Assembly (NCBI GenBank): GCA_016936755.1
Contig: JAFGXF010000037.1
Coordinates: 1-58,943 of the forward strand
Reading direction: 5' to 3'
Source: Anaerolineaceae bacterium
GTDB lineage: Bacteria; Chloroflexota; Anaerolineae; Anaerolineales; Anaerolineaceae
DNA length: 58,943 bases
Both the position numbers and the translations under genes were made by a program. Within the stretch, counting starts at the first letter, position 1. The number at the start of each line of letters is the position of its first letter. Under the pieces are notes generated by a model that ran no database searches, was not told the DNA's origin, and saw only the letters and a list, made by a program, of their open reading frames with translations. Shown here piece by piece: positions 1 through 58,943 of the stretch.

Positions 1-1
1 A

Positions 2-1921
2 TATGCCGCTGGTGAAGATCTCAACGAAGGCATCCTCTATCGATCGATCTGGTATGCTGCCTGGGAAGCATTGAGCCGTTTTCCCGATGATCCCCACGCG
101 GACGAGTGGTTATGGAAAGCCGCGTATTACATGACTCTTTCAGGGGATGCGGAACTGGCTATCAGAATTTATGCCGATAGACTGGGCACGGCATTGAATG
201 CGCAGGGGCTATCGTTTGGGGAACTCCCAGACTGGTTCAAATCTGGGGAAGCAGTGAGTAGTATTTTTTCTCCGGAATACACCTTAATGATTGAACCGAT
301 CACAATCCCGGGCCATGATTCTAACTTCATTGTGAGTATTGGACATATTAATGATGTTGAGACCCCGGGTATATCCTGTTATTTGGTTATGAAGGAAGCC
401 AATCAAGTAAAGGTGGATATTATCTATAATGGTTATCCAACATTCGGTTATTTTGCCATGCTTCGGAATAATGGCTTTTGTTACCCCAAGGATGTTACCG
501 GGGATGGCGTGGATGAGATCATCGTCGAACAGGCAGGCGGGGGGAGATTGAGTTCTGCCACCTTAAAAGTGATCGATATCAGCACATCTCCTTATACAAG
601 TCTGGCTTTTTATAACGGGCAGGAAGAATTTATTTATGATTGGATCGAGGATATTTCTCTTGAAAATGGCAAATACTATATTAACATCAGTAAAGAGTAT
701 GGCTTATGTGATCTGACCAGAAACGAATCTCTACTATGGAATGGCGCCTGGTTTGAGTTAAGCAGTGGTAGTGTGTTGTTTTCTAGATCAACCGACTATA
801 GCTGCCAATCTGATATTACTTTATTTGGAAATGATCTGCCCGTTCAGGATACATTATCGGTTGTTTCCGATGCATTGCACGCTTACCGGCCTCAACAGTA
901 TGACCTTTCACAAAAATATGACGAGTTAAGAATCTTAAAGGGGGTTTACCAGGCTTTTTCAGGGGATATCGAAGCGGCTCGCATGTCGTTTATAAACATC
1001 GTTGAATCTGCCACCACTCCAGAAAGTATATGGATCCAGGCGGCGCAAAACGCTTATGATGCTTATCAGAGCCAAGATGACCTCTACCGGATGTGTTCCG
1101 CGATTGATGTCTGCGTCGATTACTTTACATTTCAGATGGGGGGGCCCGACGTGCCACCATGTGTTTATCGCAATATTTGTGACTATGGCCAGTCCATTAG
1201 GGCGGCGCTTGACACGGCCTTTCCAACATCTCCTCTAGATATGGTGATCGACAACTTGAAATCCATCGGGGTGAATATTATTCATTATGGTTGGCGCGAC
1301 TTCGATCTGGATAATCAAGCTGAGATTTGGTTCTTAACCCGATATCCACATACGGGTTTTTATGGTCGGGTTTGGTATCAGCTGTGGATCGCTGGACAGT
1401 ATTCAGAGGGCGTGAAGGTACTTTTGGTGGATGACGAAATAATAATGTCAAGCGTTGTTTTCAAAGTGGTTCCTGGTAGCGAGGGGAGGGTTATTACCGA
1501 TTACGGTCATGGGAAAACTATTGAACTGGTGCGCCATCCTGACACCGGCGAGCCGTTAATTACCGTTCGGACGATTGATGCTCAAGAGCCGGTTGATGAA
1601 AGGGTCTCAAGGTTTAAAGAGTTGCGTAAGATGCTGTATGAAGGCAACGACCCGGTGATGGTTTACAAGCAACTGGCTGTAATGGATGATCAATTCACCA
1701 AATGTCCTTTCTCGGTCCGATATTGGGACGATTTGTTGGTCGAGCCAGATTGGCGAGTGAGAGATGAGCATGATTGTGCTACCTTCTACTTCACGGTGGC
1801 CTTCGCCGCGGAATTGGCGGGCCAAGAGAATGAGGCGGTCCGTCGTTATCATGCTGTGTGGGCGCAGTACCCCGACAGCCCCTTTGCGCTCCTGGCTCAA
1901 CACAAGCTGGTTGATAAATAA
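2..1921 (+). CDS. TPR-like protein of unknown function, 5' end outside window
   Basis: The reading frame is open from base 2, so the gene starts upstream of the window and only the C-terminal ~639 residues are seen; TTG at 71 is not a convincing start. Tetratricopeptide-like helices occur at both ends: near the start (around SRFPDDPHADEWLWKAAY) and at the end (GQENEAVRRYHAVWAQYP). Between them are two segments with calcium-loop or FG-GAP-like signatures, DVTGDGVDEI and FDLDNQAEIW, typical of proteins that describe an integrin-like repeat. No membrane segment is visible in the part present. The family is not recognised; an extracytoplasmic or lipoprotein location is only a guess. The 3' end meets the oppositely oriented antiporter gene with 4 bases between the stops. 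Confidence 0.7.
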   Translation, partial: YAAGEDLNEGILYRSIWYAAWEALSRFPDDPHADEWLWKAAYYMTLSGDAELAIRIYADRLGTALNAQGLSFGELPDWFKSGEAVSSIFSPEYTLMIEPITIPGHDSNFIVSIGHINDVETPGISCYLVMKEANQVKVDIIYNGYPTFGYFAMLRNNGFCYPKDVTGDGVDEIIVEQAGGGRLSSATLKVIDISTSPYTSLAFYNGQEEFIYDWIEDISLENGKYYINISKEYGLCDLTRNESLLWNGAWFELSSGSVLFSRSTDYSCQSDITLFGNDLPVQDTLSVVSDALHAYRPQQYDLSQKYDELRILKGVYQAFSGDIEAARMSFINIVESATTPESIWIQAAQNAYDAYQSQDDLYRMCSAIDVCVDYFTFQMGGPDVPPCVYRNICDYGQSIRAALDTAFPTSPLDMVIDNLKSIGVNIIHYGWRDFDLDNQAEIWFLTRYPHTGFYGRVWYQLWIAGQYSEGVKVLLVDDEIIMSSVVFKVVPGSEGRVITDYGHGKTIELVRHPDTGEPLITVRTIDAQEPVDERVSRFKELRKMLYEGNDPVMVYKQLAVMDDQFTKCPFSVRYWDDLLVEPDWRVRDEHDCATFYFTVAFAAELAGQENEAVRRYHAVWAQYPDSPFALLAQHKLVDK

Positions 1922-1925
1922 AAGA

Positions 1926-3011
1926 TCAACTTGGGAAGATAAAGAACGCCAACGCGAAGATGGCATATACTGCCAACAGGGCAGCGCCCTCCAGCCAGTT
2001 CGACTCGCCATCCGCCGCGGCGAAATAGCATACCAATAAAGCAGCCAGCAACGCGGCCAGTTCGAACGAGTTGAACACCAGCGTCAGCGGATTGCCCATC
2101 AGCAGGCTGATGAAGACCAGCACGGGGGCAACGAACAGCGCGATCTGCAGGCTGGATGAGACTGCGATCTCCATGCTGAGTTCCATCTTGTTCTTGATCG
2201 CCACTTGAACGGCTACCAGGTGTTCGGCTATATTTCCGATGATCGGCACCAGGATGATGCCCAGGAAGAACTCTGATATACCGCTGCCAGCCACCACTTG
2301 CTCGACACTGCCGACAAGTAATTCACTCAACCAAACCACCCCGCCGGTGGCCAGTGCCAGAACCACTATGGATACCGGGATGGTCCATTCAGCTTTTTCA
2401 ATTTTCTCCAGTTCCGGTGGGGCTCCAATCCCGGTGGAGGGCATGACTTTTAATGAGAAGATGATGCCCAGCACATACAACAGGATCATGACACCGGCCA
2501 CGCATAGACTCAATTCTTCCACGCGATGTGGGAGGTCCGATGCGGTGGAATGACTGAACAGGGAGGGGGTGGTCAAACCGACCAGCGCAATGGCCAGCAG
2601 GATGGTGGTGTTCACGGTATGCTGTCGGTTGAACTTCTGGATACCATTCTTCAACCCGCCCAGCAGGATCGAAAGTCCCAACACGAACAGCAGGTTGCCG
2701 ATGATCGAGCCGGTGATGGAGGCTTTAACCAACTCAAGCAGCCCGGCCTGGATCGCGAACAGGGTGATGATCAGCTCGGCAGCGTTGCCCAGTGTGGCGT
2801 TGATCAAGCCGCCGATGCGGGGACCGGTATGAACCGCCAGGTTCTCGGTGGCTTCGCCAATCAGACCGGCCAATGGAATGACCCCGGCGGCAGACAGGCC
2901 AAAGACCCAGCCAGCACCCCAACCCGCAACATCGGCGAGGATGGCCAATGGAATAACAAGCAACAACACATATAAGGGATGTTTCCGAATATTGCGTAAG
3001 AGTCTCTTCAT
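1926..3011 (-). CDS. cax: Calcium/proton exchanger (CaCA superfamily, CAX type)
   Basis: Predicted cation/proton antiporter of 361 residues that would export Ca2+ across the cytoplasmic membrane using the proton gradient. About eleven membrane segments fill the protein. The two inverted CaCA repeats are visible: GNAAELIITLFAIQAGLLEL near residue 75 and GNIAEHLVAVQVAIKNK near residue 255, each carrying the conserved Asn and Glu of the ion-binding alpha motifs. Length fits bacterial CAX/ChaA proteins. An acidic loop is not obvious. A TATAAT box on this strand ends 7 bases before the ATG, so the message may be almost leaderless; no Shine-Dalgarno sequence precedes the start. Divergent from the cyclase gene. 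Confident family call, substrate inferred. Confidence 0.93.
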   Translation of the reverse strand: MKRLLRNIRKHPLYVLLLVIPLAILADVAGWGAGWVFGLSAAGVIPLAGLIGEATENLAVHTGPRIGGLINATLGNAAELIITLFAIQAGLLELVKASITGSIIGNLLFVLGLSILLGGLKNGIQKFNRQHTVNTTILLAIALVGLTTPSLFSHSTASDLPHRVEELSLCVAGVMILLYVLGIIFSLKVMPSTGIGAPPELEKIEKAEWTIPVSIVVLALATGGVVWLSELLVGSVEQVVAGSGISEFFLGIILVPIIGNIAEHLVAVQVAIKNKMELSMEIAVSSSLQIALFVAPVLVFISLLMGNPLTLVFNSFELAALLAALLVCYFAAADGESNWLEGAALLAVYAIFALAFFIFPS

Positions 3012-3018
3012 GTTGGAA

Positions 3019-3024
3019 ATTATA
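3019..3024 (-). promoter_or_regulatory. -10 box of the cax promoter
   Basis: TATAAT on the minus strand lies with its last base at 3019, which places the expected start of transcription at about 3012, one base before the ATG at 3011. A weak -35 (TTGTAG, 3049 to 3044) sits 19 bases upstream. The spacing implies a leader of zero or one base. Confidence 0.45.
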
Positions 3025-3060
3025 ATCGAATGGATTTATTACACTACAAAAAGCTGCAGG

Positions 3061-3088
3061 TTGCCATAGAGTGGTATATGGATATAAT
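3061..3088 (+). promoter_or_regulatory. Promoter of the PAS-GGDEF gene
   Basis: TTGCCA (3061-3066) and TATAAT (3083-3088) are separated by 16 bases, a good housekeeping-sigma match. Transcription would begin near 3095, giving a leader of about 62 bases before the GTTTATG start at 3157. Confidence 0.5.
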
Positions 3089-3156
3089 TCATCCCATGGT
3101 GATTTCGGTGACTTGCTGGAATAATTATAAGTGTCAGCCAGTTAACATGAGGGTTT

Positions 3157-4065
3157 ATGACAGATGATCTGGCGTTTTATAAGAGCCTGGTCGATAACCT
3201 CCAGGATGGGGTCTATTTTGTGGATCGTGATCGCATCATCACCTATTGGAACAAAGGGGCGGAACGCATCACGGGCTATAAGAGCAGGGATGTCATCGGC
3301 CGTTCATGCCGCGATAATATCTTAAATCACGTCAATACCGATGGTCTACAGTTGTGTCAGGATCACTGCCCTTTGGCTGGCTGCATGCAGGATGGGGAAC
3401 CGAGAGAAGCGGATGTGTTCCTGCACCATGCGGATGGGTATCGGGTTCCTGTCTTGGTACGCACGGCGCCAATCATGGATGCACATGGGAATATAACAGG
3501 CTCGGTGGAAACCTTCAATCGCGATAATGGCGTGATGGGCGTCCGGACCGAATTACGCGAGCTTCGCCATAGTGTGAACACTGACAAGCTGACCGGGGTT
3601 GGCAACCGCCGATTCCTGGATGCCCGTTTGCACTCTGCCATATCAGAACTGAGTTACGAACGAGATCTGTTTACCGGGTTGGTGATGATGGACATCGACA
3701 ATTTCAAACAGGTCAATGACATGTATGGTCATGATGCGGGTGACCTGGTGCTGCGCATGGTGGCTGCCACCCTCCAGCATAATTTGAGGAAAACGGATGT
3801 TCTAGGTCGTTGGGGAGGCGAGGAATTCCTGGTCATCCTGTATGGTCTGGTATCGGCAGAATGGATGACTGTCATTGCAGAAACACTGCGCAGCCTTGTT
3901 GAAAGCTCGCGCCTGGACCTTGAGGCGGCCAGCCTGAGCGCCACCATATCCACAGGCGCCACACTCCTCAGACCAGATGACACCCCTGAAACAGCCCTCC
4001 ACCGCGTTGATGGCTTGCTGTACAAGAGTAAATGGGGTGGGCGAAATCAAGTTAGCGTCGGTTGA
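3157..4065 (+). CDS. Diguanylate cyclase with PAS sensor domain
   Basis: Cytoplasmic c-di-GMP synthase of 302 residues. The N-terminal ~125 residues form a PAS domain (NLQDGVYFVDRDRIITYWNKG). The GGDEF domain covers ~140-300, with the metal-binding DIDNFKQVNDMYGHD stretch near 179-193 and the active-site loop GGEEF at 220-224, so it should be catalytically active. R211-K-T-D214, five residues before GGEEF, matches the RxxD inhibitory site, so product inhibition is likely. The PAS region has four cysteines (C51, C67, C71, C76) in a C-x3-C-P-x3-C arrangement that could bind a metal or cofactor; the ligand is unknown. No transmembrane segment. It has its own promoter and a weak GAGGG ribosome site. 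Confidence 0.95.
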   Translation: MTDDLAFYKSLVDNLQDGVYFVDRDRIITYWNKGAERITGYKSRDVIGRSCRDNILNHVNTDGLQLCQDHCPLAGCMQDGEPREADVFLHHADGYRVPVLVRTAPIMDAHGNITGSVETFNRDNGVMGVRTELRELRHSVNTDKLTGVGNRRFLDARLHSAISELSYERDLFTGLVMMDIDNFKQVNDMYGHDAGDLVLRMVAATLQHNLRKTDVLGRWGGEEFLVILYGLVSAEWMTVIAETLRSLVESSRLDLEAASLSATISTGATLLRPDDTPETALHRVDGLLYKSKWGGRNQVSVG

Positions 4066-4176
4066 GCTTTTCCATATCTCAGTAATGTTGTGTCTTTTCC
4101 GTGATGGTTTGATAGCTTCAGATCTTTATCTTTGGTTATGGTCATCATTTTATAATGATGTGGAAAGAGGTGGATC

Positions 4177-4545
4177 ATGGGAAAAAGGCCATTGGCTTTT
4201 ACGATTGCGCTTGGGTTCATTTTGCTTAATGCAGTTATCTGGCTGGCCTTCGCAGTGGTATGGCTCTTCGGAGGATATCCATACATCTCGGTATCACCCG
4301 AAATCATGCGGATGATGGGTGTCCTGGCTGCAATTACCGGGGTGATGTTGATCATACTGGTTACGCTACTGCGAAAACGGAACAAGCTGGCATACTATCT
4401 CTCGCTGGCAGCATTGGCCATCGTGTTTTTACTAACCATTTTCGATGAGGTGGGTTTTGCTGATTTAGTCTACCTGGCCATTGCACTCACACCTTTCGTG
4501 TTGCTGCTCATCAGCCGTAAATGGTATTTAACAATGGATAAGTAA
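4177..4545 (+). CDS. Small membrane protein, four predicted TM helices
   Basis: A 122-residue hydrophobic protein with four likely membrane spans (about 7-31, 45-65, 72-90 and 96-113) joined by short loops; KRP at the N-terminus and RKRNK between spans 2 and 3 suggest cytosolic positions by the positive-inside rule. The start is supported by GAGGTG seven bases upstream. It stops at TAA 4543-4545, 12 bases before the start region of the CAP/LysM gene and in the same reading frame, so the two are probably co-transcribed. No family recognised. Confidence 0.75.
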   Translation: MGKRPLAFTIALGFILLNAVIWLAFAVVWLFGGYPYISVSPEIMRMMGVLAAITGVMLIILVTLLRKRNKLAYYLSLAALAIVFLLTIFDEVGFADLVYLAIALTPFVLLLISRKWYLTMDK

Positions 4546-4581
4546 AAGAGGAGAACGCTTGGTTTCCTCATTGGTATATTC

Positions 4582-5343
4582 TTGATCTCAGCGTTGTTTC
4601 TTTTATCTCACCCGGCTGTCGCCCAGAGTGAGACCCCCTATGATCTGATCAACATGGTCAACGACCTGCGCGCATCTTACGGTCTTGCGCCATACACGGT
4701 CGATCCGTGGATCATGGCATATGCCCAGGAACATGCGGAACATATGGCCCCCCTCGATTCAGGCACCCATATCCATTCGGATGGTCAGCTACCAACGGCA
4801 TATGGTCTGAAGGAAAATGTAGCTGGCGGGAATATCGGAATTGTCACCATCGCTGTTATTGTATACGAAATCTGGGGTCCAAGCTGGGGACACCTGCGCA
4901 CCATGATCGGATATGTGGATGGCGAAGTTGGTGCCGGCATGGCCTATTCTGCCAGCGACCAGGTATACTACGCATTGAATGTCCGTGCGGGAGCTGAAGC
5001 TCCAATAGCTATCCCAGGCCAGGCGACTGCCAACATTACGCCTTTCATCCCGATCATCACCAGCACAGCGGATGAGAAGGGGGCTGTTTATCATATGGTG
5101 GCCCATGGACAGACGCTTTGGAGTATTGCAGCAACCTATGGCGTGACGGTGGATGGACTCCGGCAGCTGAATGGGATGGCTGGTGATGCTACACTTATTG
5201 CTGTGGGTCAGCTATTACTCATTCAGAAAGCAAGCAGCAAAGGTCTGTCTGGAACTAACGTGATGATAACCGATACACTGGTGAATACCTGGATACCAGT
5301 AAAAATAGGGGTCTCACCATCCATCAAAACTACGCAGCTGTGA
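4582..5343 (+). CDS. Secreted CAP (SCP) domain protein with C-terminal LysM
   Basis: Exported protein: CAP/SCP domain at ~20-135 (NMVNDLRASYGLAPY at the start, QEHAEHM and SWGHL carrying the conserved histidines), a short linker, then one LysM peptidoglycan-binding repeat at ~168-215 (HMVAHGQTLWSIAATYGVT). The start is doubtful. TTG 4582 leaves only a short, uncharged signal sequence, while the same frame back to the preceding TAA encodes KRRTLGFLIGIFLISALFLL, a normal signal peptide, with AGAGGAGA overlapping but no ATG, GTG or TTG at a proper distance. The true start may be a rare codon or mutated. After the TGA stop the same frame continues into a transmembrane tail (separate entry). Probably a cell-wall-associated protein; the substrate is unknown. 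Confidence 0.8.
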   Translation: MISALFLLSHPAVAQSETPYDLINMVNDLRASYGLAPYTVDPWIMAYAQEHAEHMAPLDSGTHIHSDGQLPTAYGLKENVAGGNIGIVTIAVIVYEIWGPSWGHLRTMIGYVDGEVGAGMAYSASDQVYYALNVRAGAEAPIAIPGQATANITPFIPIITSTADEKGAVYHMVAHGQTLWSIAATYGVTVDGLRQLNGMAGDATLIAVGQLLLIQKASSKGLSGTNVMITDTLVNTWIPVKIGVSPSIKTTQL

Positions 5344-5466
5344 TTGGCATTTGAGGTTCCACATCAAGCCAGGGGAAGCGGCCTTGTCACCGCAATTCTG
5401 ATCATTATAATGACAGCAGTGATTATCCTGGTTCTTGACCCTCGTGTACATTGGAAAAAGGATTAA
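5344..5466 (+). CDS. Possible small TM ORF, in frame after CAP/LysM stop
   Basis: Directly after the TGA of the CAP/LysM gene the same frame is open for 40 codons starting with TTG. It encodes a single hydrophobic helix (VTAILIIIMTAVIILVL) flanked by QARGSG and the basic tail RVHWKKD. This has the form of a C-terminal membrane anchor. It could be a detached anchor of the upstream protein after a nonsense mutation, a readthrough extension, or chance. There is no ribosome-binding site. Confidence 0.3.
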   Translation: MAFEVPHQARGSGLVTAILIIIMTAVIILVLDPRVHWKKD

Positions 5467-5537
5467 ATGCACATAATGCAAGAGCTGATAGAATGGGTAA
5501 TGATTAACGAATCATATCGCGATTACGGAGGTACATG

Positions 5538-5948
5538 ATGGAAGAGATATTATCCCGTTGTGGTTACCGTTGTGACCTGTGCATGGCTTATCGGCTAAAT
5601 GTGGAAAGTCACCCGGAGAATCGCCAGCTTTTAAGCGACGGATGGTTCAAATACTTTGGGTTCCTCATCCAGCCAGATAATATCCTCTGTAATGGCTGTC
5701 TGTACGATCAGTGCCTTACCTTGGACCTGGACTGCAAGGTCAGGCCATGTGTGGTCGAAAGGGGAATTGACAATTGCGCATTTTGCGATGAGTATGGCTG
5801 TGCCAAGTTAAAAGATCGTCTGGTCACGTTCGAGGGAATTCAAGCGCACATAAAAGATGCCATCACAGAAGAGGATCGCATGCGGTTTATTGCGCCGTAT
5901 GAGAATGCTGTTCATTTGGAAAAGGTCCGACAGAATCTTGGCAAGTAA
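5538..5948 (+). CDS. DUF3795 cysteine-rich protein
   Basis: About 136 residues with many cysteines in pairs, including CGYRCDLC at the N-terminus, CNGC, CLTLDLDC, and CAFCDEYGCAKL, the arrangement seen in DUF3795 proteins and suggestive of zinc or iron-sulfur binding. The function of the family is not established. GGAGG at 5527-5531 is three bases from ATG 5535 and six from ATG 5538; the second is better spaced and is used here. A 13-base gap separates it from the nucleotidyltransferase gene, so the two may share a message. Confidence 0.8.
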   Translation: MEEILSRCGYRCDLCMAYRLNVESHPENRQLLSDGWFKYFGFLIQPDNILCNGCLYDQCLTLDLDCKVRPCVVERGIDNCAFCDEYGCAKLKDRLVTFEGIQAHIKDAITEEDRMRFIAPYENAVHLEKVRQNLGK

Positions 5949-5961
5949 GACGTATTATTGA

Positions 5962-6804
5962 ATGATGAGTCTAATCAATAATCGTACCGTTTCTTTGATC
6001 ATTGATCAATTATCACAAGTGGGAGGGATTGAGGCTGTCGTGTTGGGGGGATCACGCGCCCGCGGCACACATACAGCCACATCCGATATTGATCTTGGGA
6101 TCTATTATCACCAAGCCAAGATGCTGAACATGACCCAGATCAGTCAGGTTGCGACTGACCTGGACGACCGGCATCGTCCGAACCTGGTTACCAAACCGGG
6201 AGGCTGGGGGCCATGGATCAATGGCGGTGGGTGGCTAACCTTCAAAGGCCAGGCGGTGGACTTGATCTACCGTGATTTGGAAAAGGTTTCACAATCCATC
6301 CGGGATGCATTGGATGGCCGCTTTGAGATGGCATATCAGCCAGGTCACCCGCAGGGATTCGCATCTTATATATACATGTCTGAAGTTGCGCTCTGTCAGC
6401 CACTGTGGGATCCACGTGGCACGATGTGGGGTTTGAAACCCAGCACGCAGCCTTATCCACCCCGTTTGAAACGGGCGATCATCGATGCATTCTGGTGGGA
6501 GGCGGGCTTTTCACTCCAGAATGCAGAAAAGAGTATCAGCACAGGAGATGTGACATACGCAGCTGGCTGCTGCTTCCGTTGTGCAACCTGCCTGGCACAG
6601 ACGCTGTTTGCAGTAAATGAACAATATTGGATGAACGAGAAAGGAGCCATAGCCATTGCTTCCAGCTTCAATAAGACACCAGCTCATCTGAAAGATCGTG
6701 TTGAAGGTGTGTTTGGGCAGTTGAGCCGCTCTCCCGACACAATAGCGATTGCGATAAAAACGTTTTATTCTGTGTTAGAAGAGAGTAAGGCATTTATCGA
6801 TTAG
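5962..6804 (+). CDS. Nucleotidyltransferase-domain protein (MNT/KNT-like)
   Basis: 280 residues. The N-terminal half has the polymerase-beta-type nucleotidyltransferase signature GGSRARGTHTATSDIDLGIY, with the GG-S/R helix turn and the two metal-binding aspartates in SDID. The rest is helical with aromatic and cysteine residues (CCFRCATC near 200) and resembles the C-terminal domain found in stand-alone nucleotidyltransferases acting on small molecules or proteins. Substrate unknown; antibiotic adenylation is possible but not supported by any specific motif. Two adjacent ATGs (5962, 5965); TATTAT at 5953-5958 lies exactly six bases before the second, but no good -35 is seen. Confidence 0.8.
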   Translation: MMSLINNRTVSLIIDQLSQVGGIEAVVLGGSRARGTHTATSDIDLGIYYHQAKMLNMTQISQVATDLDDRHRPNLVTKPGGWGPWINGGGWLTFKGQAVDLIYRDLEKVSQSIRDALDGRFEMAYQPGHPQGFASYIYMSEVALCQPLWDPRGTMWGLKPSTQPYPPRLKRAIIDAFWWEAGFSLQNAEKSISTGDVTYAAGCCFRCATCLAQTLFAVNEQYWMNEKGAIAIASSFNKTPAHLKDRVEGVFGQLSRSPDTIAIAIKTFYSVLEESKAFID

Positions 6805-7240
6805 CAGAAGGTTTTTGCTGGTATTTACACTGAAATTGAACAATCACTATCTTACCAATTTCAAAACCCTCGTTTTCCCCTCTTGCATTAGTAAAAATAG
6901 TATGCAATAATAAGTTAATTAAATATCGATTTGGAAAGCGACCGAGACACCGTTGCAGGATGTGCACTACATTTTGCCACATGGGATATTTGGGGACGGC
7001 TGATCGGCAACCGCAGTTACATTCCATTTATACGGCACTGAACAGTGTCCTCGCGGATCTATACAATAGGACACCCCCATTTCTGCATGAAAGAGGTGGG
7101 GGGCTTTATTTTCGTTCCTGAAAAGTACACTATAATCCACTCGCTTGTGCGGAAAGAGCTCGATTACATGCACTATCACTATTGAAAACGAACCCGAATT
7201 TTTAAGATGTAAAGAATAGTGATTCGAAAAGCTTGAATTC
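6805..7240. other. Intergenic region, hairpin and -10-like box
   Basis: 436 bases without a convincing gene. It contains a hairpin at 7074-7102: CCCCCA pairs with TGGGGG and inside it TTTC pairs with GAAA around a TGCAT loop, with a four-base bulge, followed by GCTTTATTTTC; it could act as a weak terminator. TATAAT at 7131-7136, about 100 bases before the DUF1684 start, is a possible -10 box, but no convincing -35 is present. I see nothing else. Confidence 0.3.
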
Positions 7241-8065
7241 ATGACTGATAGCGATTATTTTGAGCATATCCATAAGTTTCGGGAAGCCCGCGATGAGCGA
7301 TTTCGAATCAATCCCCAGAGCTGGCTGACACTCGTCGGACTCTTCCACCTGGAACCGGGCGACAACAACTTTGGCGCGGATAAGGTCAACCGGATCGTGG
7401 TGGAAACATGCGCTCAAGCATATTGCGGCTCTTTTTATCTGGAAAACGGGTCTGTTACACTTAAAACATTGCCTGATAGCAGTCTCACCCTGAACGATCA
7501 GCCGCCGCAGGAGCGCGCCCTGCATTCCGATCACGATGATGCGCCAGACCTGATCCGGGTTGGATCACTTCTCATGATAGTCCTGCTGCGCGGGAAGGAG
7601 CATTACCTGCGTGTCTGGGATCTGCAATCGCCGGCGATCCTGGAATTTACCGGCTTGAAGTATTTCCCGATCGATCCTGCATACCGCATCGAGTCCAGGT
7701 TCATCCCTTACGACCCACCGAGAGACATCCAGATTTGGGATGTCGTCGGGGCTGAATCTTCCAGCCAACTGGCCGGCGAAATCCACTTCACGCTTGAGGG
7801 TGTCGACTGCCGGCTGGTTGCGGAGGATAGTGGGAATGAGCTGCTGTTCAGTTTCACCGATCTGACCCGTGCGGATGTGACCTACCCGGGCGGTCGCTTT
7901 TTGACTGTCGAAAAGCCGCGGGATAATCGGGTGGTCCTTGATTTCAACCTGGCGGTGAACTGGCCGTGTGCCTATACAGATTTTGCCACCTGCCCGCTGC
8001 CGCCCACAGAAAACCATCTTCCGGTTCGCATAGAAGCCGGTGAGATGCGATATCGAGATCACTGA
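7241..8065 (+). CDS. DUF1684 protein
   Basis: 274 residues matching DUF1684: the N-terminal helix with FREARDERFRINPQSWLTLVGLF, the central segment KYFPIDPAYRIESRFIPY, and the C-terminal TYPGGRFLTVEKP and DFNLAVNWPCAYTDFATCPLPP motifs that end these proteins. Members are soluble; the biochemical role is not known to me. No signal peptide. It is a single gene between the 436-base gap and the aldo/keto reductase, with no clear ribosome-binding site before the ATG. Confidence 0.85.
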   Translation: MTDSDYFEHIHKFREARDERFRINPQSWLTLVGLFHLEPGDNNFGADKVNRIVVETCAQAYCGSFYLENGSVTLKTLPDSSLTLNDQPPQERALHSDHDDAPDLIRVGSLLMIVLLRGKEHYLRVWDLQSPAILEFTGLKYFPIDPAYRIESRFIPYDPPRDIQIWDVVGAESSSQLAGEIHFTLEGVDCRLVAEDSGNELLFSFTDLTRADVTYPGGRFLTVEKPRDNRVVLDFNLAVNWPCAYTDFATCPLPPTENHLPVRIEAGEMRYRDH

Positions 8066-8157
8066 AAATTATGTTAATTATCGGTTAAACTGATATATGT
8101 TTTGTAACCAATGACCACTCGGATGAATCAGTATAAATAAAAGTAGGAGTATATTTC

Positions 8158-9141
8158 ATGGAATATCGAGAATTGGGTCGTACTGGTTGGAAGGTGTCCG
8201 CATTAAGCTTCGGCACTTGGGCTATCGGCGGTACCTGGGGACCTACGGACGAAGCTGAGTCGCTGGCGGCCTTAAGGAAGGCAGTTGAGTTGGGTGTGAA
8301 CTTTTTTGACACCGCGGATGTTTACGGCGATGGCATCAGTGAACGATTACTGGCAAAACTCAAAAAAGAAATCCATGAGCCAATCCTCATCGCCACCAAA
8401 GCTGGAAGACGCCTGGATCCACATGTGACGGAGGGTTATAACAGGGCTAATATACATGCATTTGTGGAGCGCAGCCTGAAAAACCTGGGGACCGAGACGA
8501 TCGACCTCCTGCAGCTGCATTGCCCGCCCACACCCGTCTTTTACATGCCCGAGGTGTTCGGAGTATTGGATGACCTGGTTAAGGCTGGCAAGCTTCGTTA
8601 TTATGGGGTCAGTGTCGAGAAGGTCGAGGAGGCATTGAAAGCCATCGAATACCCAAATGTGCAAAGTGTCCAGATCATCTTCAATATGTTTAGGCACCGA
8701 CCGGCTGATTTGTTCTTCGAGCAAGCCAAAAAACATAGAGTGGGTATCCTGGCGCGCGTACCGTTATCCTCGGGCATGCTGACCGGCAAGATGAAACCGG
8801 ATTCAACCTTTACAGCAGATGATCACCGGCAGTTCAATCGGGCTGGCGAGTCTTTTGACCGGGGTGAGACCTTCTCAGGCGTGGATTACAACACCAGTTT
8901 GAAAGCGGTAGAAGAACTCAGAGCTGTCTGCCCACCCGGCATGAGCCTGACGCAATTTGCATTGCGCTGGATCCTGATGTTCGACGCGGTAACCTGCGCC
9001 ATCCCGGGTGCCAAACGTCCCTCTCAAGCCGAGGAGAATTTTGCAGCTGCCGACCTGCCCCCACTATCTGCGGAGACCATGGCTCAGGTGAAAGCCATCT
9101 ATGACCATTCCATCCGCGAGCAGGTGCATCACTACTGGTAG
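8158..9141 (+). CDS. Aldo/keto reductase
   Basis: NAD(P)H-dependent oxidoreductase of 327 residues with the (beta/alpha)8 AKR fold. The catalytic tetrad is present: D51 and Y56 in FFDTADVYG, K81 in IATKAG, and H121 in LLQLHCPP. The C-terminal cofactor segment AIPGAKRPSQAEENFAA is intact. It resembles the general-stress/AKR11-13-like group by the GNNF/FDTADVYGDGISE pattern, but the substrate cannot be read. AGGAG at 8142-8146 precedes the ATG. It ends at a strong hairpin terminator shared with the convergent nitroreductase. Confidence 0.92.
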   Translation: MEYRELGRTGWKVSALSFGTWAIGGTWGPTDEAESLAALRKAVELGVNFFDTADVYGDGISERLLAKLKKEIHEPILIATKAGRRLDPHVTEGYNRANIHAFVERSLKNLGTETIDLLQLHCPPTPVFYMPEVFGVLDDLVKAGKLRYYGVSVEKVEEALKAIEYPNVQSVQIIFNMFRHRPADLFFEQAKKHRVGILARVPLSSGMLTGKMKPDSTFTADDHRQFNRAGESFDRGETFSGVDYNTSLKAVEELRAVCPPGMSLTQFALRWILMFDAVTCAIPGAKRPSQAEENFAAADLPPLSAETMAQVKAIYDHSIREQVHHYW

Positions 9142-9165
9142 ATCGGAATTCGGTTAGTAAAGGTG

Positions 9166-9198
9166 AAACGCCCTCTTACGAAAATTTGAGGGCGTTTT
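9166..9198. terminator. Bidirectional rho-independent terminator
   Basis: Perfect 10-base stem AAACGCCCTC (9166-9175) / GAGGGCGTTT (9188-9197) with a 12-base loop and T-rich flanks on both strands, between two convergent genes (aldo/keto reductase and nitroreductase). Confidence 0.9.
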
Positions 9199-9209
9199 CT
9201 TGGGGAGAA

Positions 9210-9836
9210 TTACCAGCTGTTCATGTGGATACGTTCATTGATATCGATCTCAACCTGGGGTAGGCGTTTGGCATCCGAGGCGGGGTAACCCAGCGCCAGG
9301 TGGCATGGCACTTCATATTTCGTTGGTATCTTCAGGATTTTCTTGAGGATACGGCGCTCATCTTCGAACAGGATGCGGGTAACCCCGAAGATGCCTTCCG
9401 CTGCCGCGGCCACCAATATATTTTCGATGCAGCACCAGATTGAGACCAGTGGGTTCATCTCAGACAGACTCCTGGGTTTGAGCAGCGGGGTGGGTTGCAG
9501 GTAACAGGGGTAGATCAGTGCACCCGCGGTGTAGAGCATGTTGTATTGCTTGGGGATAGCTTCGATGTATGTGGTGCACTGTTTCTCATCGGTTAATCCC
9601 CAGCGGTTTACGATGGTTATAGCGCCCTGTCTGTCGACTGGATGAATGATCCGGCCCAGCAGTGCCTTGCGTTGAATGCGGTCCTGGAGCAGGATGAAAT
9701 GCCACTCGCGCAAATGGTTGTTGGAGGGCGCCTTGAAGCCGGCGAGGATGATCTTATTCAGGGTAGCTGGTTTAATCTCACGGTGAGAAAAGTCCCGGAT
9801 GGTTTTTCGGGAATTGATTGCTTTATATACATCCAT
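9210..9836 (-). CDS. Nitroreductase family protein
   Basis: FMN-dependent oxidoreductase family, 208 residues. The N-terminus KAINSRKTIRDFSHREIKP followed by AGFKAPSNNHLREWHF carries the family's flavin-binding Arg and the APS(N/H) segment; the C-terminal part has ILVAAAAEGIFGVTRIL and LALGYPASD, the usual glycine-rich end. GGAGG precedes the ATG by five bases. Substrate is unknown. A second, more distantly related member lies at 17454-18230. Confidence 0.9.
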   Translation of the reverse strand: MDVYKAINSRKTIRDFSHREIKPATLNKIILAGFKAPSNNHLREWHFILLQDRIQRKALLGRIIHPVDRQGAITIVNRWGLTDEKQCTTYIEAIPKQYNMLYTAGALIYPCYLQPTPLLKPRSLSEMNPLVSIWCCIENILVAAAAEGIFGVTRILFEDERRILKKILKIPTKYEVPCHLALGYPASDAKRLPQVEIDINERIHMNSW

Positions 9837-10008
9837 GGATCCTCCGTTGATGATTAAATCATATCACGATCAGTTCGCGACCCGGTTTCTATGGCATAAT
9901 ATTCATAATTCCACATGAAATGAGTCTGTGCCGGGATCATACATGAAAAATCTCGTAAAGATTATATAAGCTGGAGTTGATGAGAGAAATCAAAAGCATA
10001 GTGAAGAA

Positions 10009-10686
10009 ATGAATACAAACAACACACTTCGATTTGAAAAACTGCACCCTTCGGCTTTTATTTTTGCAGCCCAATTGATCCTGTTGGTTGTATATGCCAT
10101 CGTCGATGAGTCACACCCGGGCAGGGTATTACTGAGTGCATTCAGCATATTGATCCTGGTGCTGGCGGTTTGGGCGGTCAATCGCAGCCCGGCGACCAAT
10201 TGGGTTGCCTGGCTGCTGGCTGTGCCGGCTGTTGCGTTGATTATTTGGGCAACCCTTAAGCCTGGCGCTGAAGTGATGGTCTGGGCGAATCTGTTGGAGG
10301 GTTTGTTGTATTTTTATACTGCTGGCAGCCTGATAGCCTATATGCTGAGCGACTATCAGGTGACTACGGATGAGTTGTTTGCCATTGGTGCCACCTTTAC
10401 CCTGATGGCTTGGGGATATGCTTATGTCTACCTGGCCTGTCAGGGTTTCATCCAGGATAGTTTTGTGAGGGTGGTGACAGGAAGTGGCAGCCTCAGTTTG
10501 ATCGATATGCTCTCATTAAGCTTCACCAATCTGACAGCTACAGGTATCAGTGATGTTCTGCCCGCCAACCCCTGGTCAAAAGTGTTGATCATGTTGACCC
10601 AGTTCACAGGCGTGGGCTATGTCGCCATCGTCGTATCGAGACTGGTCGGGTTGACCCTGCAAGGCAGGCGAAATAAGAAGGGCTAA
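10009..10686 (+). CDS. Ion-channel-like membrane protein with variant filter
   Basis: 225 residues with about six membrane helices followed by a re-entrant P-loop-like segment and a last helix, as in potassium-channel pore modules. The pore region reads SLSFTNLTATGISDVLPANP, where a classic channel would have T-V-G-Y-G-D; here it is T-A-T-G-I-S-D, so K+ selectivity is uncertain. The following helix has FTGVGYVAIVVSRLVGL. No cytosolic RCK or cyclic-nucleotide domain is attached. Related families include DUF1345-like and Ion_trans_2 proteins. Start ATG has only a weak GAAG upstream. Confidence 0.65.
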   Translation: MNTNNTLRFEKLHPSAFIFAAQLILLVVYAIVDESHPGRVLLSAFSILILVLAVWAVNRSPATNWVAWLLAVPAVALIIWATLKPGAEVMVWANLLEGLLYFYTAGSLIAYMLSDYQVTTDELFAIGATFTLMAWGYAYVYLACQGFIQDSFVRVVTGSGSLSLIDMLSLSFTNLTATGISDVLPANPWSKVLIMLTQFTGVGYVAIVVSRLVGLTLQGRRNKKG

Positions 10687-10717
10687 ACCAAATCCTGAAG
10701 TCCTTTAGCCATATCAG

Positions 10718-11128
10718 ATGTCGGCTATGTTAACCACCAGAGCCATATTAACCCGTTTTCAGTATATAGATCCAAGATTAATGGATATTGTGATCGAATT
10801 ACGCAACCTTATTGCGGAAGTACAACCCAACGCGACTGAGACGATTCACCGCAAGGGATTGACTTATTACGATGCATCTCGCGGTGGTCATGTCAGTGCG
10901 AATATCTGTCAGATAGTCATTTTTGATGATCATGTATGTCTGGCTTTCCTTCAGGGTGTATTTTTGCCTGACCCTCATCATCTGTTAAAGGTCGAAGGTG
11001 AACGTATTGCCAAACGGTTCGTTGATATTCATGATTATGAAAAAGCCCCCTGGGAGGAACTTAAGGAATTGGTCAAAGCCTCGGCAGCTTTTAATCCATA
11101 TGAACCGGAGAAGAAACCATCGGGCTAA
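10718..11128 (+). CDS. DUF1801 protein
   Basis: 136 residues of the DUF1801 (YdhG-like, SHOCT-unrelated) fold: LRNLIAEVQPNATETIHRKGLTYY, the central IVIFDDHVCLAFLQGVFLPDP, and the C-terminal KRFVDIHDYEKAPWEELKELVKAS, which match the beta-strand/helix pattern of this small soluble family. Sometimes annotated as an iron chaperone, but function is unproven. Two ATGs (10718 and 10727) are possible. A short inverted repeat (GGCTAAA/TTTAGCC, 10681-10710) lies just upstream. Confidence 0.8.
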   Translation: MSAMLTTRAILTRFQYIDPRLMDIVIELRNLIAEVQPNATETIHRKGLTYYDASRGGHVSANICQIVIFDDHVCLAFLQGVFLPDPHHLLKVEGERIAKRFVDIHDYEKAPWEELKELVKASAAFNPYEPEKKPSG

Positions 11129-11264
11129 ACACTCACGAACAATACTATGAAAAAGCGATCCGTGTTTTCAACCTGTTCATGATGAACTCTTGGAATTGTC
11201 AATCATCCTTTAAGTAACCGCGTGGTTGTTTGGGCCATGTAATAATCAGCCGGCAGTCGTTCCA

Positions 11265-11381
11265 TTGACACCAGAGCAGATAGCACGATATGAAAAACTT
11301 ATCTGGCGGGTTGTGGGATTTACATTTCTCGTGATATTATTACACGCCATTTTAATCATCAGGACAGGCGTCAGTGGATAA
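11265..11381 (+). CDS. Possible 38-residue single-pass membrane protein
   Basis: An ORF from TTG 11265 encodes an amphipathic start (TPEQIARYEKLIWR) and one hydrophobic helix (VVGFTFLVILLHAILII), ending RTGVSG. The pattern of charged N-terminal helix then membrane span is that of a real small membrane protein rather than chance. It overlaps the GTG start of the MFS gene by 8 bases, which suggests translational coupling. An in-frame TTG at 11226 would extend it to 51 residues. No ribosome-binding site or homologue is known to me. Confidence 0.4.
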   Translation: MTPEQIARYEKLIWRVVGFTFLVILLHAILIIRTGVSG

Positions 11382-12636
11382 GATTCAAAAGATCTACCAT
11401 GAGTTCCCCAGAAAGTTCTGGCTGGTTGTTGCTGTCTCGTTTATCGATCGGATTGGCGGCACACTGCTTTTCCCATTCTTTTCGCTGTATATCACCCAGC
11501 GATTCGATGTGGGCATGACCCAGGCGGGATACATCCTCGGTTTATTCTCCATATTTGGCCTGGCGGGGCAATTTATCGGCGGAGCCTTGACCGATAAATT
11601 CGGCAGGCGTAACCTGATCCTTTTTGGTCTTATCTTCAGTGCGATCAGCACACTATCACTCGGGTTGGTCAACAGCTATGCTGCCATGGTTCCCCTGGCG
11701 ATGATCATCGGACTGCTTTCGGATGTGGCCGGACCAGCACACCAGGCCATGATCGCGGATATTCTACCCGAACACCAGCGACAGGAGGGTTTTGGCATTT
11801 TACGGGTGGTGGCCAACATGTCCTGGATCATTGGACCGACGATCGGTGGACTCGTAGCCAGGCAGTCATTCCTGGCATTATTCATTATCGATGCGGTTAT
11901 CAGTTGCGTTGTTGCAATACTCTTTTATTTGTTGATTTCCGAAACCAAGCCTGAGGCGCAACCGGAACAACAGCATGAATCGATATTTCAAACATTCAAG
12001 GGCTATGGTGTCGTGCTTCGTGACTCGGCTTACATGGCCTTCCTTGTCGCTGGAATGATCATGGGGGCCGTATATCAGCAGATGTATAATTCGCTGTCTG
12101 TATATATGCGCGATTCCCACGGGATAGAACCATCGGGGTACGGCTTCATGCTCACTTCCAGTGCGATTGTGGTCATCCTTTTCCAATTCTCGGTGACTCG
12201 CCTGGTCAAAAAGCAGCCCCCCTTTCTGATGATGGCCTTTGGCACAATTTTTTACATGATCGGTTTCAGTATGTTTGGTTTTGTGTCGGCTTACTGGTTG
12301 TTCGTACTGGCAGTGGTCATTATCACAGTGGGTGAGATGATCATCATGCCGGTTACATCTGCCCTGGCAGCCAATTTTGCGCCAGCTGACATGCGAGGAC
12401 GCTATATGGCTGTTTTCGGGCTAACCTGGGCGATCCCGGCGACCATTGCTCCAACTGCAGCCGGCGTTGTTCTGGACAACTACAATCCCAACCTGCTATG
12501 GTATATCGGCGGGGCATTATGTCTGGTGTCTGTGTTAAGCTTTTATGCCCTGCACCTTGTCTTGGGCAAACAAAAACGGTTCCAGATTATCGAAGAAGAT
12601 AAGATAACAAAACCAGAAACCCCGCAAACCGTATAA
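11374..12636 (+). CDS. MFS transporter (drug/H+ antiporter-like)
   Basis: 420 residues, twelve predicted membrane helices. The MFS motif between helices 2 and 3 is clear (GGALTDKFGRRNLIL near residue 69), and a second related motif follows helix 8. The helix-5 region (RVVANMSWIIGPTIGGLVARQ) resembles motif C of 12-TM drug exporters, so export of small hydrophobic compounds is the likely role; the substrate cannot be assigned. The GTG start overlaps a possible small ORF. The AMP nucleosidase gene follows after 21 bases and may be in the same message. Confidence 0.9.
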   Translation: MDKIQKIYHEFPRKFWLVVAVSFIDRIGGTLLFPFFSLYITQRFDVGMTQAGYILGLFSIFGLAGQFIGGALTDKFGRRNLILFGLIFSAISTLSLGLVNSYAAMVPLAMIIGLLSDVAGPAHQAMIADILPEHQRQEGFGILRVVANMSWIIGPTIGGLVARQSFLALFIIDAVISCVVAILFYLLISETKPEAQPEQQHESIFQTFKGYGVVLRDSAYMAFLVAGMIMGAVYQQMYNSLSVYMRDSHGIEPSGYGFMLTSSAIVVILFQFSVTRLVKKQPPFLMMAFGTIFYMIGFSMFGFVSAYWLFVLAVVIITVGEMIIMPVTSALAANFAPADMRGRYMAVFGLTWAIPATIAPTAAGVVLDNYNPNLLWYIGGALCLVSVLSFYALHLVLGKQKRFQIIEEDKITKPETPQTV

Positions 12637-12657
12637 GATAATGAAAGTGGGAAGACC

Positions 12658-13431
12658 ATGACCACAAAAGCAGACATCGTTCATGATTGGTTGCCAAGAT
12701 ATACCGGTGTGCCACTGGCCAAATTTGGGAAACATGTCTTACTGGTGAACTTTCAGAACTATGTACAGACATTTGCAGATTGGCACAAGGTTCCAATATG
12801 CGGACTGGAAAAACCCATGCCAAACGCTACAGCAGACGGGATCACGATCATCAATTTCGGCATGGGTTCCGCCAATGCTGCTACGATCATGGATTTACTT
12901 TCAGCCGTCAAGCCACAGGCAGTACTCTTCCTGGGTAAATGTGGTGGGATAAAAAAGAAAAACCGGTTGGGGGATCTGATTCTGCCGATCGCAGCCATCC
13001 GAGGTGATGGGGCTGCGAATGATTATTTCCCTCCCGAAGTGCCGGCATTACCAGCTTTTAATCTGCAAAAGGCTGTTTCCACAACGATCCGTGACAACCA
13101 TTGTGATTACTGGACCGGGACGGTCTATTCAACCAACCGCCGGATCTGGGAACATGATGAGCAATTCAAGAATTATCTGCGCCGTATCCGTGCCATGGCG
13201 GTGGATATGGAAACGGCAACGATCTTTACGACTGGTTTCTATAACCAGATCCCCAGTGGCGCATTGTTGCTCGTATCCGATCAACCAATGACCCCTGATG
13301 GAATCAAGACTGCCCGCTCCGATAAAGAGGTAACCCGAAAATATATGGATCTGCACCTGAGGATTGGGATCGATGCCTTAAAAGTGTTGATCAGTAACGG
13401 ATTACCGGTCAAACATTTGCGTTTCGATTGA
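12658..13431 (+). CDS. amn: AMP nucleosidase, short form
   Basis: Predicted to hydrolyse AMP to adenine and ribose 5-phosphate (EC 3.2.2.4). The whole 257-residue protein is the phosphorylase-type nucleosidase fold: GMGSANAA at 68-75 (phosphate site), FLGKCGG near 91-97, DMETA at 183-187 (ribose/base site with the conserved Glu), and LVSDQP at 205-210. It lacks the N-terminal regulatory domain of the ~480-residue proteobacterial enzyme, matching instead the ~255-residue form common in Bacteroidetes, with near-identical segments as I recall them. This points to an unusual distribution or transfer. Role would be purine salvage or AMP-level control. Confidence 0.9.
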   Translation: MTTKADIVHDWLPRYTGVPLAKFGKHVLLVNFQNYVQTFADWHKVPICGLEKPMPNATADGITIINFGMGSANAATIMDLLSAVKPQAVLFLGKCGGIKKKNRLGDLILPIAAIRGDGAANDYFPPEVPALPAFNLQKAVSTTIRDNHCDYWTGTVYSTNRRIWEHDEQFKNYLRRIRAMAVDMETATIFTTGFYNQIPSGALLLVSDQPMTPDGIKTARSDKEVTRKYMDLHLRIGIDALKVLISNGLPVKHLRFD

Positions 13432-13473
13432 CACGGAGGATGGTGTTATTTAAAGGTGGGGGCATTATTGGAA

Positions 13474-14649
13474 TTAAATGCGTTTAGGGATGAGTTCGAT
13501 GATCCCCACCAGGATGAAGAAAGATGCAAGAACCAGACTGAATACGATGGGGATCATTGATTCTGGTCCACGGGCATCGATCAACTGTCCAATCAACCAA
13601 GGGAAGAACATACCACCAAAGCTGGCGCTGGCAAAGAACAAGCTGGTCAGCTTACCACTCAGGGGCATGGTTTGGCTTGCCAGTGTTAGCAGGGTGGGAA
13701 AAAGCGTGGCCATACCCAGTCCATAAAGACAGGATGCCAGCCATAGAACGGTTGAAGATCCCGGAAACAGCCAAATCATTACCAGGCTGATAATGCAAAT
13801 AATAACACCAGTCAGCATTATGCTTTGGGAAGCGAATCGACGTGCTGCAGGGATGCCCAATAACCGACCGAAAGTAAAGGTCGCCCAAAAGGCGGAAGTC
13901 AAATATGCGGCAGTAACCTCAGAGCTTAATCCCATTTCCAAGGCATAGGTGTATATCCAGGATCCAAAACCGACCTCATATCCGACATACACAAAATAAA
14001 ACAGCATAACCAAAATAAACATGGGCAGCCATCGTTTGGTGAATTTTTGAGTCTCTCCTTTTAATTCAGCGATTTCCGGGCTGGGCAGTCTAATCAACCA
14101 GAACGCGGCTGGCAGGGAGAGAACAGCCACAATAATGAACCCCCATAAAATTGCCCCACTTATATTCAGACTGGCTGCCAGAAGCAGTGGTGATACCAGC
14201 GTGCCGACCCCAAAGCTGAGGTGAAGTCCATTCATATACGATCCCACATTACTGCCATGCGCCCAAACAATCATCAAATTGCTGCCGACATCGATAAAGC
14301 TCTGTGACAGACCCAATATAAAAGCCAGGACTGCCAGCAGGACCAGTTCAGGACTGAGGGGTAAGATGGAAAAGCTGATCGCCATACAAACCAGGCCGAT
14401 GATGATCACGGGGTGTCCCTTGATGCGGTCGATCAACCTTCCGCCGGCCAGGGAGCCAAGCAGGTAGCCAAATGATGCCATGACAAGCATGGAACTGATT
14501 TCCTTGAGCTGTGACCCGGTTTGTTCAGCCAAATGGGGAATAGCCGGGCCAATGGCAGCCGTGGTTAATCCGAGAGAAAACAGCGCCAGAAAATAACAAG
14601 CGGTTTGTTTGGTGCGAAGGGAAGAAATATGAGGTAATCCAGACATCAT
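13474..14649 (-). CDS. MFS transporter
   Basis: 391 residues and about twelve membrane helices, with the motif between helices 2 and 3 (GSLAGGRLIDRIKGHPVIII near 66-83). N-terminal half has the ACYFLALFSLGLTTAAIGPAIPHLAEQTG opening and GLSQSFIDVGSNLMIVWAHG that resemble sugar/unknown-substrate MFS proteins of the FucP/MFSD4 type. Substrate unknown. Two adjacent ATGs (14649 and 14646); TAAAAT on this strand is six bases before the second, but no matching -35. Convergent with the AMP nucleosidase gene with 42 bases between. Confidence 0.88.
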   Translation of the reverse strand: MMSGLPHISSLRTKQTACYFLALFSLGLTTAAIGPAIPHLAEQTGSQLKEISSMLVMASFGYLLGSLAGGRLIDRIKGHPVIIIGLVCMAISFSILPLSPELVLLAVLAFILGLSQSFIDVGSNLMIVWAHGSNVGSYMNGLHLSFGVGTLVSPLLLAASLNISGAILWGFIIVAVLSLPAAFWLIRLPSPEIAELKGETQKFTKRWLPMFILVMLFYFVYVGYEVGFGSWIYTYALEMGLSSEVTAAYLTSAFWATFTFGRLLGIPAARRFASQSIMLTGVIICIISLVMIWLFPGSSTVLWLASCLYGLGMATLFPTLLTLASQTMPLSGKLTSLFFASASFGGMFFPWLIGQLIDARGPESMIPIVFSLVLASFFILVGIIELIPKRI

Positions 14650-14948
14650 TGCATTTTACCTCGAGAGCATGATTCTGATGATGATCTCTTGAAGTTTAAG
14701 GTAATCGTTTTGCCGATTGGGTGTTCAACTTAATATGATCCGGTACGCATTGTTATATAAGGATTGAATAGTGCAATCGATAGTAGAAGCAGCAACATAA
14801 TTCCGCGAAACAAGACGTGATGGTTGTTTTAGTGAATCGAATATCGACATGTTATTAATCATAAAACGTTATACAATCGAGGTAATATTTGGAAGTAGCT
14901 TGGCAAATAAAGCAGGAATACCTGTTGGTTTGAAAGGTGTTATGGTGA

Positions 14949-15440
14949 ATGGCTAAAAAATACAAAATAATCGTAACCAACAATCCAGACCCTCTGGTTT
15001 TGCAGGTGATCCGTGAGGATGTCGAAGGTCTCCACGCGGCACACACACCACCGGCTGATTGGTTGCCCTTGGCCGTCATCATGTACGACCTGAAAGGTAG
15101 CATCATTGCCGGGGTGGTGGGGGGCAGTTACTGGGGGTGGTTGTATTTTGCACAGGTGTGGGTAAAAGACCCGCTTCGAAGCCGAAGCTATGGGCTTCGG
15201 CTATTTAAAGAAGCAGAGAAGGAAGCTCTCCATAGAGGATGCGGTCATTCCTTTGTTGAGACGCAGAGTTATGAATCCATGTTGTTTTATGAGTCCATCG
15301 GGTACCAGGTGGTTAAGAAAACCGAGGAGTCTGGAACCACCCGTTATGCTATGCAAAAAGAGCTTATTCAACAAAAAAAAAGAAGCACCGCTCCAAGTAA
15401 TGGAACAATCATCCGAACAAGCTCGCTATCATTTTGTTAA
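14949..15440 (+). CDS. GNAT acetyltransferase
   Basis: 163 residues. The GNAT core is visible from ~40: LKGSIIAGVVGGSYWGWLYFAQVWVK (beta 2-4), then the acetyl-CoA segment RSRSYGLRLFKEAEKEALHRGC, where the usual Q/R-x-x-G-x-G/A is RSYGLG-like, and the last strands HSFVETQSYESMLFYESIGY. Substrate unknown. After AMQKEL the tail crosses a run of nine A (15373-15381) and ends in an atypical, poorly conserved stretch. The next gene starts inside this tail in another frame; with one A fewer the two would form one protein. Confidence 0.82.
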   Translation: MAKKYKIIVTNNPDPLVLQVIREDVEGLHAAHTPPADWLPLAVIMYDLKGSIIAGVVGGSYWGWLYFAQVWVKDPLRSRSYGLRLFKEAEKEALHRGCGHSFVETQSYESMLFYESIGYQVVKKTEESGTTRYAMQKELIQQKKRSTAPSNGTIIRTSSLSFC

Positions 15441-15780
15441 GCATGATCAGTCTGGATTCGTGGAATGCCTGCCTGCCATGCTTATTTCAGGCGAGGCGGA
15501 AGCGCTGGAATTGATCGGTTTCTGCGGCGAGAATGAAACAGACCGTTTGTTGATCCATGCCGGCAACCTCACGGCGGATTTTTTTGACTTGCATACCAGA
15601 GTTGCAGGGAACATCTTGTTAAAGCTGGCCAATTACCGCATCACCCTGGCTGCGGTGATACCCAAAGATAAGATCGGCAATGGGCATTTTTCCGAGATGG
15701 TCATGGAAACCAACCGCGGACGTGAATTCCGGGTGTTTGATACCCGGAAAGAAGCGGTCAATTGGTTAACCTCTATATAA
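15400..15780 (+). CDS. DUF4180 protein
   Basis: 126 residues from ATG 15400, overlapping the GNAT gene by 41 bases. The DUF4180 pattern is clear: ALELIGFCGENETDRLLIH, then the DFFDLHTRVAGNILLKLANY core, KLA-like TLAAVIP, and ESNRG-like METNRGREFRVF followed by EAVNWL at the end. The family's biochemical role is not known to me. There is no ribosome-binding site before ATG 15400, which suggests coupling to the upstream gene or an authentic fusion broken in the A9 run. Confidence 0.8.
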   Translation: MEQSSEQARYHFVKHDQSGFVECLPAMLISGEAEALELIGFCGENETDRLLIHAGNLTADFFDLHTRVAGNILLKLANYRITLAAVIPKDKIGNGHFSEMVMETNRGREFRVFDTRKEAVNWLTSI

Positions 15781-15884
15781 TCCACCACTTGTTGATTTAC
15801 CAATGGGCTTGTTGTTGTTTTAGTCTGTAACCAATCACGATAAACAACATCAAAGTACGTGAAATAGATAAAGGAGAAAATGAT

Positions 15885-16691
15885 ATGCAATCCAAAAAAA
15901 TAACAAAGCCTAAGACCGATGGTATAAAGGAGGTAAAGTATCGCAAGCTGCGAAGATTCAATCTGGTGATGGGTTTTCTGCATCTATTGCAGGGAATCCT
16001 GATGATTCTCCTTAGTAATGAAACAACTTACCCCATATTTACCAACTATCTCAAATTTGACACCACAACGATGTCACTGACCCCCAATCCGGTACTTCTT
16101 TATGCCCTGAGATTCGGACCGGCAGTGGCTGCCTTTCTGTTGATTTCGGCGCTGGCGCATTTCGGCCTTGCCACATTTGGTTACAGATGGTATGTCCGTA
16201 ATCTCGAGAAGGGTATGAATCCTGCCAGGTTCTATGAATATGCTTTGAGCTCGTCCCTGATGATCGTGTTGATCGGGATGCTGGTCGGTATCTGGGACCT
16301 GGGCGCCATGATCCTGATGTTCGGCTTAAATGCCATGATGAATCTGTTCGGTATCATGATGGAGCTCCATAACCAGACAACCACGAAAACCAACTGGACA
16401 GCATTTATTTATGGCAGTGTTGCTGGGATCATCCCCTGGATTGTGATCGTAATGTACTTCCTCGGATCGCTGGGTTCATCGGACGCCAAGCCCCCGGCTT
16501 TCGTCTATGCGATCATCCCGACGATATTCGTGTTCTTCAATATTTTCGCCATCAATATGGTTCTGCAATATAAAAAGGTTGGTCGTTGGAAGGATTACCT
16601 GTATGGTGAACGGGTGTACATCATCCTCAGCCTGGTAGCCAAGACGGCCTTGGCCTGGCAGATATTTGCAGGCACGCTGGCACCGGTTTAG
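15885..16691 (+). CDS. Heliorhodopsin
   Basis: A 268-residue, seven-helix retinal protein of the heliorhodopsin family, distinct from type-1 rhodopsins in membrane orientation. Key residues seen by alignment in mind to heliorhodopsin 48C12: Schiff-base lysine K253 in LSLVAKTALAWQ (48C12 K241), counter-ion E118 in RFYEYALSSS (E107), His33, Ser88 and His92 in the SALAH segment (H23, S76, H80). Also family-typical are KLRRFNLVMGFLHLLQG, NAMMNLFGIMME, and DYLYGERVYIILS near the C-terminus. No pump motif; the role in light sensing or signalling is unknown for the family. AAGGAG lies 8 bases before the ATG. It stands alone with its own terminator, so a light-responsive partner must be elsewhere or nearby. 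Confidence 0.95.
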   Translation: MQSKKITKPKTDGIKEVKYRKLRRFNLVMGFLHLLQGILMILLSNETTYPIFTNYLKFDTTTMSLTPNPVLLYALRFGPAVAAFLLISALAHFGLATFGYRWYVRNLEKGMNPARFYEYALSSSLMIVLIGMLVGIWDLGAMILMFGLNAMMNLFGIMMELHNQTTTKTNWTAFIYGSVAGIIPWIVIVMYFLGSLGSSDAKPPAFVYAIIPTIFVFFNIFAINMVLQYKKVGRWKDYLYGERVYIILSLVAKTALAWQIFAGTLAPV

Positions 16692-16712
16692 TACTTGCTG
16701 ATAATGAAATTT

Positions 16713-16749
16713 AAAACATGCACGGCGTTACGCCGTGCATGTTTTATTT
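16713..16749 (+). terminator. Rho-independent terminator of heliorhodopsin
   Basis: Perfect 15-base stem AAAACATGCACGGCG (16713-16727) / CGCCGTGCATGTTTT (16731-16745), TTA loop, followed by T-rich ATTTC. The A-rich left arm makes it potentially bidirectional. Confidence 0.92.
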
Positions 16750-16778
16750 CCGGATTAGACCCCATGCCCTTGATCCCT

Positions 16779-16807
16779 TTTTGTCAAACGGGAAACACTT
16801 GACAAAA
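16779..16807 (+). promoter_or_regulatory. Inverted repeat, candidate operator at the GyrI-like gene
   Basis: Nine-base arms TTTTGTCAA (16779-16787) and TTGACAAAA (16799-16807) are exact inverted repeats 11 bases apart. The right arm contains the -35 box TTGACA of the promoter, so a dimeric regulator bound here would block RNA polymerase. The repeat is separate from the terminator hairpin upstream. Confidence 0.5.
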
Positions 16808-16827
16808 TAGAACAAATGAGCTATATT
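16799..16827 (+). promoter_or_regulatory. Sigma-70-type promoter of the GyrI-like gene
   Basis: TTGACA (16799-16804), 17-base spacer and TATATT (16822-16827): the best promoter in the window. Transcription would begin near 16834, giving a leader of about 24 bases with AAGGAG (16844-16849) before ATG 16858. Confidence 0.8.
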
Positions 16828-16857
16828 AGGTTAATATCAATATAAGGAGAGGGTCGT

Positions 16858-17310
16858 ATGTATACATCGTGTGAGATTAAAGAGTTCCCTGATCGTCCGA
16901 TCTTGTCTGTCAGAACGCACGCAGCAGTTCAGGATTTACCACAGGTTTTGGGTGATATCTATGGCAGGATCATGGCGTACCTGGGTGAGCAGAAAACCGA
17001 ACCGACCGGGATGCCTTTTGTCATATACTACAACATGGATATGTCGAACCTTGATATTAAGGTTGGATTTGAAGCGCCAACCGGCCTGGCTGGAAACGCG
17101 GATATTCAACCAGGAACAATCCCGGCTGGCAGGGTGGTTTCCATGGTTTACACCGGGCCTTATGAGGAATGTGGATCGGCCTATGAGGCGATAACCAAGT
17201 GGATGAAGGATAATAATCTGACAGGAAATGGAACTGCGATCGAATTCTATCTGAACGATCCACGAGTTGATCCCCCTGCACAAACGCGCATCGAGATGCC
17301 GATTATGTAA
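16858..17310 (+). CDS. GyrI-like small-molecule-binding protein
   Basis: 150 residues forming a stand-alone GyrI/AraC-effector-binding domain: the N-terminal beta strands after IKEFPDRPILSVRTHAAVQ, a helix, VIYYNMDMSNLDIKVGFEAP, TIPAGRVVSMVYTGPYEECGSAYEAI, and the C-terminal IEFYLNDPRV...TRIEMPIM that closes the fold. Such proteins bind hydrophobic or cationic small molecules and either protect against toxins or sense them. No DNA-binding domain is attached. It has a strong promoter with an overlapping inverted repeat. A paralogous domain is fused to AraC at 19233-20141. Confidence 0.88.
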   Translation: MYTSCEIKEFPDRPILSVRTHAAVQDLPQVLGDIYGRIMAYLGEQKTEPTGMPFVIYYNMDMSNLDIKVGFEAPTGLAGNADIQPGTIPAGRVVSMVYTGPYEECGSAYEAITKWMKDNNLTGNGTAIEFYLNDPRVDPPAQTRIEMPIM

Positions 17311-17328
17311 ACCCTGGGAATAACCCTT

Positions 17329-17361
17329 AAAAGCACCCGGTAATTACCGGGTGCTTTTGTT
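17329..17361 (+). terminator. Rho-independent terminator
   Basis: 15-base arms AAAAGCACCCGGTAA (17329-17343) and TTACCGGGTGCTTTT (17344-17358) form a perfect palindrome, with the central AT bases as loop, followed by GTTT. It ends the GyrI-like unit. Confidence 0.92.
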
Positions 17362-17453
17362 TCCCTATGGTTGGTTAAGTACACTGATATTCCAATATAA
17401 TTGGATCTATAAGCAGCCCAACAATGATTCCAATAAATAAGAGTGAGGTAATA

Positions 17454-18230
17454 ATGAACCAAACGCTTGATGTGATCATGAAAAGGCGTTCGACCCGAGC
17501 TTACTCGCATAGCCCCATTACCGACGACGAGAAGGACACGATCCTTGAAGCGACACTGCGCGCACCGACTGCTGGTAACATGATGTTGTATTCCATCGTG
17601 GAGGTTGATTCTCAGAATCTCAAGAACACGCTGGCAGAAACCTGCGATCACCAATCGTTTATTGCCAAGGCTCCCTGGGTATTGCTCTATTTGGCTGATT
17701 TTCAGCGCCAATATGATTACTTTGATTACTGTGAGGTTTCGCGACTCTGTCAGGAGCGGGGAATTCCTTATCGGATGCCTGAAACAGCCGACTTGATGCT
17801 GGCGTGTTGTGATGCACTCATCGCTGCCCAGACAACCGTGCTTGCGGCCGAGTCATTGGGGATTGGCTCATGTTACATAGGCGATATCATGGAGAATTAT
17901 GAAGTGCACCGCGACTTGTTGCACTTGCCGAGATATGTTTTTCCGATAGCCTTGTTATGCCTGGGTCGCCCGGTGCGGGAATTAAGTGATAAAGGCCGTT
18001 CATCTCGTTTTGACAGAGAATTTATCGTTTATAAAGATTCCTATACTCGGTTAAGCGGTGGGGATTTCAAACGTATGTATGGGCCATTAGAAACACCAGC
18101 GGATGCACCCAGACAATACTATCAAGGCGCAGATAATATTGGACAAGCAATGTATCTTCGCAAGACCTCCTCGGATTTCTCGTTGGAAATGGTCCGCTCG
18201 GTGAAAGTCATGCTGGATAATTGGAAATAG
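17454..18230 (+). CDS. Nitroreductase family protein
   Basis: 258 residues from ATG 17454, chosen over 17424 because GTGAGG precedes it and the family begins directly with MKRRSTRAYS. FMN-binding features: RRSTRAYSHSP, ATLRAPTAGNMMLYSIVEV, and AAESLGIGSCYIGDIMEN with LCLGRPVRE near the C-terminal dimer region. The last ~70 residues (DSYTRLSGGDFKRMYG onward) are an extension. Substrate unknown. Possibly co-transcribed with the DUF1028 gene 27 bases downstream. Confidence 0.9.
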   Translation: MNQTLDVIMKRRSTRAYSHSPITDDEKDTILEATLRAPTAGNMMLYSIVEVDSQNLKNTLAETCDHQSFIAKAPWVLLYLADFQRQYDYFDYCEVSRLCQERGIPYRMPETADLMLACCDALIAAQTTVLAAESLGIGSCYIGDIMENYEVHRDLLHLPRYVFPIALLCLGRPVRELSDKGRSSRFDREFIVYKDSYTRLSGGDFKRMYGPLETPADAPRQYYQGADNIGQAMYLRKTSSDFSLEMVRSVKVMLDNWK

Positions 18231-18257
18231 GTACTGAATAGCATAATGAGGTGACAC

Positions 18258-19187
18258 ATGAGATTAAAACGATTTCCGCTGGCACACACCTTCTCCATTA
18301 TTGCCCGTGACCCTGTAACCGGAGCCATGGGTGTGGCGGTGCAATCGCACTGGTTTTCCACTGGCTCACTGGTGACCTGGGCTGAGGCTGGTGTGGGTGT
18401 CATTGCCACTCAATCCATGGTGGAAGTCAGTTACGGTCCGCTTGGTCTCGACTCACTGCGCGCTGGAAAAGACGCAAAGCTAACTCTCGAGGAGTTGCTG
18501 AGAGCGGATGAAGGTCGTGACCTGCGCCAGGTAGCTGTGGGGGATTCCAAGGGTGGTGTGGCAACTCATACAGGAAAGCGCTGCATCGCCAAAGCCGGGC
18601 ATATCACCGGTGATGGCTTCTCCGTCCAAGCCAACATGATGATGAATGATACTGTCTGGCCTGCAATGGCAGAGGCTTACCGCTCCTCGCAGGGGACCCT
18701 TGAAGACCGGTTACTGCTGGTGCTCGAGGCTGCCCAAAATGCTGGGGGGGATATCCGCGGTCAACAGAGTGCAGCCATGCTGGTGGTCGAAGGCAAGTCG
18801 ACTGGCAAGTCTTGGGAAGGCATACGGGTGGATCTGCGGGTGGAGGATCATCCAACACCAATTGACGAACTGAAACGGTTATTAAATATCCAAAAGGCCT
18901 ACCGTTTAATGAATACCGGCGATGACCTGTTGGGAAAAGGACAGGTGGCTGAAGCATTGGAAGCCTATCGGAATGCGAGAATCATGTTACCCGGCCAAAT
19001 AGAGTTCCCCTTCTGGCAGGCAGTCACACTGGCTGACCTGGGACGAGTGGACGAGGCCTTGTCGATCTTTGCAGACATATTTAATACCAACCCCAATTGG
19101 GCGGAACTACTGCGCCGGTTACCTGCTGCCGGGTTAATAAAAAACGACCCAGAAATCTTGGATCAGATACTTGGGCTGTGTAAATAG
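18258..19187 (+). CDS. DUF1028 protein (Ntn-hydrolase-like) with TPR-like tail
   Basis: 309 residues. The N-terminal ~215 residues are DUF1028: HTFSIIARDPVTGAMGVAVQSHW, AEAGVGVIATQS, then the HTGKRCIAKAGHITGDGFSVQANMM stretch and QQSAAMLVV, with an N-terminal nucleophile-like fold predicted for the family. The remaining ~90 residues hold two TPR-like repeats (DDLLGKGQVAEALEAYRNA; ADLGRVDEALSIFADIF). Soluble, no signal peptide. Role unknown, although amidohydrolase activity is a common guess. GAGGTG precedes the ATG. Confidence 0.88.
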   Translation: MRLKRFPLAHTFSIIARDPVTGAMGVAVQSHWFSTGSLVTWAEAGVGVIATQSMVEVSYGPLGLDSLRAGKDAKLTLEELLRADEGRDLRQVAVGDSKGGVATHTGKRCIAKAGHITGDGFSVQANMMMNDTVWPAMAEAYRSSQGTLEDRLLLVLEAAQNAGGDIRGQQSAAMLVVEGKSTGKSWEGIRVDLRVEDHPTPIDELKRLLNIQKAYRLMNTGDDLLGKGQVAEALEAYRNARIMLPGQIEFPFWQAVTLADLGRVDEALSIFADIFNTNPNWAELLRRLPAAGLIKNDPEILDQILGLCK

Positions 19188-19190
19188 ACT

Positions 19191-19220
19191 GGCAGGAGGT
19201 ATATAACCTCCTGCCTTATA
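19191..19220. terminator. Hairpin terminator between convergent genes
   Basis: GGCAGGAGGT (19191-19200) / ACCTCCTGCC (19206-19215) with an ATATA loop, followed by TTATATATA on the + strand. It lies between the DUF1028 and AraC genes. The T tract is weak, so efficiency may be partial. Confidence 0.7.
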
Positions 19221-19232
19221 TATATCGAAGAA

Positions 19233-20141
19233 TTATTTTATTGGTATGCAGATCTCGGTGCGAAGCCTGTCTTCCCTTGTTTTGGTCTTGTCGTCCAGGT
19301 AGATTTCAAAGGGTGCCTCGTTACGCAGAGTCATACCGCTGCCGGGCAACCAGTCACGGTAGATGGCGTTCCAGGCTTGCCAGAGCGTGCTGTAAGATCC
19401 CTGGTGAAGGAAGATCGCGTAACAACCAGCGGGAATCACCTTAATCTTGATATCATCCGTGACCGGGGGATTGATACTGGCCTTGAACATAAAGCCAGCC
19501 TCGTAACGCTGTTGATCTGCCGGGATGATATCCGGATCATCCGGGGAGATGCCCAGGCATAGACGAATGTGCGGTTCGAGATGGTTCTTTTCCACATACG
19601 CGCACAGTATTATAAATGCTTTGTCGGCGGCAACAGTGAAATCCTGATTAATCATCCCCTTAGCGGTTGCGTAATAAACGGTCATTTCGGGTAGTTCGCG
19701 AATCTCTGGATTCATTATCCTTCTCCTTTTAATATTCGTATTGGGTTGCGTGGGCAACACCGGCGACCGTCCGGTGGACCTGACCTGGGTAGGACTGACA
19801 TTGTAGAGTTTTCGAAATGCCTTGGTAAAGGCAGCTGGAGTATCGTAACCAGCTGCCAGAGCTATCTCTGTCACCTGTTTTCGGGTGTGAACCAGTGCGT
19901 GACAGGCAGCGATCAGTTTGGCCCTGCGTGTGTATTCACCCAGCGGTTCACCCACGAAAGCTGAAAAGATGCGATGAAAGTGGAAAGGTGAGAACCCGGC
20001 TACAGCGGCCAGCTCCTGTAAAGCGGGTTGTGCATCGGGATTCTCCCAGATAATGGCGATGACCTTGTTTATTCGATATCGGTAATCGAGTTCACTTAAG
20101 TGAGCAGCCAACTCACTTGGATCTCTCAGGTGACTGTTCAT
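19233..20141 (-). CDS. AraC-family regulator with GyrI-like effector domain
   Basis: 302 residues. N-terminal AraC/XylS double helix-turn-helix at ~23-125, with LQELAAVAGFSPFHFHRIFSAFVGEP and VTEIALAAGYDTPAAFTKAFRKLYNVSPTQVR as the two HTH motifs. After a linker, the C-terminal ~155 residues form a GyrI-like effector-binding domain (EIRELPEMTVYYATAKG..., ending FEIYLDDKTKTRE...TEICIPIK). This is the organisation of Rob/BmrR-type multidrug sensors. The target is unknown; the divergent PspC gene and the inverted repeat at 16779 are candidates. Effector is probably a hydrophobic or cationic compound. Confidence 0.92.
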   Translation of the reverse strand: MNSHLRDPSELAAHLSELDYRYRINKVIAIIWENPDAQPALQELAAVAGFSPFHFHRIFSAFVGEPLGEYTRRAKLIAACHALVHTRKQVTEIALAAGYDTPAAFTKAFRKLYNVSPTQVRSTGRSPVLPTQPNTNIKRRRIMNPEIRELPEMTVYYATAKGMINQDFTVAADKAFIILCAYVEKNHLEPHIRLCLGISPDDPDIIPADQQRYEAGFMFKASINPPVTDDIKIKVIPAGCYAIFLHQGSYSTLWQAWNAIYRDWLPGSGMTLRNEAPFEIYLDDKTKTREDRLRTEICIPIK

Positions 20142-20260
20142 GCGAGTTTTATATCATTGCTTGTTCAGAACTGCTACTCCAATCTTGCTATCATCCAAAA
20201 TCGTAAATACTGAAACCTATGCCGACTTGTTGCGTATATCATTGTGAAGGAGTTCTTGAA

Positions 20261-20491
20261 ATGGATAATCGAAGGTTGACTCGCTGTGAATCTGACCGCA
20301 TGGTAGCCGGTGTTTGCTCCGGGCTGGGTCGTTATTTGAACATTGACCCGACAATCGTGCGATTGATCTTTGTGCTGATGTTCCTGCTGGGTGGACACGG
20401 CCTACTGGTTTATATTGTTCTCTGGATCGTGATGCCCTCAGAAGAAAAACCTCAAACGGTGGTTGAAGTTAAAACCGCTGACGAGAAGTGA
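20261..20491 (+). CDS. PspC-domain protein
   Basis: 76 residues from ATG 20261, preceded by AAGGAG at a spacing of 8; the frame is open further upstream but this start matches PspC. The family core is MVAGVCSGLGRYLNIDPTIVRLIFVLMFLLGGHG followed by VYIVLWIVMPSEE, a helix pair with one or two membrane spans. PspC-type proteins act in envelope-stress control or as stand-alone membrane proteins of unknown role. No pspA or pspB is adjacent. A clean terminator follows. Confidence 0.88.
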   Translation: MDNRRLTRCESDRMVAGVCSGLGRYLNIDPTIVRLIFVLMFLLGGHGLLVYIVLWIVMPSEEKPQTVVEVKTADEK

Positions 20492-20510
20492 CATTCCTGA
20501 ATACATATTC

Positions 20511-20545
20511 AAACCGCAGCTGGTGTTTACAAGCTGCGGTTTTTC
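20511..20545 (+). terminator. Rho-independent terminator of the PspC gene
   Basis: AAACCGCAGCT (20511-20521) pairs with AGCTGCGGTTT (20532-20542) around a 10-base loop, followed by TTCTTG. Confidence 0.88.
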
Positions 20546-20578
20546 TTGTGTTAAAATTCATTCCCGGAATATCAAAAA

Positions 20579-21367
20579 TTGAGTGATTGGTTCCTGTACC
20601 CCCTTATGATCCTGGCTGGATTTGCAGCCGGCTTTATCAATACACTGGCAGGTAGCGGATCGATTCTAACGTTGCCCCTGTTGTTGTATATGGGTCTTCC
20701 GGCAAATATGGCCAACGCAACCAATCGTGTCTGCATCGTCCTTCAAAATACCACCGGGACAATCACTTTCCAACGTAGTCACATGTTGGACCTGCGCGGT
20801 GCGCTCATTCTTGGAACTCCAGCTGTGATGGGATCGATATTAGGCGCTTCCATTGCAGTATCGCTCGAAGAAGCGATCATGCGAAAGGTCATTGGGATTG
20901 TCATGGCTTTGATGGCCATCCTGATGGTGATCCATTCTGAGCGATGGCTGATCGACCGGTCGATGACCAGACTTATCCGGCCGAAATGGTGGCATCTGAT
21001 CCTGATGTTTTTCATAGGAGTATATGGCGGTTTTATCCAACTCGGAGTAGGGATATTCATTCTGGTTACACTGGTGATGGGGGTCGGTTATAACATGAGG
21101 TGGGGTAATGCGGTAAAGATGGCGATTATTTTGCTGTTTAATATTGCGGCACTTATCATATTCCAGGGAAGTGGTCAGGTTAACTGGCCGCTTGGGTTGA
21201 TCCTTGCGGCTGGAAGCATGCTGGGAGCCTGGATGGCTGCCCGATATGCCATTCACTGGAATCCAAAGTGGATCTACAGGTTCTTATTAATGATCATCAT
21301 TGTCACATCTATGGACTTGCTGGGCGTATTTAAATTGGTGGGGGATTTATTCACCCGTTCTATCTGA
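20579..21367 (+). CDS. TauE/SafE family permease (sulfite exporter-like)
   Basis: 262 residues and about eight membrane helices in two repeats, each starting with a GG/GS turn: LAGFAAGFINTLAGSGSILTLPLLLYMG and YGGFIQLGVGIFILVTLVMG. The family exports sulfite, sulfoacetate or related anions; the substrate is not specified by motifs here. Start is TTG 20579 because no ATG lies nearby in frame. Its last 21 bases overlap the 3' end of surE on the opposite strand, so antisense overlap of the two mRNAs is unavoidable. Confidence 0.85.
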   Translation: MSDWFLYPLMILAGFAAGFINTLAGSGSILTLPLLLYMGLPANMANATNRVCIVLQNTTGTITFQRSHMLDLRGALILGTPAVMGSILGASIAVSLEEAIMRKVIGIVMALMAILMVIHSERWLIDRSMTRLIRPKWWHLILMFFIGVYGGFIQLGVGIFILVTLVMGVGYNMRWGNAVKMAIILLFNIAALIIFQGSGQVNWPLGLILAAGSMLGAWMAARYAIHWNPKWIYRFLLMIIIVTSMDLLGVFKLVGDLFTRSI

Positions 21368-22141
21368 CAGTGGCAAATTTAAATCCCAGCTTTGCATCAG
21401 TTTCAGGCCTTTTTGGTCTGTAAGGTCAAGTGAAAGAGGGGTGATTGAGACATATCCGGACTGCAGTGCTCCAGCATCTGTTCCGGGTTCTGGGATTGCG
21501 ATCGGATATTCACCCCCGATCCAGTAATAGGGATGCCCATGGGGATCCACCTTTTTTACCAATTCATCGCGATAGATACGCTTGCCCAACCGTGTAACCC
21601 GGATACCCTTGATCTGGTTTTCAGGTAATGCTGGCACGTTTACATTGAAAAAGAGATTCCCGTTTTCTTTTTGAGCCATAATGGCATTCACGATTTTCCC
21701 GGCTATTCTGGCACATGGGTCGAAATCCGACTCGCAGGATGATTCGAGTGTGCGGTCATAGGAAAACGCGATGCCTGGAATGCCGGCGATGCTGGCCTCC
21801 ATGGCGGCCATTACTGTTCCTGAATAAGTAATATCATTCCCGATGTTTGCATTGGGGTTTATCCCAGAAACCACCAGGTCGATACTCTCGGTTACGAGCC
21901 CCAGCAGAGCCAGAGCAACACAATCAGAAGGAGCGCCATCACTGGTCAGAGCGGAAGTTCCATCTTTAAGATGTGTCTCTCGGACTCGCAACGGGCGATC
22001 CATGGTTTTAACATGACCACATGCAGACCAGTTACGATCCGGGGCCAACACAGTCACATTGCCGATTTTTTTCATTTCACGGGCAAGTGCCAATAAGCCT
22101 GGCGCATGGACCCCGTCATCATTGGTTACCAGGATATTCAT
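21347..22141 (-). CDS. surE: 5'/3'-nucleotidase SurE
   Basis: 264 residues. NILVTNDDGVHAPGL carries the catalytic Asp pair (D8, D9), and SGINPNANIGNDITYSGTVMAAMEA holds the conserved Asn and Ser of the active site. SurE hydrolyses nucleoside 5'- and 3'-monophosphates with a divalent metal. Length and motifs are normal. It begins 3 bases after the secA stop on the same strand, so the two genes are co-transcribed, with no ribosome site of its own and coupling likely. Confidence 0.95.
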   Translation of the reverse strand: MNILVTNDDGVHAPGLLALAREMKKIGNVTVLAPDRNWSACGHVKTMDRPLRVRETHLKDGTSALTSDGAPSDCVALALLGLVTESIDLVVSGINPNANIGNDITYSGTVMAAMEASIAGIPGIAFSYDRTLESSCESDFDPCARIAGKIVNAIMAQKENGNLFFNVNVPALPENQIKGIRVTRLGKRIYRDELVKKVDPHGHPYYWIGGEYPIAIPEPGTDAGALQSGYVSITPLSLDLTDQKGLKLMQSWDLNLPLSDRTGE

Positions 22142-22144
22142 GAA

Positions 22145-25100
22145 TTAGTGGCGTCTCCGCTTCTTTTTGCGTTTTGTCGATCCAGTTGGCTGTGCAACCT
22201 GTTGGATGTTGGGAGTTTTTACTGCATGGTCAGGCTCACCTGCTGGCTGTGATGGAGCCGCCAAGCGTGGCCTGTAAACAAACATACGACTGACAACCGA
22301 TGAGCGGATATTTGCCAGCAGGTTTTGGAACATTTCAGAAGCCTTGCTTTTGTATTGAACCAAAGGATCGCGTTGAGCGTAGGCCTCCAAGCCGATGGAC
22401 ACACGCAGCGCTTCCACCTGGGTCAGGTAATCCACCCATAATTCAGAAATCGCACCCAACAAGATCTGGCGGTACACCTCACCCTGGACACGGACTCCGA
22501 TCAGGGGAATGAGAAGGTCGCGGAAATCCTCCGCCTGTTCAGAAAGTGGAATGGATTCGATTGCAGCAAAGCCATTCTCACCCAGCTTTTCCACAAGAGC
22601 CTGAAGAAAGCGCTTGTCCAGCATGGCCGGCGTCGCACCCGTTTGTGCCAAACGCGTATACTCCATCCGTCCCCACACCTGCAACATGGCTGCTTGCGCA
22701 TCTTCAAAATGCAACAGAACATCCTGCTCAACATCCTTGGGATCCCGGCCTTGAATGATTTCGGCCGCCAGATAAGGGAAACGAATACGGGTGGTCGTCT
22801 GGACCACACGTTGGTGGGTTTTGGGGTCAAAGCCAACCCGCATAGCTTGTGCGACCAAACCGAGTAAACGAACACACTCGGTTGGATTGGTGACACCTGC
22901 TTCCAGACGCTGGGCATTGTTGTTCAGATCCTGTATGATCTGGCCGTTCGTTCCAATGAAACGCTCCTCGCGTTTTGCCAGGATCGATCTTCCCATATCA
23001 AGGATTTGTTCTGTCGCCTCTTCCCAGGAACAGGTTTGCAGATCAACTGCCTTGACACCAAGCGGTTCACCCAGACGTCTTTCAATCGTGTTAATCAATC
23101 TTGTCAGGCTGGTAGCTATAAGGTAACTGGATACCTGATTGCGTAATTCTGTTTCAGCAGAACGTGGATTGTTCACCAGATCCCGGAAGAGCTCGCCTGG
23201 CAGACGAAAAGGAGTTCTGGTTAGCGCCATTAATTCATCCAATATTTCCTGTGGGCGCCTGAGTGGCTGATTCTGCCCGGTGTCATCGATTTCAGAGTAA
23301 TTATCGAAGAACGTATCCAAAGCGTCATTTCTCTCGGCCAGTTGACCGTCCAGCGTTTCCCCGGCTCGATCGAGCATACTGCGTGTGGCCTGCAATATGT
23401 GGGTATTTTCGAATTGGATTGCGCGTTGGGCCAGATCGATCAACCGTTTTTTCAAGTCCCCGGCGTCCATCGGTTGCCCGAGCTCTTCCAACAATAAGCG
23501 TAAAGTGTAGGATGGGAAGAAAACATCCGGATAATCAATGGGAGGTTGAATTTCCTCAAGGTACGCCAGCAGCTTCCAGACACCGTCGCTTTCTTCAAAT
23601 GCAGCTGGAACACGGCGGTGTATCTCATTGTGCAGCATATCGGAGATATCTTCTTCCAGATTATCCTTGGTGAATACCTGGTCGCGTTGTCCATAAATGC
23701 GCATACGTTGGGAATTTAAAACATCATCGTATTCCAGCAAGTGCTTGCGGATATCAAAGTTGGCGCCCTCCACACGGGTTTGCGATTGTTCTACCATCCT
23801 ACCGATAATGCCGCTTTCGATTGGAACCGCTTCGTCAATATTCAAACGCTGCATCAGACTATCCACCTGCTGGCCTCCAAATAAACGCATGAGGTCATCA
23901 TCCAAAGAGAGGTAGAAACGTGATGATCCCGGGTCTCCCTGTCGGGCGGCTCGACCGCGTAATTGATTGTCGATGCGTCGCGCTTCGTGTCTTTCAGATC
24001 CGATCACGTGCAAACCGCCCAAATCACGAACCATATCCATATCTTCGATGTACTGAATAAATGCCCGGGCGTCTTCCTCGTATATCCCATATTCGTCTGG
24101 ATCCACTTTTATTAATGCCTGGTATCGTTCAGGCATGGTGAAATTGTAAGGATCCATTGTGCCGGAATTATCGAGGATGCGGTTCACGTTGGAAACGATT
24201 TCCTCAGATAGGCTGCCGCCCAGTTTGATATCCACACCTCGACCTGCCATGTTCGTGGCAATAGTGACGGCTCCGAATGCACCCGCCTTGGCAATGATCT
24301 GAGACTCTGTGTCGTGTTTTTTGGCATTCAGGACCTGATGGGTTACGCCACCTTGAATGACACTCTGAAGCCGAGGTATATTCCCATCGGACAAATCCAA
24401 GATTTTTAGCAAGCGAGGTAAAATTAAAGGGTCTTCCAGATTTATAGTTGTCAAGCCAAGATCGCGGGCTGCATGCCGGAGATCTGGGGCGGCCAACTCT
24501 TCCAATTTTATATTCCATGGTTCCAGTTCGGGGATTGAACGGCCATCTGGTTCCCGGTTTTTCTTTTCAAACCATGCATCCCGGATTAAAAGGATTTGTA
24601 ATAAACGTCGGATGGGTTCCGCCCTGAGCCGGTCCGAGAGAAGTTCTGAGTGTTCAACCGATGTGGTACCTACCAGTTGAGGGCGGCCCAAAACATGGTA
24701 ACGGACTATTTCCTGTACTATCGCGCGAAGCTTGGCTTCTTCTGAGCGATACACCAGATCTGGGTAATCCTTGCGCTTCCAAAAGAGCGGCTTTCTCTGA
24801 CCATCATCCCGCAGGGCATAATAGGTGTACTTGTAGTTCGATTCATCACGTGTGGCAACTTCCTGTAATGTGGCTTTTATACCCATTGCCCTGAATTCAA
24901 GATTGGTTGGGATTGGCAGAACATCCAATTTATAGATTTTGAAGAACTCCTCTGCTTCGGTCAATGCAGTCCCTGTCATGCCTGCCAGTTTTTCATACAT
25001 GCGAAAGTAGTTTTGAAGGGTTATGGTGGCGTAGGTGACATTTTCGGCTTCAACTTTGACACCTTCTTTGGCCTCAACTGCTTGATGCAGACCATCTGAC

Positions 25101-26185
25101 CAGCGCCTGCCTGGCATCAAGCGGCCAGTGAATTCGTCCACGATGACCACTTTCCCATTCTGTACCAAATATTCCTTGTTCCGGCGATACAGGTGTTGCG
25201 CTTTTAATGCCTGCTCCAAGTAGCCATAGAGTCGGGCCTGTTCCGGTGTGATATCCTCTGGTCGTTCCGGGTCGCGCAATGTTGTATTAAGCAATTGCTC
25301 AACGTGCGCCTCACCGATTTCAGTAAGTGAAACGGTTTGATCCTTTTCACTGATCTCGTAATCTTCCGGTTGCAGTTGGCGCACAACCTGGGCCATCTTC
25401 ACATACCATCCGGTATCATCTGAAGCTGGCCCGGAAATAATCAGCGGGGTTCGAGCCTCATCGATCAGGATATTGTCCACCTCATCCACAATGGCAAAAT
25501 GATGACCACGTTGAACACGATCCTTGAGACTCATGGTGAGATTGTCGCGAAGGTAATCAAAGCCAAACTCACTATTGGTTCCATAGGTGATATCGGCCAT
25601 GTATGCTTCATGGCGGGATACCAGTCGCATTTGATCCTGGTCCTCGTGAGGCGAGTTTTTATCGGGATCATACAGGAAAGCATTTGCTCCGTTGTCAGTG
25701 CGGGAAGCCATTTGCAAAATACCAACAGAAAGGCCGAGGGCATGATAAATCTTACCCATCCAGCGGGCATCTCGCCTGGCCAGGTAATCGTTAACGGTTA
25801 CGAGATGAACCCCTTTCCCTTTTAAAGCATTCAGATATAGAGGAAGAGTTGCCACGAGTGTCTTGCCTTCACCTGTACGCATCTCTGCAATTTTCCCCTG
25901 GTGAAGAATGATGCCACCGATCAATTGCACATCAAAATGACGCATTCCGACATTGCGTTTTCCAACTTCTTTAACCGTTGCATATGCATCTGGAAGAAGC
26001 TCATCAAGAGTCTCCCCATCCTCAAGGCGTTTCTTAAACTCAATGGTTTTCTGGCGCAGTGCATCATCACTGAGTTCTTCGTACGAGGATTCAAGCTGGT
26101 TGATTCTCTCGATCAGTGGAAGTAAATTTTCAATCTCGCGTTTGGTGGGGTCGCCCCCGATCAAGCGTGTCAGGCTGATTGGCAT
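22145..26185 (-). CDS. secA: Protein translocase subunit SecA, enlarged
   Basis: Preprotein translocase ATPase. Walker A MRTGEGKT at 102-109, DEVD at 234-237, and the second nucleotide domain motifs [14 protein letters not shown] and [36 protein letters not shown]. The arginine-finger segment has [10 protein letters not shown] instead of the usual GRSGRQGDPG. At 1346 residues it is ~450 longer than E. coli SecA. Extra stretches are seen near 158-192, near 530-640 (between the helicase motif [15 protein letters not shown] and [12 protein letters not shown]), between DIKLGG and [10 protein letters not shown], and in the scaffold/wing region after 850. There is no C-terminal zinc-binding CxCxxxxxxxxCH; the tail is [11 protein letters not shown]. 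Minus-strand transcript from an extended -10 promoter; surE follows. Confidence 0.96.
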   Translation of the reverse strand: [1346 protein letters not shown]

Positions 26186-26207
26186 TCGTAAACCTTTCCA
26201 GCCTGCG

Positions 26208-26216
26208 ATTATAGCA
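26208..26216 (-). promoter_or_regulatory. Extended -10 promoter of secA
   Basis: TGCTATAAT on the minus strand (26216 to 26208) matches the extended -10 consensus. Transcription would start near 26201, with AAAGG as ribosome site before the ATG at 26185. No -35 is recognisable. Confidence 0.6.
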
Positions 26217-26262
26217 TACGCAGACTGATGAATTTTGGTACGGTCCGGATTGCTTCCGGGTG

Positions 26263-26650
26263 TTATGGAATGGTGACATTGAACGCTACAGTCTGATCAA
26301 ATGGACCCCTTGTTTCCCAGAGGTGACCATTTTCAAAAGTGACGTACGGTGGATCCAGGCCAAGTGGCTTTGAAAGTTCAATCTTGATCACCCACAGTGC
26401 CCATCAATTAGGATTCAGGGTTATAGTGGTTAAGTGATAGGAGTCAACTGGCACTATGTATTTGTGATCAGGGAGCATGTAAAGCCGGTGAATGTGTTGA
26501 AGGGTCGTTCTATTCTGAACCGTTCCCGCATAGAAGCATAAATGATCGCTGATGGATTGTCATACACACCTGTGTTGGGAAAGCAAGCAGAAATTACGTC
26601 AAGTAATGGAAGCACGATCAAATATAATAATTCAAGCGTTACCTCCACTC
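26263..26650 (-). pseudogene. Decayed gene remnant between secA and dnaE
   Basis: On the minus strand, protein-like sequence continues across two reading frames and one internal stop. Around 26500-26570 a frame reads CFPNTGVYDNPSAIIY; further on another frame reads HIHRLYMLPDHKYIVPVD, TTITLNPN, stop (TGA near 26404), then WALWVIKIELSKPLGLD and TFENGHLWETRGPF, ending NVTIP with TAA at 26263-26265. The composition (proline, aromatic and charged residues in even proportions) is that of a real protein, so it is probably a broken gene with at least one frameshift and a nonsense codon. The family is not recognised. Confidence 0.4.
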
Positions 26651-26729
26651 ATCAACATAGTCCGATTCATGTTCGCCCGGATATTTTAAGCTTAAAAAAC
26701 TTCATTTTGGTCCTAACAAAATCGACGAG

Positions 26730-26738
26730 TGCTATAAT
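26730..26738 (+). promoter_or_regulatory. Extended -10 promoter of dnaE
   Basis: TGCTATAAT (26730-26738) is identical to the secA promoter element. TTGGTC lies 20 bases upstream at most as a poor -35. Transcription would start near 26745, 45 bases before ATG 26790. Confidence 0.6.
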
Positions 26739-26789
26739 CTTTAAGCCTCGTCCACATTAATCAGGCTCCTTAATAGAATTCAATTAACC

Positions 26790-29700
26790 ATGTCATTTGT
26801 TCATCTGCACGTCCATTCCACTTATTCGTTATTGGATGGATTCAGCGATTTAACGAAGCTTGTCCAACGTGTTAAGGAGCTGGGCATGCCAGCAGTGGCA
26901 TTAACCGACCACGGCACCATGTTTGGGGCGATAGAGTTTTATAAGGTTGCCAAGAATGCGGGGGTGAAACCCATCATTGGTTTGGAAGCCTATCTGGCGA
27001 TGAGGGGCATGCATGACAAAGATCCAAAAGCTGATAAACAATCTCATCACCTGCTTCTTTTAGCTGAAAATGAAAAAGGTTACCGCAACTTGCTGGCTAT
27101 TGCGAGTGCCGCCCAATTGGATGGTTTTTATTACTTTCCGCGCATTGATCATGAATATCTCGCCACTCATGCAGAAGGTTTGATTGCCACAACCGGTTGT
27201 CTTGCTGCTGAAATACCGCGTCTGATCTTTCAGAATGGTAAAGAAGCTGCACAGAAAAAAATCGATTGGTATTATGAGGTGTTTGGCCCTGATCGATTCT
27301 TTTTTGAATTACAGGCTCATGATATCCGGGAGCTGGAGTTGGTTAACCAGACCCTGATCGAGCTGGCACCACACTACCAGGCGAAGTTCATTGCCACCAA
27401 TGACGTCCATTACATCAATCCCGAAGACGCCCGTCTGCAGGATATTCTTCTGGCCATTCAGACCGGTTCTCCATTAACCGATCAGAAACGGTTCAGGATG
27501 ACCGATGACAGTTACTATCTCAGAACACCAGAAGAAATGTCAGCTTTATTTGCTGAGATCCCCGAAACGGTAACCAATACCCTGATGATCGCTGAGCGTT
27601 GCAATGTTGACCTTTCACGCAAGGGATATCATTTACCCACGTTCCCGTTGCCTGAAGGGGTAACTGCCGATGTGTACTTGCGCCAACTATGCGAGGAGGG
27701 TGTAAAAAAGCGATATGGCGAAAGGGCGAATGAGCCAAAGATCAGGGAGCGGTTGGATTATGAGTTAAGTATTATCAATAAAATGGGCTTTGATGCATAT
27801 TTCCTGATCGTCTGGGATCTTTGCCGGCACGCACGCAGCCAGGGGATCTGGTACAACGCGCGTGGATCCGCCGAGGGATCGATTGTGGCTTATGCACTTC
27901 AGATCTCTCTAGTGGAACCCATCAGTCATGGATTGTTGTTTGAACGATTCCTCAATCCAAGCCGTGTTTCCATGCCCGATATTGATCTGGATTTCCAGGA
28001 TGACCGCAGGGCGGAAATGCTGGAGTTCTGTGCCAAGACATATGGTGGTGATCGGGTAGCTCAAATCATCACCTTTGGAACCATGAAAGCCCGTGCAGCC
28101 ATCCGTGATGTTGGGCGGGTTATGGAAATCCCATTGAATGAAGTGGACCGGGTCGCCAAGATGATTCCCAACAATCCTGCCACACCGGTGACCATCCTGG
28201 AAGCCATGGAATCAGTGGTGGATATTCAATTGGCATGTAAAGAAGCTTCTTACATAAAAGATCTTGTGGAAACAGCTGCCGGGATGGAAGGAACTGTCCG
28301 CAGTGCCGGTACACATGCTGCTGGAGTGGTTATTTCTGATCGACCGCTGGTTGAATACATTCCATTACACCGACCAACGAATGATTCTGAAAACTCCCCC
28401 ATAAAAATAGTTACCCAATACGAAATGAATGTATTGGATTCCCTGGGTCTATTAAAAGTGGACTTTCTTGGGCTTGCCACACTGACAACCATGTCTAAAG
28501 CCTGCGCCATGATTGAAAAACGGCATGGTGTCAGGCTGACGCTCGATAATATTCCATTGGATGATGCAGAAACGTATGGATTCCTTGGCAATGGGCACAC
28601 CGCAGGTGTCTTCCAACTGGAAGGTTCAGGCATGACGCGTTATCTTGTGCAGATGAAACCCCAGAACCTGGCGAATGTCATTGCCATGGTGGCTTTATTC
28701 CGACCAGGTCCCATGGATTTTATACCAACCTATATCAAGCGTATGCATGGTGAGGAGGATGTCCAGTACAGCCACCCCGCATTGGAACCCATCTTTAAAG
28801 AAACATATGGTATTGCCATCTACCAGGAGCAGGTGATGCTGGCGGTGATGGAACTGGCTGGTTATTCAGCTGCTGAAGCAGATGATTTGCGCAAGGCTAT
28901 TTCCAAGAAAATTGGGGAAGCACTACAAAAACACAAGGTGAAATTCATCGAAGGGGCAACTCAACGTGGCGTGGATAAACAAGCAGCATCCGCTATCTTT
29001 GAGGATTGGGAAAACTTTGCGCGTTATGGTTTTAATAAGAGCCATGCTGCTGATTATGGCATTATTGCAGTTCGTACGGCTTACTTAAAAGCCCATTTCC
29101 CTTATGAATATATGACTGCTTTGTTGACAACCTGGAAAGCGGATAACGATAAAATCGCTTTTTATGTGGCTGATTGCCGGGCGATGGGGATCGCCGTCTT
29201 GCCTCCAGACATAAATAATAGTGATTATGATTTCACCATTGAAGACCGTGCTGGGGATAAGCCAACCATTCGCTTTGGGCTGGGTGCCATAAAAAACGTA
29301 GGCCAGGGACCGGTTGATATCATCATTCATGAACGGCAAAAAGGGATCTTCAAGAATATTTCTGACTTCGCTCGCCGAGTCAACCTCCATACGGTCGGAA
29401 AAAGAGCGTTGGAAAGCCTGATCAAGGTTGGCGCATTGGATACATTTGGTCAGAGACAGGCATTGTTGGAAGCGCTGGAAAGGCTAATCAGCCTTAGCAG
29501 TGCCCATCACCGGATATCCCAAAATGGCCAAATGGATCTGTTTAGGGGTGCAACGGTTGTCATGGACGAATTTACATTGAACTCTCTACCTCAAATTGAT
29601 CCACGGGAGATGCTGGGATGGGAAAAGGAGCTTCTTGGCTTGTATGTTTCTTCTCACCCGCTTTTACCCTATTGGGAGTTAATCAAGAAAGGGATAAGCC

Positions 29701-30560
29701 ATACATCATTGGATCTTGAGGACGCACCACATAACTTGAAAATCATCCTGGGGGGTATGGTTACCCGTTTCAGACCACACCAGACGAAGACTGGGAAATG
29801 GATGGGATTTGTAGGAATGGAAGATCTGCATGGAGTATTAGACCTGACCATGTTCCCATCCACATGGGAAAAGTATTCCGCCATGATAACCATGGATAAT
29901 ATTATCTGGGTGGAAGGTCGGGTGGATAAGCATAATGGTGATGTAAAGATTATTGTTGACCGGATTCGACCCGTCTCAATAACCGAAGACGATGAACATT
30001 CTGCCATGAGATCAGTTGATAGTATTGTCGTACCAGAAAATGAAAATGGCGAGGATAACCAACCCCATAGTGAAATTATGCCTGATATGTCCATATCGGT
30101 TGAGGTGAGTCAAACTTCGACTAACAGGTTCAGCGGTGAGTGTGCTGATGAAACCCCAACTGGCGTTACCAAAACAACCCCCATGACTCAAATGACCAGC
30201 TTGCGGGAAACACAAGCCGCTTATGGTACAAAATCACACTCGGGGCCACACCCCCCGGCTTTCATCCTGCCGCCTGCGGAGAAGGTCACTTTGGATGACG
30301 ATCATCCCCATATGCTCATTATCACGCTGCGCGGTTCCGGCAATAATAATAAAGATGTTTTATTACTGCGCTGCATCCATGGTATCCTGGTTTCATCTCC
30401 GGGGCATGACCGTTTTGCTTTTCAGGTTTTTGAAGGTGATCACTATTACCGTTTGGAGTTTCCCAATGAGACAACCGGGATCAATCAATCAATGATGGAT
30501 AAGATCCAGGGCATGTTGGGTATTGAAAATATCCACATGGAACAGATCATTCTGCATTAA
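26790..30560 (+). CDS. dnaE: DNA polymerase III subunit alpha
   Basis: Replicative polymerase, 1256 residues. N-terminal PHP domain with the HLHVHSTYSLLDG metal-binding histidines and ALTDHGTMFGAIEFY. Polymerase C-family palm: PDIDLDF at 396-402 with catalytic D399 and D401, and the third aspartate D558 in LKVDFLGL. Finger/thumb motifs and the helix-hairpin-helix region (GFNKSHAADYGIIAVRTAYLK) follow, then an OB fold (LGGMVTRFRPHQTKTGKWMGF). Past the OB fold lies a region of about 70-100 residues rich in Ser, Thr, Pro and acidic residues, probably disordered, before a last beta segment. No intein. Not the DnaE2/ImuC type by its PHP and length. Confidence 0.97.
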   Translation: MSFVHLHVHSTYSLLDGFSDLTKLVQRVKELGMPAVALTDHGTMFGAIEFYKVAKNAGVKPIIGLEAYLAMRGMHDKDPKADKQSHHLLLLAENEKGYRNLLAIASAAQLDGFYYFPRIDHEYLATHAEGLIATTGCLAAEIPRLIFQNGKEAAQKKIDWYYEVFGPDRFFFELQAHDIRELELVNQTLIELAPHYQAKFIATNDVHYINPEDARLQDILLAIQTGSPLTDQKRFRMTDDSYYLRTPEEMSALFAEIPETVTNTLMIAERCNVDLSRKGYHLPTFPLPEGVTADVYLRQLCEEGVKKRYGERANEPKIRERLDYELSIINKMGFDAYFLIVWDLCRHARSQGIWYNARGSAEGSIVAYALQISLVEPISHGLLFERFLNPSRVSMPDIDLDFQDDRRAEMLEFCAKTYGGDRVAQIITFGTMKARAAIRDVGRVMEIPLNEVDRVAKMIPNNPATPVTILEAMESVVDIQLACKEASYIKDLVETAAGMEGTVRSAGTHAAGVVISDRPLVEYIPLHRPTNDSENSPIKIVTQYEMNVLDSLGLLKVDFLGLATLTTMSKACAMIEKRHGVRLTLDNIPLDDAETYGFLGNGHTAGVFQLEGSGMTRYLVQMKPQNLANVIAMVALFRPGPMDFIPTYIKRMHGEEDVQYSHPALEPIFKETYGIAIYQEQVMLAVMELAGYSAAEADDLRKAISKKIGEALQKHKVKFIEGATQRGVDKQAASAIFEDWENFARYGFNKSHAADYGIIAVRTAYLKAHFPYEYMTALLTTWKADNDKIAFYVADCRAMGIAVLPPDINNSDYDFTIEDRAGDKPTIRFGLGAIKNVGQGPVDIIIHERQKGIFKNISDFARRVNLHTVGKRALESLIKVGALDTFGQRQALLEALERLISLSSAHHRISQNGQMDLFRGATVVMDEFTLNSLPQIDPREMLGWEKELLGLYVSSHPLLPYWELIKKGISHTSLDLEDAPHNLKIILGGMVTRFRPHQTKTGKWMGFVGMEDLHGVLDLTMFPSTWEKYSAMITMDNIIWVEGRVDKHNGDVKIIVDRIRPVSITEDDEHSAMRSVDSIVVPENENGEDNQPHSEIMPDMSISVEVSQTSTNRFSGECADETPTGVTKTTPMTQMTSLRETQAAYGTKSHSGPHPPAFILPPAEKVTLDDDHPHMLIITLRGSGNNNKDVLLLRCIHGILVSSPGHDRFAFQVFEGDHYYRLEFPNETTGINQSMMDKIQGMLGIENIHMEQIILH

Positions 30561-30638
30561 TCCTTGCATATTCCCCCGAGATAATATCTTGATCAGTTGC
30601 CAACCTGTGTAATTATTGATCAGACTTGTATATGTGCT

Positions 30639-31250
30639 TCAACCAGTCATTTCCTGACGGCCTGATAGTGCGCGCGAAAGGGTATTCTGGTCGGCATACT
30701 CCAAATCACTGCCGACCGGCAATCCACGAGCGAGACGGGTGATCTTGATGCCGAAGGTTAACAATTGCTGTTGAAGGAAAAGCGCTGTTGCATCCCCCTC
30801 CATGCTCGGGTTGGTCGCGAGAATTACCTCTTTGATCTTTCCGATACGCATCCGCTCCAGCAATGGCTGTATCTTCAAATCGTCTGGTCCAATCCCGTCG
30901 ATTGGCGATAGTACTCCATGTAAAACATGATACAGTCCATGATACGCATTCGTGCGCTCCAAGGCCAGCACATCCAGCGGTTCTTCCACTATGCACAGTG
31001 AAGTGCTATTACGACTTTCGTCTGAGCATATTTCGCATAATGGATTTGTTGCCAAGGTAATATTAAAACAGGCGGAACAGAACCCCAAGTCTTGTTTGAC
31101 AGACTGAAGCGACTCAACCAGATTCCTGGCGACAGGTTCGGGCGCGTTGAAAAGGAAGAATGCCAGACGCGCCGCGGTTTTGGGGCCAATGCCTGGCAGG
31201 CGTTCAAAAGATTCAACCAGGTTTTGGAGTGGTTCGGGAAGGCTTGGCAT
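30639..31250 (-). CDS. recR: Recombination protein RecR
   Basis: 203 residues from the ATG at 31250; an in-frame TTG-type extension to 31286 would overlap ybaB and is not typical. Helix-hairpin-helix LPGIGPKTAARLA at ~18-30, zinc finger C58-x2-C61...C72-x2-C75, and Toprim domain with CIVEEPLDVLALE and NPSMEGDATALF. RecR acts with RecF/RecO to load RecA at gaps. Gene order recR-ybaB-dnaX is the classic bacterial arrangement; ybaB lies 10 bases upstream, same strand. Confidence 0.96.
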   Translation of the reverse strand: MPSLPEPLQNLVESFERLPGIGPKTAARLAFFLFNAPEPVARNLVESLQSVKQDLGFCSACFNITLATNPLCEICSDESRNSTSLCIVEEPLDVLALERTNAYHGLYHVLHGVLSPIDGIGPDDLKIQPLLERMRIGKIKEVILATNPSMEGDATALFLQQQLLTFGIKITRLARGLPVGSDLEYADQNTLSRALSGRQEMTG

Positions 31251-31260
31251 ACAGAAGGGT

Positions 31261-31596
31261 TTATATGCCCAGGTTACCCAGTCCACCTGTCAGTGGACTC
31301 AACTTGGTCGCTGCCATTTCCCTGGATTGGTCAAGCGCCAAATTGATACCACTGAGTAACAGATCCTGAAGCATTTCTGTGTCAGCGCTTTTTACCAATT
31401 CGGGGTCGATTTCTACAGTCACACAATGCTGATCACCCGTCATGGTTATTTTTAGCGCGCCACCACCAACTGTGGCAGTGACGGTTTCTTCTGCCAATTT
31501 TGCCTGGGCTTCAGCCAGTTGTTCCTGCATTTTTTGCAACCGTCCGAGCATACCGGATTGTCTGGATCCTCCCTGGCGGTTATAACCTTTTGACAT
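31261..31596 (-). CDS. ybaB: YbaB/EbfC family nucleoid-associated protein
   Basis: 111 residues. The core is MLGRLQKMQEQLAEAQAKLAEE followed by strands VTATVGGGALKITMTGDQH and VTVEIDPELVKSADTEMLQDLL, the standard YbaB fold: long helix, beta hairpin, helix. The first ~15 residues (SKGYNRQGGSRQSG) are an extra polar tail. It binds DNA as a dimer and often sits between dnaX and recR, as here. Gaps to dnaX are 14 bases and to recR 10 bases, so one transcript. Confidence 0.95.
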   Translation of the reverse strand: MSKGYNRQGGSRQSGMLGRLQKMQEQLAEAQAKLAEETVTATVGGGALKITMTGDQHCVTVEIDPELVKSADTEMLQDLLLSGINLALDQSREMAATKLSPLTGGLGNLGI

Positions 31597-31610
31597 CAGT
31601 CCTCCTTGTG

Positions 31611-33224
31611 TTAATGAAAGTCGACCACTTCGCCACCCAGATCACGCAATGCAGTGCCAACCATACCATCCGATTCAATTTCATGATCGCGGGGAAGTGA
31701 CTTCGATTTACCACTCGTCAGGCTGCAAACCACATTGATCTTATGACCCAATACCTGCTCAATCGCTTGTTCGGTCAGGGTAATATTCTCAGCGATTTCC
31801 ATTTTCTCTTTCAGAATATCGGTTGAAAAACCCAACACCAAAGCATTATCCCGGATACCCAATGGTTGGCAGGAATTCAGCAATCCTTCGGTTTGGCCTT
31901 TCATTTTTTTAACTGCCGAACGGATAGCCTGCCAATTCTGGGTAATCATTGACATTGATAAAGCTTCTTTTCCAGAATCAATATCACCCATATCTGTAGA
32001 GGCCTCCTTTTTTGCTTCAGATTTCGGCGGTGTTTGTGCTTGATCTGGTTGATCCTTTTTATCACCCAAGCCAACAGAATTAACGGATTTATCACGAGTG
32101 TTTTCGTTTACCTGGGGTGATGATGTTGTGATTGGTGGTTGTGAATTCAACTCGAGCAAAGCCCCGGCAAGCGCCAACTCAAGTGAAAGGCCGGGCTGCC
32201 AATTGTTCCGGGATTCAAGAGCAGCTGCGTTAAACCGTTCAATGAGATCTATCAAGCGTTGGGTTGTTAACAACAATGCCTGTTGTTCGAGTAACTCCAG
32301 AGCTTCCTTGGTTCCAGAAATCTGGTGAGAATTACCCAGTTTGTACAGTAATATATCACGGAGATAATCAACGATCTGGCGGGCGTAGTGACGGACATCG
32401 CTCCCGCCATCCAGGGTGGTATGTATTATGTCCAGCCCAGCACCGATCTCGTTATTTACGATGGCACTCACCAACCCTGTTATTGACTCGTTGGCACTTG
32501 TGCCGGTTACCGTTCTGGTAAGCTCAAGAGTTACATTCTCTCCAGTTGATGCCAACTGGTCAAGCAGCGAAATGGCATCCCGCATACTGCCCATTGCCTG
32601 ACGAGCTATCAGATCAAGAGCCTTTTCATCAACATGGATCTTTTCCTGATCTGCAAGGATTTTTAATCGAGTAACAATTTCTGTTGTGGCAATGCGGCGG
32701 AAATCAAATTGCTGACAGCGAGACAATACTGTTGCTGGTATCTTTTGAATCTCTGTTGTCGCCAGAATGAAGATGACATGCCCGGGGGGTTCTTCCAAGG
32801 TTTTAAGCAAGGCATTAAATGCTGCCGTTGAGAGCATATGTACTTCATCGATGATGTAGACTTTATATGCTCCCAATGAGGGTGAAAAATTCACTTTTTC
32901 ACGCAAATCCCTGACATCATCGACTGAGGTGTTGGAAGCCGCATCAATTTCAATCATGTCCAACATACGGTTTTCATTCACTGCCACGCAGTTTACACAT
33001 TTATTACATGGGCGTGAGACACCATCTTTTGCCTGACAATTCAATGCCTTGGCGAAAAGGCGGGCTGTGGTTGTCTTTCCGGTTCCACGTGGACCTGAAA
33101 AAAGATATGCATGCCCGATATGCTGACTGGCGACAGCATTTTTCAAGGTCTTGATGATCGGATCCTGACCAATCACTTCGTCCCAATCGCGTGGGCGCCA
33201 TTTCCGATAAAGAGCTTGTCCCAT
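31611..33224 (-). CDS. dnaX: DNA polymerase III subunits gamma and tau
   Basis: Clamp-loader ATPase of 537 residues. Walker A GPRGTGKT at 44-51, zinc site C63, C73, C76, C79, DEVH at 126-129, and sensor-1/lid sequence LATTEIQKIPATVLSRCQQFDF. Residues ~220-370 are the collar domain; after it comes a Lys/Glu/Pro-rich linker and a short tau-type C-terminal domain (QNWQAIRSAVKKMKGQTEGLL). Codons 404-406 are GCA AAA AAG and contain the A AAA AAG heptamer known to cause gamma formation in E. coli; the -1 frame stops after seven codons. Hence a ~413-residue gamma form is possible beside full-length tau. Confidence 0.96.
   Translation of the reverse strand: MGQALYRKWRPRDWDEVIGQDPIIKTLKNAVASQHIGHAYLFSGPRGTGKTTTARLFAKALNCQAKDGVSRPCNKCVNCVAVNENRMLDMIEIDAASNTSVDDVRDLREKVNFSPSLGAYKVYIIDEVHMLSTAAFNALLKTLEEPPGHVIFILATTEIQKIPATVLSRCQQFDFRRIATTEIVTRLKILADQEKIHVDEKALDLIARQAMGSMRDAISLLDQLASTGENVTLELTRTVTGTSANESITGLVSAIVNNEIGAGLDIIHTTLDGGSDVRHYARQIVDYLRDILLYKLGNSHQISGTKEALELLEQQALLLTTQRLIDLIERFNAAALESRNNWQPGLSLELALAGALLELNSQPPITTSSPQVNENTRDKSVNSVGLGDKKDQPDQAQTPPKSEAKKEASTDMGDIDSGKEALSMSMITQNWQAIRSAVKKMKGQTEGLLNSCQPLGIRDNALVLGFSTDILKEKMEIAENITLTEQAIEQVLGHKINVVCSLTSGKSKSLPRDHEIESDGMVGTALRDLGGEVVDFH
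32007..32013 (-). other. Slippery heptamer in dnaX, possible -1 frameshift site
   Basis: On the coding strand A AAA AAG spans 32013 to 32007, correctly phased: codons GCA AAA AAG are numbers 404-406. A -1 slip continues as GGA GGC CTC TAC AGA TAT GGG and then TGA. No strong stem-loop was found downstream and no Shine-Dalgarno-like stimulator upstream. Confidence 0.55.
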
Positions 33225-33261
33225 CCCGGTTATCCTAATATTTTCGATGATTCCAGAATTT

Positions 33262-33609
33262 TCATGACTTTCCTATCATATCATCATTAATTGCATCTGG
33301 TGCGATATGGATGTCTTGATCACAGCATCCGGGTGTTCGTTTCCAATAATCCTCCAAATCCAAACGTGCTTGATCGATCAAATTTTCCTTTTGAGTATGT
33401 TTGAGAGTTTTAATTTGCTGTTCACGCTTTTGAGCACTGGAGCGATCGGGCAATTCTTCAACATAAACAAGCCTGACGGGGCGGTGCATGCGGGTGTACC
33501 GAGCCCCCTGCCCGGTGTTATGAATGACGGTTCGCTTCTTGGGGTTAACACTCCAGCCTGTGTAGAAGCTGCCATCCGAGCATTCCAGCATGTAGCAAAA
33601 GTATGGCAT
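33262..33609 (-). CDS. GIY-YIG domain protein
   Basis: 115 residues. The GIY-YIG-like nuclease core is FCYMLECSDGSFYTGWSVNPKKR with the paired Tyr/Gly positions, then VIHNTGQGARYTRMHRPVRLVY and EQQIKTLKHTQKENLI. Similar stand-alone ORFs (UvrC-N-like, YhbQ type) are common and of uncertain role in DNA repair. The C-terminal ~30 residues are a variable tail. It sits 8 bases after the dehydrogenase-like gene on the same strand, upstream of dnaX. Confidence 0.85.
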   Translation of the reverse strand: MPYFCYMLECSDGSFYTGWSVNPKKRTVIHNTGQGARYTRMHRPVRLVYVEELPDRSSAQKREQQIKTLKHTQKENLIDQARLDLEDYWKRTPGCCDQDIHIAPDAINDDMIGKS

Positions 33610-33616
33610 CGCCTAA

Positions 33617-34591
33617 TTAGGAGGGCTTTCCGCGCTTGTTGAACAATCTCTTCGGTAAATTTTGTGTCAATAAAGGATTCATCTCCTGGTTTTCAGACCA
33701 GCTCATGGTTGTTCGTTGCTTGTGCCAGATCTGACCAGCTAAAATGGCATTGTTAACCACATTGGTGATTTCAGACCACTCGCCTTCTTCCAGTGATGAA
33801 TGAATTTGCTGAAGCGCCTGGATATATATCTCAAGCATACGTTGAATATTGCTTCGATTGTCCGAAATCTGCGCTTCAGGTATGCTACGGGTTTGTATAG
33901 CGGCCAAAATACCTGACAAATGGTCAAATTCGAACCCAGCTATTTTTCTGGCCTCGTTCCAGCCCGGTTCACTGGTCACCAGTTGTATGGCCACGGCTGC
34001 GATCAGACTTGTAAAGTCATGACTGAGTGCCAGAATACCAGCCAACTCGAGCGGCTCAATGTTAAGAGGTTTCGCGCCAACCAGGATAGCCAGATCATTT
34101 CCCAGTTTTATTGCTTCAGGGTGAGTGTTTATATCTCCCGCAATATAAATATGACTGTTTTGGAAAAGATCCTCCTGTGCATTTACCGGGGAAAAATCCA
34201 TGTCGGAAAGATACTTTGGATTTATTGCGGGAACCCAGGCGATGAAGGCCTTGGGGTCTGGCAATAATTCAGTCATCCGGGAGAATGTGTCTTGACCGAT
34301 CGGATTAATATCGACTGTGATACAGCCTGATTGGATGTTTGAACGAATGGATTTTACGATTTCAAACATCTTCCCTGGAGACAGGGCATAGAGGATCACA
34401 TCTGCCCATTGCACACCATCTGATAAAGAGTCTGCTATTTGGTCAATTGCCCCCATTTGATAAGCGGTTTTAGTTGCAGCAATTTCTGGATCAAAACCTG
34501 AGCGCACAACCATTTCGCCACTTTTTTGTAAACATAAACCAAGTGATGTGCTGACTCGCGTCATACCCAGTATTAGGATTTTTGTGACCAT
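33617..34591 (-). CDS. Prephenate-dehydrogenase-like protein
   Basis: 324 residues. The N-terminus has a Rossmann start (KILILGMTRVSTSLGLCLQK) and the body a PDH-like layout, including ELAGILALSHDFTSLIAA near 190, but where prephenate dehydrogenases have the catalytic HPMxG the sequence is WVPAINP, with no histidine. Catalysis of the tyrosine pathway step is therefore doubtful. It could be a related NAD(P)-dependent dehydrogenase or a degenerate copy. GGAG precedes ATG by nine bases. First gene of a minus-strand run towards dnaX; divergent from DUF951. Confidence 0.65.
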   Translation of the reverse strand: MVTKILILGMTRVSTSLGLCLQKSGEMVVRSGFDPEIAATKTAYQMGAIDQIADSLSDGVQWADVILYALSPGKMFEIVKSIRSNIQSGCITVDINPIGQDTFSRMTELLPDPKAFIAWVPAINPKYLSDMDFSPVNAQEDLFQNSHIYIAGDINTHPEAIKLGNDLAILVGAKPLNIEPLELAGILALSHDFTSLIAAVAIQLVTSEPGWNEARKIAGFEFDHLSGILAAIQTRSIPEAQISDNRSNIQRMLEIYIQALQQIHSSLEEGEWSEITNVVNNAILAGQIWHKQRTTMSWSENQEMNPLLTQNLPKRLFNKRGKPS

Positions 34592-34727
34592 TAATGGTTT
34601 CTCCTGTGGGTCTCTTTATGCCGGAATGTATGGGTTATGCTCCAGACACCTTTCGTGTACGATAAGGGAAGTCAAGATTATCGGGATAATTATAGTCAAT
34701 TATCCCGATACAAAACAAAACAGGTGT

Positions 34728-34758
34728 TTGAAGTATAGAAAATGCACGATGATATAAT
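34728..34758 (+). promoter_or_regulatory. Promoter for a leaderless DUF951 message
   Basis: TATAAT (34753-34758) with TG at 34750-34751 is an extended -10; TTGAAG (34728-34733) is 19 bases upstream. Exactly six bases separate the -10 from ATG 34765, so the expected start of transcription is the A of the ATG. Confidence 0.65.
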
Positions 34759-34764
34759 GCCGGC

Positions 34765-34977
34765 ATGTTCCTCGAGCTTCATTTAGGAGACATCGTTCGT
34801 CTTCGGAAACCTCATCCTTGTGGTGGATACGAGTGGCGTATCACACGCTTGGGGGCAGATATTGGTCTGGAATGTTTAACCTGCGGTCATCGTGTGATGT
34901 TAACAAGGCGTGAAACCACGCGCAGGGTTAAAAGCATTCTATCCAGAGGGTCGGATGAATCAAACCCTTCCCAATAA
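34765..34977 (+). CDS. DUF951 protein
   Basis: 70 residues. The family signature [39 protein letters not shown] is complete, with HPCGG and the CxxCG pair that may bind zinc. Members are small predicted nucleic-acid-binding proteins, common in Firmicutes and Chloroflexi. There is no Shine-Dalgarno sequence; the message is probably leaderless. Its end overlaps the next gene by 23 bases (start 34955), a sign of coupling. Confidence 0.88.
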
Positions 34978-36097
34978 AAAACATATTCTTATATTGTTTT
35001 CTGATACAGGAGGGGGTCATCGTAGTGCAGCGGAAGCGATAATCGAGGCAATGGAAATGGAATTTCCCGGATCCTTTACCACTGAAATGGTCGATTTTTT
35101 CAGGGAGTATGCCCCCCCACCATTCAATACTGCACCGGCTTCGTATTCTCATATGGCGGATTATCCCAACGTCTGGGGATTGGGGTATCATATCAGCAAT
35201 ACTCCACATAGAGTGCGGGCCATGGTGACCATGACGTGGCCTTATGTGCGCCGGGCTGCCTATCGGTTGATAAACGACCATCCCTGTGATCTTGTTTTAT
35301 CTGTGCATCCTCTGGTTAATGGTTCGATTATCAATGCTTTACGTGGGAAGAACATCCCCTATATTACGGTGGTCACTGATCTGGTTTCCACCCATGCTTT
35401 TTGGTTCAATCATAAAACTGATCTGATCATTGTTCCAACCGAACCGGCCAGACAAAATGGACTGTCCTTGGGGCTAAGAGAAAACCAAATACAGCTTTGC
35501 GGGTTGCCAGTCTCTGATCGATTCTGCCAGCCACCTGCAGACAAAGACACTCTGAGGAAAAAATTGGGATGGCCGGATGGAAAACCGATAGTGTTGATCG
35601 TGGCAGGTGGAGATGGCATGGGACCGATACAAACCACTGCAGAAGCGATCAATGATTCAGGATTGGATGTGTCGATGATATTGGTTGCAGGCCGCAATCA
35701 GCGATTGGAAATGAGATTAAAATCAATCAACTGGCGATGCCCGGTCAAGGTCTATGGCTATACAACAGAAATGCCAGACTTTATGCGGGCAGCAGATTTA
35801 TTAATAACCAAAGCTGGGCCAGGTACAATCAGTGAGGCTTTTATTGCGGAATTACCAATGGTGCTTTACAGTTACATGCCCGGTCAAGAGGATGGCAATA
35901 TAGATTATGTGGTCAGCGAGGGGGCTGGAATATGGGCACCAAATCCTGAGAAGGTCGTAGATGCAATCAGATGTTGGGTTACTCAACCATTAATAGTCGA
36001 GCAGGCAAGAATTGCCTGTCGCCGGTTGGCACGACCGGATGCAGCACGTCAAACCGCCCGGGCAATAATGCGTACGTTACATAACCATGCCGGTTGA
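34955..36097 (+). CDS. MGDG-synthase-like glycosyltransferase (GT28)
   Basis: 380 residues from ATG 34955, preceded by GAGGG. N-terminal half: the MGDG-synthase motif [16 protein letters not shown] and [13 protein letters not shown]-terminal half: GT28 nucleotide-sugar site with [17 protein letters not shown] and [11 protein letters not shown], the loop that binds the UDP-sugar. Predicted to add a hexose to diacylglycerol at the inner membrane surface (glycolipid synthesis, UgtP/MGD type). Not MurG. No membrane span. Confidence 0.9.
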
Positions 36098-36102
36098 ATG
36101 TT

Positions 36103-36131
36103 TTGACAAGTCGGAGCGCTGAGTCTACAAT
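36103..36131 (+). promoter_or_regulatory. Promoter for a leaderless tsaE message
   Basis: TTGACA (36103-36108), 17-base spacer, TACAAT (36126-36131): near-consensus. Six bases then separate the -10 from the GTG start at 36138, so transcription starts at or on the start codon and no ribosome site exists. Confidence 0.75.
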
Positions 36132-36137
36132 AAACCT

Positions 36138-36635
36138 GTGCCAATTCTGGATGTAAACGCACTTGAATATTTCAGCCGAAGCCCAGATCAGACCCGACGG
36201 CTGGGTATGCGTCTGGGCGCGTTGATTGAACCTGGCCAGACAGTATATCTCAGCGGCGAGCTGGGAAGTGGAAAAACCACATTGGTTCAAGGAATAGCCC
36301 AGGGCTGGGGGTCTACAGACCAGGTAACGAGTCCATCCTTTGTGTTGATTAATGAGTATCACCGGCCGGATGGTGCTGTATTGTTCCATCTGGATGCCTA
36401 TCGCCTGCAGAACTCCTTGGAAGGAGAAGCGCTGGACATCGATGGAATGCTCTCACAGGGAACATTGGTTGTGGAATGGCCAGAAAATATCCTAAGTGCT
36501 TTACCGGAAGAGGCACTGGCAATAACCATGCGATGGATGGCTGATGAACAACGCGGCCTGGTGTTGACCCCCCGAGGAAAAAATTATCAGGACTTGTTGG
36601 CTGACATCCGGCAACAGGTATATGGAGGTTATTGA
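36138..36635 (+). CDS. tsaE: tRNA threonylcarbamoyladenosine ATPase TsaE
   Basis: 165 residues. Walker A GELGSGKT after VYLSG, the switch region VTSPSFVLINEY, and the Walker-B-type VLFHLDAYRL are the TsaE (YjeE) signature. It binds the TsaB-TsaD complex and drives t6A37 modification of tRNAs reading ANN codons. The C-terminus (MRWMADEQRGLVL) is normal. GTG start, leaderless promoter. Stop overlaps the tsaB start (TGATG). TsaD is not in this window. Confidence 0.96.
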   Translation: MPILDVNALEYFSRSPDQTRRLGMRLGALIEPGQTVYLSGELGSGKTTLVQGIAQGWGSTDQVTSPSFVLINEYHRPDGAVLFHLDAYRLQNSLEGEALDIDGMLSQGTLVVEWPENILSALPEEALAITMRWMADEQRGLVLTPRGKNYQDLLADIRQQVYGGY

Positions 36636-37303
36636 TGCTTTTGGCGGTGGACACATCCACTAGTTGGATGGGTTTGGCATCATACGATGGTAATTTGGTT
36701 ATCAGTGAATCGATATGGCAGACCCATAAACACCATACGGTAGAGTTGGCTAAAGCTGTGGACGGACTACTTCGACAGAGTGGCATCAAACCAACTGATT
36801 TGAGTGCTCTGGCCGTGGCCAAAGGACCTGGATCATTCACAAGTCTGAGAATTGGTTTGGCTTTCGTGAAAGGGCTGGCACTTGCGCAAAGTATGCCAGT
36901 GATTGGAATACCATCATTAGACATCGTGGCGGCTGCGGTTCCGATTGGCAGTTATGCATTATTAGCAGTATTGCAGGCCGGTCGAGACCGCCTTGCAGTT
37001 GCCAGATACGAAGTGGTTGAGGATACCTGGATGTCGGTCGACCAGCCAATCATCTGTGATATTCAAGGTGTACTTAATTTGATCAAAGGCTCCATAATGG
37101 TGGCAGGCGAGTTGAATCCTGCTCAGCGTCACTTATTATCAGACGGACGGAAACACATCTTGGTCGCCAAACCTGCATTATGTTTGCGCCGGCCTTCATA
37201 TCTTGCTGAATTGGCTTGGAAAAGACATTTGAATACGGATTATGATGATCCAATTGCACTTGCTCCCATCTATGTACATATCGATGAAAGACTGCCTGAA
37301 TAA
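36635..37303 (+). CDS. tsaB: tRNA threonylcarbamoyladenosine protein TsaB
   Basis: 222 residues from ATG 36635, preceded by GGAGG; a TTG three bases earlier is in the same frame. MLLAVDTSTSWMGLA, the TsaB fold opening of the ASKHA family, then THKHHTVELAKAVDGLL, KGPGSFTSLRIGLAFVKGLAL and VIGIPSLDIVAAA. TsaB is the dimer partner of TsaD. Its C-terminal half is variable as usual. In an operon with tsaE and rimI; the 1-base overlap implies coupling. Confidence 0.96.
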   Translation: MLLAVDTSTSWMGLASYDGNLVISESIWQTHKHHTVELAKAVDGLLRQSGIKPTDLSALAVAKGPGSFTSLRIGLAFVKGLALAQSMPVIGIPSLDIVAAAVPIGSYALLAVLQAGRDRLAVARYEVVEDTWMSVDQPIICDIQGVLNLIKGSIMVAGELNPAQRHLLSDGRKHILVAKPALCLRRPSYLAELAWKRHLNTDYDDPIALAPIYVHIDERLPE

Positions 37304-37310
37304 ATAACTG

Positions 37311-37802
37311 ATGGATTACCGGATACGGAGAATGACTCTCAATGATGTGAATGTGGTACATGCACTGGATGTCGCCAGTTTCAGCTTGCCCTGGCCTGAG
37401 CGTGCCTATAAATTCGAAGTAAGCCAAAACCCAAATTCACTACCTTTGGTTATTGAATTGAAAGACGATAAAAGCGGCTGGGTAATCGCAGGAGTATTGG
37501 TCATCTGGCTTATTTTGGATGAGGCACATATCGGAACCATCGCAATCGACGCGGGCAAACGACGACTGGGCCTGGCTAAGCGATTATTAGTGGAAGGGTT
37601 ATTAATGAGTAGTTCAGAAGGAGCTAAAACGGCTTACCTTGAAGTGAGGCGGGGAAATCTGACAGCGCAAGAATTATATCGGCAATTTGGATTTACAATA
37701 GAAGGTATTCGGCCGCGGTATTATAAAGATAATAATGAGGATGCATTATTATTAACATTAAAATCATTGGATACTGACCGGTTAAACGAATTGCTTGTGT
37801 GA
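37311..37802 (+). CDS. rimI: Ribosomal-protein-alanine N-acetyltransferase RimI
   Basis: 163 residues, GNAT fold: YRIRRMTLNDVNVVHALDVASFSLPWPERAY, IGTIAIDAGKRRLGLAKRLL as the acetyl-CoA loop (variant K-R-R-L-G-L-A), and LEVRRGNLTAQELYRQFGF, the segment typical of RimI. It acetylates the N-terminal alanine of S18 in E. coli, though RimI-like proteins are broader. Location after tsaE-tsaB is conserved. Close to the next gene, 15 bases. Confidence 0.92.
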   Translation: MDYRIRRMTLNDVNVVHALDVASFSLPWPERAYKFEVSQNPNSLPLVIELKDDKSGWVIAGVLVIWLILDEAHIGTIAIDAGKRRLGLAKRLLVEGLLMSSSEGAKTAYLEVRRGNLTAQELYRQFGFTIEGIRPRYYKDNNEDALLLTLKSLDTDRLNELLV

Positions 37803-37817
37803 GATAACGGAGGATTT

Positions 37818-38522
37818 TTGGACGCAACAACGATACTTGAGGAAGTGGCTCGCGAAGTGGCGAAGTGTGAAAAATGTGGACTGCATTTTTCCAGAAAACT
37901 TGCCGTGCCGGGTGATGGGCCGGCAGACGCACAGATCATGTTTATCGGAGAAGGGCCTGGTTTTTATGAAAATGAGCAGGGGAAACCCTTTGTTGGCCCC
38001 GCCGGTCATTTTTTAGATGAATTATTGGCACAAGCGGGACTTAAACGCGAAAAAGTCTTTATCGGCAATGTGGTGAAATGTAGACCACCAGGAAATCGAG
38101 ATCCCCAACCCGATGAATTGGCCGCTTGTAAACCGTACCTGGAAAGGCAGATCACTGCTATCGACCCGATTGTTATTGTAACCTTGGGCCGTTTTTCCAT
38201 GAGCCACTTCATTGCAAATGGAAAAATCAGCGCCATTCACGGGCAGCCGGTATGGGTGGGTGACCGATTAATAGTACCCATGTATCATCCTGCTGCTGCA
38301 CTTCACCAGCCAGCTTTGAGAGGATCGATTATGACTGATTTTGCCGGGTTACCCCGTTTTCTTGATTTGGCGAAGTCCAAGAAGTCTGATAATAGCAATG
38401 GCGCAACCGAATTACATGTAAAAAAGGTGGATATTGGAGATATGGCAGTTTTGGAAAAAGATAATGATTCAAATCTTGCAGGCGATGGGGAGGATGCTCC
38501 ACAACAGTTGCCACTCTTTTAG
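37818..38522 (+). CDS. Type-4 uracil-DNA glycosylase (UDGa-like)
   Basis: 234 residues. Iron-sulfur ligands C17, C20, C88 and C104 match family-4 UDGs. Motif A GEGPGFYEN near 44-52, FVGPAGHFLDEL, KCRPPGNRDPQPDE, and the C-terminal base-flipping loop YHPAAALHQP. Removes uracil from DNA. The last ~50 residues are a low-complexity, acidic/polar extension (about KKSDNSNGATE and onward). TTG start with GGAGGA upstream. Last gene of the tsaE unit. Confidence 0.92.
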   Translation: MDATTILEEVAREVAKCEKCGLHFSRKLAVPGDGPADAQIMFIGEGPGFYENEQGKPFVGPAGHFLDELLAQAGLKREKVFIGNVVKCRPPGNRDPQPDELAACKPYLERQITAIDPIVIVTLGRFSMSHFIANGKISAIHGQPVWVGDRLIVPMYHPAAALHQPALRGSIMTDFAGLPRFLDLAKSKKSDNSNGATELHVKKVDIGDMAVLEKDNDSNLAGDGEDAPQQLPLF

Positions 38523-38606
38523 GAAGAAAATCCAGAACCACTTTTCATTGGTCAGGCTTGCTGGTCTGACAAACTTTTACTATCGATGGCGGGAATCGGA
38601 CTGTAA

Positions 38607-38612
38607 TATAAT
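38607..38612 (+). promoter_or_regulatory. Possible -10 box before the glycan cluster
   Basis: TATAAT (38607-38612) would start transcription near 38619, leaving AAAGGA (38627-38632) as ribosome site for GTG 38645. No good -35 is visible. Confidence 0.4.
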
Positions 38613-38644
38613 TGTTGAGCATTTATAAAGGAACAGGTCTGTTT

Positions 38645-39967
38645 GTGGAAACTACTATCAAAGAACAACTTATACAGAAATTAAAAGAGAAATCAACCAA
38701 AGTTGCAGTTATAGGCATCGGATATGTGGGATTGCCACTCTTGGTCACTTTTGCTGAGGCAGGCTTTCATGTCGTGGGTATTGATTCCGATCAACGGAAA
38801 GTCGATATGGTTAATCGGGGCGAATCATATATTCTTGATATCACTGATCAACAGCTTGCCCCCCTTGTAAAAAAAGGATTTGTCTCGGCCACAACAGACT
38901 TTTCAGTTTTGAGAGAAGCCCAAGCAATTTCAATATGTGTCCCAACACCCTTGCGGAAAACGGGTGATCCTGACTTATCATTTATCGTTTCGGCCACCGA
39001 GTCAATCGCACCCCATTTGCATCAGAATATGGTGGTCGTCTTAGAATCAAGCACATACCCGGGCACTACCCGTGAACTGGTACTCCCCCGGCTTATTGAA
39101 TTATCACAATTGGAGATTGGCAGGGATTTTTTCCTGGCGTTTTCACCTGAACGCGTTGATCCGGGGCGTACAGACTTCACAACTTACAACACGCCTAAAG
39201 TCATTGGTGGAATCACCACAGACTGTACTGAAGTTGCGGGCACTTTTTATTCCATGGCGTTAAAGACCGTAGTGCCAGTTTCTTCTGCAGAAGTCGCCGA
39301 GATGGCCAAGTTATTAGAAAACACGTTTCGGATGATCAACATTGGACTCGTTAATGAGATGGCTTTGATGTGTGACCGATTAGGTGTTGATGTATGGGAG
39401 GTTATCGATGCGGCTGCTACAAAACCATTTGGTTTCATGAAATTTACACCGGGTCCGGGTCTGGGAGGTCATTGCATACCGATTGACCCGCTGTATCTCT
39501 CCTGGAAATTACGCGCATTGAATTACACCGCCAGGTTTATTGAGTTGGCTTCAGAAATTAACACACAGATGCCACGCTTTGTGGTTGGCAAGGTGCAAGA
39601 CGCATTGAATAACGACAAGAAACCGTTAAAAGGCAGCCACATCCTTATTCTTGGTGTGGCATATAAGCCGGATATTGATGACATGCGGGAATCACCGGCT
39701 CTGGATGTTATCCATTTACTTAAACAAAAGGGCGCAAAAGTTGAATTTCATGATGCTTATGTACCGGTTATTGCTCATGATGAATGGTCATTGAATTGTG
39801 TATCAGATCTCATGGCAGAGGTGGCAATAGCGGACGCTGTGGTGATCATTACCAATCATAAAGTGTACGATTATCAAGCCATCCTTTCAGCATCGAAATT
39901 AATCATTGACACACGAAATGCGCTTGGCCCTGCTGGACGGGACAACCCCAAGGTGATCAGACTCTAA
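38645..39967 (+). CDS. UDP-sugar 6-dehydrogenase (WbpA/WecC family)
   Basis: 440 residues from GTG 38645 (TTGs at 38612 and 38615 are alternatives). NAD-binding VAVIGIGYVGLP near the start, then SSTYPGTTRELV and SPERVDPG, the UDP-sugar loop, and catalytic Cys277 in GPGLGGHCIPIDP. The C-terminal domain has GVAYKPDIDDMRESPALDV. Features favour the UDP-N-acetyl-hexosamine/mannosamine dehydrogenase group (WbpA/WecC), making a uronic acid. Starts the surface-glycan cluster; the epimerase overlaps by one base. Confidence 0.93.
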   Translation: METTIKEQLIQKLKEKSTKVAVIGIGYVGLPLLVTFAEAGFHVVGIDSDQRKVDMVNRGESYILDITDQQLAPLVKKGFVSATTDFSVLREAQAISICVPTPLRKTGDPDLSFIVSATESIAPHLHQNMVVVLESSTYPGTTRELVLPRLIELSQLEIGRDFFLAFSPERVDPGRTDFTTYNTPKVIGGITTDCTEVAGTFYSMALKTVVPVSSAEVAEMAKLLENTFRMINIGLVNEMALMCDRLGVDVWEVIDAAATKPFGFMKFTPGPGLGGHCIPIDPLYLSWKLRALNYTARFIELASEINTQMPRFVVGKVQDALNNDKKPLKGSHILILGVAYKPDIDDMRESPALDVIHLLKQKGAKVEFHDAYVPVIAHDEWSLNCVSDLMAEVAIADAVVIITNHKVYDYQAILSASKLIIDTRNALGPAGRDNPKVIRL

Positions 39968-40935
39968 TGGCAAAGTATCTGGTAACCGGTGCCGCCGGTT
40001 TCATCGCCTCGCGTGTGATCGAAATGCTGCTGGATCAGGGACACGAGATACATGGCATTGATAATCTCAACGACTCATACGATGTCCGGATGAAAGAGTA
40101 CCGCCTCCAACAGCTTGAAGGTCGTAAAGGCTTTACTTTCAGAAAAATGGATATCAGTGATCGGGAAATCATCAATGTGCTGGTTGATATACCCGGAAAA
40201 TTCGATGCGATCATCAATCTGGCTGCCCGGGCAGGTGTGCGAACAAGCCTCTCCGATCCTTGGGTTTACATTAATACAAATATTATTGGTACCTTAAACC
40301 TTGTAGAATTTTGCCGGAAAAAAGAAATACCCAAAATGATCCTGGCATCAACCTCCAGTCTTTATAGCATTACGAACCCGATGCCATTCAAGGAAACGGC
40401 GGAAACCGATCTTCCCATTCAGCCTTATGCTGCCTCAAAAAAAGGCGCTGAAGCGCTTTGTTATACTTATCATTATCTTTATGACCTGGATGTAACGGTT
40501 TTCAGGTACTTCACTGTTTATGGGCCTGCAGGGCGTCCAGACATGGTCATGTTTCGCTTCACACAATCGATAATTGAGGGGCGGGATCTGGTTATCTATG
40601 GAGATGGATCACAACGCCGTGGGTTCACCTACCTCGATGATATCGCCAGAGGGACAATATTAGGTCTAAAACCAGTAGGATATCGAATTATTAATTTGGG
40701 TGGGCAGGAGTTAATGTCCTTGAATGAATTGATAGCCGTGCTTGAGCAGAAAACTGGGAAGAAGGCAAGATTGACTTATCAGCCTTTCCATAAAGCAGAC
40801 GCACTGGCGAATTGGGCGGATGTATCAAAAGCTAGAGAAGTCCTAAACTGGCAGCCACAGGTCCAATTGGATGAAGGCATCAGCCGGTTAGTAGACTGGT
40901 ATTACAAGGAGCGTTCCTGGGCAAGCCAGGTGTGA
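39967..40935 (+). CDS. NAD-dependent sugar epimerase (extended SDR)
   Basis: 322 residues. Rossmann GAAGFIASR near 8-16 (family usually G-x-x-G-F-I-G/A-S), ARAGVR segment, and catalytic Y154-x3-K158 in YAASKKG. RYFTVYGPAGRPDM and FTYLDDIARG follow, the UDP-glucuronate 4-epimerase/WbpP style. It most likely epimerises the product of the adjacent dehydrogenase. Substrate cannot be fixed. Start overlaps the previous stop (TAATG). Confidence 0.93.
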   Translation: MAKYLVTGAAGFIASRVIEMLLDQGHEIHGIDNLNDSYDVRMKEYRLQQLEGRKGFTFRKMDISDREIINVLVDIPGKFDAIINLAARAGVRTSLSDPWVYINTNIIGTLNLVEFCRKKEIPKMILASTSSLYSITNPMPFKETAETDLPIQPYAASKKGAEALCYTYHYLYDLDVTVFRYFTVYGPAGRPDMVMFRFTQSIIEGRDLVIYGDGSQRRGFTYLDDIARGTILGLKPVGYRIINLGGQELMSLNELIAVLEQKTGKKARLTYQPFHKADALANWADVSKAREVLNWQPQVQLDEGISRLVDWYYKERSWASQV

Positions 40936-40939
40936 CCCC

Positions 40940-42310
40940 ATGAATTTTCTCCGCCCCGGTATCGAGGCCTGGCGAGGGGACCATCTTCTAGGGCGTGTTG
41001 TCCGTAACTCATCTTATCTTTTCATAAGTAATGCCATTAGTGCTGTGCTCAGTATTGTCACAGCAAACTTACTGGGTGTGATAAATTTTGGTTTGTTGGG
41101 CATTATTATTTCCTTTGTTTCAAATGCCAATCGCTTTCTTTCATTTCGCATGTCGGAGCTGGTTGTGAAGTATGTGGGAGAGGCGGTAATCGCAGGGGAT
41201 AAGGAAAAGGCAGCTGCAGTCGTAAAGGCTGCTGGGGGAGCTGAAGCCATCACTTCCATTTTCGCATATCTGGTGGTTCTTGCTCTATCACCTTTTGCTG
41301 CGAAATATATCGCTCACGATGTTAGTTTTACACCTCTGTTTTATTTATATGGTGTGTCAATCCTGACCCATTTCGCCTCCGAAACCGCGAATGGTGTATT
41401 ACAGGTCAGTGGTCATTACCGAAGTCTGGCCTTAATCAACCTTGCACAGAGCGTTGCTACAGCCTTGGGAATTGTTTATGCATACTTTATAAATGCCGGA
41501 TTGGTAACAATCCTTATGGCATACCTGCTTGGGAAAATCATCCTGGGTCTGGCTCCCATCATGGTGGCGCTTTATTGGCTGCCACGATATCTATATCGCG
41601 GTTGGCATAAAACCACAAGTTCTCTTAAACCTTATCGTAATGAGCTGATACGTTTTGGGATCAGCACCAACTTTAGTGGCACCATCAACATGGTAGCCCG
41701 CGATAGTGAGGTCCTGTGGGTCGGGTTTTTCTTCTCACCAATGGTGGCAGGTCTTTTTAAGACTGCGCTGGCAATCATCAACCTGATTGTGATGCCAATC
41801 ACACCATTTGTTACTACGACTTTCCCTGAAATTACGAAAAGTATTGCTTCAAGACAGTGGTTGCGGTTGAAAAACCTCATGCGACGGGTAACGATATTAT
41901 CAAGCGGTTGGACAATCGCAGTTGCGCTTGGATTAATTCTTTTTGGCCGGCAACTCCTGTTTTCACCAATTACACTTTTCGGAAGAGCCTTTTCAATTTA
42001 TTCATCCGAATTCCTGCCTGCATATCCCATCCTGCTGGTCCTTTTGATTGGTTTTGGATTTGCCAATATCCTCTTTTGGAACCGGCCATTACTGTTGGCC
42101 TTTGGTCAGGCTGATTATGCCCTGTGGACAGCCTTCCTGGGTATGCTGGCTAAGGTTTGCCTGGCTTTCCTGCTCCTCCCGAAGGCTGGACCTCTGGCTG
42201 AAGCAGGTCTGTTATCGGGATATTTTATAATTACCATTGGCACCATGGTTTGGAAAGGGTTGCGCCAAATGGTGTCCGAACAGGCAGTTGAAATTAACAC
42301 CGGTTCTTGA
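40940..42310 (+). CDS. Oligosaccharide flippase (Wzx/MATE-like)
   Basis: 456 residues with about 12-14 membrane helices; the first has YLFISNAISAVLSIVTANLLG, typical of polysaccharide-flippase family proteins. Would move lipid-linked oligosaccharide across the membrane. Four bases separate it from the epimerase gene. No sequence signature discriminates Wzx from related exporters, so the substrate remains open. Confidence 0.85.
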   Translation: MNFLRPGIEAWRGDHLLGRVVRNSSYLFISNAISAVLSIVTANLLGVINFGLLGIIISFVSNANRFLSFRMSELVVKYVGEAVIAGDKEKAAAVVKAAGGAEAITSIFAYLVVLALSPFAAKYIAHDVSFTPLFYLYGVSILTHFASETANGVLQVSGHYRSLALINLAQSVATALGIVYAYFINAGLVTILMAYLLGKIILGLAPIMVALYWLPRYLYRGWHKTTSSLKPYRNELIRFGISTNFSGTINMVARDSEVLWVGFFFSPMVAGLFKTALAIINLIVMPITPFVTTTFPEITKSIASRQWLRLKNLMRRVTILSSGWTIAVALGLILFGRQLLFSPITLFGRAFSIYSSEFLPAYPILLVLLIGFGFANILFWNRPLLLAFGQADYALWTAFLGMLAKVCLAFLLLPKAGPLAEAGLLSGYFIITIGTMVWKGLRQMVSEQAVEINTGS

Positions 42311-42318
42311 TTAAGTCG

Positions 42319-43449
42319 ATGAAAATCACATGTGTTTCCACATCGGTGATCCCCGCCCCAACAGCGCATAGCATGCAGTTAATGAAGGTGTGCCAGGCCT
42401 TGGCACAGCTCGGCCACAAGGTCAAGCTGGTAGTACCAGGGGTGTCAGGGGCAGGCTGGGAAACACTCTCAGCCCATTACGGACTATCTGAGCATTTTGA
42501 TATTCATTATATAAAATCACATAAAGCATACCGCCGTTATGATTTTGCTCTCAGGGCCATCTTTTTAGCTCGACATGATCAATGTGATCTGATATACACC
42601 TGGCTTTTACCTGCTGCAGTAATGGCGCTTTGGGCAGGTATCCCTATCGTCTATGAAATGCATGATCGGATTACAGGGAAAGCAGCACCTTGGTTCTTTA
42701 GACGGTTGATCGGCTCAAGAAAAGGAAAACGTTTGGCAGTGATCACACAGGCTTTGGCAGAAATAATCAAACAGACTTATCACCATACAGCGGGCACGCT
42801 TGATATGGTGATTGCGCCGAATGGGGTCGAGTTGGAAAGATATGAAAAATTACCATCACCCCAAAGAGCTCGAAAACAGCTTGGCCTGCCTGAAAAGATG
42901 ACAGTTGTTTATACGGGCAGTTTTTATGCCGGGCGTGGAATAGAATTGCTTTATACCCTTGCTGGATTGAACCCGGGAATCCAATTTATCTGGGCCGGAG
43001 GCACCCCCGAATCGATCAAGATTTGGCAGGATCGTATTATTACCGAGGGTCTGAATAACATTTACATTCAAGGCTATATTAATAATCAAATGCTGCCACT
43101 CTACCAGTCAGCAGCTGACATATTGGTTATGCCGTTTGGGCAGTCAATTTCCGGTTCCAGCGGGGGTAATTCCGTGGATATCTGCAGTCCCATGAAGATG
43201 TTTGATTACCTGGCTTCAGGACGGGCCATTATGGCGAGTGATTTACCAGTATTGCATGAGGTGTTGAATGAACGGAACGCTGTTTTGTTGCCACCTGAGG
43301 AGATCAATGCATGGCAGCATGCATTACTCCATCTTGCATTGGATTCTCATCTGCGTATGAACCTTGGCCACCAGGCTCGGATCGATGCTGCAAAGTATAC
43401 CTGGGTGAAGCGAGAGAAGACCATTTTGAAGGGGATTTCAATTACATGA
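42319..43449 (+). CDS. Glycosyltransferase, family 4 type
   Basis: 376 residues from ATG 42319 (TTG 42307 is an alternative). Opening MKITCVSTSVIPAPTAHSMQ as in GT4 donors, then VYTGSFYAGRGIELL, the two-Rossmann GT-B hinge, and ADILVMPFGQSISG...SPMKMFDYLASGRAI, with the E-x7-E-like LHEVLNERNAVLL after it. Nucleotide-sugar transfer in the cytoplasm, acceptor unknown. Overlaps the next gene by 4 bases (ATGA). Confidence 0.9.
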   Translation: MKITCVSTSVIPAPTAHSMQLMKVCQALAQLGHKVKLVVPGVSGAGWETLSAHYGLSEHFDIHYIKSHKAYRRYDFALRAIFLARHDQCDLIYTWLLPAAVMALWAGIPIVYEMHDRITGKAAPWFFRRLIGSRKGKRLAVITQALAEIIKQTYHHTAGTLDMVIAPNGVELERYEKLPSPQRARKQLGLPEKMTVVYTGSFYAGRGIELLYTLAGLNPGIQFIWAGGTPESIKIWQDRIITEGLNNIYIQGYINNQMLPLYQSAADILVMPFGQSISGSSGGNSVDICSPMKMFDYLASGRAIMASDLPVLHEVLNERNAVLLPPEEINAWQHALLHLALDSHLRMNLGHQARIDAAKYTWVKREKTILKGISIT

Positions 43450-44822
43450 CCAGTAATGACAAGACAGAATTGACTGTTGGCACAACCAATAATCTCTGGA
43501 AGTGGCTTGCTGGTATCCTGCTACTCTGTGTTATCGAACGCCTGACGCTTTTCTTTAACTATCCACCAGTAAGTTTAAATGACACAGGCTCCTATCAGCG
43601 TCTGGCTGAGACCATCCTGAATGGTTGGTTGAACTATGATGGAACCCGAACACCAGGTTACCCTGTCTTTTTGGCCATTGTCGGACCCGATCAATCAGTA
43701 GTTGCCGTTCAAATGGTAATGGGTGTTTTGATTACACTGATGGTCTTTGGTATTGGTTACCAAATAAGTCGCCATGTTGTATTTGCTGGACTGGGGGCAT
43801 TGGGGCATACGCTCAACTTAAACCAGTTGTTTTTTGAAACCAATTTAATCACTGAGACATTGGCCACCTTCTGGGTTGTAATGGCTCTCCTGGGAGCCAC
43901 CTGGTGGATCGTCAAGTCGGATAAACGAACACTTTGGCTGGGATTGGCAATCGGGCTGTCTGCATCGTTGGCCGCGTTGACCCGTCCGTTATTTGTTTAT
44001 TTGCCTTTTTGGCTGGCCATCTTTTTAGCATTATTCAGCAATGGCATGAAGATGAAGTTTGATTGGCGCCCCCTGGCATCCACGTTTATCATATCAGCAG
44101 TAATAGTTGCCAGTTGGATTACTTATATCCATGAAAACTTCTATATATGGAGTATGTCTTCACTAAACGGGTTCAACATGGTGCAGCACACCGGGTATTA
44201 TTTTGAATACATACCTGACAAGTTTGCATCCCTGCGAGATACTTATATCGAATTCCGGGACCAGCGTATCGCACAATATGGAACACAAGGCAATGCCATC
44301 TGGGAAGCTATCCCCGAGATGCAACGACAAAGTGGATACAGTTTCTTTGAAATGTCTGCTCTGCTCTCTCATCTGTCAATGCGTTTGATTCGTGAGCATC
44401 CTGATCTGTATTTAAAATATGTATTCAAGGGTTGGTGGATGTTCTGGCTGGCTCCGGTATATTATGTTAAGACCAATGTGCCTTCTTACACTCTGGGTGA
44501 GGTGTTTCGTTATTTGGTTTATTGCCAGCGGGTTTTACTGGTCGGGGCTAATGTATTATTTCTGGTATCCTCAACTCTCGCTTTATTGCTAAAAAAGATG
44601 AGGTATATATGGAAGGTGACAGCTGAATGGGGTCTGATTGCCACAACCATCTGGATATGTTCTGTGTTTCAAGCACTCCTTGACCATGGAGATAACCCGC
44701 GATTCCTGGTTCCTTTGCAATCCATGGTCGTCCTTTGGTCATTGTGGATTATGTACCAAACGCTATCCAACCGTCATGTAAAAGGAAAAAGCAAAGTAAA
44801 ATCAAAGCCCCATGATGCATAA
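43446..44822 (+). CDS. GT39/PMT-like polytopic glycosyltransferase
   Basis: 458 residues from ATG 43446, fused to the preceding stop as ATGA. About ten membrane spans. Near the N-terminus a loop reads LNDTGSYQRLAETILNG and GTRTPGYPVFLAI, the acidic/PG loop of GT-C (PMT_2, ArnT-like) enzymes that use lipid-phosphate sugars on the outer side of the membrane. Acceptor and donor unknown. Confidence 0.8.
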   Translation: MTSNDKTELTVGTTNNLWKWLAGILLLCVIERLTLFFNYPPVSLNDTGSYQRLAETILNGWLNYDGTRTPGYPVFLAIVGPDQSVVAVQMVMGVLITLMVFGIGYQISRHVVFAGLGALGHTLNLNQLFFETNLITETLATFWVVMALLGATWWIVKSDKRTLWLGLAIGLSASLAALTRPLFVYLPFWLAIFLALFSNGMKMKFDWRPLASTFIISAVIVASWITYIHENFYIWSMSSLNGFNMVQHTGYYFEYIPDKFASLRDTYIEFRDQRIAQYGTQGNAIWEAIPEMQRQSGYSFFEMSALLSHLSMRLIREHPDLYLKYVFKGWWMFWLAPVYYVKTNVPSYTLGEVFRYLVYCQRVLLVGANVLFLVSSTLALLLKKMRYIWKVTAEWGLIATTIWICSVFQALLDHGDNPRFLVPLQSMVVLWSLWIMYQTLSNRHVKGKSKVKSKPHDA

Positions 44823-46362
44823 GTTAATGAATCAACCTAACTCCCGACCTCTGATTATTTGTGTCATTCTTCTCGCACTTGTATTGATTGCAGGAGCCTT
44901 GATCTCTTTAATTTTAAAAGAGGGGAATCCCGGGATTTCCTGGTTGGTTACATCTGTTCTCTTAACTTTCTGTACTTTTATTCTTTATCTGGCATGGTCA
45001 TTAGCTGGGAGGGGGCAAACCCTGGCGTGGTTGTTGGCTATGGCTTTCCTTCTACGCCTCTTTGTAGGGGTGGTTACGGAGGTCGGACTGCCGCGTTGGG
45101 GTTATGACGAGACAGTCCAGAACTCCGGCTACCTGTTTTATGATGCATACAAGCGGGATAATGATGCCTGGGCGCTTGCCAAGTCCAGCGAACCAATCTG
45201 GAAGGCATTTGAGAATGAATTCATTGGTGATCAATATGGCGGACTTTTATCCATCAGCGCATTGGTTTACCGTGGGTTCAGCTCCGATCATCATCGTCCA
45301 TATCTGGTCATGTTGTTGACCGCATTGGCTGGCTCTGTGGCTGTTGCTTTCGTCTGGGCTGGTTCTGGAAAACGTTGGGGACGCAGGATTGCAATGGGGG
45401 CGGCCTTACTCGTTGCTGTTTTCCCCGATGCAGTTCTCTTCGGAGGAGCCCAGATGCGTGAGCCATATCTCGTCCTCATGACTGCAATGGCATTCTGGGG
45501 TGTGGTCTTTTGGGATACACACCGGTCTGGTGCCATCCTCACCATTTTATTATCAGTAATTGGATTATTCCTGATCTCATCACGTGTCGCTGTGCCAGCA
45601 CTAGCGGTTATTGCTGGTATATTTATATTCGATAAATTTTCACTTAAAGGTGATCGAAAACGGGAGTCAATTACCTGGATCAGCATCCTATTCGCTGCAT
45701 TGATAATGGGTGCTCTGTCTTGGAATTGGTTAAGTAGCAGCAGTTCCTGGGATATTTTTGAAACCATCCGGACATCCGGTCGTGTGCAATATGCTTTTGA
45801 AACCATTCCAGAAAAGTTCCAAGTGCCATTTGTAATTGGATACGGGCTTACTCAACCTGTCTTGCCTGCTGCGATTGTGGATCCGGCCTTGCCGATATGG
45901 CGCATTATTGCGATCTTCCGTGGAATTGGCTGGTATGCTGTTGCACCATTGTTAATATATGCCATTTTCATTTGTTGGAAGGCTGAATCCGCGAACGATC
46001 GTCGTATCATGGTCTGGTTGTCAATATGTATGATTATCTGGTTGCTGATATCCTCTACACGGGCAGGCGGTGACCAGTGGGATAATCCACGTTATCGCTC
46101 AATATTTCTGGTTTATATTGCCCTGCTCTGTAGCTGGGCATGGGATTATGCGCGCAGGCATAAAGATGCCTGGCTTGGCAGGTTTTTTCTGATTGAAGGG
46201 ATTTTCCTGGGCTTCTTCCTGGAATGGTATATAAGCCGGTATTATCAGGTTGTCGGGCGCCTGCCTTTTGAAATAATGTTGATCTGGGTGGCCGGGCTTA
46301 GCCTGGCAGTTGTTGTCGGTAGTCTGATTTGGGATAGAGTTCAACATAAATTATCAGATTAA
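44812..46362 (+). CDS. Polytopic membrane protein, GT-C-like
   Basis: 516 residues, about 11-12 membrane segments. After the second helix a large outer loop contains GYDETVQNSGYLFYDAYKRD and EFIGDQYGGLLSISALVYRG, with acidic residues as in GT-C glycosyltransferases; SGGAQMREPYLVLM-like text follows. Its first ~10 codons overlap the previous gene. Either a transferase or a polymerase-like protein; not assigned to a named family. Confidence 0.65.
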   Translation: MMHKLMNQPNSRPLIICVILLALVLIAGALISLILKEGNPGISWLVTSVLLTFCTFILYLAWSLAGRGQTLAWLLAMAFLLRLFVGVVTEVGLPRWGYDETVQNSGYLFYDAYKRDNDAWALAKSSEPIWKAFENEFIGDQYGGLLSISALVYRGFSSDHHRPYLVMLLTALAGSVAVAFVWAGSGKRWGRRIAMGAALLVAVFPDAVLFGGAQMREPYLVLMTAMAFWGVVFWDTHRSGAILTILLSVIGLFLISSRVAVPALAVIAGIFIFDKFSLKGDRKRESITWISILFAALIMGALSWNWLSSSSSWDIFETIRTSGRVQYAFETIPEKFQVPFVIGYGLTQPVLPAAIVDPALPIWRIIAIFRGIGWYAVAPLLIYAIFICWKAESANDRRIMVWLSICMIIWLLISSTRAGGDQWDNPRYRSIFLVYIALLCSWAWDYARRHKDAWLGRFFLIEGIFLGFFLEWYISRYYQVVGRLPFEIMLIWVAGLSLAVVVGSLIWDRVQHKLSD

Positions 46363-46405
46363 CAATCTGGGTAGAATATGATCATATTATCCGAGGGAGA
46401 ATAAG

Positions 46406-47386
46406 ATGAAATTATCTGTTGTTATTCCGGTATTTAATGAGGCTGAAAGCATTCATCTATTACATCAAACCATCCATAAGGCATTGAAGGCGGTCAAGTA
46501 TTCCTGGGAAATGATTCTTATTGATGATGGATCACAGGATGAAAGCCCGCAGGTTTTGGAAGATCTTGCCCTCAAAGATCCAAAATTTGTCAAGGTTATC
46601 CTCCTGCGCCGAAATTTCGGTCAAACAACTGCCCTTGCTGCAGGAATAGACCATGCCAGTGGAGATATTATTGTATTGATTGATGCAGACCTGCAAAACG
46701 ATCCTGAAGATATTCCGGCAATGGTGACGAAAATTGATGAGGGATATGATGTCGTCAGTGGTTGGCGATTTGATCGTAAAGATACTTTTTTATTCAGAAT
46801 TCTACCCTCCCGTATCGCAAATGGGTTGATTTCCTGGGTCACTGGTGTTCACCTGCACGATTATGGCTGTACATTAAAAGCTTACCGGCGTGATATCCTG
46901 TCTGGATTCCGGTTGTATGGAGAGATGCATCGTTTCATTCCGGCTTATGCCGGGAGTGTTGGAGCCAAAATCATCGAGGTCCAAGTAAATCATCATCCGC
47001 GGAAATACGGTAAAGCCAAATATGGCCTGGAACGTATAACCAAGGTGATATTGGACTTAATGACTGTGAAATTTCTCAGTTCTTATGCCTCAAAACCCAA
47101 CTACCTTTTCGGAGGTATCGGATTGGTATTAATGGCAATTAGTGCCATCATTGTACTTTTCCTCGTGATTAACCGTCTGATTGCCGGTGAACATATAGTG
47201 CGTTCGCCACTTTTGCAGATGAGTGTCATGTTGTTCATTCTGGGTGGACAATCCATCCTGCTCGGCTTGATCGCTGAATTATTGGTCCGCACTTATCATG
47301 AGTCACAGAAAAAGGCGACTTACACAATTCGTAAAGTAATCAATCTCAAAGAACTGGCGAATGATTCTCAAGTAAGTACCAAGTGA
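46406..47386 (+). CDS. Polyprenyl-phosphate glycosyltransferase (GT2, DPM1/GtrB type)
   Basis: 326 residues. GT-A start LSVVIPVFNEAESIHLL, LIDDGSQDESPQVLE, IVLIDADLQNDPEDI (the DXD-type site), and QHGKAKYG-like RKYGKAKYGLERITK, the C-terminal hinge of DPM1/GtrB. Two membrane helices follow (about 230-255 and 272-293). It probably makes a lipid-phosphate sugar for the outer-face GT-C proteins beside it. GAGGGAG precedes ATG. Confidence 0.93.
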   Translation: MKLSVVIPVFNEAESIHLLHQTIHKALKAVKYSWEMILIDDGSQDESPQVLEDLALKDPKFVKVILLRRNFGQTTALAAGIDHASGDIIVLIDADLQNDPEDIPAMVTKIDEGYDVVSGWRFDRKDTFLFRILPSRIANGLISWVTGVHLHDYGCTLKAYRRDILSGFRLYGEMHRFIPAYAGSVGAKIIEVQVNHHPRKYGKAKYGLERITKVILDLMTVKFLSSYASKPNYLFGGIGLVLMAISAIIVLFLVINRLIAGEHIVRSPLLQMSVMLFILGGQSILLGLIAELLVRTYHESQKKATYTIRKVINLKELANDSQVSTK

Positions 47387-48345
47387 CACAAAACGAAGTA
47401 ATTAAACGAAAGCCATTCAGATCATCCCTGCTTCGTTGGCTTGGGACTCTGATTGCGCTGGCATTATTGATTTTTCTACTCAGTCGTCAGGGGTGGACAG
47501 ATATCTGCCAAGCAATTCAACGTATTCCCACAATTCATTTTTTAATTGTGGTCGGCTTGATATTCCTGTCGAGATTTGCGGTTGTGGGGCGCTGGTATGT
47601 TCTTATTCGATCTGCAGAACAATGTTTGACTTTGGGTGAAACCATCCGACTTGTTTTCGCTGGATTGTTTGCATCGAATTTTTTACCCACCACGATCGGT
47701 GGGGATGTCATTCGATTGGCAGGTGCCGTAAGGCGAAAAAAGGATCCGGCTGTTATTACTGCTTCACTGCTGGCTGATAGATTGGTGGGAATGATTGGTA
47801 TGGCGTCCTTGTTGCCAATCGGGTTGCCTTATCTCCTGGCGGGTCGCGCAACTCTTGTTTCGGATGGCATGCTATTTTCTTTCGCGGTTGCCAGCAGATA
47901 CACAGGTATTCAAAAATGGTTTATCAAAGGCCGTGACTTTTTTCGTTCCACGATAAAAGTATTAATGATATGGATTCACAAACCCGCCTCTATTCTATTG
48001 GCTTTATTATGGACATATGGTCACCAGGCAGCTGTTTTTACAATTGTCTGGTTGTTATTTCAAGGCATGGGCGAGAATATCACCTGGTGGATGGTGGCGG
48101 GATTATGGATTTTTAATTATTTCATTACAACACTTCCAATCTCCATAAACGGTTTGGGTGTTCAGGAATTATCAATTGCTTACATCTATACTCAATTTGG
48201 GGGCGTATCAACAGACAGCGGCCTGGTAATGGCTGTAATTATCAGGGTTTTATATATGTTTGCCAGCCTTCCCGGTGTGATTGCCTTGCCAGAGATCTTC
48301 GAATCCAGACTTGTGAAGGCAAGCCAAGAGGCAAATGAGCTCTAA
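47383..48345 (+). CDS. LPG-synthase-TM (UPF0104) membrane protein
   Basis: 320 residues, eight or so membrane helices. Family motif FAGLFASNFLPTTIGGDVIRLAG near 85-108, then ADRLVGMIG and ISINGLGVQELSIAYIYTQFGG near the C-terminus. This domain (lysylphosphatidylglycerol-synthase membrane part, AglD-like) occurs next to GT2/DPM1 proteins and is thought to act as flippase or partner; the exact role is open. GTG start overlaps the previous stop by 4 bases. Confidence 0.85.
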   Translation: MTQNEVIKRKPFRSSLLRWLGTLIALALLIFLLSRQGWTDICQAIQRIPTIHFLIVVGLIFLSRFAVVGRWYVLIRSAEQCLTLGETIRLVFAGLFASNFLPTTIGGDVIRLAGAVRRKKDPAVITASLLADRLVGMIGMASLLPIGLPYLLAGRATLVSDGMLFSFAVASRYTGIQKWFIKGRDFFRSTIKVLMIWIHKPASILLALLWTYGHQAAVFTIVWLLFQGMGENITWWMVAGLWIFNYFITTLPISINGLGVQELSIAYIYTQFGGVSTDSGLVMAVIIRVLYMFASLPGVIALPEIFESRLVKASQEANEL

Positions 48346-48384
48346 AATCTCTTAAAAACACATAAAGATAGTAGAATATCGACC

Positions 48385-50364
48385 ATGAAATCTGATATTG
48401 CAAACCGTTCTACATATTTCAAACGGTTACTCTATCTTGTGCTGGTGTTTGCGATTTATACAATGATTGACCGTTTCCCCTATTATCATGGGATGGGTTC
48501 TTTGTGGGGACACTTCTCGGGCTCACGTTTGCTTCTCATAAGCCCCGTCATTCTCGTCGGTCTCATAGCAATTGCATTATTATTTATGGATTTTCGGTCA
48601 AAATGGATTACAAAAAGTGTCTGTATTCAAAAAGGAAGCGGAATTCTATTAAGGAGATGGCGAATTGTCGGATGGATGTTGTTCTTTTTAATAGGTCTGG
48701 TCTACCCTGCTGGTGCCCTCAGTGCTTTATGGTACGCTGACAGTGTATTTCCGAATTATTTCATTTTGGGTTTGTTGATATTAATTGGATCGCTGTGCTT
48801 TTATGGCGTAGTAAAAAACGTCAGTATGCCTATCGCAATAGCATTTACGGCCATTCTTTATTCAGTAATAGCCAGGGTGGCCATCTATCTGCCTGAGATC
48901 AGTACGCAAATGACATCCATGGGTTGGTCAGAGGCCAGCCGATATTATTATGCCTCACTTTTCTTCTCACACTCAGTCTATGGTGCTTCTGCGCCACTAC
49001 CGGTTTTACATCCATCACGATATTTATTACAATCCATCCCTTTTATCATACCGAATATGCCTATTTGGGTTCATCGTGCATGGCAGGTTCTGCTATGGAT
49101 TGTACTTCCGGTATTGGGCAGCGCTTTAATCGCCAGGAGAGTAAAAATTAAATCAAACATACTGATGGTGATCATGACTGGGTGGGGATACCTCTTCCTC
49201 CTGCAGGGTCCTGTATATTACCATTTGATGATTTGTGTGATTGTTGTCGCAGCTGGTTTTTCCGCCCAAAAACCGTTCAGATCACTGATCGTTGTCTTTG
49301 TAGCTTCTATTTGGGCTGGTATTAGTAGACTCAACTGGTTCCCGGTGCCGGGATTATTGGCTGTTTTATTCTATGTGCTTGAGATTCCCAGGGCAGACAA
49401 GCACTTCTGGCGGTATTGGTTATGGCCAGCCATCTGGGCGTTTTTCGGTCTGGTTGTAGCTTTCCTGAGCGAAAGAGCATATATCATGCTATCAGGTAAC
49501 CCGGCTGATCATTATGGAACAAGTATGACCTCATCCCTGCTATGGTATCGGCTTTTCCCCAATGTTACATATACCAATGGCGTATTAATTTCAATACTCA
49601 TTGTCTCATTACCAGCAATACTACTCATACTCACAAAGTTGGTTCGGAGTCGAGGCATCATTCATATTGAAAGAATCATGGCGATCAGTGTTTTGCTACT
49701 GGTTTTTTTCGTGGGTGGACTTATCGTCAGTGTCAAGATTGGCGGTGGTAGCAATCTTCATAATTTGGACGCCTTCCTCATTTTTCTATTTATTACAATG
49801 GTCTATTTACTTCATGACCGGGTGAAGATTGAGACAGCAAGCACAAATAAGTGGAGGTCTGCTTCCTGGATTTTAGTGGTTATCCTACTTGCCTTGCCGA
49901 TGATGCTCGCCAGCCAGACAACCTCTCAATTCACCAGATTCGATAACGGACCAGTGAAAAAAGACCTGGCCACTCTTCAGGGTGTTGTTGACGCCACCCC
50001 ACAATCAGAAGGCGAGATCCTTTTCATCTCACAGAGACATTTTGTTACATTCCATTATATAGATCGCGTGGAGCTTGTGTCAGACTACGAGAAGGTGTTT
50101 TTGATGGAGATGGCGATGGCAGGTCATGAACCTTTTCTGCAGCAGTTTGAGCAGGACCTGAAATCACACCGGTTTTCCCTTATTATTGCTGAGTCACTGT
50201 CCATGATTATTCAGGATGAGGAGGATGTTTTTTTTGAAGAGAATAATGCCTGGACCATTCATATAACCTCGCTAATTCGCAAGTATTATCAGGAGGCAGC
50301 CGATCTCCCAGATGCATTAATTGTTGTGTTGGAACCCATCCCTTCATCAGAGAGTAGGAAATAA
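48385..50364 (+). CDS. Large polytopic membrane protein of unknown family
   Basis: 659 residues, roughly 13-14 predicted membrane spans with a C-terminal soluble segment (~100 residues) of mixed sequence (ILFISQRHFVTFHYIDRVEL). No catalytic motif recognised. It has the outline of O-antigen polymerase or GT-C proteins, and its position inside the glycan cluster suggests assembly or transfer of sugars. Overlaps the next gene by one base (AATG/TAA). Confidence 0.6.
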   Translation: MKSDIANRSTYFKRLLYLVLVFAIYTMIDRFPYYHGMGSLWGHFSGSRLLLISPVILVGLIAIALLFMDFRSKWITKSVCIQKGSGILLRRWRIVGWMLFFLIGLVYPAGALSALWYADSVFPNYFILGLLILIGSLCFYGVVKNVSMPIAIAFTAILYSVIARVAIYLPEISTQMTSMGWSEASRYYYASLFFSHSVYGASAPLPVLHPSRYLLQSIPFIIPNMPIWVHRAWQVLLWIVLPVLGSALIARRVKIKSNILMVIMTGWGYLFLLQGPVYYHLMICVIVVAAGFSAQKPFRSLIVVFVASIWAGISRLNWFPVPGLLAVLFYVLEIPRADKHFWRYWLWPAIWAFFGLVVAFLSERAYIMLSGNPADHYGTSMTSSLLWYRLFPNVTYTNGVLISILIVSLPAILLILTKLVRSRGIIHIERIMAISVLLLVFFVGGLIVSVKIGGGSNLHNLDAFLIFLFITMVYLLHDRVKIETASTNKWRSASWILVVILLALPMMLASQTTSQFTRFDNGPVKKDLATLQGVVDATPQSEGEILFISQRHFVTFHYIDRVELVSDYEKVFLMEMAMAGHEPFLQQFEQDLKSHRFSLIIAESLSMIIQDEEDVFFEENNAWTIHITSLIRKYYQEAADLPDALIVVLEPIPSSESRK

Positions 50365-52379
50365 TGTATTGGTTGATTTCTTTTGATCCTTTGGCCATCT
50401 TGCTGTTTTTCCTGCAGAGTCTGATCTGGATGCTTGGGGGTTGGTTGATCGTTACCCATGCCTTCAAATCTCGAAGTTCAGAACGATTAATTACAGGAGT
50501 CGCCACCGGTTTTCTTCTTTTCATAGGCTTTTCAAATCTGTTTTCACACTGGGTATCAATTACCATTGCCTTCTGGCTTTCAAGCTTGTTTATTTTAGCA
50601 ATGGGAATTGTCTTTATCTGGAAATCAGGACAGCGACCATGGCTTGATCGGAAGGATTTAAAAAGTTGGCCGCACTGTCTTGCACTGGGACTCCTGACCT
50701 GGTTCTTCTTCTCCATCCAATTGGGGTTGGGTTTATTTGATGACTTTGAACAATTGCCAATGATCTCAATAATGGGTGCGGGAGATATCCCCCCGCATTT
50801 CTATCTGGACCCGGATTTTTACTTCGCTTACCACTATGGTTTGCAGGTATGGGCGGCAAGTTTGATCAATCAAGTCAAACTATTGCCGTGGAGTGCCTGG
50901 GATTTGACCAAGGCGGTGGCCATTGCCTTCACTCTGGTGCTGGGGTGGGTGTATGTAAAAAGACTAACACGCAACAGCCTGGCAGCCTGGCTTGGGACGG
51001 TTTTATTAACCTTCGCGAGTGGCACCCGCTGGCTCTTCCTATTTTTACCCTATTCAACACTGATACAAATTCAGGAGCATCTTAAACTGGTGAATAGTGC
51101 CACGGATATTGGCAATGAATTTGCCAGCGTTATTGTCAGCCCGATGGCCATGGCTGGGCAAGGATTGGTTCCGTTCCCTTTTGCTTATCACAATGGCATC
51201 TTTACTCCTGTCATATCTGTTTTGGGGCACTCTGGTGCAATCCCCTATGTAATAGCCCTGGTTCTATTATTGTTAGTGCCAGGGAGCCACATTAATTTTC
51301 CAGCCATGTTGGTGTTATCGATGATATTTGGTGTAATGGCACTTGGCGCGGAAAACATGTTCACATTTATTTGGATCGCTTTGTTCATCATTCTTCTGGT
51401 TGTTATCATTCGAAACAGGAAGTCCGTGTCTTATATACCACCTCACCGATTATTGTATTGGGCAGGTGTGTTGGTAATCAGTGCTGTTTTAAGTGCTTTC
51501 CAGGGTGGATTTATCACTGAAACTGTGCGTGGGATCCTGGCGGGGCTGATTGGAGGTGCAGCTACCCAATCAAGCAATGTATATGAATTCTCACTGCGTT
51601 GGCCGCCTGGCCTGTATACTGCACATCTGGGTGTTTTATCGCTATTCAAACCACTGGAGATTCTCACCCTGGTTATTGAATTGGGTCCAGTACTGCTATT
51701 AGGTCCCATGGCTATCTACTATTCTATCCGAAGTATCAAGCGTGGGGCATGGTTGCCTGCCAGCCTGGGTATCGGCGGTGCTTTATTAATACTTTTCCCA
51801 TTTTTCGTGGCGTATGGAGTGGACCGCTCAACAACTCGCCTCCCCGCAACTGGACTGTGGTTATGGTTGGCAATCTTAACCCCACTGCTCTGGCAGATGA
51901 TGAAAACACGGGGGCGGATTTTCCGTGATATGTTAATTGTTTTTTATTTTGTGACTGTTTTTGGTGCAGTAAATATTTTCAGCGTTCAAATGACTACAAT
52001 GCCCAATCCACAAAACTCATATTTCATTAATCCTGCCGATGCTCGCTTTGCAAGGAGCTATTATAATAAATTCCCCTCTGATATCCAAATTTTGGATAGG
52101 ATCCCGTACCGAGCTGTAACAATATTTGGCAGGGCGGTTAAGGCTTATGAATCCGTCTATGATCCTTTACCCGGCTGGCCTGCGTTGATTGAAAATCCTG
52201 ATCCAGAAATGGTATATGCCGCCGGGTTCCAGTATATATATATGGATGAGATATGGTGGGCTACAGTCCCGCAAGAAACACGGGATGAATTGGAATATGG
52301 TTGTGCAACATACGTGGGTACACCAGAATATTATCAATCCACCTCGCGCTGGTTGATCGATTTATCCAATTGCCATTAA
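50364..52379 (+). CDS. Large polytopic membrane protein, GT-C-like
   Basis: 671 residues, about 12-14 membrane spans. The first outer loop contains DDFEQLPMISIMGAGDIPPH and DPDFYFAYHYGLQVW, acidic and aromatic-rich as in GT-C glycosyltransferases; a C-terminal soluble domain (~110 residues, with PYRAVTIFGRAVKAYES) follows. Likely outer-face sugar transfer, but the family is not recognised. Ends the first glycan-operon part before a promoter. Confidence 0.6.
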   Translation: MYWLISFDPLAILLFFLQSLIWMLGGWLIVTHAFKSRSSERLITGVATGFLLFIGFSNLFSHWVSITIAFWLSSLFILAMGIVFIWKSGQRPWLDRKDLKSWPHCLALGLLTWFFFSIQLGLGLFDDFEQLPMISIMGAGDIPPHFYLDPDFYFAYHYGLQVWAASLINQVKLLPWSAWDLTKAVAIAFTLVLGWVYVKRLTRNSLAAWLGTVLLTFASGTRWLFLFLPYSTLIQIQEHLKLVNSATDIGNEFASVIVSPMAMAGQGLVPFPFAYHNGIFTPVISVLGHSGAIPYVIALVLLLLVPGSHINFPAMLVLSMIFGVMALGAENMFTFIWIALFIILLVVIIRNRKSVSYIPPHRLLYWAGVLVISAVLSAFQGGFITETVRGILAGLIGGAATQSSNVYEFSLRWPPGLYTAHLGVLSLFKPLEILTLVIELGPVLLLGPMAIYYSIRSIKRGAWLPASLGIGGALLILFPFFVAYGVDRSTTRLPATGLWLWLAILTPLLWQMMKTRGRIFRDMLIVFYFVTVFGAVNIFSVQMTTMPNPQNSYFINPADARFARSYYNKFPSDIQILDRIPYRAVTIFGRAVKAYESVYDPLPGWPALIENPDPEMVYAAGFQYIYMDEIWWATVPQETRDELEYGCATYVGTPEYYQSTSRWLIDLSNCH

Positions 52380-52389
52380 ATCCTTATAC

Positions 52390-52417
52390 TTGACGTCTAC
52401 TTGATCCGGCTTATAAT
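52390..52417 (+). promoter_or_regulatory. Promoter of the winged-helix regulator
   Basis: TTGACG (52390-52395), 16-base spacer, TATAAT (52412-52417). Expected transcription start 52424, one base before TTG 52425. This promoter divides the glycan cluster into two transcription units. Confidence 0.75.
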
Positions 52418-52424
52418 TCAACAG

Positions 52425-52916
52425 TTGAATATTGAAACTGGTATGCATGTGGAAAATTCACGCGATTTGATCATTCTGGAGCAGATTGAACAAAATCCAG
52501 ATGCCACACAAGCATCGCTGGCTGGTGAAGTCGGAGTTGCCGTAGGCACAATTAATTGGCATATAAAGCGGCTGGTGAATAAGGGGTACATTAAAGTAAA
52601 ACGGGCCGAGCGTAAAAAATTAAAATACATCATCACCCCCGAGGGTATATCCCTGCGTGCTCGATTGACCATCGATTATATACAAAACCAATTCAGCCTA
52701 TATCGACTGACACGTGAGAAGGTGAGTGCTTTGCTGGCCCAGGTTCAGGCAGAAGGACATTCGGGTGTTCGTCTCATTGGCGATGGGGATGTGGCAGATG
52801 TATGTCGGTTAACCTGCCTTGAGCAATCAATATCAATTCTTGACGATCCTAAGGTGCCTGCAATTATTGTGCATGGCATAAAAGTATATTTACAGGGTGT
52901 TCATGGACAGGGCTGA
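52425..52916 (+). CDS. Winged-helix regulator with C-terminal Rossmann-like domain
   Basis: About 163 residues. The frame runs back to a TTG at 52401 but this lies inside the promoter; TTG 52425 fits a near-leaderless start and ATG 52443 is the next possibility (19-base leader, no ribosome site). N-terminal winged helix: IILEQIEQNPDATQASLAGEVGVAVGTINWHIKRLV and GYIKVKRAERKKLKYIITPEG. C-terminal ~45 residues (GVRLIGDGDVADVCRLTCLE) look like a nucleotide or CoA-binding fold. EPS-type regulators of this kind precede epimerase genes; likely controls this cluster. Confidence 0.75.
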   Translation: MNIETGMHVENSRDLIILEQIEQNPDATQASLAGEVGVAVGTINWHIKRLVNKGYIKVKRAERKKLKYIITPEGISLRARLTIDYIQNQFSLYRLTREKVSALLAQVQAEGHSGVRLIGDGDVADVCRLTCLEQSISILDDPKVPAIIVHGIKVYLQGVHGQG

Positions 52917-53354
52917 GAAAGGACAAGTGATTGTCACAGGAGGAGCCGGGTTTCTTGAAACCATGTTGATGTCCGTATTGTTGTATCAAGGGTATCGGGT
53001 TGTAGTAATCGATATCCTGTTATTCAGCGGCGAAGCATTGTTGGGTTTTTCTAAACTCAGCAACCTAAACTTGATAAAAGGTGATCTGTGTGATTCTGGT
53101 GAACTGCGTCCTTTTTTAAGGACCGATTGGGCAAAAAGATCTGTTCTTTTCTTTTTGGTTGCCTTGTTGGTTTTTCTACCCGCGAGGCAGTGTATCATAA
53201 GAGTGTGGAGGTTGTTCGGTGGATTTATGATCAGGTTGAATCAATGATCTCTGTTGATGCGGGTAGTCGTGAAGTGACCCGGGCACAAAGACCCGGGTTG
53301 ATCAGCAATCCGTTGGATCGGCGTTATCGCAACGCTGATATGATTACCAAGTGA
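52903..53354 (+). pseudogene. Broken NAD-dependent epimerase gene
   Basis: The frame from ATG 52903 starts as an extended SDR (QVIVTGGAGFLETMLMSVLLYQGYRVVV, SGEALLGF, LIKGDLCDSGELRPFL) and then turns into unrelated sequence (SVLFFLVALLVFLP) and stops at 53247. Another frame from about 53160 continues with AVYHKSVEVVRWIYDQ and IDR-like text ending YRNADMITK at 53354. The middle of the enzyme, with the YxxxK site, is missing. So it is a frameshifted and internally deleted remnant of an epimerase. It is followed after 12 bases by GDP-L-fucose synthase. Confidence 0.65.
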
Positions 53355-53366
53355 GGATGATATATC

Positions 53367-54314
53367 ATGAGTGATATAAGTTTCTGGAATGGTAAGAAAG
53401 TGGTTGTTACAGGAGGTGTAGGCTTCCTGGGCAATTTTGTGATTAATAAACTCAAAACCCATGGTGCAAAAGACATTTTCATTCCAACCATTGAAGAGTA
53501 TGACCTGGTGCAACCGGAAGCGATAAACAGGTTGTTTGTCAATTCAGAGCCAAATGTGATCATCCACTTGGCGGCACATGTGGGTGGCATTGGAGCCAAT
53601 CGTGCGCATCCGGCGGAATTCTTCTATGATAATCTGATGATGGGTGTCCAGCTCATTCATCAGGCCTGGAAGCATAATGTTGATAAATTTGTTGCCATTG
53701 GCACGGTATGTGCTTACCCAAAATTCACTCCAGTGCCTTTTAAGGAAGAAGACCTTTGGCTCGGCTACCCGGAGGAGACGAATGCGCCATACGGATTGGC
53801 AAAAAAAATGCTGCTGGTTCAATCACAGGCTTATCGTCAACAGTATGGTTTTAATTCCATTTTCCTGCTACCTGTGAATCTGTATGGTCCGGGAGATAAT
53901 TTCAACCCCGAGACCTCGCATGTTATTCCAGCTTTGATTCGAAAGTGCTTTGAGGCGCAGGATAAAGGAGAGAACGAGTTGATCGTGTGGGGAGATGGAT
54001 CACCGACCCGCGAATTCATTTATGTTGAAGATGCAGCGGAAGCAATTGTTGCTGCGAGTGAGAAATATGACGGTCCTGAGCCAGTCAATATCGGTTCTGG
54101 GTATGAGATCAGCATTAAAAATCTGGCCGAGATGATTGCCAGGTTGACTGGATTTACGGGAAAGATCACATGGGATATCACGAAGCCCAATGGGCAACCT
54201 CGCCGATGCCTGGACACTTCACGGGCAGAACAATATTTTGGATTTCGTGCTCAAATAAATTTTGAAGAAGGTCTCAAGCGAACCATTGAGTGGTACAGGT
54301 CTACCCGGAAATGA
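53367..54314 (+). CDS. fcl: GDP-L-fucose synthase
   Basis: 315 residues, extended SDR. Rossmann start [14 protein letters not shown], then [41 protein letters not shown] and catalytic [13 protein letters not shown], with [11 protein letters not shown]; all typical of WcaG. Converts GDP-4-keto-6-deoxymannose to GDP-L-fucose (epimerisation and reduction). GDP-mannose 4,6-dehydratase (gmd) is not in the window. GAGGAT precedes ATG. Confidence 0.93.
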
Positions 54315-54322
54315 TCTAATGG

Positions 54323-55156
54323 ATGAACATGCCTGATTTGCAAATTACTCACATACGCCCAACCCAGGGATGGGCGGCACTCAATTTAAAGGACCTATGG
54401 TTATACCGTGAACTGGTTTATTTCCTGACATGGCGGGATATTAAGGTCCGATATAAGCAAGCCATCCTGGGAATCGCCTGGGCAATTTTGCAACCACTAT
54501 TGACAATGATCGTTTTTAGTATCATCTTTGGCGGTCTGGCGAAGCTACCCTCTGATGGGATTCCCTATCCTTTATTCAGTTATGCGGCTGTATTACCATG
54601 GCAATTATTCTCCAGTGCCTTGCACCGCTCAAGTGTTTCACTGGTGGGAAATGCCAACCTGTTGACAAAAATCTATTTTCCACGTTTGATAATTCCCTTT
54701 TCTGCGGTTATGGCCTCACTGGTCGATTTTGGGATTGCGTTTCTGGTAATGATTGGTTTGATGCTTTATTATCAAGTTTGGCCTACTTTATTGATATTGT
54801 GGATCATACCCTTGACATTGCTGGCACTCCTTACGGCACTGGCTGTCAGTCTCTGGTTATCCGCCCTGAATGTGCTTTACCGGGATGTTCAACATATGAT
54901 CCCCTTCCTGACGCAATTCTGGATGTATGCATCACCGGTGGCCTATTCGGCCGATCTTATTCCCACCGGCATCTGGCGCATTATTTATGGATTGAATCCC
55001 ATGGCGGGAGTAATTCAGGGCTTTCGATGGGCTTTATTAGGCACACGGCCGCCGGACATTATGATGGGTATATCCATTGCCATCGTTTTGATCCTGCTGG
55101 TAACAGGATTGTTTTACTTTAGGCGGATGGAAAAGACATTTGCAGACAGGGTATAG
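54323..55156 (+). CDS. ABC-2 polysaccharide export permease (Wzm-like)
   Basis: 277 residues, six membrane helices. The N-terminal cytoplasmic start KDLWLYRELVYFLTWRDIKVRYKQAILGIAWAILQPLLTMIVFSIIFG is the Wzm/TagG-type signature. C-terminal loop GIWRIIYGLNPMAGVIQGFRWALLG is also typical. Forms the channel with the ATPase encoded 3 bases downstream; ABC-dependent glycan export across the cytoplasmic membrane. In a monoderm the chain would be attached to the wall or lipid. Confidence 0.93.
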   Translation: MNMPDLQITHIRPTQGWAALNLKDLWLYRELVYFLTWRDIKVRYKQAILGIAWAILQPLLTMIVFSIIFGGLAKLPSDGIPYPLFSYAAVLPWQLFSSALHRSSVSLVGNANLLTKIYFPRLIIPFSAVMASLVDFGIAFLVMIGLMLYYQVWPTLLILWIIPLTLLALLTALAVSLWLSALNVLYRDVQHMIPFLTQFWMYASPVAYSADLIPTGIWRIIYGLNPMAGVIQGFRWALLGTRPPDIMMGISIAIVLILLVTGLFYFRRMEKTFADRV

Positions 55157-55159
55157 ACG

Positions 55160-56422
55160 ATGAGTGATATTGCTATCCGTGCTCAGAATATCTCAAAAAA
55201 GTATCACATCGGTATGTTGCATTCACACAATGACACCCTGCGTGATGTAATCGTATCCGCTTTCGACCGTGAAGAACATAAGCGTAAAGCATTACAGGCA
55301 CAAATATGGGCTATTAAAGACCTGTCATTTGAAGTCCGGCAAGGCGAAGTGCTGGGAGTCATCGGGCGTAATGGTGCCGGGAAAAGCACCTTGTTGAAAA
55401 TCTTATCACGTGTTACCGAACCAACAAAGGGCGTTGTTGATATTTATGGTCGGGTTGGATCACTACTTGAGGTAGGCACCGGATTTCACCCGGAATTGAC
55501 CGGTCGCGAGAATATATATCTTAACGGCGCTATTCTGGGCATGAAAAGGCGTGAAATTGCAAGTAAATACAATGATATTGTTGAGTTCTCAGAAGTTGGA
55601 CAGTTTATCGATACACCGGTAAAGCGGTATTCAAGTGGTATGTATTTGCGATTGGCATTCGCGGTCGCAGCTCATCTTGAGCCAGAGATACTGGTGGTTG
55701 ACGAAGTGCTGGCAGTCGGAGATGCGGAATTCCAGCATAAGTGCCTGGGAAAAATGAGTGATGTTGCCCAACAGGGGAGAACGGTTTTGTTTGTAAGCCA
55801 TAATATGTCTGCCATTCTGCGCCTTACCCAGGAAACCATCGTGCTCGATAAAGGTTCAATGCTGATGCGGGGCCCTTCCACACGCGCTGTTGACTTCTAT
55901 CTATCTTCAGGCTTTTCTCAATTAGGAGAGCGCACCTGGGTTTCAGAGGAGATTCCAGCAGATGCTGACCCATTTGTTCCCATTGCTTTACGCGTAAAGA
56001 ATGCCCAAGGTAAAGTGTCTGACAGCCTGCGATCCACAGAACCCATCACGATTGAAGTAGAGTATTCCCTAAATAAATCCATCACAGGATTGCGGGTGGG
56101 CATCTACCTGCTATCAACGCGTGGTGAGTTGGTGTTTACTTCCTTTGATACTGATGATAGTGTCTTGTTTGAGAAACACGCCACCCGTGCGGTGGGGCAT
56201 TATCTTAGTCAATGCAAGATTGCGGCTGATTTATTGAATGAAGGGCGTTTTATTGTGGGAATGAATGCCAGTTCCTTCAGGGTAAAGCGATATTTTCAGG
56301 ATGAGCAGGCACTTACATTCACCGTGGATGCGGCTGGTGCACCTGGTATGCAGTGGCCAGAGCCGCGCCTCGGACCGCTCAGGCCGCGATTGCTTTGGCA
56401 AATCGAACATATAAAACAATGA
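55160..56422 (+). CDS. Polysaccharide ABC transporter ATPase with Wzt C-domain
   Basis: 420 residues. Walker A GRNGAGKST at 69-77, signature YSSGMYLRLA near 165, Walker B ILVVDEVLAVGD near 190, and a switch His (SHNM). After ~240 a C-terminal domain of ~160 residues (beta strands such as LRVGIYLLSTRGELVFTSFD) matches the Wzt carbohydrate-binding module, which in O-antigen systems recognises the modified chain end. A capping enzyme may be one of the next two genes. ATGA overlap with the next gene. Confidence 0.95.
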   Translation: MSDIAIRAQNISKKYHIGMLHSHNDTLRDVIVSAFDREEHKRKALQAQIWAIKDLSFEVRQGEVLGVIGRNGAGKSTLLKILSRVTEPTKGVVDIYGRVGSLLEVGTGFHPELTGRENIYLNGAILGMKRREIASKYNDIVEFSEVGQFIDTPVKRYSSGMYLRLAFAVAAHLEPEILVVDEVLAVGDAEFQHKCLGKMSDVAQQGRTVLFVSHNMSAILRLTQETIVLDKGSMLMRGPSTRAVDFYLSSGFSQLGERTWVSEEIPADADPFVPIALRVKNAQGKVSDSLRSTEPITIEVEYSLNKSITGLRVGIYLLSTRGELVFTSFDTDDSVLFEKHATRAVGHYLSQCKIAADLLNEGRFIVGMNASSFRVKRYFQDEQALTFTVDAAGAPGMQWPEPRLGPLRPRLLWQIEHIKQ

Positions 56423-58035
56423 GCCTGTTTCGTAAGAATACCATCAAGGATATTTTATATACTATTCCATATGCTCCAGATTTATATTGGCGCATGCATA
56501 GCCAGGAGTTTTCAGGGAATACACGCTTTCGACTGGAAGGTCTGCGGAACGAGTTGCCAGGTATTAAAGCCTGCGTGAAAGCATATCGAGATACAGCGAA
56601 GCCTGGAAAAAGGATTTTTCTGTTTGCCAGTTTGCACTATTGGATTGAACATGCCGCCTTAATGGGAACTGCATTGGCCGGCATGGGCCACCACGTAACC
56701 TTGGGATTCTTGCCATACAGCGATTGGCAAAACCCAGTGCATGGTTTTGATCTGCGGCGGCAGAATATCTACGCCAGGGATGTGCTGGCAATTGCCCGTC
56801 CTTATATCAAATCATTTTCACTTCTTGATATTCAACCAAGAAAAAACCGTTTTCCTGATGAATTGTCCAGGGCTGTGAAGGAAGTGTCCATTTATGACGC
56901 TCAATACACCCTGCAAGTGGAAGATATCGATCAAAAAGAACCAGTCTTTTTGATGAGGTTTGAAAGAAATTCTCTGGCTGCCCGGGCAGTGTATACATGG
57001 CTGATGAAGAATCCCCAGGATGTAGTGATTGTTCCCAATGGGACCATTCAGGAGATGGGGATTGTTTACCGGGTAGCCCGGTATCTGAAAATCCCAACCA
57101 CGACTTATGAATTCGGTGAACAACGTGAGCGTATCTGGTTGGGACAGAACACAGAGATCATGCGCCAGGATACCGATGATTTGTGGAAATCATATAATAA
57201 TATTTCATTAAGTAAGGAACAGCGTGAGCGCATTGAGTCACTCTACCGAGCTCGGGAAGATGGGCGACAGTGGGAGAACTTTTCGCGTTTGTGGCAGGGT
57301 AATGTGCCGCAAGGATCCGAAAGTGTGCGGAAATTGCTGGGTTTGGACATGCGTCCGGTTGTTATGATTTCGACCAATGTTATCGGAGACAGCCTTACAC
57401 TGGGCCGTCAAGCATTTACCCGCGGCATGACTGAATGGTTGGTGAAAATCCTTCATTACTTTTCCGATCGTAAGGATATACAGGTGGTCATTCGTGTGCA
57501 CCCTGGCGAGATTCTGACACGGGGAACGTCTGTTGTGGATATCGTTAGTCAGATACTTCCGGGTCTGCCAGCGCACATGCACCTGGTCGGACCGCGGGAA
57601 AAAGTTAATACATACGATATCATGCAAATCACCGACTTGGGATTGGTCTACACTACAACAGTTGGCATGGAAATGGCAATGCATGGCATACCGGTGCTGG
57701 TCGCCGGATTAACCCATTACCGCGGGCGTGGTTTTACCATAGACCCCACCTCGTGGAATGAATACTTCGGGCAGCTTGAAAGGGTTCTTAAAACCCCGAA
57801 GCGATATCGCTTGAGTCAGTCCCAACAAGACCTGGCGTGGCAATATGCATATTATTTCTTTTTTGAGTTTCCAAGACCATTCCCCTGGCACCTGGTCAAG
57901 GTTTGGGATGACTATCATGAACGTCCATTGGAACATGTACTGAGCCCTGAAGGACAAGAAAGATACGGTAAGACTTTTGCAGATCTGACTGGTGAAAAGA
58001 TGGAATGGAAAGCAGTGCAAAATCAGGCAAAATGA
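56419..58035 (+). CDS. Capsule-biosynthesis-type transferase (Kdo/GT-B-like)
   Basis: 538 residues from ATG 56419. N-terminal region is polar and mixed; the C-terminal half has a GT-B-like nucleotide-sugar site: VVIRVHPGEILTRG, THLVGP-like HMHLVGPREKVNTYDIMQITDLGLVYTTTVGMEMAMHGIPVLV, the T-x-x-G-x-E-x3 loop common in capsule/LPS transferases of the KpsC/S group. Function is inferred: sugar transfer or chain-end modification next to Wzt. No transmembrane helix. Overlaps the methyltransferase by 4 bases. Confidence 0.7.
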   Translation: MSLFRKNTIKDILYTIPYAPDLYWRMHSQEFSGNTRFRLEGLRNELPGIKACVKAYRDTAKPGKRIFLFASLHYWIEHAALMGTALAGMGHHVTLGFLPYSDWQNPVHGFDLRRQNIYARDVLAIARPYIKSFSLLDIQPRKNRFPDELSRAVKEVSIYDAQYTLQVEDIDQKEPVFLMRFERNSLAARAVYTWLMKNPQDVVIVPNGTIQEMGIVYRVARYLKIPTTTYEFGEQRERIWLGQNTEIMRQDTDDLWKSYNNISLSKEQRERIESLYRAREDGRQWENFSRLWQGNVPQGSESVRKLLGLDMRPVVMISTNVIGDSLTLGRQAFTRGMTEWLVKILHYFSDRKDIQVVIRVHPGEILTRGTSVVDIVSQILPGLPAHMHLVGPREKVNTYDIMQITDLGLVYTTTVGMEMAMHGIPVLVAGLTHYRGRGFTIDPTSWNEYFGQLERVLKTPKRYRLSQSQQDLAWQYAYYFFFEFPRPFPWHLVKVWDDYHERPLEHVLSPEGQERYGKTFADLTGEKMEWKAVQNQAK

Positions 58036-58910
58036 TGATGTCAGCCAATAACGCACAGGAAATTAAACAGCAGGTGCAATCCTTCTATAACCGGATAGGA
58101 TGGCAGGAGGTATCTGAAGGGGTATACCAAAACGCACGCTTTGAGGACTTACGCCCAGTCTCCAGTGAATATATCCACCGGTGTCATATTCGGGCGGGCA
58201 CCTTTCTAGCTAAAACTGGTCATTATCTGCTTGACGCTGGATCGGGTCCAATCCAATACCCGGAATACCTGTTGTATTCAGAAGATTATGATTATCGTGT
58301 TTGTGTGGATATTTCACCTGTTGCGTTATTTGAGGCTCGGCGGCGAATTGGCACTAATGGTCTGTATGTTGTAGCAGATGTCTCAGCGCTTCCTTTCACT
58401 GGGAATATATTTGATGGTGTGATCTCACTTCACACTTTGCATCATCTGCCAGAATCCAACCAACAAGATGGGTATCTGGAACTATGGCGTGTTCTGGCTC
58501 CAGGTAAACAAGCGGTGGTTGTTAATGGATGGACAGATGCACCACTCATGCGTCGATATGATTGGCTTGTAAGGATTGCGACTTGTCTGATGAATCGTAT
58601 GCGTCATAGAAAAGTTGACCCCAACACAACACATAGTGGGGAAAAAAGTATGGGAAATCCCAAGGAGCCGGTGAGTACTTATGTTCAAAAATTCACTCCG
58701 GAGCGGTTGAAACAAATGATTGGTGAACACATCCCTTATGAAATCCGTTGCTGGAGAAGTGTCAGCGTCCGTTTTCTCAGAGCGGTCATACATCCAAAAT
58801 TGGCGGGAAGGTTGATCCTACGATTACTATACCGGCTCGAAGAAGTATTCCCTTATTATTTCGGCGTGGTTGGTCAATACCCGCTGATCATCTTGAAGAA
58901 ATCTGGGTAA
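58032..58910 (+). CDS. SAM-dependent methyltransferase
   Basis: 292 residues from ATG 58032 (three ATGs in a row). Class-I fold: motif I LLDAGSGPIQYPE, then VCVDISPVALFEARRR, VVADVSALPF, and DGVISLHTLHHL. The C-terminal ~100 residues are helical and basic. Likely methylates a sugar or the chain end, as with capping enzymes of Wzm/Wzt systems, but substrate is unknown. Coupled to the previous gene. Confidence 0.85.
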   Translation: MMMSANNAQEIKQQVQSFYNRIGWQEVSEGVYQNARFEDLRPVSSEYIHRCHIRAGTFLAKTGHYLLDAGSGPIQYPEYLLYSEDYDYRVCVDISPVALFEARRRIGTNGLYVVADVSALPFTGNIFDGVISLHTLHHLPESNQQDGYLELWRVLAPGKQAVVVNGWTDAPLMRRYDWLVRIATCLMNRMRHRKVDPNTTHSGEKSMGNPKEPVSTYVQKFTPERLKQMIGEHIPYEIRCWRSVSVRFLRAVIHPKLAGRLILRLLYRLEEVFPYYFGVVGQYPLIILKKSG

Positions 58911-58924
58911 GATTGGAGAGAATT

Positions 58925-58943
58925 ATGAAGTGGAGTGATAAAG
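58925..58943 (+). CDS. Start of a further gene, cut by the window end
   Basis: ATG 58925 preceded by GGAGAG at about 5 bases reads MKWSDK before the sequence ends. It is the next gene of the glycan cluster; nothing more can be said. Confidence 0.5.

Follow-up and report, generated by a model that had tools for sequence, protein, structure and literature searches.

Heliorhodopsin in an Anaerolineaceae genome: conserved photochemical residues, an association with light-damage genes across Anaerolineales and the absence of known retinal genes

What might a heliorhodopsin do in an anaerobic member of the Anaerolineales (Chloroflexota), and from where would it obtain its retinal? The function of heliorhodopsins (HeRs) is an open question, and it is raised here by an open reading frame of 268 aa at positions 15885–16691, on the forward strand, of the window, by which we mean the whole 58,943-nucleotide stretch of Anaerolineaceae DNA that was analysed. 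A ribosome-binding site, AAAGGAG (15870–15876, forward strand), can be read directly in the sequence 8 nt 5' of its ATG. The initial annotation had named this gene a heliorhodopsin from its sequence, and had proposed a search with the family profile and a structural comparison with 48C12 as checks.

Both checks bear the name out. The match to the Pfam entry PF18761 (Heliorhodopsin) covers the whole model (E=2.9e-102, 341.6 bits against a cut-off of 26.7), and the NCBIfam HeR equivalog NF038020 is reached with 381.2 bits against a cut-off of 100, so the protein lies above the curated cut-offs of both databases. Solved heliorhodopsins are matched with E-values from 8.5e-81 (TaHeR, PDB 6is6) down to 9e-43. 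The AlphaFold2 model (pLDDT 89.3, pTM 0.84) has the HeR architecture, with seven long helices (residues 11–43, 77–96, 113–133, 139–165, 172–196, 207–230 and 238–265), an A–B loop with two beta strands (48–59 and 64–76) and a helix in the B–C loop (100–108). Its top match among PDB structures is again TaHeR (TM-score 0.89, 1.6–1.7 Å, 52% identity over 254 aligned columns), which differs in having an archaeal host, a Thermoplasmatales archaeon. Against 48C12 (PDB 6su3), a heliorhodopsin of actinobacterial origin, the TM-score is 0.82–0.84, with 42–44% identity in the structural alignment, and type-1 rhodopsins rank below the HeRs, mostly at 6–9 Å. The SxxxK motif of helix 7 is present as S249-LVA-K253, which places the Schiff-base lysine, K253, within SLVAK, and helix 3 carries the glutamate counterion, E118. 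Given these profile, solved-structure and fold matches, the family assignment is certain: the gene is a true, intact and ordinary heliorhodopsin. It has a single PF18761 match, from residue 22, with no extra N-terminal domain (MORN or zinc-finger fusion) in the Pfam search, and it is the sole copy detected in its genome assembly (2.29 Mb, 144 contigs, 87% complete). Residues 1–24 include 10 K/R and 2 D/E, which is compatible, under the positive-inside rule, with the predicted cytoplasmic N-terminus. Other HeRs bind all-trans-retinal, absorb at about 530–556 nm and have a slow photocycle (PMC7807009), and the window HeR would be expected to be photoactive as well.

The photochemical residues are intact. 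K253, E118, H33, S88 and H92 stand in the protein exactly as the initial annotation had read them; with the 48C12 numbering taken from PMC9726877, H33, S88, H92, E118, S249 and K253 correspond to H23, S76, H80, E107, S237 and K241. The proton and hydrogen-bond network of 48C12 comprises N16, H23, Q26, S76, H80, Y92, R104, E107, Y108, S111, E149, E230, S237, K241 and W246 (PMC9726877), and the window counterparts are N26, H33, Q36, S88, H92, Y103, R115, E118, Y119, S122, E160, E242, S249, K253 and W258; the complete proton-transfer network is therefore kept, but 48C12 is a more distant relative. In an alignment of 49 sequences spanning Chloroflexota, Trueperaceae, Spirochaetes and archaea, all 15 network residues fall within the 55 invariant columns (hypergeometric 9e-12, the invariance being due in part to general HeR constraint). 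The six marker residues are identical in 79/79 complete HeR sequences among 81 relatives; the remaining two relatives (L095 and L097) have a broken or cut HeR, that of Thermanaerothrix daxensis GNS-1 (L097) being frameshifted ahead of the lysine. Purifying selection acts on HeR among close pairs of relatives, for which dN/dS is mostly 0.05–0.19.

Some observations on the distribution of the family may be added. Five of the sampled genomes (G112, G121, G141, G144 and G459) have a broken HeR gene, with a frameshift, a stop codon or only a fragment left, so HeR is being lost in the order; G112 and L097 are probably one and the same genome. Three contigs labelled Spirochaetia or Spirochaetales (L071, L076 and L079) encode HeRs 71–76% identical to those of Chloroflexota, which points either to misbinning or to transfer. 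Contigs of Trueperaceae (Deinococcota) metagenome-assembled genomes, several of them independent (L084, L086–L090, L093 and L094), carry HeRs 65–69% identical to the window HeR.

At its locus, the gene had been described as monocistronic and followed by a very strong, perfect 15-bp terminator. The terminator-like hairpin (16712–16746, forward strand) is real, with a perfect stem of 16 rather than 15 bp, a TTA loop and T-rich sequence on both sides. No other perfect hairpin in the window is as long, and positions 16700–16760 fold strongly as RNA (−25.3 kcal/mol, z=−5.8 against shuffles). It may work bidirectionally; no gene converges on it. The monocistronic description thus stands at the 3' end but not at the 5' end, where nothing separates HeR from two genes on the same strand: a GNAT acetyltransferase gene (14949–15440; PF00583, 7.3e-07) and the DUF4180 gene that had been placed 5' of HeR, which matches PF13788 (4.4e-24) and ends at 15780, with an uncertain start (15400 is one candidate, and the domain begins at about 15478). 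The gap of 104 bp between DUF4180 and HeR contains no hairpin of at least 5 bp, and no promoter match was found in it by a scan that was itself uninformative (5 found against 5.9 expected). Since the genes are co-oriented and no hairpin interrupts the gap, monocistronic status is not established, and DUF4180 may share a transcript with HeR.

Beyond the hairpin, and outside the HeR unit, lies a gene for a GyrI-like small-molecule-binding protein (16858–17310, forward strand; PF06445, 8.3e-22), which had been predicted to stand under an operator-bearing promoter. Such a promoter is found at 16799–16827 (TTGACA-17-TATATT, 11/12, near-consensus), overlapped across its −35 box by a perfect 9-bp inverted repeat, TTTTGTCAA-N11-TTGACAAAA (16779–16807), a putative operator; the whole element spans 16779–16827 on the forward strand. 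A near-consensus promoter overlapping an inverted repeat makes the GyrI-like gene a separate, regulated unit. On the opposite strand, 2–3 kb downstream (19233–20141), lies a gene for an AraC-type regulator that resembles GyrI-like proteins in its C-terminal half. It is possible that the GyrI-like gene, this regulator, a nitroreductase gene and MFS genes form a drug-sensing circuit.

A statistical association emerges when HeR is followed across the family and the order. We used 147 genomes of the family, 42 of them with HeR, and 400 genomes of the order, 76 of them with HeR, and scored photolyase by PF03441. Within the family, photolyase is present in 29/42 genomes with HeR vs 42/105 without (odds ratio 3.3, p=0.0018), and permutation within genera gives p=0.014 and a Mantel–Haenszel odds ratio of 4.0, with the genus borders of unlisted genomes taken from the order of their handles. 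Outside the family, the corresponding counts are 24/36 vs 73 of approximately 217–245 (odds ratio about 4, p<4e-4), and for the order sample they are 53/76 vs 107/324 (odds ratio 4.7, p=9e-9). The linkage is also physical: HeR and photolyase are no more than 10 kb apart in at least 10 genomes from 7 genera (G075, G087, G268, G298, G300, G316, G452, G457, G458 and G459), where 0.3 would be expected, and shared ancestry among some of these genomes makes the independent linkage events fewer than ten. As 23 of the 76 genomes with HeR have no photolyase match, including that of Bellilinea (which we infer to be G007), photolyase is not an obligatory partner, and its co-occurrence may simply mark sunlit habitats. 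Carotenoid synthesis was considered as a companion of HeR and set aside, the phytoene/squalene synthase family SQS_PSY being unassociated (p=0.29).

The eight linked regions that were inspected resemble light islands, containing a MerR regulator with B12-binding domains (CarH/LitR-like), photolyase, DegV and an alpha/beta hydrolase. Small membrane-protein genes (DUF1295, DUF1475, DUF4345 and DUF3159) recur in them and crtI occurs in two; only HeR and photolyase are common to all eight. The gene order is crtB-crtI-HeR-CarH-MFS-photolyase in L136, and DegV-HeR-CarH in L031, which holds the best database match to the window HeR (83%); in G075 (L133), a single small gene stands between HeR and photolyase. 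Elsewhere, photolyase and carotenoid genes occur near Znf-HeRs (PMC8612252), photolyase and MerR groups have been linked with HeR (PMC11109279), and TfHeR of Trichococcus shows the genetic linkage between HeR and photolyase that we see here in the relatives of the window (PMC9769723). We did not find the combination of light-damage genes with HeR in Anaerolineales, or an order-wide count, stated in the literature examined; Chazan 2022 may contain part of it.

In the window itself, neither photolyase, a CarH-like gene nor crtI lies within 10 kb of HeR. The same genome has a CarH-like regulator directly adjoining a photolyase on contig C28 (L141). The regulator matches CarH in the PDB (E=1.5e-16) and has the W...EH region and an ExH motif, its start being lost at the contig end, and the photolyase has the E. 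coli photolyase as its best match (1.1e-98) and is therefore of class I type. Contig C81 holds a divergent crtB-crtI pair (L119:2393-4803) with no product assigned: the crtB-like protein scores just 78 bits with PF00494 and reaches no NCBIfam equivalog, and the crtI and crtB proteins are 63% and 48% identical to the HeR-adjacent pair in L136, such pairs standing beside HeR in relatives. The island elements are thus present in this genome but dispersed. In CarH/LitR terms, the genome has its CarH-like regulator beside photolyase and relatives keep HeR inside such islands, whereas the window HeR is detached. No CarH operator was identified at the HeR promoter in a by-eye comparison of the regions upstream of HeR and crtB, the carH promoter lying beyond the contig end.

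The initial annotation had also proposed looking for a carotenoid cleavage oxygenase, and here the outcome is negative: profile searches of the genome (87% complete) find neither a carotenoid oxygenase nor BCD, which makes the source of retinal the main open question. For lycopene cyclase there is nothing in this genome beyond a Rossmann-type fragment, in a family that is unspecific, since E. coli also matches it. BCD (Brp/Blh, PF15461) is found by profile search in 0/147 family genomes, and the model works, as full-length Brp/Blh matches in two Trueperaceae genomes with HeR demonstrate. Full-length carotenoid oxygenases occur in 3/147 family genomes, and G146 alone among these has HeR. In the order sample of 400 genomes, six have RPE65-family matches, three of them strong; among the 76 with HeR, an oxygenase is full-length in G146 and weak and partial in G452. 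HeR presence is independent of carotenoid oxygenase (p=1). The HeR of Bellilinea caldifistulae (L049) is the published BcHeR, photochemically characterised according to the title of the paper that PMC7807009 and PMC9769723 cite for it; it is 78% identical to the window HeR, has the same residues and probably comes from the same bacterial family. The Bellilinea genome is unlike that of the window in the neighbours of its HeR and in having no photolyase match, and it has no match for phytoene synthase, oxygenase or BCD. Nakajima et al. mention in passing Chloroflexi rhodopsin bearers without blh and diox1, and another bacterium without both still makes retinal (PMC7734400); our counts extend the observation of missing retinal genes to the whole order. 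Retinal synthesis is reportedly missing from the host of TaHeR too, with entry of outside retinal by way of a fenestration as the proposed route (PMC9385722).

We consider it probable, with some reserve, that this HeR is a photosensor in a response to light or UV damage, acting alongside or modulating photolyase and a CarH/LitR-like regulator, with retinal that is external or reaches it by an unrecognised route. Of the functions considered, the photosensory role offered by the initial annotation has the best support but falls short of proof; the photolyase linkage and the intact photochemical residues speak for it. HeR, in the predicted inverted topology with a cytoplasmic N-terminus, would absorb green-yellow light through retinal, which it would bind from outside or from an unrecognised route, because the genome has no known retinal-cleavage gene. 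A proton would leave the K253 Schiff base via E118 to the H92/H33 network, and the ensuing change of shape may be slow enough for signalling. The light signal would then feed a programme against photodamage in which CarH and photolyase also take part, HeR acting alongside, or modulating, the photolyase and the B12 light-dependent CarH/LitR-like regulator encoded on the other contig.

Other readings have been weighed against the neighbourhoods of 80 related loci, with flanks of up to 10 kb. The neighbouring redox and drug-sensing genes had been put forward as possible partners, and one could imagine HeR controlling the adjacent drug-efflux or drug-sensing genes (an MFS pair, the GyrI-like gene and a nitroreductase), as OcHeR does with an ABC exporter; these genes do adjoin HeR in the window, and Ornithinimicrobium is known to have a multidrug ABC transporter whose activity is modulated by light (PMC11109279). 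None of the window neighbours (MFS, DUF4180, GyrI-like, nitroreductase) recurs near HeR in any of the 80 loci at the clustering threshold, and the sole MFS match is distant (25% identity), so they are weak candidates; the strong terminator and the separate regulated promoter moreover part HeR from the GyrI-like gene, and we regard such control as extremely improbable. The two largest clusters in the survey were discarded as out-of-frame ORFs within HeR itself. Leaving aside a mixed ATPase-type cluster, the commonest genuine neighbour is DegV, at just 10/80 loci. An association of HeR with DegV was reportedly noted by Chazan in 2022. It is repeated in PMC9385722, and would suit a light-dependent change of membrane lipids by HeR together with DegV-type fatty-acid-binding proteins: seven of the ten DegV genes lie within 300 bp of HeR, the best match L031 is among the ten loci, and the recurrent DUF1295, DUF1475, DUF4345 and DUF3159 genes of the islands encode membrane proteins. 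However, the window has no DegV gene close to HeR, the 7–8 DegV genes elsewhere in its genome make their presence little informative, and in genus-36 relatives DegV is divergent from HeR, not co-oriented; we think this quite unlikely.

A further reading is direct binding and boosting of photolyase by HeR, as for TfHeR with a class 2 photolyase (PMC9769723). The co-occurrence and physical linkage across the order, and the single small gene between the two in G075, favour it. TfHeR and its class 2 enzyme share one operon, whereas the photolyase of the window's genome is of class I and on another contig, and, with photolyase missing from the 23 HeR-bearing genomes, we judge direct binding unlikely. 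A light-independent HeR, binding some hydrophobic ligand in a host unable to make retinal, would accord with the lack of BCD and cleavage-oxygenase genes in this genome and almost throughout its relatives, with the origin of some relatives in mine, groundwater or digester samples (by record titles) and with the broken copies in five genomes. Yet the Schiff-base lysine, the counterion and the whole proton network are unchanged in all complete copies, which is hard to explain without selection on a retinylidene photocycle, and HeR is associated with photolyase; we consider light independence very unlikely.

The interest of this locus is therefore the retinal gap and the light-damage link, not the HeR gene itself. 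In one bacterial order, HeR is tied both statistically and positionally to light-damage genes, and nearly all of its bearers keep the pocket unchanged yet have none of the known genes for retinal cleavage. Bellilinea caldifistulae, a cultured anaerobe, has a close relative of this HeR and no carotenoid or retinal gene found by our searches, which makes the source of retinal directly testable. We tentatively entertain the possibility that Anaerolineales with a fully functional HeR and none of the known retinal-cleavage genes either synthesise retinal along a route yet to be described, for which the divergent crtB-crtI pair may be the starting point, or rely on retinal that other organisms release; if this is true, their HeR would report the state of the light through a borrowed chromophore.
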